This document shows positions 1 through 22,213 of a stretch of DNA of 22,213 nucleotides, piece by piece. Numbering within the stretch: the first letter of the stretch is position 1; each line of letters opens with the position of its first letter. The notes under the pieces are model-generated. The model had not been told where the DNA came from, made no database searches, and was given only the letters and a program-made list of their open reading frames with translations. The stretch comes from a virus. A program made the position numbers and the translations under genes. Where the stretch lies: positions 1-22,213 of IMG/VR virus record IMGVR_UViG_3300028610_000063; one strand, given 5' to 3'.

Positions 1-23
1 GGGTTGGGCTGCTGCTGCTGCAT
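1..23 (-). CDS. Unidentified protein, N-terminus only (cut by left edge)
   Basis: Only the first seven complete codons are inside the window. They read Met followed by four Gln, then Pro-Asn. The start is supported by a good ribosome binding site, AGGAG at 30-34 on the minus strand, six bases upstream of the ATG. The gene would be the next late gene after the 109-aa protein. Nothing about its function can be said from so few residues; the poly-Gln start is the only visible feature. Confidence 0.55.
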
Positions 24-50
24 TGGGGGCTCCTTTTGATGAAAAATTGG

Positions 51-69
51 TTTCGACTATACGTCGAAA
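51..69 (-). other. Perfect hairpin between two late genes
   Basis: A 7-bp perfect inverted repeat (TTTCGAC / GTCGAAA) with a 5-base loop lies between the stop of the 109-aa gene and the Shine-Dalgarno of the next gene. On the minus strand a T5 run follows about four bases after the stem. It could be a weak intrinsic terminator or an mRNA structure limiting read-through or translation of the next gene. The stem has only three G:C pairs, so it is not a convincing terminator on its own. Confidence 0.4.
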
Positions 70-77
70 GGAACTTC

Positions 78-404
78 TTAGGCGTCTGTACGTAGCGCGC
101 CGTAGTTGGCTTGGCGACCGTCAGCGTCGAGGTCGAGGTAGCCTACGAAAGATGACGCAGCGGTGAACCGCATGCGCATCTGCGGGTATACCGCGATGGC
201 TGCTGTGGTGGCGGCGTCGAGGTCGGCCACGAGGGTCTCCCATACGGCGTCGTCCGAAATGCGGCCTTCTAGCAGGCCGGTGAGCGTTCCCGAGGTGAGT
301 ACGAACTGGTACACACGAGTCGGAGCGCGTCTGGTGTCGTGGATGTTCCACGTCGCTTGTGCCTCAGTCAGTGAATAGGCCGAGGTCTTTTCCATCAGTC
401 TCAT
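78..404 (-). CDS. Unrecognised 109-aa late protein (possible virion component)
   Basis: I do not recognise the family. The 109-residue product shows no signal peptide or membrane segment. Its C-terminal half (around VYPQMRMRFTAASSFVGYLD) looks beta-rich, as in small phage structural proteins. The frame stays open upstream through the tRNA-Asn gene, but that extension is only translated tRNA sequence. The ATG at 404 is chosen because AAAGG lies nine bases upstream and it falls just after the tRNA. A second Met three codons later is a weaker choice. Its position at the end of the structural block suggests a minor virion or tail accessory role, which is inference only. Confidence 0.65.
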   Translation of the reverse strand: MRLMEKTSAYSLTEAQATWNIHDTRRAPTRVYQFVLTSGTLTGLLEGRISDDAVWETLVADLDAATTAAIAVYPQMRMRFTAASSFVGYLDLDADGRQANYGALRTDA

Positions 405-453
405 TGTGTGCTGCCTTTGCGGGAAGTGAGAAGTGTGGTACTGAGTACGATAG

Positions 454-526
454 CTGGGGCGGTAGGCATCGAACCTACAACCTTCCGGGTAACAGCCGGG
501 CGCTCTGCCGATTGAGCTACACCCCA
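454..526 (-). tRNA. tRNA-Asn (GTT)
   Basis: A 73-base cloverleaf can be folded by hand. It has a 7-bp acceptor (TGGGGTG/CGCCCCA with one T-G pair), positions 8-9 TA, D arm GCTC-AATCGGCA-GAGC, anticodon loop CTGTTAC (anticodon GTT), a 5-base variable loop, and T arm GTAGG-TTCGATG-CCTAC. The discriminator is G and the first pair is U1-A72, both as in bacterial tRNA-Asn. The top pair of the anticodon stem is mismatched. CCA is not encoded (CTA follows), so host CCA-adding enzyme would be needed. It would be read from the late transcript or from a promoter in the repeat region just upstream. Confidence 0.93.
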
Positions 527-531
527 TGGTA

Positions 532-574
532 GGTGCCGCTTCGTCCGGACTTTAACCGGACAGGGTGCGGCTCC
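532..574 (-). other. Compound stem-loop directly upstream of tRNA-Asn
   Basis: Two nested inverted repeats lie just upstream of the tRNA on the transcribed strand. The inner stem is GTCCGG (543-548) with CCGGAC (556-561) around a 7-base loop. The outer stem is GCCGC (535-539) with GCGGC (567-571), and two more G:C pairs follow beyond one mismatch. No T-run follows on either strand, so it is not a standard intrinsic terminator. It may be an RNA processing or stability element in the tRNA leader, such as an RNase III substrate of the kind known in T7 late transcripts; that role is inference. Confidence 0.5.
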
Positions 575-642
575 CACAACCCTATGAAGTGACAACCTAT
601 AGCTTGACAAAACGTGACGTAATGACAAGCTATAGATTGACA
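575..642 (-). repeat. Tandem 15/20-bp repeats with TGACA boxes and CTATAG cores (candidate promoter/operator array)
   Basis: Two 20-bp copies, TGACAACCTATAGCTTGACA (590-609) and TGACAAGCTATAGATTGACA (623-642), agree at 18 of 20 positions and are 33 bp apart. A third, degenerate 15-bp unit (CCCTATGAAGTGACA, 580-594) precedes them. TGACA recurs at 590, 605, 623 and 638. The copies also form a perfect 10-bp inverted repeat, CTATAGCTTG (597-606) with CAAGCTATAG (626-635). On the transcribed strand one copy contains TATAGG, resembling the initiation core of T7-type phage promoters. Phage promoters or regulator operators are the leading ideas; both are inference. Confidence 0.6.
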
Positions 643-650
643 GTTGGTGC

Positions 651-1097
651 TTAGGTCCAGCAGGCGATGTACGCCAGCGTGCCGTCAAGCAACTGCACGG
701 GACCAATCCACTTGACCGTGCCGGAAGCGGCGGGGCCAGTGGTGCCGAGCGCTGGAGTCGAGGAGCCAGCCGAGGGCTGGGCCTGACCAATGCTCAGGAT
801 GTTCGTGGCCGGTGAGACGGACCAGACGGGCCGGTTCACGTCACCATTGGCCTTCAGGACGGCGCTCTCGCCAGCCTGAATCATCGCAACTCTGCGCCCG
901 AAGACATCGACGATCTCGACATCGCCAGCGGCGTTGGCCTGCACCAGCACGGCGAAGCCATCGGCTACGGTCGTGGTCGCGCCATCTTCAATGGCGGGCA
1001 GGAAGGCCTTGACGTTGACGGCCAAAGCTGAGGTGACGGACAGTTCGCTGTCCTCGATTTGCTCACCGCTCGCGGCGAGTGCTCTCGTGGTTGCCAT
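651..1097 (-). CDS. Unrecognised 148-aa late protein, probably structural
   Basis: The family is not recognised. The 148-residue protein is rich in Ala, Val, Thr and Gly, with alternating patterns suggesting beta structure. A low-complexity linker (around residues 105-125, SAGSSTPALGTTGPAASG) precedes a short C-terminal segment ending YIACWT. There is no membrane segment or signal peptide. The start at 1097 is firm: AGGAGA sits five bases upstream. It follows the 271-aa structural protein after a 65-bp gap holding a small GTTGG/CCAAC hairpin. Its position and composition suggest a small virion or tail-associated protein, but no motif proves it. Confidence 0.75.
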   Translation of the reverse strand: MATTRALAASGEQIEDSELSVTSALAVNVKAFLPAIEDGATTTVADGFAVLVQANAAGDVEIVDVFGRRVAMIQAGESAVLKANGDVNRPVWSVSPATNILSIGQAQPSAGSSTPALGTTGPAASGTVKWIGPVQLLDGTLAYIACWT

Positions 1098-1162
1098 TTA
1101 CTTCTCCTGTATGATACTGCATGAATGCCCTGCGTTGGAATTTACCAACCTTGGGCTAGGGA

Positions 1163-1978
1163 CTACGAAGTGGAAGTCTCAGGTGCATCGGTGTGTCCGA
1201 TGACACCATCGAAGGTGCCAGTACACGCTACATTTACTGTGTCGGTGACGACCTGCAACTTCAAGATGGCAGGCCCATCGACGGTCATCGGTGGTCTTAT
1301 AGTAGTGTCGTAGCGTGAGTCGCGGCGAAAATTCCATTCTCGCTGCGTGCGCTCACCGCTGGTTGCTTGATCTACCGTCGTCTCAACGATTAGGCGCCCG
1401 ATGGCGTCGGCTGAAGAGTTAGCCAGCATGTCGGTTGCGATATGGTAGATAGCGAGGCGGGTCTGTGCTGGTACTGCGTAGATTGCCATAAGGGTTTGCC
1501 CTACGCCAATCTGAATTACTGCGGTGACGGTGGCGTCCGTAGCGGCAGTAGCCTTGATGATACCGGCGTTTGTCGCGTTGACTCCGAAGGACATCCCCAT
1601 CATTCGGTAGATGATTACGTAGGCGTTTGCGGTGTTCACTGGAGTCGCACCGTCGAGGGAGACAATCTCTCTTGTCTCTTCGGTGTCGGTCCATGAGGTC
1701 AAGCCGTGAATCATTATGGTTCTCATACCGTCGCCATCAGCGGCATCGTCATCCTCTGCGTCAGACGAGACGATGGCATGTACTCGTGCTGCCGTTGGAG
1801 CAACCCAAATATCAGTGCCAGTAAGACCATCGGCACCATCCCAGATGTCGGTGGCTACATCGGAATCACAGTCAGGGGCGTGCCCAAACTTGTTGATGGC
1901 GTGGTAGTCAGCCACATTTCCGAAGGCGACCTCTAAGAGGAAGTCGCCGCTTTGAGTGTTAGGTTTGAATATAGTCAT
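1163..1978 (-). CDS. Conserved phage structural protein (271 aa, tail/virion-associated)
   Basis: The N-terminal third carries a NKFGHAPDCDSD...DIWDGADG segment (about residues 29-51). I recall this signature from structural proteins of unknown function in marine and other phages. It is followed by an acidic SSDAEDDDAADGDG stretch and a beta-rich body. There is no membrane segment. The gene starts four bases after the tail-fibre stop and has no clear Shine-Dalgarno, so translation is probably coupled to the fibre gene. Next to the fibre it is likely a tail- or fibre-associated virion component. The family match is from memory and the exact role is unknown. Confidence 0.75.
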   Translation of the reverse strand: MTIFKPNTQSGDFLLEVAFGNVADYHAINKFGHAPDCDSDVATDIWDGADGLTGTDIWVAPTAARVHAIVSSDAEDDDAADGDGMRTIMIHGLTSWTDTEETREIVSLDGATPVNTANAYVIIYRMMGMSFGVNATNAGIIKATAATDATVTAVIQIGVGQTLMAIYAVPAQTRLAIYHIATDMLANSSADAIGRLIVETTVDQATSGERTQREWNFRRDSRYDTTIRPPMTVDGPAILKLQVVTDTVNVACTGTFDGVIGHTDAPETSTS

Positions 1979-1982
1979 AGGA

Positions 1983-3533
1983 TTACGCTGAGGAGCTATC
2001 GGTGATTAGGCCGTAGTTCGCCAGTTCTGTTAGCAGACTCGCGAGGGCAGCGTTGCCTCCGCGTGAGCCTGTGATTGCTGGTTTGGTAATTGGGGTTGTA
2101 CCGTTTGCTCCAAACTTCCCGACTTCTACCGGGGCGCTGAAGGTAACGAGGTCTACGGTGGTGCCGGTACGGTCCACTTGGAAGACGTTTGCGCCGAAGG
2201 CCGCTGCGTCAGTCAAGGTACGGAGACGTAGTGAGCCAACTGTAGCAAGGAAATCCCACATCTTTTCGTTGCTGGCCGCATTGGTTTGATTCCACCGATA
2301 ACGAGGTGTGGTGGCTTCCATCTGGAGGATTGAGCCCACAATAGTTTGTGAGCCTGCGGTTGTCAGAACGTCAGAGCCACCTTTTTGGAGAGAGGCGGGG
2401 AAGTTTACTGAGTCTACGGTCGTGCCTGTCCGCTCTACAACCATGACATCGGCTGTGACAACGACGGCATCGTCTACGAGTCGCAGTTTAAGCGCCTCAC
2501 CAAAAGCGCCGAACTGCCAGTTCTTGTTATCGGCAGCACCATCGGTTTCATTTAGAAAGAGTTGTGGAGACCCAATTGAAATCCAAAGCGCTGAGGTTAG
2601 GGCATTACCCGAGCCAGCAGCTAGAGGTAGGTAGTCTCCGAGGTCCGTGATGTCTGCTTCGAGGTGTGTGTGGCCGGTAGCGGAGATTCCTGCCTCCGAG
2701 AGCGACTTGTCTTCCCAGACGGAGCCTGCGCCGTACTGAAGCACGTCTCCGGTGGTCGCACCAGCGATCAGTACGTCTGAGACTTCGTGATCTAGTGTCG
2801 TGTGATCGAAGATGTGCGCGAGGATTACGCCATTCCCAACTCCTACCGCGATAACGTGCCCGATGTGGACAATGAAATCGGGCGGTGTCGGCCTGACGTT
2901 AACGAACTCTCCAGCAGTTGTCGAAAGGTAAAGCTCGTCGCCCGCTGTCATCCCGCTTGTATTCACATCTCGAACAAGACCCGCAACGGTGATGAAGCCG
3001 TTGGAGTTGTGGTCGATGTCCTCGGTGGCAAAGCCGATGACTTCGGAAGTAACTTCCGCAGAAGCGTCAGCCTCGGCGATCAGCGGCTTATTGCCAGAGG
3101 CGCCTGTCATATAGACCGGGGTGCCGTTAGTGATCGTTACGCCGGTTTCGTTCCGGCTGCGAATTAACTGCTCCTGTCCGATCTGAAGGTTGACGTTGCC
3201 TCCCGGCATGCCAACCTCTAGTGTGCCGTCTTCGCTATTCCATTGTAGTTTGCCTTCGGCGGTGCCGTCAGCGTACAGGAGGTCAAACTGCACGAAGTCC
3301 GAGAGGATACTCGGAACCTCTAGCTGCGCCGTCATTGGGTCGTTCGAGGCGTCGAGCATGAGGAACTTGGCATCGGCTGCGGCCTGCGTGTACTTGTCGA
3401 GGTCTGTGATGTCAACTTCGAGGTGTGTGTGCGCGCCGGGGACTGATGCCCCCGAGAAGATACCACCGGAGGAACCGCCCCTCTGCACGAACCGATCTCT
3501 CGGTACTCTGCGGGGTGGAATCTTTCTTGCCAT
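1983..3533 (-). CDS. Tail fibre / receptor-binding protein with modular repeats
   Basis: The 516-residue protein has the modular look of phage fibres. A short basic N-terminus is followed by HTHLEVDITDLDKY at residues 35-48, repeated as HTHLEADITDLGDY at 288-301; such HTH-ITDL linkers are common in tail fibres. Residues about 120-240 match a familiar fibre domain pattern (NGTPVYMTGASGNKP, IGFATEDI, VAGLVRDVNTSG). Two related modules follow, about 321-380 and 406-468, sharing N.(K/E)..W.F and (E/D)RTGTTVD. The gene begins immediately after the terminase stop with GAGG seven bases upstream. In T7 the fibre gene lies before the terminase, so placement differs. It probably binds the host surface. 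Confidence 0.82.
   Translation of the reverse strand: MARKIPPRRVPRDRFVQRGGSSGGIFSGASVPGAHTHLEVDITDLDKYTQAAADAKFLMLDASNDPMTAQLEVPSILSDFVQFDLLYADGTAEGKLQWNSEDGTLEVGMPGGNVNLQIGQEQLIRSRNETGVTITNGTPVYMTGASGNKPLIAEADASAEVTSEVIGFATEDIDHNSNGFITVAGLVRDVNTSGMTAGDELYLSTTAGEFVNVRPTPPDFIVHIGHVIAVGVGNGVILAHIFDHTTLDHEVSDVLIAGATTGDVLQYGAGSVWEDKSLSEAGISATGHTHLEADITDLGDYLPLAAGSGNALTSALWISIGSPQLFLNETDGAADNKNWQFGAFGEALKLRLVDDAVVVTADVMVVERTGTTVDSVNFPASLQKGGSDVLTTAGSQTIVGSILQMEATTPRYRWNQTNAASNEKMWDFLATVGSLRLRTLTDAAAFGANVFQVDRTGTTVDLVTFSAPVEVGKFGANGTTPITKPAITGSRGGNAALASLLTELANYGLITDSSSA
2640..2672 (-). repeat. Intragenic repeat copy 2 in tail fibre (HTHLEADITDL module)
   Basis: This 33-base stretch is nearly identical to 3399-3431, with 30 of 33 positions agreeing by eye. 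It encodes the second HTHLEADITDL linker. The similarity at DNA level, not only protein level, suggests fairly recent duplication or continuing recombination between fibre modules. Confidence 0.75.
3399..3431 (-). repeat. Intragenic repeat copy 1 in tail fibre (HTHLEVDITDL module)
   Basis: This is the partner of the repeat at 2640-2672. It encodes the N-terminal HTHLEVDITDL linker near residue 35 of the fibre. The two copies are in the same orientation about 760 bp apart, so recombination between them would delete the central part of the fibre while keeping the frame. Confidence 0.75.
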
Positions 3534-5303
3534 TTACATACCTCGTGGTTTACGGCGCCAAATCCTGCTGGCGCGGCTAGTGTGTTTGCGTGGTCGAGTG
3601 CCAAGCGTGTGCGATTGGCCGGGGATGTCCTTCGCCCACGACTTTAACTCCTGTGCGAGGAGCTTCGCCCTGTGCCGCTCGACGCCTCTGTTGGCGTTCA
3701 TCTTTACCCGATCCTCGAAGAACGATGCCGCCATCTGGACGGCTTCGAGCCTGTCCTCGTGTGCGATGGCACCCTTCTCCCGCATCATGCGGGTCATCTG
3801 ATAGATCAGGGAATACTTGGTCGTGTTCTTGAGTTGCGCTTCACGGATGTCGGACTCCAGCACGTCGCGGCTGACGATCAGCCGGTGGGAGCCCATCAAC
3901 GGTTCGAGGGTGTCGCAGATTCGATTCTCTTTCATCTGGACCCCAGCGACCGGATCGTGAATCTCGGCTTTGCATCCTGCGGTGCGGAGCTTCGGCTCTA
4001 ACAGGGCGGTGAACATCCCGCCGCCGTAGTTGGCCTCGGCTACTACGTCGTTGACGCCCCAATAGGCCGCACGTTCTGCGAGGCCGGTCAGGGTCAACTC
4101 GGCGAAGCCGTCTGTAAAGCCTCCGACTTCCATCACGAAGAGGTAGCCGTAGAGCGCTTTCATTATACAGTAGGCCGTCTCGTCCTTACCCTTACCTGAC
4201 GGGTCAATAGCCATGACGGTCCCGGTGTACTCGGTCATTTCGTTGCTACGCCAGACGGGGAAGTAGCACTTGTCCCCTTCGAAGCCTATCGGCCCTTCGG
4301 ACCACTTGGCGTCGGCGTGGTTGCCCCACACGTACTTGACGTGCGCCATCTTGTCGTCGAGGGCGTCTACGATCAGGTTGCGGAGCTTCAGCGGGTGTGA
4401 CTCGGCTGACGCTGCCTGCGTGTTGAGCATGAACTGCAATTGGAAGCCAGCGCGGCCATATTCTAGCTCACGACCGGCGAGGTCTTCTTCGTGGAAACGT
4501 GAAGGCTCTGTGGGGTCTCCCACGAGCACTGAGTCATCGTCCATCATGCGCTCAATCATCGGCGCGAGCGAGCACCGCATAGTGCGGCCTACGATCTCGC
4601 CTTTGGTGCCGAGTTCGACAAACTCCTTCATGTACTCGTCCCGGCTCTTAGGAACACGAGCAGGCCAGATGCGCATATCATAGCCGAGCCCCGGCAGCAT
4701 GTTGTAGAGGCTGGACTCCACTTGGGGAGTACCTAGCCACTTGATCTTGCCACCCGGCTTCAGGACGGAACGAAACTCCTTGGTTCGCTCGCGGGTGTCT
4801 TCCCGCATGTGTTCCGTAAGGGAGTTCGTTGGTACTTCAATATCATCAGGAACGATCAGGTCGGCGCGGGAGCCCGTAAGCTGCCCCTTGAGTCCGATAC
4901 TCTTCACAGTCGGTGAAGGATCGAAGGCGATTGCTCGCACGTCGAACTTGTCGTTGGCCCATCGTCTACCCACTGCCATGTGCGTGAGCACTGGCACTTC
5001 CTCCAACATGCCCTTGATGAACAAGGACAGGCCATCTGCGTGGCCCTGTGACGCCGACACCAGCATGATCTTCATCGTCGGTTCCCAGAGGAGGGACCAG
5101 CCGACATACGCTCCGGTCAGCCACGTCTTCGCGGCTCCTCGGAAGGCTTGAATCATACTGAAGTTGGGTCCGTGTTGCAGGTAGTTCGCCATGTTTAGCT
5201 GAAGCGGCGTAGGCTTGGGCAGACCGAGGTGACGCCAGAGCATTCCCACGAATACGCGGAAATCCCCTAGCCCCATCTCCGTCAACTGCTCCTTATTTAC
5301 CAA
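3534..5303 (-). CDS. terL: Terminase large subunit (T7 gp19-like DNA packaging ATPase/nuclease)
   Basis: The 589-residue packaging motor protein cuts concatemeric DNA and pumps it through the portal. The ATPase half shows a Walker A-like AFRGAAKT (53-60), a Walker B ADLIVPDD (147-154) and a motif III WLGTPQ (189-194). The nuclease half has acidic residues at AIDPSG (D367), VAEANYGGG (E423) and HEDRLEA (E516/D517), fitting an RNase H-fold terminase nuclease. The C-terminus is strongly basic. The start is TTG at 5303, overlapping the small subunit by seven bases, supported by AGGAG seven bases upstream. An ATG nine codons later is a possible alternative. Length and motifs match the T7 gp19 family. 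Confidence 0.95.
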   Translation of the reverse strand: MVNKEQLTEMGLGDFRVFVGMLWRHLGLPKPTPLQLNMANYLQHGPNFSMIQAFRGAAKTWLTGAYVGWSLLWEPTMKIMLVSASQGHADGLSLFIKGMLEEVPVLTHMAVGRRWANDKFDVRAIAFDPSPTVKSIGLKGQLTGSRADLIVPDDIEVPTNSLTEHMREDTRERTKEFRSVLKPGGKIKWLGTPQVESSLYNMLPGLGYDMRIWPARVPKSRDEYMKEFVELGTKGEIVGRTMRCSLAPMIERMMDDDSVLVGDPTEPSRFHEEDLAGRELEYGRAGFQLQFMLNTQAASAESHPLKLRNLIVDALDDKMAHVKYVWGNHADAKWSEGPIGFEGDKCYFPVWRSNEMTEYTGTVMAIDPSGKGKDETAYCIMKALYGYLFVMEVGGFTDGFAELTLTGLAERAAYWGVNDVVAEANYGGGMFTALLEPKLRTAGCKAEIHDPVAGVQMKENRICDTLEPLMGSHRLIVSRDVLESDIREAQLKNTTKYSLIYQMTRMMREKGAIAHEDRLEAVQMAASFFEDRVKMNANRGVERHRAKLLAQELKSWAKDIPGQSHTLGTRPRKHTSRASRIWRRKPRGM

Positions 5304-5563
5304 TTCTCTTCTCCTGTTTCAGCGAGGTCTTCCGCCGTGAGATCAGTTTCGATCTTATTGACGGTAGGAATGGTTGTGATGTCGGCGTTGAAGCCGTTTG
5401 CGAGGAGAAACTTGAGGAGTTGGCCCCGAGCCGTGTCCGTCAAGTTAGGCGTTTCGCCCTCCTCACCCTTGAGCGCCTTGACGGCATCCTCAAGAGTGAG
5501 GCTCTCAATCTTTTCAAGCATAGCGTAGTTACGCTTTACTCGTTCTTGCTCTTCAGGGGTCAT
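5297..5563 (-). CDS. terS: Terminase small subunit (T7 gp18-like)
   Basis: The 88-residue acidic, mostly helical protein lies directly before and overlaps terL. It matches T7 gp18 (DNA maturase A, about 89 aa) in size and position. The N-terminal half is charged and helical (EEQERVKRNYAMLEKIESL). Residues about 44-58 (ARGQLLKFLLANGFN) look like a recognition or oligomerisation helix. The ATG at 5563 follows the upstream stop by three bases, with AGGA about seven bases upstream. The assignment rests on synteny and size, since small terminases diverge too far for motif recognition. Its role would be to recognise phage DNA and regulate TerL. Confidence 0.8.
   Translation of the reverse strand: MTPEEQERVKRNYAMLEKIESLTLEDAVKALKGEEGETPNLTDTARGQLLKFLLANGFNADITTIPTVNKIETDLTAEDLAETGEENW
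5311..5315 (-). promoter_or_regulatory. Ribosome binding site that decides the TTG start of terL
   Basis: AGGAG on the minus strand lies seven bases before the TTG at 5303. This ideal spacing is the main reason for preferring the TTG over the ATG nine codons downstream. Confidence 0.7.
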
Positions 5564-5566
5564 AGA

Positions 5567-5764
5567 CTATCCTAGCTTGAAGGCGAGTCCGATGAGTGCC
5601 AAGACTGCGGTGATGGCACCGGCTAGGCCGTTGCGCCATGCTTTCAGCTTGTCGATCTCTTCGTCTTGTTTGGCGTTGACACCTTTGATATCCTTTATAT
5701 CTACGTGCATTTGTCTCGTGCGCTCGTCAATCCGAGCGAGCAAGACCTCCGTTGATTCGGGCAT
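5567..5764 (-). CDS. Small XhlA-like / class II holin-like membrane protein (65 aa)
   Basis: The 65-residue protein has an N-terminal charged helix likely to form a coiled coil (about residues 1-42, ARIDERTRQ...KQDEEIDKLK). A single membrane segment follows near the C-terminus (about 45-62, GLAGAITAVLALIGLAF). That layout matches haemolysin XhlA-type phage proteins. The position, after the gp16-like gene and before terS, is that of the T7 class II holin gp17.5 (67 aa). The open frame extends upstream, but the ATG at 5764 forms a TAATG overlap with the preceding stop and gives a compact protein. It may be the holin or a lysis regulator; the role is inferred from topology and synteny. Confidence 0.75.
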   Translation of the reverse strand: MPESTEVLLARIDERTRQMHVDIKDIKGVNAKQDEEIDKLKAWRNGLAGAITAVLALIGLAFKLG

Positions 5765-8700
5765 TAGCGGCTGCGTTTCCTGAAGGATCGTTGGAGTCGA
5801 TCTGTGGCGGGTCGTCCACCAAGGTCTCCAAAGCGTTTGAGCATGCGTTCTTGTAGGAGGGCGCGTCGGATGCTGGGGAATGCGCGAAGCATTGCCCTCT
5901 CTCCTGCGTCCTGTCGTCTCTTTACGATACGAGCGGCCTTGACGAACCGTGGGCCTCCCGGCCAATCCTCAGAACCTTCCGGTGCGCGTTTCCATTCCGA
6001 ACTCTTGACGAGTCGGGTCAGGTCTTGCTTCAGGGTGGTCCGTGAGAAACGGCCCTTGGCCGATTGCTCCATCCAGAACTCGTATGGTGACATCCCGTCT
6101 ACTTCGCCCCAACGCTCAGTGTCCTTGAGGTCGATGCGACCGTCGAACTTCTTGTGGCCCGGTAGAGCCATCTGTCGTCCGACTCGGAACAGCGCGAGCG
6201 CCGTCTCGTTGTCGGTCGGGCCGACTTGGGTGAACGGGTTGAAGGTGCGATCCATACTGCCGGGTGCCTTCATTACAGGCTCGCGGAAGATGTTTCGCTG
6301 TGGGGGAAGTCGATCTGAGAGGCCGGGGGTCTTGGCGTAAAGTTCATCCATGAATCCGTCAGCCTCGCGCATGGTGTCGTCCCAGCCTGTGAACTGCGAC
6401 AGTGCTTGGGGAACGGCCATGCCAATAGCGACACTCTCCACGAAGGTCTGCATCGAATGAGCATCACCACTGATGATGGTGTCGAACATCTCGCTCATGT
6501 TTCCTACGAAGCCTTGATCGGACACGTAGGACAACAAGCTGGCGGCAACTGTCGCTGCGCCTTCGAGGGCTTCATCGGGATCAAGATTCCCGGTGACGTA
6601 ATTCAGGTCAGCCATCATAGCGAGGGGTCCGAAGAGTGAAGACAATCTGTTGTAGTTGATCTTGATGTTGTCGTTGAATTGGATCGTGTACGGTACGAAG
6701 CCAGCAGCGAGCCACGCTTTCCTAACGTCAGGATGTAGTGGGCCGCGACCTGTGATCCGACCGCCTGATACCAAGACACCAGCCATCCCCGCCATTGCAC
6801 CGGCAGTTGCCATACGGCCTGCGGCGGCGGCACCTTCAGCCCCACCCGCAAGCAGAGCGCGATTGTGCGACTGCATGAGGTTCTGGGCCAGCGGTGTGCG
6901 GAGAACGATGTTCCGCATGATGTTATGCGGAGTCCGAATGAACGGGACGAAGAGCTTGCCTACGGTTCCGAGGTTGGTGTCGTCGGCGTGTAGAAAGCCG
7001 GAGAGCCGCGCTGCGGAGCCGGAAAGCTCGTCGGTGAATGTTGCGTTACGGGAATACTCCAAAGCCTCGGTGTTCAAGGCTGCGCCGTCTGCGCTGATGG
7101 AAGCCTCAAGGTCATCGACCATGCGCTTCGCCATCTGATCCGAGTCCAGCCCTGCTGCTGCGCTTTGCCGGAGGCTCTTGCCTCTGATCTTGGCGCGGTA
7201 GTTGAGCACTTTGAAGAACTCGTCAGCGCTCGTAAGGAAGTCCTGAGGCAGATTCGCTGCGGCCATGAAGCCTGTGAAGCGTCCTGCATCAAGCTCTCGG
7301 GTCATGAAGCCGGGGTCGAGGGCTCCCTTACCGGCCTTGAAGGCGCGGATAGAGGCTCTCATTGCGTCCCCACCCTCCATAAGCAGACCCATATAGATGC
7401 CTGCGGCCTCTCGCATGAACTTTGGCTGGCCGGTCAGCGCCCCACCCACCAGCAATTCGGTAGGTAGAAGGACGGACTGAATAGCCGTGGAGACCACATT
7501 GACCATCTGCGTTGAGACGCCCGAAAGCATTGCGGACAGACGCCAGCGGAGAAGCGCTTGCTTCATGCCGGGGTTGCCTGCTGCGGCGAGCGCTTCGATG
7601 CGCAGGCCTTTCAGGGCGGTCAGGATTGCACGGGGGTCTCCGTCAGCGAGCGCTACCCAGCGGCCCACTTCGAGAATCTCGGCCTTGCTCATGTTGCGGA
7701 GCGAGGCTGGTCCCGGTGCTACGCCTGCGGGTACTGCGGCCTCTGCGGCGGGAACGCCATCTACCTTGATTTCGCCGTCAGCGCCTTGGGAGAGCGTCCG
7801 GACTGTGCCTTCGTCAGGTTGTACTGGCTTGGCGACATCCTCTGCGCCTTCTTGGGCGCGGCGAGCAAGTGCGTTCTCAGGGTCGATCTCAGGAGGCCCG
7901 GCTTCGGCGTCGATGTTCGGCTTGCGCCCGTGGGGGTCCGCCGATACCTTGCCTTCGCCGTAGAGTTTCCTGTGCTTGTCGAGCCAGACCGCAGGCCTAC
8001 CGGTGAGCGCTTCCTCGACGTGAACCATCTGGTCGAGGGCACGGCCCAACTGCAAGACTGACAGGTTAGACCCGCCTTGATTGATTCGGATGGAGTAGCG
8101 AGCGATGTCGTCTCCGAGGGATTCCATCACAAGCCCGGCTGCGCGTCTCACGAACAGTTCGTCGGTGATCCCCGCAAGCTCCGGATGCTTGATGATGCCC
8201 TCCAGCGGAGTGCCTTTCAGCATCTCCAAGGACTTGTCGGCATTCGATCTCATGACTTTGGCGCTACCGCCACCGGCCCGAGACAGACGCTTCGCGATGT
8301 CCTCTATGAGGCCCACCACGTCTTGCCGCCCGGCACCCATATTGGTGCGCATGTTCGCGACAAGTTGTCTCTCCATCTTCCTTATAGTACGTCCGCTTCT
8401 GTTGGTGCGGTACGCCTCTACCAACGTATCCATGTCCCCGAAGACTTCCTTGGACATTCGGTTCAGAGGTACGGCGTTCTGAAGACGCATTGAAGCCATT
8501 GATACTGCTTCGATGTGCGCCTCACCTGGAGATGCGAAAACTTCCTGCTTGAAGCGTGCTAGTTCGATTGGTTTGGCTGCGCCAGTTGCTTCGAACTTGC
8601 GCGTGAAGCTGCGGAGGTGCAGACCGTCAGCGACGTTGGCTGCCGGGAACTCGGCTCGCAATTCTGCGGCCATCTTTGGCATGCCACCTTCTTCGATTCT

Positions 8701-9861
8701 GAAGCCGCTCTCCGGATCGACGTTGATGGACCCGTCCGCCTCTAGGCGTCCCATGCGGTCCACGATCAGAACGTCTTGGACGACTTCGCCGTCCGGCAGC
8801 GTTCGCTCTGACATCTTTACGTCCATAGCTCCGGTCTCGCCATTCCGACCAGCGAACTCGAACCGCCTAAGCGGGTCGCCGTCGATGGCTGAAGTGTCGA
8901 GCCCCTCGAACACTTCGAGGGCTCCCTGTGGGGAGTCGCCTGTGTCTTTGAGGAAGGGCTTAGTGTCTTCAGGGTTCAGGCTTAGTCGGGCTTTCCCGTT
9001 AGGAAGCTCAACTACGCCTTTCACTTCGTCGGCGGTGAACTCGCGAGCGAGGATTCTCGCTCCTTGAGTGTCGCCTTGTACGCGACGGACAATTGCCGCC
9101 ACGCCTTTACCAAAGCCTACAACCAAACCACCCAGCATCACCCCTTCAAGAGCGTTCTTGAACTTACCGATTAGTTCGTTATCGGTTTCTTTCGCGGCGG
9201 TGATACCCCCGATGAACTCGGTGAGTGGGTTGCGAAGCCACTGAGGGCCGTTTGCTAGCATGTTACCGAGTCGGTCTTCGTTTGCGTCAAACACCACCAC
9301 GTCGGCGGCGGCTCCGCGAATGAAGCCCTTAGCTACTGTGCCGGTATTGGCGAGCTTGAGGAATTTCCCCGCGCCCAGCATGCCGACAGAAAACTGCGTG
9401 ATTCCTTCAACGAGACTCCCGACAACTGTGTCGGGGCCTCGGAAGCCTACTACGTTATCTATTACGTCCTTGCTGATGTGTGCAGGGTTGCGATCATCGT
9501 CGTCCTGCGCCCACCAATCCAAGAAGTCCTCACCGCCATACTTCTCACCGAGTCCGGTGATATCAGCGGCGGCTCCGCCGAGTGTTACGGCTATGTCTGT
9601 GGTTTCGCTTATAGCACCAATAACACCCCGAACCGCTCCTCGTCGAATACCTTTGTTGAAGTCCGAGAATGGATTCAACGTGTCGAGGAACATTCTTCCC
9701 CACCCGCGCTTCTCTTTCGGGTCCGGTTCTGGATTCCGAAAGGATGTCGAAGGGCCGGTAAGGTGAACCCCTTGAGGGTTCGTGGATCGGGCTGTATCAG
9801 CGCGAGCTTTGGCACTCCGCGCACGGAGTCCTGCTCGAATCTGGTCTAGCCTTTGTGGCAC
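5764..9861 (-). CDS. Large internal virion / ejection protein (T7 gp16-like)
   Basis: The 1365-residue protein sits where T7 gp16 lies and is similar in size. The N-terminus (about 50-170) has Gly/Ala-rich hydrophobic helices. A hydrophobic block near residue 777 (MLSGVSTQMVNVVSTAIQ) and a segment near 1050 (GFVPYTIQFNDNIKINYNRL) recall large internal virion proteins of podoviruses. The C-terminus is basic (LQRSFRKRSR). I see no lytic transglycosylase motif like that of T7 gp16. The start is GTG, with GAGG five bases upstream at 9867-9870. The expected role is to form the DNA ejection channel after release from the capsid; that is family and position inference. Confidence 0.85.
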   Translation of the reverse strand: MPQRLDQIRAGLRARSAKARADTARSTNPQGVHLTGPSTSFRNPEPDPKEKRGWGRMFLDTLNPFSDFNKGIRRGAVRGVIGAISETTDIAVTLGGAAADITGLGEKYGGEDFLDWWAQDDDDRNPAHISKDVIDNVVGFRGPDTVVGSLVEGITQFSVGMLGAGKFLKLANTGTVAKGFIRGAAADVVVFDANEDRLGNMLANGPQWLRNPLTEFIGGITAAKETDNELIGKFKNALEGVMLGGLVVGFGKGVAAIVRRVQGDTQGARILAREFTADEVKGVVELPNGKARLSLNPEDTKPFLKDTGDSPQGALEVFEGLDTSAIDGDPLRRFEFAGRNGETGAMDVKMSERTLPDGEVVQDVLIVDRMGRLEADGSINVDPESGFRIEEGGMPKMAAELRAEFPAANVADGLHLRSFTRKFEATGAAKPIELARFKQEVFASPGEAHIEAVSMASMRLQNAVPLNRMSKEVFGDMDTLVEAYRTNRSGRTIRKMERQLVANMRTNMGAGRQDVVGLIEDIAKRLSRAGGGSAKVMRSNADKSLEMLKGTPLEGIIKHPELAGITDELFVRRAAGLVMESLGDDIARYSIRINQGGSNLSVLQLGRALDQMVHVEEALTGRPAVWLDKHRKLYGEGKVSADPHGRKPNIDAEAGPPEIDPENALARRAQEGAEDVAKPVQPDEGTVRTLSQGADGEIKVDGVPAAEAAVPAGVAPGPASLRNMSKAEILEVGRWVALADGDPRAILTALKGLRIEALAAAGNPGMKQALLRWRLSAMLSGVSTQMVNVVSTAIQSVLLPTELLVGGALTGQPKFMREAAGIYMGLLMEGGDAMRASIRAFKAGKGALDPGFMTRELDAGRFTGFMAAANLPQDFLTSADEFFKVLNYRAKIRGKSLRQSAAAGLDSDQMAKRMVDDLEASISADGAALNTEALEYSRNATFTDELSGSAARLSGFLHADDTNLGTVGKLFVPFIRTPHNIMRNIVLRTPLAQNLMQSHNRALLAGGAEGAAAAGRMATAGAMAGMAGVLVSGGRITGRGPLHPDVRKAWLAAGFVPYTIQFNDNIKINYNRLSSLFGPLAMMADLNYVTGNLDPDEALEGAATVAASLLSYVSDQGFVGNMSEMFDTIISGDAHSMQTFVESVAIGMAVPQALSQFTGWDDTMREADGFMDELYAKTPGLSDRLPPQRNIFREPVMKAPGSMDRTFNPFTQVGPTDNETALALFRVGRQMALPGHKKFDGRIDLKDTERWGEVDGMSPYEFWMEQSAKGRFSRTTLKQDLTRLVKSSEWKRAPEGSEDWPGGPRFVKAARIVKRRQDAGERAMLRAFPSIRRALLQERMLKRFGDLGGRPATDRLQRSFRKRSR

Positions 9862-9866
9862 ATCAT

Positions 9867-9870
9867 CCTC
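9867..9870 (-). promoter_or_regulatory. Ribosome binding site for the GTG start of the gp16-like gene
   Basis: GAGG on the minus strand lies five bases before the GTG at 9861. No in-frame ATG is available nearby, so it supports this non-ATG start. Confidence 0.6.
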
Positions 9871-9884
9871 GCAAGGATAGGGTT

Positions 9885-11930
9885 CTAGTCTTCCTCACCG
9901 GGCGGTGAGGGGTTTGTACGTGCCCGGTCTCGCTGTATGCTGTCCAGCCGCTCTCGCAGACTGTCGCTTCTGATTCCGGGTTTGAGAAGGTCGAGCAGTT
10001 CGTTTACTTCGAGACCGCTTGGGCCTCCGGTGTCCTGTTGCCGAGTACCACGAACAGGTACAGCCGTTGAACTACCCGCTTGAGTACCGGCGCGAGGCCG
10101 GAACTGCATCTCACGGCGAGCCGCGAAGACGCGATCATCGTCGAGGTCAATCTTCGCTAGGAACAATTGGCCTTCGATACCGACTACGTAGTTGTTCGGG
10201 TCTGCACTGCCTTCCTCACTCAACTGTCTGCCGGAGACGTTGAAGAACGCGAGGAGCCCATCGCTGGGTTCGCGACCGTTCTCCTGCAACTCCAAGGCTT
10301 CAGCGTAGTAACGAATGAGTGTGTCCTCGTTCTGCTCGTAGAGCCGGTCCTGATAAGGCAGCGTCTCGAAGATAGCGGTGCGGAGATCAGCGTCTCGCTG
10401 TAGCTCTTCCCACTCACTTCTCAGAAGGTGCCGCTGTTGGAGGATTTCAAGCTGGCTTGTCGTCCACTCACGAAACTCAACGGACATGTCAGTCCACTCA
10501 GGATGGTCGATGCGAATCTGGTTGTAGGCCTTCTGCAAAGCCGGTACGGCCTTAGCCCAAGCCTGCGAGCCAAACTCTCTACCGGCGAAACCGCCGAGGC
10601 CCGTCTTAACGAGGAACGCAGCGTCATCCCACATGTTCGCGCCAACAGGATCGTTGGCTCGCATGTTCTGCCACTCTGAAGCCAGCCGTGATAGGGCGAC
10701 GGCATCGGTATTATTCAGTTCCCCCTCTTTGAGGTGGAGTCCGATTTCTCCCGAGGACACAGCTTCACCCGTAAGGATGCGCATTGTGTAGTCGTCTACC
10801 ATTTCCCGGTCAGAGAGATAGTCTTTCTGAGACTGTGCCTCATAGAGGTCAGCTTCGGCCACGACTCTCGCGATGAACTCAGGCGTAAAGGCTGTGGCTC
10901 CAGAAAGTTTCTGCTGCTGGAGGATTGGCTCTACGTTCAGCAGGCCGTCCTCACTGTTGCGGAACATGTCGGCTCTCGCCGTTTTCCCTCGGTCGTTCTT
11001 TTCCTTCAATTCGAGGCGAGCGACGTTGGCGTCTCGTGTAGCTTGACGTCTGATCTGATTGTCGATTGCGTCTTGAAGGGCATTGGAATGCTTGGTAATC
11101 TGACCGAGAGGTCCGGTACCGCCACTGAGTTGGTTGTGGACGGCTTCGGCTTGGTCGCCATTGATCGAACCGTCATTCAGTAGGGAGATCAGGGAGTCGG
11201 TCAGGGCTTTATTCGAAACGAGAAAATCTCGCTTTCCAGCGTCGGGGATGATGCCAAGGTGATTGTCGGCGGCATCTTGGAGAGCGTTCACGAGATTTTC
11301 GACGATGAACTCGTCGTCTGTGTCAGCTATAGCTTCCAGCGCCACACCACGATACTTGTCAGTCACTCCGTCCGTATGGATGTTTTCGATGTTCTGCGCC
11401 ACAATACCGGCGTGGCGTTCCTTGTGCTGCTGTGCTACTGCCGCAGCTTGTGCGGCGAAGCCAGCGGCGAATGCTTCTCCTTGGTCTTCAGCAGTGAATT
11501 GCTGGGCGACTTCTTCGATCAGGTCGTCCATCTCGTTGGGGTCCGTGCTGTCTTGTAGGCCCTGCTCTGCGGCGGCAACTAGGAGCGCGTTGCTAAAGGC
11601 GTTGGCGTGAGCCTGCCCGGCCTGCTCCAATACTCCGTCGCGGAAGAATGAGCCTTCGCCCCGTTCGATGATTCCCTCTTCGACCAATTCTTGTTCGGTG
11701 TCCAGACCCCGAGCAATAGCTTCTGCTCCGGCAATGGCACCGGCTTTCTTCTGCTCTGCTGCGCGTTCTTGTTCTTTGCGCACTCCGAAAGTAGTGACCG
11801 CACCGCCGAACTCTTCAAGGGACCGCGCTAGCCGCTCAAACTTCGAGAAGTCCGGCGTGGCGAGTTGAAGTGCTTGTGCTGTGGCCTGCGGGGTCAGCTT
11901 TTGGGCGCGTAGTTTCTCGTTAGGAGGCAT
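9885..11930 (-). CDS. Internal virion protein (T7 gp15-like ejection protein)
   Basis: The 681-residue protein lies between gp14- and gp16-like genes and matches the size of T7 gp15 (about 747 aa). It is highly charged and helical, rich in Ala, Glu and Gln, with long coiled-coil-like stretches and no membrane segment. The C-terminus is a low-complexity Arg/Pro/Ser tail. I chose the ATG at 11930 over one twelve codons upstream because GGAGG sits five bases before it and it overlaps the preceding gene by only eleven bases. It probably forms part of the ejection apparatus with its neighbours. Sequence alone is weak; order, size and composition support the call. Confidence 0.8.
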   Translation of the reverse strand: MPPNEKLRAQKLTPQATAQALQLATPDFSKFERLARSLEEFGGAVTTFGVRKEQERAAEQKKAGAIAGAEAIARGLDTEQELVEEGIIERGEGSFFRDGVLEQAGQAHANAFSNALLVAAAEQGLQDSTDPNEMDDLIEEVAQQFTAEDQGEAFAAGFAAQAAAVAQQHKERHAGIVAQNIENIHTDGVTDKYRGVALEAIADTDDEFIVENLVNALQDAADNHLGIIPDAGKRDFLVSNKALTDSLISLLNDGSINGDQAEAVHNQLSGGTGPLGQITKHSNALQDAIDNQIRRQATRDANVARLELKEKNDRGKTARADMFRNSEDGLLNVEPILQQQKLSGATAFTPEFIARVVAEADLYEAQSQKDYLSDREMVDDYTMRILTGEAVSSGEIGLHLKEGELNNTDAVALSRLASEWQNMRANDPVGANMWDDAAFLVKTGLGGFAGREFGSQAWAKAVPALQKAYNQIRIDHPEWTDMSVEFREWTTSQLEILQQRHLLRSEWEELQRDADLRTAIFETLPYQDRLYEQNEDTLIRYYAEALELQENGREPSDGLLAFFNVSGRQLSEEGSADPNNYVVGIEGQLFLAKIDLDDDRVFAARREMQFRPRAGTQAGSSTAVPVRGTRQQDTGGPSGLEVNELLDLLKPGIRSDSLRERLDSIQRDRARTNPSPPGEED

Positions 11931-12495
11931 CGTCCCCTCCGTCGTTAGCACTGTCATCGCCATCACCCTCGCTACTTGAAGCGCTGGTCGGGAATGGTAG
12001 TGCGTCTATCGCATTCAATGCGAAGGCAGCGGTGTTGGCGAAGTCGAGGAAGTCCTGCGCGCCCCCCGAGATGCCAGCGTCAGCCGCTTTGAGTGCTGAT
12101 TCGAATTGTACTCGGGCTCTGCGTCTGCGGCGTGATAGCTCCGCAGAAACCATGCCCAATTGCTCGTCGATACTGCCGATGAACTCGGCTTCTCCAACTG
12201 CTACGTCCCGTACCTGTTCAGCCGAACCGACACCTGTGTCGGCCCCCGCTGCTTTAGCACGAGCGGCTAGGACCGCAGACGTTCTGCGGCCTAGACGCTT
12301 CTGTTGACGAGCGGCGGATAGCTCCTCACGCTGTCTGGCGCTGAGGCCGGAGAGCGTGTTGGCAAGCTGAACAAGGGCGTTCTCCCTGAGAGCTTCAGCG
12401 CGAGCCCTTTCGGCATCCTTCCGCGCTTTGTTCCCAAGGATTTTCGAGCCGACGCCTACGCCGATGGCGATAGCGCCGATGACAGGAAATGCCAT
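11920..12495 (-). CDS. Internal virion protein (T7 gp14-like)
   Basis: The 191-residue protein matches T7 gp14 (196 aa) in size and position. It opens with a Gly/Ile/Val-rich hydrophobic segment (about residues 2-20), as expected for a protein that enters the host outer membrane during ejection. A long Ala/Arg/Glu helical region follows (about 24-140), with a run of six consecutive Arg. The C-terminal tail is acidic (GDGDDSANDGGDD). The ATG overlaps the stop of the tail tubular B gene as TAATG, with AAGGAG nine bases upstream. Family membership is inferred from order and architecture. Confidence 0.8.
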   Translation of the reverse strand: MAFPVIGAIAIGVGVGSKILGNKARKDAERARAEALRENALVQLANTLSGLSARQREELSAARQQKRLGRRTSAVLAARAKAAGADTGVGSAEQVRDVAVGEAEFIGSIDEQLGMVSAELSRRRRRARVQFESALKAADAGISGGAQDFLDFANTAAFALNAIDALPFPTSASSSEGDGDDSANDGGDDAS

Positions 12496-15400
12496 TAGCT
12501 CATTCTCCTTGTTCTATTGTAGTAGACGCCTTCCCAATCTATGCCCACCAGTTTGAAGTTGGTGGCATCGGAAGAGGTCAAGGTGAGAGTTGTTTCGGTG
12601 TTCCTTCCGCCGACTCGGACGTGCATGAACTCGCCGTCAAGCGAGCGCAGTTCTGTCAGGTCTTGCGAGAAGGTAACATGGCCGGTGATGGCGATTGCGA
12701 TTGCCATCGTTGACGTATCCTCCAACCCAATCAATAGGTTGTTGATGTACGTATGGCCGCGTACTTCGGCGTCTCCTGCGAAAGGACCGAAGTTCTTTCG
12801 GTGGAAGAAGCGACTGAGGATGATGGAGGAGGCCACCGGAATACCAACGGTGACGTTCACGCCGGTCTTATCATCAGTCGGGAAGGTGACTGTACCATCC
12901 CCGTTGTTTGTCAAGGTGGTTTCGGTTCCATCCGGCTCAATTCCGATCAAGATCGGGTAGGCAGAGTCTCCCAGCGGCGTGGTGTACGTCGTGCCGGGGG
13001 TGGCTGCGCCTGAGGCGTAGTGGAAGTTGTCCATCTGACACGTCTGGAAGAGTGTTGCGTCCGGACGTAGGCCATGCCAATTGAAAGTGGAACCCCGGAA
13101 CTTGGTTTTCCACGCGGCAACTAGGGTGCCCGTGTAGAGGGTTACCTCGTTGTCTCCAGTGATGGCATCAGCGACGAATACAGTAAGCACGTCATCTACG
13201 ACCCGCATACCGTATCGCTCCTGTGCAGTAATGTCCCCTCCGGCATGTGACCGGGAGGCCGATACTGTGATAACTCCAGAGACCGCATCGGTAGTTGGGA
13301 ACTCGACGGTGTTGGTTGCTCCAGTACCGTCGATTGCTTTGACCTTAATGCTTACGGTGGTAGCACCGAGGGTCTTGAGGAAAAGCACGAGACCGGCTTC
13401 GCGACCTGCTGCCAAGCCTGCCGAGTGTGCGATGAGTTCTCCCTGCACATTCTGGTGTCCCGACCAACTCCAATCTACCCAGATTTCAAGGTCGGACCCG
13501 CCTCCTGCGAGGTAGGTATCGGCCCAATCTATCTTCGGATGGGGAATTGATCCAGCAACGATGTCGTTGGCGCGAATGCGGTCATTCGTTCCGTCGATCC
13601 AGAACTCCTGCGCTGAGGGTCCAACACGGTCATACGTCGCATCGACGAGCCACCCGCCAACCGTAGTTGGGGCGGGAGTGTGGTCCGTCATCTTAGCGTT
13701 CGCGGCTTCCGTGAAGGTGTCCTCGGTGCGAGTGACGAGGGGCGACGGATTATACTCGGGGGGTGTCCCCATGTCGTCAGAGTCTTCCTGACTGTCGAGT
13801 GTCGTCTCCGACAATTCCCACAGGTCTAGCACTTCGAGGTGAACTGCTCCGTCATCCCGCTCAACTACGAGCGAGACTTCGTTGTCGATAGAACCAATGC
13901 CGAGAATCTGCGTGACTCCGGAGAAGCTCCACTCGTGCCAGCCGCTCAAGACGCGCTTTTGATCTTGCGTCATGTGCGAGTACACGTACAGCTTCTCGGG
14001 GTCCGTTGCCGTCAGCACCAGCACTACCTCGGGGTCCGAGACTGCGAGGAGGCCGCGAGGCGTCCCCGGCATGTAGCGCGGTACTTGTGCGGAGATGCGG
14101 TTGCCCTCTGCGGACAGTGCATCTTCAGAGGTTGGCCGGTAGTCCCAAAGCTGGCAGAACTCTACACCCTCGGTGAGGAAGTAGACTGCTCGCTCTGAAG
14201 TCACAGGCTTAACCTTGCGCGTGTTAACGTAGGCCGTGGTGGCCTCGCGTTTCACGGTGTTGGGACTGAGGAACGGCTCGCCATTGACGACGAACTGTCC
14301 TAGCTCGCTCCACGTAAGGAGCGTCTCGTTCCATGTAAAGGCACTGTGCAGCGAGGAGGTCTTGTTACCCGAGAGGGCTACGTCGATTCGGTCGCTGTCT
14401 AGTACGTCGAGGGTCGAGGAGCGGAAGAAGTTGAAGAACTTATCCACTTCGCTCATTGCTACGTTCTCGTCAGAGATCAGCACTAGCCGATTCTTCAGGA
14501 ACGATACCTCGTTAATGGTCTCGCCCTCGAAGGACGGCCATTTGTTTGTTTCTTCGGTTCCGACTAGGCGCTTGGCCCACGTCGGTTGACGACAGGCGAA
14601 GGAGAGCGCGGCTGTTTCTGCGCTACCCTTGTCACCGTCAGCCCACGCATTCGCCGTACCCCCCGCGAGGGAGGCGGACGTAATGAGGGTTGTGGTGACT
14701 GCCGAGATGATTGCCTCGGACACGTCGGTCAAGTTCTTGATGGTGTCGCTGACGCTTACTCCGAGTGTTACGAAGTCGGCGCCTCCGTTGAAGTATTCGA
14801 TGGTCAAGTCCAGATTGTCATCGAACGTGAAGAGGATAAGAGTCGGAGTCGAGCCGTCGTCGTTAACGATGGTGACAAAGCCGTCACTATTGTACGTGGC
14901 GGTGACTGCTGATCCTCCGTAGGCTTCAATGGCTGTGACCAGTGCAGCGCCGTATGCGGCCTGTGTCCCACCCGCAGCGAAATCATGCGAGAAGGCTGTG
15001 CCGTTCAGCGTGAAGGTCATATCAGTACCCGGCGCGTAGTGCGAAGACCGGATGCTGATGCGTTGCGTTTCGACCTGCTCGTAGGCGACGGTGAGGCCAT
15101 TGGCGGTCAACGTTAGGGAGCCCAAGTTTGTGCCAGCGGAGATGACTCTGAGACGCACGTTCTCGTCTGCATCGAACGCGGCCCCGCCAAAGTTCAGATT
15201 GATCTCGAACTTTCGGGGAGTGTGGTACGCCGGTACTTGGAAAATGTAGGCCGTACTGTAGCCGGAGCCAGTATCACCAGCGACTTCGATGGTGTGAACG
15301 TCGCCTGCGTAGCTGGAGGCCGGGTCAGTGGGATCAATACCGGGACCAACGATGTGTGTTTGGTCGAGGTTGAATTGCAACTTCATGTCGATCCGCGAGC

Positions 15401-16625
15401 CGTTGGCGTCCGCAAGGTTGAGGAACTTGTCAACGGTGACGCCCGGCGCTGGGCTGATGATTAGCTGCTCCTGCGTGGAGGCCGCTCCGTCCTCAGTCTC
15501 AAGGTACGGAGTGGTGTAGACTGCTGGCCCGTCTGCGATGTAAGCTGCCGTGGGCACCTGTGCGGGGAACTGATCCGCGAGCAGATCGGGGTTGTGAACT
15601 AGTTCTAGTGGTAGCGTAGTGGGGTCCAGCGCAATCGGTATGCCGGATTGGTTGGTTTCCCGCCACGTATTGTTCTCAGTGAACGCATAGAACACGTCAT
15701 CCAGAGACTTCTCCGGATCGCCTTCTACTTTGATTCGGAATCCAACGGGGGCTTCGGAGGGGAGGTCGTCGATACTCTGCACTGCCTCCTGAACCTTCTG
15801 TAGCCCTTGGTTCGCGAGGTCGTCTCGGGTTGATACCCAAAACTGTGCTCCTGCAACGAGGTCTGGCCCCGGCGAGAGATGAATGGTGGAACCAAATACC
15901 TTCGCGGTAATCAGGTTCTTCGAACCCGTCAGGAAGGTGGCGAGCGAGCCGTAAGCAAGGTCAATTTCAACTGCTAGCTTGAGGGCAAGACTCAGTGTAC
16001 TCAGGCTAGGCAGATCGCCGTCTTCGGAACCTTCACCAGCCGGTGGGATTCTAACGGAGATCGGCGTTACGGTCGGGCCGATGTTGACGCCTGCCTCGTT
16101 GAACTCAGGCGGACCATCAAAGCCAATGCCGATGTAGTATTCGGTGTCATAGTCGGTCTGTTGCACGACTACAAGAGCTTCATGGCCTCGGCTAGCTGAT
16201 AGTTCTGAGGCGCGTGCTACCTCCGTCTCGCGGTTAACGATGACGGTGGTTTGATTGAAGGTCGCGAGCCGGAACGCTTCGTTCGGGCTGGCAACTACGT
16301 CGAGGTAGGTCTTCCCGTCAGGAAAAGTAACCGGGACTTCCGTACCGTCTACGGCGTTGAACACCTTCAGATCGCCGTCGAGGACGATGACCCAGAAGCG
16401 TTCGCTTGCGTTCTTGTTGATGGTGTGAACGAATGCGCCGTCGTAGGCGGTAGCGCTCGAAGCGATCTCCGCGATCCATTTGGTCGGGGGCCGCTTAACG
16501 ACGCCCTCGGCGGGGCGAAGCTGGCAGTTAACCATCGACTCGACCTCATTCACCTGACGGCGCTGAGGCGCTAGTTGACTGACACCCCCGAGCAGGTCAG
16601 GGATTGATTCCGAGATGAAGGGCAT
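12495..16625 (-). CDS. Tail tubular protein B / tail nozzle (T7 gp12-like), greatly enlarged
   Basis: At 1376 residues it is far longer than T7 gp12 (about 794). The N-terminus (SIPDLLGGVSQLAPQRRQVNEVESMVNCQLRPAEGVVKRPPT, summarised as GGVSQ...N...GVVKRPP, residues 12-47) and the repeating RLATFNQTTVIVNR pattern (119-132) match gp12-type nozzle proteins. The core resumes at about 675-940 (WPSFEGETINEVSFLKNRLV through VERDDGAVHLEVLDL). The C-terminus (about 1215-1376) ends DWEGVYYNRTRRMS, as in the family. Residues about 965-1206 look like an inserted jelly-roll domain, and about 375-660 may be another addition. It starts as TAATG with the tube A gene. It forms the tail nozzle. Confidence 0.9.
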   Translation of the reverse strand: MPFISESIPDLLGGVSQLAPQRRQVNEVESMVNCQLRPAEGVVKRPPTKWIAEIASSATAYDGAFVHTINKNASERFWVIVLDGDLKVFNAVDGTEVPVTFPDGKTYLDVVASPNEAFRLATFNQTTVIVNRETEVARASELSASRGHEALVVVQQTDYDTEYYIGIGFDGPPEFNEAGVNIGPTVTPISVRIPPAGEGSEDGDLPSLSTLSLALKLAVEIDLAYGSLATFLTGSKNLITAKVFGSTIHLSPGPDLVAGAQFWVSTRDDLANQGLQKVQEAVQSIDDLPSEAPVGFRIKVEGDPEKSLDDVFYAFTENNTWRETNQSGIPIALDPTTLPLELVHNPDLLADQFPAQVPTAAYIADGPAVYTTPYLETEDGAASTQEQLIISPAPGVTVDKFLNLADANGSRIDMKLQFNLDQTHIVGPGIDPTDPASSYAGDVHTIEVAGDTGSGYSTAYIFQVPAYHTPRKFEINLNFGGAAFDADENVRLRVISAGTNLGSLTLTANGLTVAYEQVETQRISIRSSHYAPGTDMTFTLNGTAFSHDFAAGGTQAAYGAALVTAIEAYGGSAVTATYNSDGFVTIVNDDGSTPTLILFTFDDNLDLTIEYFNGGADFVTLGVSVSDTIKNLTDVSEAIISAVTTTLITSASLAGGTANAWADGDKGSAETAALSFACRQPTWAKRLVGTEETNKWPSFEGETINEVSFLKNRLVLISDENVAMSEVDKFFNFFRSSTLDVLDSDRIDVALSGNKTSSLHSAFTWNETLLTWSELGQFVVNGEPFLSPNTVKREATTAYVNTRKVKPVTSERAVYFLTEGVEFCQLWDYRPTSEDALSAEGNRISAQVPRYMPGTPRGLLAVSDPEVVLVLTATDPEKLYVYSHMTQDQKRVLSGWHEWSFSGVTQILGIGSIDNEVSLVVERDDGAVHLEVLDLWELSETTLDSQEDSDDMGTPPEYNPSPLVTRTEDTFTEAANAKMTDHTPAPTTVGGWLVDATYDRVGPSAQEFWIDGTNDRIRANDIVAGSIPHPKIDWADTYLAGGGSDLEIWVDWSWSGHQNVQGELIAHSAGLAAGREAGLVLFLKTLGATTVSIKVKAIDGTGATNTVEFPTTDAVSGVITVSASRSHAGGDITAQERYGMRVVDDVLTVFVADAITGDNEVTLYTGTLVAAWKTKFRGSTFNWHGLRPDATLFQTCQMDNFHYASGAATPGTTYTTPLGDSAYPILIGIEPDGTETTLTNNGDGTVTFPTDDKTGVNVTVGIPVASSIILSRFFHRKNFGPFAGDAEVRGHTYINNLLIGLEDTSTMAIAIAITGHVTFSQDLTELRSLDGEFMHVRVGGRNTETTLTLTSSDATNFKLVGIDWEGVYYNRTRRMS
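13008..13733 (-). other. Predicted jelly-roll (concanavalin/LamG-like) domain inserted in tail tubular protein B
   Basis: Residues about 965-1206 of the nozzle protein start TRTEDTFTEAANAKMTDHTP and continue with a GGWLVD...NDRIRAND pattern. They end TFNWHGLRPD..CQMDNFHY. This is the outline of lectin-like jelly-roll domains found on secreted and phage adhesion proteins. It lies between conserved gp12 core blocks, suggesting an insertion that adds carbohydrate binding or bulk outside the nozzle. Fold assignment is by pattern recognition only. Confidence 0.55.
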
Positions 16626-17632
16626 TAGGCGCTATCTCCGCGAGGCTTCGCACTGTCGATCTGACTGTGGACAACATAGCGTCGTCCGTGCGCGGCTCTC
16701 GTGTTCGGGTTGTTCAGGATGTTGTACTTCCGTTGCAAGCCTTGCTCCCGCTTCAGGGAACGGCGAGCGATGCGTTCGTCTCCCGCAGTGTAGCCCACGA
16801 TGTCCTGTGCGCCGATGACCTGCGAGGCGAACCGTCGTGTGGCTCGCTTGGTGATGTAGTCTCGTGCCGATTGCGGCATGTCCACGAAGTCTACCGACCA
16901 TGTAGCGTCGATGTAGAGGGCGTCCCGCTCCGTCTGAGCGAAGCCGTCCCGCCCGAGGCGAGCGTCGAAGAAGACGAACTGCGGGGTCTCGTTCGTGCTG
17001 GTTCCGGCAGTTCCTACGACCGTCGTGGTGACGGGCACGGAGAAGTTGTCGTCGTCGATCAGGGTGATGACCCGCGAACCGTCGATGACCGGCGTACTGT
17101 CGGTTCCGGCGATTACTACGGTCTGACCGTCCACGTACTTGTGGCCGACGATGGTGACTACCGCTGCGGCGGCGTCGGAAATTGCTGTGATCGTCTGCGC
17201 CACTCCGTCAATCAGCCGTGTGCTGATGGGTGGGGAGAGGGAGACTGCGATGTCTGCTTGATTCACAAAGCCTGCACCGGGGGCGTTCACGAAGTTGGAG
17301 AGGCCCCAACGCAGCAAGGCACGCTGCTTGGTGCTCGACTCGCCCCGTACAGGTACCTCGAAGATGTAGAGGTCTGTGGTGGCGCTGTCGCCTTCGTCGG
17401 TCCATGTGAGTCCCTGCTTCGGAAGCAACTGCACTCCGAACTCAGAGTTGAAACGCCACCGCTCCAGTAGAACCTCTCGTGCCACGGTCTTGATTGCTGT
17501 CTTAGCCAAGATGGCATCGCGGCTCGTGGTGGAGTCGAGGGAGGCTACGGGAGCTACGCCGATGGCTGCAAGCATTTCGTTCACCGCTTCCAACTCGGTG
17601 GAGCCGGTAAGCGAGACGATGAAGTCTGCCAT
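16625..17632 (-). CDS. Tail tubular protein A (T7 gp11-like), with inserted beta domain
   Basis: The N-terminal third (LEAVNEMLAAIGVAPVASLD, residues 14-33; then VLLERWRFNSEF) and the C-terminal third (YIDATWSVDFVDMPQSARDYITKRATRRFASQVIG, cited in part) match gp11-type gatekeeper proteins that join the portal to the nozzle. At 335 aa it is longer than T7 gp11 (196). The extra length is a Thr/Val-rich segment (about 140-215, GHKYVDGQTVVIAGTDSTP..IDGSRVITLIDDDNFSVPV). That segment resembles a beta-sandwich module seen in many phage tail proteins. The start at 17632 has AAGGA about eight bases upstream. Its stop forms TAATG with the tube B gene. Confidence 0.9.
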   Translation of the reverse strand: MADFIVSLTGSTELEAVNEMLAAIGVAPVASLDSTTSRDAILAKTAIKTVAREVLLERWRFNSEFGVQLLPKQGLTWTDEGDSATTDLYIFEVPVRGESSTKQRALLRWGLSNFVNAPGAGFVNQADIAVSLSPPISTRLIDGVAQTITAISDAAAAVVTIVGHKYVDGQTVVIAGTDSTPVIDGSRVITLIDDDNFSVPVTTTVVGTAGTSTNETPQFVFFDARLGRDGFAQTERDALYIDATWSVDFVDMPQSARDYITKRATRRFASQVIGAQDIVGYTAGDERIARRSLKREQGLQRKYNILNNPNTRAAHGRRYVVHSQIDSAKPRGDSA

Positions 17633-17674
17633 GAGGTAGTCCTTATATAATGAAAGGGAAAAGGGTGCTGCAAG

Positions 17675-17749
17675 TTGGCCTTCGAGGATTTGAACCTCGG
17701 ACCTACCGCGTATCAGGCGGACGCTCTAACCAGACTGAGCTAAAGGCCA
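17675..17749 (-). tRNA. tRNA-Ile (GAT)
   Basis: A 75-base cloverleaf folds with acceptor TGGCCTT/AAGGCCA, TA at 8-9, and D arm GCTC-AGTCTGGTTA-GAGC. The anticodon loop is CTGATAC (anticodon GAT), and the T arm is CGAGG-TTCAAAT-CCTCG. The discriminator is A. The top pair of the anticodon stem is a mismatch. CCA is not encoded (CTT follows). The first pair is U1-A72 rather than the A1-U72 of E. coli tRNA-Ile, which is slightly unusual. It lies between the capsid terminator and the tail tubular A gene, so it would be made from transcripts that read through the terminator or start locally. Confidence 0.93.
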
Positions 17750-17753
17750 AAGT

Positions 17754-17790
17754 AAAAAAGGGCACCGCTCTCGTCAGAGGGTGCCCCTTT
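17754..17790 (-). terminator. Intrinsic terminator after the major capsid gene (T7 T-phi-like position)
   Basis: On the minus strand the stem GGGCACC/GGTGCCC extends inward with CTCT/AGAG past one bulged C. The loop is GACG and a run of six T follows, a strong intrinsic terminator. The opposite strand also carries four T after the stem, so it may act in both directions. T7 has its main late terminator in the same place, just after gene 10. Here it would lower transcription of tRNA-Ile and the tail genes relative to capsid. Confidence 0.88.
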
Positions 17791-17831
17791 TAATTTACTA
17801 CGTAAAGCAGAACCAAACTACCAACACCGGC

Positions 17832-18782
17832 TTAGGTGTCGTTAAGGTTCACAGCCGCTTCAGGCCGGAGGATACCATGCCCGACCGCATACTTCGCGAC
17901 CAGCAAGGTGCCCTGACGCCGAATGTCGTAGCCCATCTCGGTGCGTAGGTCCAGCAACTTCACTGTACCAACGGCTGAGGCATGGGCGCAGACTGACACC
18001 AACTTGGAGAAGTCGCCCTGATAGGCGGCAGGTCCGGTCGTGATGTTGGCAGTCGGCAGGTTGTTCGTCTTGACGATGTTGAATCCGGCCACGCGGAAGA
18101 TGGTACCAGCCGCGATGGAACCTTCTCCACCAAAGTCACGGTCGATCCCGGCAGTGTTCTGCACGAGGTCGTAATAGTTCGTCGGGGCGACGAACATGCT
18201 CCTGTCGGAGCTAGGCCCATTCGGGAACCCGCCCTGAGGAACGTCCTTCTCGTCGAGCGCTTCGGCGGCGCCGTAGGCACCGATCAGCAACTCAGAACCC
18301 GAGGTCGGCATATTCGCCGAGTCGATCTCGGACCCGCCGCTGAGGCCGGTCACGGTCGCGGAGGCTTTCGCGGCGAGCGCGAAGACCTGAGCGATGTTCT
18401 GGTCAGCGGTAACGGCCAGTGCTTCACCCATCTGCTTCGAGTAAATCTGGCGCACTTCGTAATGGTTCATGGCCTCGTCGATGAGGGCGAGGAAATGATC
18501 CGAGATCAGCATGTCGTCGATGCTGATGACCCTCTCGGCGTGGTTGAGGGCTTGGCCCGTCAACTCCGTACCGGGGGTATGGTAGCTCGCGCTGGACTTG
18601 CCAGAGGCCGGGAACTGAGCGGACTTACCGCTTGAAATGTTCCGGACCATAGAGCGAGGCATGAACTGCGTGGTCTCGTCAAACGCGACCAGCACTTCAC
18701 CAGCGAAAACCTTCAGGAAGATGGCTTTCGCATCGCCTGCACTATTTACCTGACCAATGCGCGAGACGTTGGCTGCACTCAT
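17832..18782 (-). CDS. Major capsid protein (T7 gp10-like)
   Basis: The 316-residue protein lies after the scaffold region and before a strong terminator, as T7 gene 10 does. N-terminal MSAANVSRIGQVNSAGDAKA, then GEVLVAFDETTQFMPRSMVR and SGKSAQFPASGKSSASYHTPG (the last cited approximately), fit the N-arm and E-loop region of T7-type capsids. IDDMLISDHFLALIDEAMNHYEVR matches the spine-helix start, and SMFVAPTNYYDLVQN lies in the C-terminal part. The frame is open for 21 more codons upstream. The ATG at 18782 is preferred because AAGAAAAGAG lies just upstream and the extension looks unlike capsid. It would be the most abundant virion protein. Confidence 0.92.
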   Translation of the reverse strand: MSAANVSRIGQVNSAGDAKAIFLKVFAGEVLVAFDETTQFMPRSMVRNISSGKSAQFPASGKSSASYHTPGTELTGQALNHAERVISIDDMLISDHFLALIDEAMNHYEVRQIYSKQMGEALAVTADQNIAQVFALAAKASATVTGLSGGSEIDSANMPTSGSELLIGAYGAAEALDEKDVPQGGFPNGPSSDRSMFVAPTNYYDLVQNTAGIDRDFGGEGSIAAGTIFRVAGFNIVKTNNLPTANITTGPAAYQGDFSKLVSVCAHASAVGTVKLLDLRTEMGYDIRRQGTLLVAKYAVGHGILRPEAAVNLNDT

Positions 18783-18801
18783 GTTGCGTCTCTTTTCTTC
18801 A

Positions 18802-18830
18802 GATACGTGTGAGGTTGTCAAACACGCATC
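18802..18830 (-). promoter_or_regulatory. Hairpin just upstream of the capsid ribosome binding site
   Basis: In the mRNA, GAUGCGUGU pairs with ACACGUAUC (nine pairs including one G-U) around an 11-base loop, ending about 20 bases before the capsid ATG. Such structures can stabilise an mRNA 5' end or be RNase III targets in T7-type late transcripts. The role is inferred. Confidence 0.45.
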
Positions 18831-18911
18831 CGTCTCCATTGCCATGCTCTGCGCAAGATTGTCCGTCGTAACGGGTCATGTGCTTTACGTAGGGTATGGT
18901 CGGATGCTTCC

Positions 18912-18930
18912 CGTCCCACAGAGGGGGACG
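18912..18930 (-). other. Small G+C-rich hairpin in capsid leader
   Basis: CGTCCC pairs with GGGACG around a 7-base loop. It sits in the middle of the non-coding leader between the basic 85-aa gene and the capsid gene, beside a pyrimidine-rich tract on the transcribed strand. No T-run follows. Confidence 0.35.
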
Positions 18931-18971
18931 TGGAAACGCGGCAGGGGAAAGGAGGGAAACCCTACCGCGAA

Positions 18972-19008
18972 CCAAGGGTGTTACATTCTTACGGGTTCGC
19001 ACCCTTGG
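18972..19008 (-). other. Strong stem-loop after the 85-aa basic protein gene
   Basis: A perfect 9-bp inverted repeat (CCAAGGGTG/CACCCTTGG) encloses a 19-base loop and starts nine bases after the stop of the basic protein gene. On the transcribed strand it is not followed by a T-run, so it is not a classical terminator. A processing site or 3'-end stabiliser for the upstream mRNA is plausible. The 234-bp region around it (18783-19016) shows no convincing gene. Confidence 0.5.
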
Positions 19009-19016
19009 CGGGGATA

Positions 19017-19274
19017 CTAACGTCTTTTCTTTGCGGCGTTCCGCTTGGCGCGACTTAGCTGACCGGCGTGAGCCGCCTTAGCTGGTCCGTCAAGGGCGCG
19101 TCCGACAGCGGCTCGTGAGCCGCCTCGGTCAGCCCGACGCTCCGCAGAGCGTTGGCCGGGGCTTGACTTCGAGCGTTTAGAAATGGCAGCGCGCTCCGCA
19201 GCAGTGGTATGCTTCATAATGAAGGCGCGTTCCGTTTTCTTTTTGTCGCCCGAGGCTTTCTTCTTCTGTGGCAT
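19017..19274 (-). CDS. Small, very basic protein of unknown function (85 aa)
   Basis: This protein is extremely rich in Lys, Arg, Ala and Ser. It starts MPQKKKASGDKKKTER and ends SRAKRNAAKKRR, with no hydrophobic segment. I do not recognise a family. The start is the ATG at 19274, which overlaps the stop of the holin gene as TAATG; a longer open frame upstream lies inside the holin gene and is discarded. Its charge suggests binding of DNA or RNA, or contact with acidic capsid interior or scaffold. The position right before the capsid gene fits a minor head component or packaging accessory, which is inference. Confidence 0.75.
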   Translation of the reverse strand: MPQKKKASGDKKKTERAFIMKHTTAAERAAISKRSKSSPGQRSAERRADRGGSRAAVGRALDGPAKAAHAGQLSRAKRNAAKKRR

Positions 19275-19702
19275 TATGCCTTGCTCCTGAAAGCGTCGAT
19301 CACCTGCGGGGCAACCTTCTCTACGGTGCGTCCGCCGATGTAGCCACCGATGCCGAGTTTGAGCAACGCCCACATATCGGGTACGATGGCGAGTGCTTCA
19401 ACATCAAACAGCGGTGACATGATGTAGTTGAAGAAGATGATGAACACGAAGACCATCATCGTGATCGGTCGCCAGTTACGGGCAAGCCACGATTGGCTCT
19501 GCGCTTCGGCGATGATGACACGACTCTGGACTTCAGCGAACTCAGCTTCAAGACTTGCGAGGTCGATGCGGAGCTTGTTGGAGGCGAGGTTCAGTTGAAC
19601 CTGCTTCTCCAATCTCTCTTCATCTGTTGTGGTTACTCCGTCGATGAGCCCACCAATGGCTTTCACACCCTCGACGATAGCGCCGATGATTGGAATGCCC
19701 AT
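19274..19702 (-). CDS. Holin of the 3-TM (gene-transfer-agent) type
   Basis: The 142-residue protein begins with a Gly/Ile-rich hydrophobic or amphipathic segment (about residues 2-23). A charged helix follows (about 27-70). SWLARNWRPITMM then leads into a strong membrane segment (about 80-97, MVFVFIIFFNYIM), and a third segment lies at about 115-130 (LLKLGIGGYIGGRTVEKV). The LARNWRP entry and the GGYIGGR..EK end are hallmarks of the GTA_holin_3TM family, known from alphaproteobacterial gene transfer agents and many phages. It would form membrane lesions for lysis. It starts three bases after the scaffold stop. Location between scaffold and capsid is unusual compared with T7. Confidence 0.85.
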   Translation of the reverse strand: MGIPIIGAIVEGVKAIGGLIDGVTTTDEERLEKQVQLNLASNKLRIDLASLEAEFAEVQSRVIIAEAQSQSWLARNWRPITMMVFVFIIFFNYIMSPLFDVEALAIVPDMWALLKLGIGGYIGGRTVEKVAPQVIDAFRSKA

Positions 19703-19705
19703 GGG

Positions 19706-20332
19706 TTAGCTCGTGTACGGGCCGGAGATCGCGATGCGCTCTTCCACACTTCTGCGGTAGGCGGCGTCGGTGCTGTACTTGGCATCAGCCTGCGCGGCCT
19801 TCTGCTCTCCGAGTGACTCGTAGGGCTTCGTGCCTGCGGGAATCATGACGCCTCCGGCTGCTCCGGCGACCACGTTCTGTGGGGCCTGGAACGCACCGTT
19901 TGCCATCTCGAATACGCTGCGGATCAGCGCGAAGTTGGCGTCGATGAGCGCTTCGTTGCCGGAGTCGATGGCAGCCTCGTAGGCAGCCTTCATCCCGGCG
20001 TCGATTACGTCTCCGCTGATATAGCTTTCCAGCGCGACGAGACCTTCGGAACCGACCTGCGTTTCGAAGCGAATCTTTCGCTGGCCTTCATTGAAGTTGC
20101 TGATGTTCTGCATCGCCGACCGCATCTCGACGGTTAGGCCGTCTTCTACGGGCTTCGCCTTTGGGGCTGGCGCGGGCGTCTGCTCTTCCTTCGGGACTGA
20201 GAGTCGAGTGATAGTGGCTTGGGCTTCGGTGAAGCTCGCAGCCATGTCTGCGACAGTCTTGAACTGCGCGGGGAGATCGACCGGACGGGAACCGTCCTCA
20301 GTCAACTGAACCTGCACGACATCATCGGGCAT
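19706..20332 (-). CDS. Capsid assembly scaffolding protein (T7 gp9-like)
   Basis: The 208-residue protein is acidic and helical, with a Pro/Ala/Lys linker (about residues 50-62, EEQTPAPAPKAKP). Its C-terminal region reads SLGEQKAAQADAKYSTDAAYRRSVEERI in part, the usual pattern of T7-type scaffolds. It lies between the portal region and the capsid gene as in T7. The ATG at 20332 overlaps the preceding stop as TAATG, with GGAGG about twelve bases upstream. It would co-assemble with capsid protein and leave the procapsid before packaging. Shorter than T7 gp9 (307 aa). Confidence 0.87.
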   Translation of the reverse strand: MPDDVVQVQLTEDGSRPVDLPAQFKTVADMAASFTEAQATITRLSVPKEEQTPAPAPKAKPVEDGLTVEMRSAMQNISNFNEGQRKIRFETQVGSEGLVALESYISGDVIDAGMKAAYEAAIDSGNEALIDANFALIRSVFEMANGAFQAPQNVVAGAAGGVMIPAGTKPYESLGEQKAAQADAKYSTDAAYRRSVEERIAISGPYTS

Positions 20333-20598
20333 TAGTGGTCAGTCCTCCGTAGTCCTTTGACTCGGATGACCTTACCGTCGATGTCTTTGGTCCGCTTCTC
20401 CTTCATGGGGTAGCGTCCCGGCTTTACGTACTTCTGCCGTCCACCTTCGACGGTTCCGAACTCGACACCCTCAGCCTCGGGCTCGTCACCTTCTTGAGCC
20501 TGCTTGAAGTTGGGGTTCGTGTTCATGGTCCCGCCTTGAAGTGCTTCGGCGGGTATCGCTGGGCCATGTGAGTAACTGCTGTGGCCTTCTTCTGCCAT
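20332..20598 (-). CDS. Small protein downstream of portal, unknown function (88 aa)
   Basis: I do not recognise a defined family; small genes at this position are common in T7-like podoviruses. The 88-residue product is hydrophilic. It has a Gly/Ser/His-rich start (MAEEGHSSYSHGPAIPAEAL), an acidic middle (EGDEPEAEGVEFG) and a basic C-terminus (KEKRTKDIDGKVIRVKGLRR). The start is the ATG at 20598, directed by AAGGAG six bases upstream and starting eleven bases after the portal stop; an upstream in-frame start lies inside the portal gene and has no good site. A head-assembly or portal-associated role is possible but unproven. Confidence 0.8.
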   Translation of the reverse strand: MAEEGHSSYSHGPAIPAEALQGGTMNTNPNFKQAQEGDEPEAEGVEFGTVEGGRQKYVKPGRYPMKEKRTKDIDGKVIRVKGLRRTDH

Positions 20599-20604
20599 TT
20601 TGCT

Positions 20605-20610
20605 CTCCTT
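20605..20610 (-). promoter_or_regulatory. Ribosome binding site that decides the start of the 88-aa gene
   Basis: AAGGAG lies six bases before the ATG at 20598 and overlaps the portal stop codon, giving tight coupling to the portal gene. Confidence 0.7.
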
Positions 20611-22213
20611 ATTGAGCAGTGGGTGGTGCCCCTTGCGCTGCTTGTTTCTGGGCAGCAAGTGCATTCACAGTCGGTGCGGCGGCCTGCAACTGCATCTGCC
20701 TGTCGTGCTCTTGCTTCGCAGCTTGGGCAAGTTCTTCGTCAGAACGGAACAGCCCGGTAATGTCCACGCCGAGTTCGGCGGCACGGAGACCAATGTAGGT
20801 GTCCATCTTGACTTTCTTCTCTGCTGCCTGCGGACCAAACGTCTCCGCAATCCCCTGTAGCAGAAGATCGAGCTTCTGCAATGATGCAAACCTACCGAGT
20901 GCCGGGAGTCCCGTCGTAACTTCGGGGGATACTACTCCCTCGGGTAGGGCCGGTAGTTTGCCGCGCCTCTTGAGGATCGACATGAACCGACGTGCGAGTG
21001 GAAGCTGAAGCTCCACTGCGAAACGAGAGAAGACGCCCCCGAGGGCGGTCTCCAACTCTTGCGCGAGCAGCCGAATCTCTTCGGCGGTTACACGCTCTGC
21101 GTCACGCACATTTTCCGACGTGAGCAGAAAGATTTGGGCGAGACCTGACTGAATATTCTCCTGTACGCCCTTGGCGACGGAGAGATCAGCAGCCTTGTCT
21201 ACCTTGATTGTTCCGATGTCGTCTTCACGGCCTTCGATGACCGCGCCATTCTCTGCTTCGGCAACATCTTCGATGTCGGTGAGTCCGCCCTCGTTGACGA
21301 GCGTAATGACTCGTGCTGAGGCGGCGGCACCTGTGATGAGGCTGTCCTGCAAGGACTCGTTGGAGTCCAAGTCGCCTTGGTACTCTTCGCCGGGTCCGCG
21401 ACCATAATTCTCACCGGGGAGCAGCGTCCACGTCAGCGGGAGCCATTCGGGCTCTTCGACGGGGGTGCTGGACTCGGTGCCGGGTAGCTTCCCAACTGTT
21501 TCCATCTCCTGCCATGTCCGGTAGCGCTTTCCATCTAGCACGGTGCGCGTGTAGATGTCAACGGTGTCCTCATTTGGGTTGGACTGTCCGGTGGGCGTGG
21601 ATGACCCGACACCATTAGCAAAAGCTACGGCTGCAAGTTCGGGTGGGAGTGTGCGTGCGGCGACGGTTTGCCGGAGGACGACCTCTAGGAGGGTACCCTC
21701 AGCGTCACGCTGGACGGTGTACTGGTTGAGCCGGTAGAATCGCGACCGCCCTTCGCGGTCAACATGAAGAAGGGCGTTGCCGGTAATGATTAGGGAACGT
21801 AGGGCATCCACCATAGGTGAACGTAGTCCCTTCGCTTCCATTTCGTTCCGGACGGTTTGTTCGATGGCAGAGAGTCCGCCTTCGATGTTGGCTCGTTCGT
21901 CTCCGTTTTCGAGTTCTCTGGATGCGAACGGGTCCATAGCGAGCTTGAAGAAGGGCTGGCCGGGTGGCATGAGCGCCATCGCCAGTTTGTTCGCGAGGTT
22001 GTTTACGCCTCGGGCGCCGATGCTGGACTTCGGAGATTGGAACTGCTCCGAAGACGTAGAGGTTCCTTCCTCAAATGGGATGAGGTACGGGATGGTCACT
22101 TCACCGACAAGCCGTCCCCGCCAGATATACTGGCTCCGATCCACCTGCATCTGCTGATACCTATCGAAGGCCGACGCCTCCAATTCTCGTTTCGCGAAGT
22201 CCTCCGGTGTGGT
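20609..22213 (-). CDS. Portal / head-tail connector protein (T7 gp8-like), 5' end cut by window edge
   Basis: About 534 residues are inside the window. The frame is open to the right edge (ten codons encoding TTPEDFAKRE precede the first possible TTG), so the true start lies outside. Near the N-terminus, SQYIWRGRLVGEVTIPYLIP and SSIGARGVNNLANKLAMALMPPGQPFF (in part) match the T7 gp8 pattern of a YTIPS-like motif followed by GARGLNNLASKL..ALFP. The middle (LPLTWTLLPGENYGRGPGEEY, in part) and the C-terminal Gln/Ala-rich tail also fit. It forms the dodecameric portal ring that nucleates the procapsid and docks TerL and the tail. Confidence 0.93.
   Translation of the reverse strand, partial: TTPEDFAKRELEASAFDRYQQMQVDRSQYIWRGRLVGEVTIPYLIPFEEGTSTSSEQFQSPKSSIGARGVNNLANKLAMALMPPGQPFFKLAMDPFASRELENGDERANIEGGLSAIEQTVRNEMEAKGLRSPMVDALRSLIITGNALLHVDREGRSRFYRLNQYTVQRDAEGTLLEVVLRQTVAARTLPPELAAVAFANGVGSSTPTGQSNPNEDTVDIYTRTVLDGKRYRTWQEMETVGKLPGTESSTPVEEPEWLPLTWTLLPGENYGRGPGEEYQGDLDSNESLQDSLITGAAASARVITLVNEGGLTDIEDVAEAENGAVIEGREDDIGTIKVDKAADLSVAKGVQENIQSGLAQIFLLTSENVRDAERVTAEEIRLLAQELETALGGVFSRFAVELQLPLARRFMSILKRRGKLPALPEGVVSPEVTTGLPALGRFASLQKLDLLLQGIAETFGPQAAEKKVKMDTYIGLRAAELGVDITGLFRSDEELAQAAKQEHDRQMQLQAAAPTVNALAAQKQAAQGAPPTAQ

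Follow-up and report, generated by a model that had tools for sequence, protein, structure and literature searches.

The tail fiber of an uncultured T7-like podovirus is probably modular. Comparison with the fiber genes of its relatives suggests that a conserved N-terminal anchor and C terminus enclose interchangeable blocks, which are joined by a linker containing an HxH motif (HTHLExDITDL) and re-joined at this linker by recombination.

Putative tail fiber gene in a T7-like podovirus fragment

The window analyzed here is the whole 22,213-base stretch of DNA of IMG/VR virus record IMGVR_UViG_3300028610_000063. Its minus-strand genes encode a head-tail connector, a Gp10A-like capsid protein, a nozzle, an internal virion protein, and a T7-type terminase. 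The structural module of T7-like podoviruses was recognized by PF22530; by PF25675, PF21703, and PF12236, above cut-off; and by phrog_38, phrog_457, and phrog_6651. By its gene content, the window is a fragment of a T7-like podovirus. The fiber gene and its parts are listed below; L046, L048, and L050 are contigs of relatives.

3534-5303: large terminase gene, with the fiber ORF directly downstream
1983..3533, minus strand: tail fiber ORF, 516 aa, adjoining the large terminase gene
3432..3533, minus strand: N-terminal anchor, aa 1-34, common to the fibers of L046, L048, and L050, the anchor DNA of these being 64-71% identical to the window
3399..3431, minus strand: linker 1, HTHLEVDITDL, aa 35-45, identified from direct repeat D2 and codons
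2805..3176, minus strand: core of the middle module, aa 120-243, with a predicted beta-tulip (capsid-decoration-like) fold
2640..2672, minus strand: linker 2, HTHLEADITDL, aa 288-298, identified from direct repeat D2, with a weak match to Pfam PTR
2379..2594, minus strand: shaft module copy 1, aa 314-385, from its alignment to copy 2
2118..2333, minus strand: shaft module copy 2, aa 401-472, from its alignment to copy 1 and DNA repeat D1
1983..2117, minus strand: C-terminal part with the motif ITGSRGGNAALASLLTELANYGLITDSSSA, which is kept in L046, L048, and L050

Residues 79 to 267 of the ORF matched annotated tail fibers of named phages at no more than 42% identity. A total of 20 of 50,697 named phage records matched the ORF, none of them over 80% of the query, and the whole 516-aa ORF matched no PHROG family. 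On account of the matches to annotated fibers and the repeats, its product is considered a putative tail fiber, with the N-terminal anchor presumably serving attachment to the virion. When the window fiber was searched against PDB chains with phmmer, no match was obtained at an E value of ≤1, and a whole-fiber model built from a four-sequence alignment (pLDDT of 35.8) was too poor for a structure search.

Several other features were observed around the gene. A phrog_8198 gene of unknown function (1163-1978, minus strand) lies between the fiber gene and the next gene; it also follows the fiber gene in L050; L046 and L048 lack it in this position. ARAGORN and Rfam both identified a tRNA-Asn (gtt) gene at 453-526 and a tRNA-Ile (gat) gene at 17674-17749, both on the minus strand, the former lying within the reading frame of ORF 78-527.

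Repeats within the fiber gene

The linker copies at 2640-2672 and 3399-3431 were identical at 30 of 33 bases (91% as a 34-mer), in agreement with the original prediction, which had put the number of identical positions at about 30. They formed the best of 122,760 in-frame 33-nt pairs within the fiber gene; in 40 codon-shuffled genes, the best 33-nt pair reached at most 22 of 33, with a random null mean of 10.1. The longest exact block shared by the copies spans 16 nt, and no other 16-mer of the window recurs as a direct repeat. The two linkers used the same codon at 9 of 10 identical residues, while 4.6 were expected from the codon usage of the window (P ~0.0035). Thus, the likeness of the linkers exceeds protein likeness. 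The copies lie 759 bases (253 codons) apart and, as had been claimed, this spacing keeps the frame: a cross-over from linker to linker would leave an open frame of 263 aa.

At the protein level, HTH occurs at aa 35 to 37 and 288 to 290, so that HxH motifs stand between segments as in T4 gp37. The window fiber scored 14.9 bits against Pfam PTR (PF12789), below the cut-off of 27, and is not filed as a member; L046 passed with 38.4 bits at aa 57 to 105, and L048 and L050 gave no match at an E value of ≤0.1. A search of the linker consensus peptide against the 50,697 named phage records, which is insensitive with so short a query, returned four matches at an E value of ≤1, one of which covered 80% or more of the peptide.

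A second pair of related modules had been predicted downstream, and the two shaft copies confirm it, with an alignment score of 127 against a mean of 27 and a maximum of 48 in 300 shuffles. The two copies agreed in codon at 14 of their 29 shared residues, where 10.8 agreements were expected (P = 0.13), and DNA repeat D1 (2133-2177 and 2394-2438; spacing of 261) was 73% identical. In sequence, this genuine pair looks like an old duplication.

Variable fiber architecture among relatives

A terminase query retrieved five IMG/VR contigs (L046 to L050), and a terminase profile search retrieved the same five. Four complete fiber genes of the lineage were compared, those of the window, L046, L048, and L050; the fiber gene of L049 is truncated, and contig L047 breaks off within the terminase gene. 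Terminase DNA identity to the window was 82.3% for L046, 82.1% for L050, and 75.9% for L048. The terminase gene of L050 (967-2713) falls into two ORFs that overlap, 967-2046 and 2036-2713, as a result of a frameshift or an assembly error.

All four fibers had the N-terminal anchor and the C-terminal motif in common and differed in their middles. The invariable architecture that had been named as the opposing outcome was not found among these relatives; instead, architecture was strongly different, with 905 aa and five linkers in L046, 516 aa and two linkers in the window, 454 aa and one linker in L050, and 447 aa and one linker in L048. Over the last 105 nt of the gene, the relatives were 68 to 75% identical to the window, and the C-terminal part of the window fiber, used as a query, retrieved one relative only. 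L046 contains internal repeats of 156 bp (93%) and 94 bp (88%), which contain or start at a linker and look, from their sequence, like recent block duplications. A second repeated unit, HDGTxF, was present in four, four, and three copies in L046, L048, and L050, respectively, and absent from the window fiber; three of the L046 copies were 91 to 94% alike over ~65 nt. Hence, further exchange points exist in these three relatives, which counts against the linker as the full explanation.

Junctions at the linkers

The contig names of L046 and L050 share one sample number, and the terminase genes of the two are 89.5% identical. Their fiber genes were identical at 163 of 183 positions (89%) before the first linker and at 27 of 33 inside it, and fell to background after it. 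Similarity stops at the border of a conserved linker even when the linker plays no causal part in exchange. Flanks of 36 nt on each side were compared for nine linkers of four genes (36 pairs). Among left flanks, 4 same-block pairs scored 22 to 33 of 36 and the remaining 32 pairs scored 7 to 18; among right flanks, 9 same-block pairs scored 18 to 33 and the remaining 27 scored 12 to 16. This table, whose 36 comparisons are uncorrected for multiple testing, was judged by the gap between the groups, as the floor of linker flanks (7 to 18 on the left, 12 to 16 on the right) exceeds the random null mean given above.

With the flanks of window linker 1 designated A (left) and a (right) and those of linker 2 designated B and b, linker 5 of L046 combined B (24/36) with a (32/36), and the linker of L048 combined A (22/36) with b (20/36), the b match being the weakest (76% over 50 nt). 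Each of A and B is thus found with each of a and b, the pattern that re-joining of blocks at the linker would produce. These junctions make block exchange at linkers well supported by sequence in this lineage, and we infer that pairing between linker copies caused them. Tempering this reading are the weak b match, the number of complete fibers (four), and the length of the exact repeat (just 16 nt).

DNA matches at linkers were also more often one-sided than two-sided (185 versus 13 between genes, with 211 confined to the linker). This excess was not used as evidence because 161 of the 185 were right-sided, DITDLDKY had served as one of the search patterns, and the conserved unit extends past the linker.

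DNA ancestry or protein constraint

Alternatively, the linker may be a conserved protein element only, either an HxH trimer clamp or a phage tail repeat. Unguided recombination would then shuffle the modules, selection would keep breaks at domain boundaries, and the DNA likeness would stem from protein constraint and the common descent of copied blocks. We consider this rather unlikely. Codon identity was analyzed in 64 fiber genes with 107 tabulated linkers, a set found partly via linker patterns and thus no measure of linker frequency; 1 of 108 linkers, at which the gene of L144 ends, was omitted. Only contained sequences were removed from the set, so the near-copies L019/L020, L022/L023, and L138/L147 stayed.

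Across unrelated phages, linker codons agreed at expectation (0.382 versus 0.392; 5,028 pairs), as a purely protein-level role would have it. Within genes of phages outside the window lineage, L015 excluded, identity was likewise near expectation for the group (0.505 versus 0.480; 37 pairs), and the middle module moves without linkers (see below). Against such a role stand the 9 of 10 shared codons of the window linkers, their unique 16-mer, and the values of the window lineage, which were 0.577 versus 0.401 expected within genes (11 pairs) and 0.540 versus 0.409 between genes (25 pairs), linker codon pairs not being independent of each other. Identity above expectation points to linkers of this lineage with a recent common DNA ancestry that have changed position. 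As a sequence signal, the excess fits linker-guided exchange and also the simple descent of copied blocks.

In L015, linker codon identity within the gene was 0.784 versus 0.552 expected (55 pairs). From position 5620 onward, this locus holds a fiber-like ORF of 2,036 aa with 12 linkers, apparently a tandemly expanded fiber.

The middle module

The middle module was found in 18 IMG/VR loci. Together with three from another search, 21 loci were inspected, some being mutual copies and some having genes cut by contig ends. The match started at aa 76 to 81 in 11 of the 21, ~30 aa past linker 1, and its right end was diffuse (aa 187 to 484). An HTH linker was present in the same gene in 2 of the 21 (L177 and L045), which speaks against exchange at linkers as the general route. 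As the middle module resides mostly in linker-free fibers, modules also move by other routes. The original proposal that the fiber can swap its middle therefore stands in part: the fiber is modular and blocks have been re-joined at the linker in relatives, but linkers are not the sole route.

A model from a 17-sequence alignment gave blockwise pLDDT values of 86 to 94 over aa 128 to 237 and a Foldseek E value of 4e-4 against solved structures. In VIA-align (aa 120 to 243), the best hit was 8qsy_JJ, the portal-capsid-interface chain of HFTV1 (Z of 12.4; rmsd of 2.6; 109 residues), followed by phage capsid entries of FCWL1 (Z of 11.1), Pam3 (10.8; rmsd of 6.9), and T1 (10.6). Lower scores were obtained for the C-terminal fragment of phi29 gp12 (9.4) and the phi29 head fiber base (8.1), and the lowest named were lambda gpD (6.1) and the P74-26 decoration protein (5.8), a Z of <8 alone being little proof. 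The module is thus predicted from its model to adopt a beta-tulip fold like that of capsid decoration proteins.

In sequence searches, the window segment scored 21 bits against Phage_cement_2 (PF09956), just under the cut-off of 24, and the whole fiber was not listed at an E value of ≤1. Ten of the 17 aligned members matched PF09956 at an E value of ≤0.01, and 3 of 10 members scored singly passed the cut-off (L167, L169, and L176); the head decoration family phrog_122 was matched by 3 of the 17. The module profile gave one chance-level row against PDB sequences (E value of 0.59), and one NCBIfam row was rejected as implausible. Against BFVD, the model had 135 matches at an E value of ≤0.001, and some of the best 50 of these were named tail fiber proteins, which indicates a widespread phage module.

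Beta-tulip decoration proteins trimerize on capsids, and the phi29 head fiber has such a base (PMC7602432). The middle module resembles these proteins and the phi29 head fiber base gp8.5 in fold. In contrast to them, it sits inside a tail fiber gene, and capsid binding is not expected of a fiber.

Predicted deletion between the linkers

Recombination between the repeats had been proposed to delete about 760 bp and so produce shorter fibers. A degenerate pattern for the deletion junction had one match in IMG/VR, the contig behind L048; the pattern was written after L048 was known, and the search may omit near records. L048 was rejected as a simple deletion derivative, since its downstream block matched over ~50 nt only and the sequence then differed. 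No relative carried the window fiber minus 759 bp. Thus, a junction of the deletion type was found, but the predicted derivative was not, and the 759-bp deletion in the window phage is hypothetical.

In a stronger version, the linkers would recombine regularly within the population, with a 263-aa short fiber lacking the middle existing beside the full form as a long/short switch. The frame-keeping spacing and the L048 junction, the only IMG/VR match to its pattern, are in line with such a switch, and phage PP01 offers a precedent: during laboratory evolution, gp37 lost 579 to 686 bp in four of four populations, and attachment was faster in a clone that combined the gp37 deletion alone with wild-type gp38 (PMC6027323). 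Shortening of a fiber can therefore be selected. However, the short form of the window fiber was missing among relatives, the L048 block matched over 50 nt only, and the pattern was composed with L048 already seen, which together make the switch very improbable. The PP01 and window cases are alike in that ~600 bp within a fiber gene was lost in PP01 with viability and advantage, and differ in that PP01 is a T-even phage under laboratory evolution and the window deletion is only predicted. A literature search found nothing on T7 direct-repeat deletions or on in-frame fiber deletions between direct repeats.

Block exchange and known fiber systems

Exchange at linkers, the preferred explanation, would proceed as follows. 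The linker DNA would be alike enough for recombination, either inside one gene or across the genes of relatives that infect together; recombination at the linker would join different blocks with the frame kept, yielding fibers of 447 to 905 aa with one to five linkers. The fiber is likely trimeric and presumably contacts the host. By analogy with T4 gp37, the HxH linkers may clamp the fiber between its shaft blocks, with histidines holding the trimer via a metal. A further step would be that HTHLExDITDL DNA is an in-frame cross-over cassette, kept alike so that the fiber gains, loses, or swaps blocks, including the beta-tulip domain, and diversifies itself with neither a dedicated recombinase nor a dedicated reverse transcriptase. 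This extension is speculative, and we hold it to be unlikely.

In T-even phages, the distal tail fiber gp37 and the adhesin reportedly undergo swapping between conserved motifs, in work by Tetart et al. from 1996 and 1998. The window fiber shares with T-even gp37 the HxH motifs, recombination between conserved motifs, and block duplications and swaps; it differs in belonging to a T7-like podovirus and in having the HTHLExDITDL linker between internal blocks. In T4 gp37, the HxH motifs hold iron (PMC11705849). The tail fiber of podovirus R22Y likewise contains several such motifs, six in number and proposed as iron sites; the passages on R22Y treat them in that role and do not take up block exchange (PMC11705849). 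Published closely related phages have near-identical N termini followed by unrelated C-terminal parts, as in this lineage. Unlike in those phages, described in a main text that does not contain the word "linker," the break here coincides with a repeated linker.

The window fiber is thus a new example of known fiber plasticity of the T-even type rather than a system of a new kind. In this uncultured T7-like lineage, sequence alone sufficed to locate the exchange of fiber blocks at a linker of 33 bp, and relatives contain both of the reciprocal junction types. Such exchange is a known way for phages to vary the part that contacts the host. If linker DNA identity steers the recombination, motif-guided fiber shuffling would include environmental podoviruses in addition to T-even phages, and metagenomes could be used to measure it.
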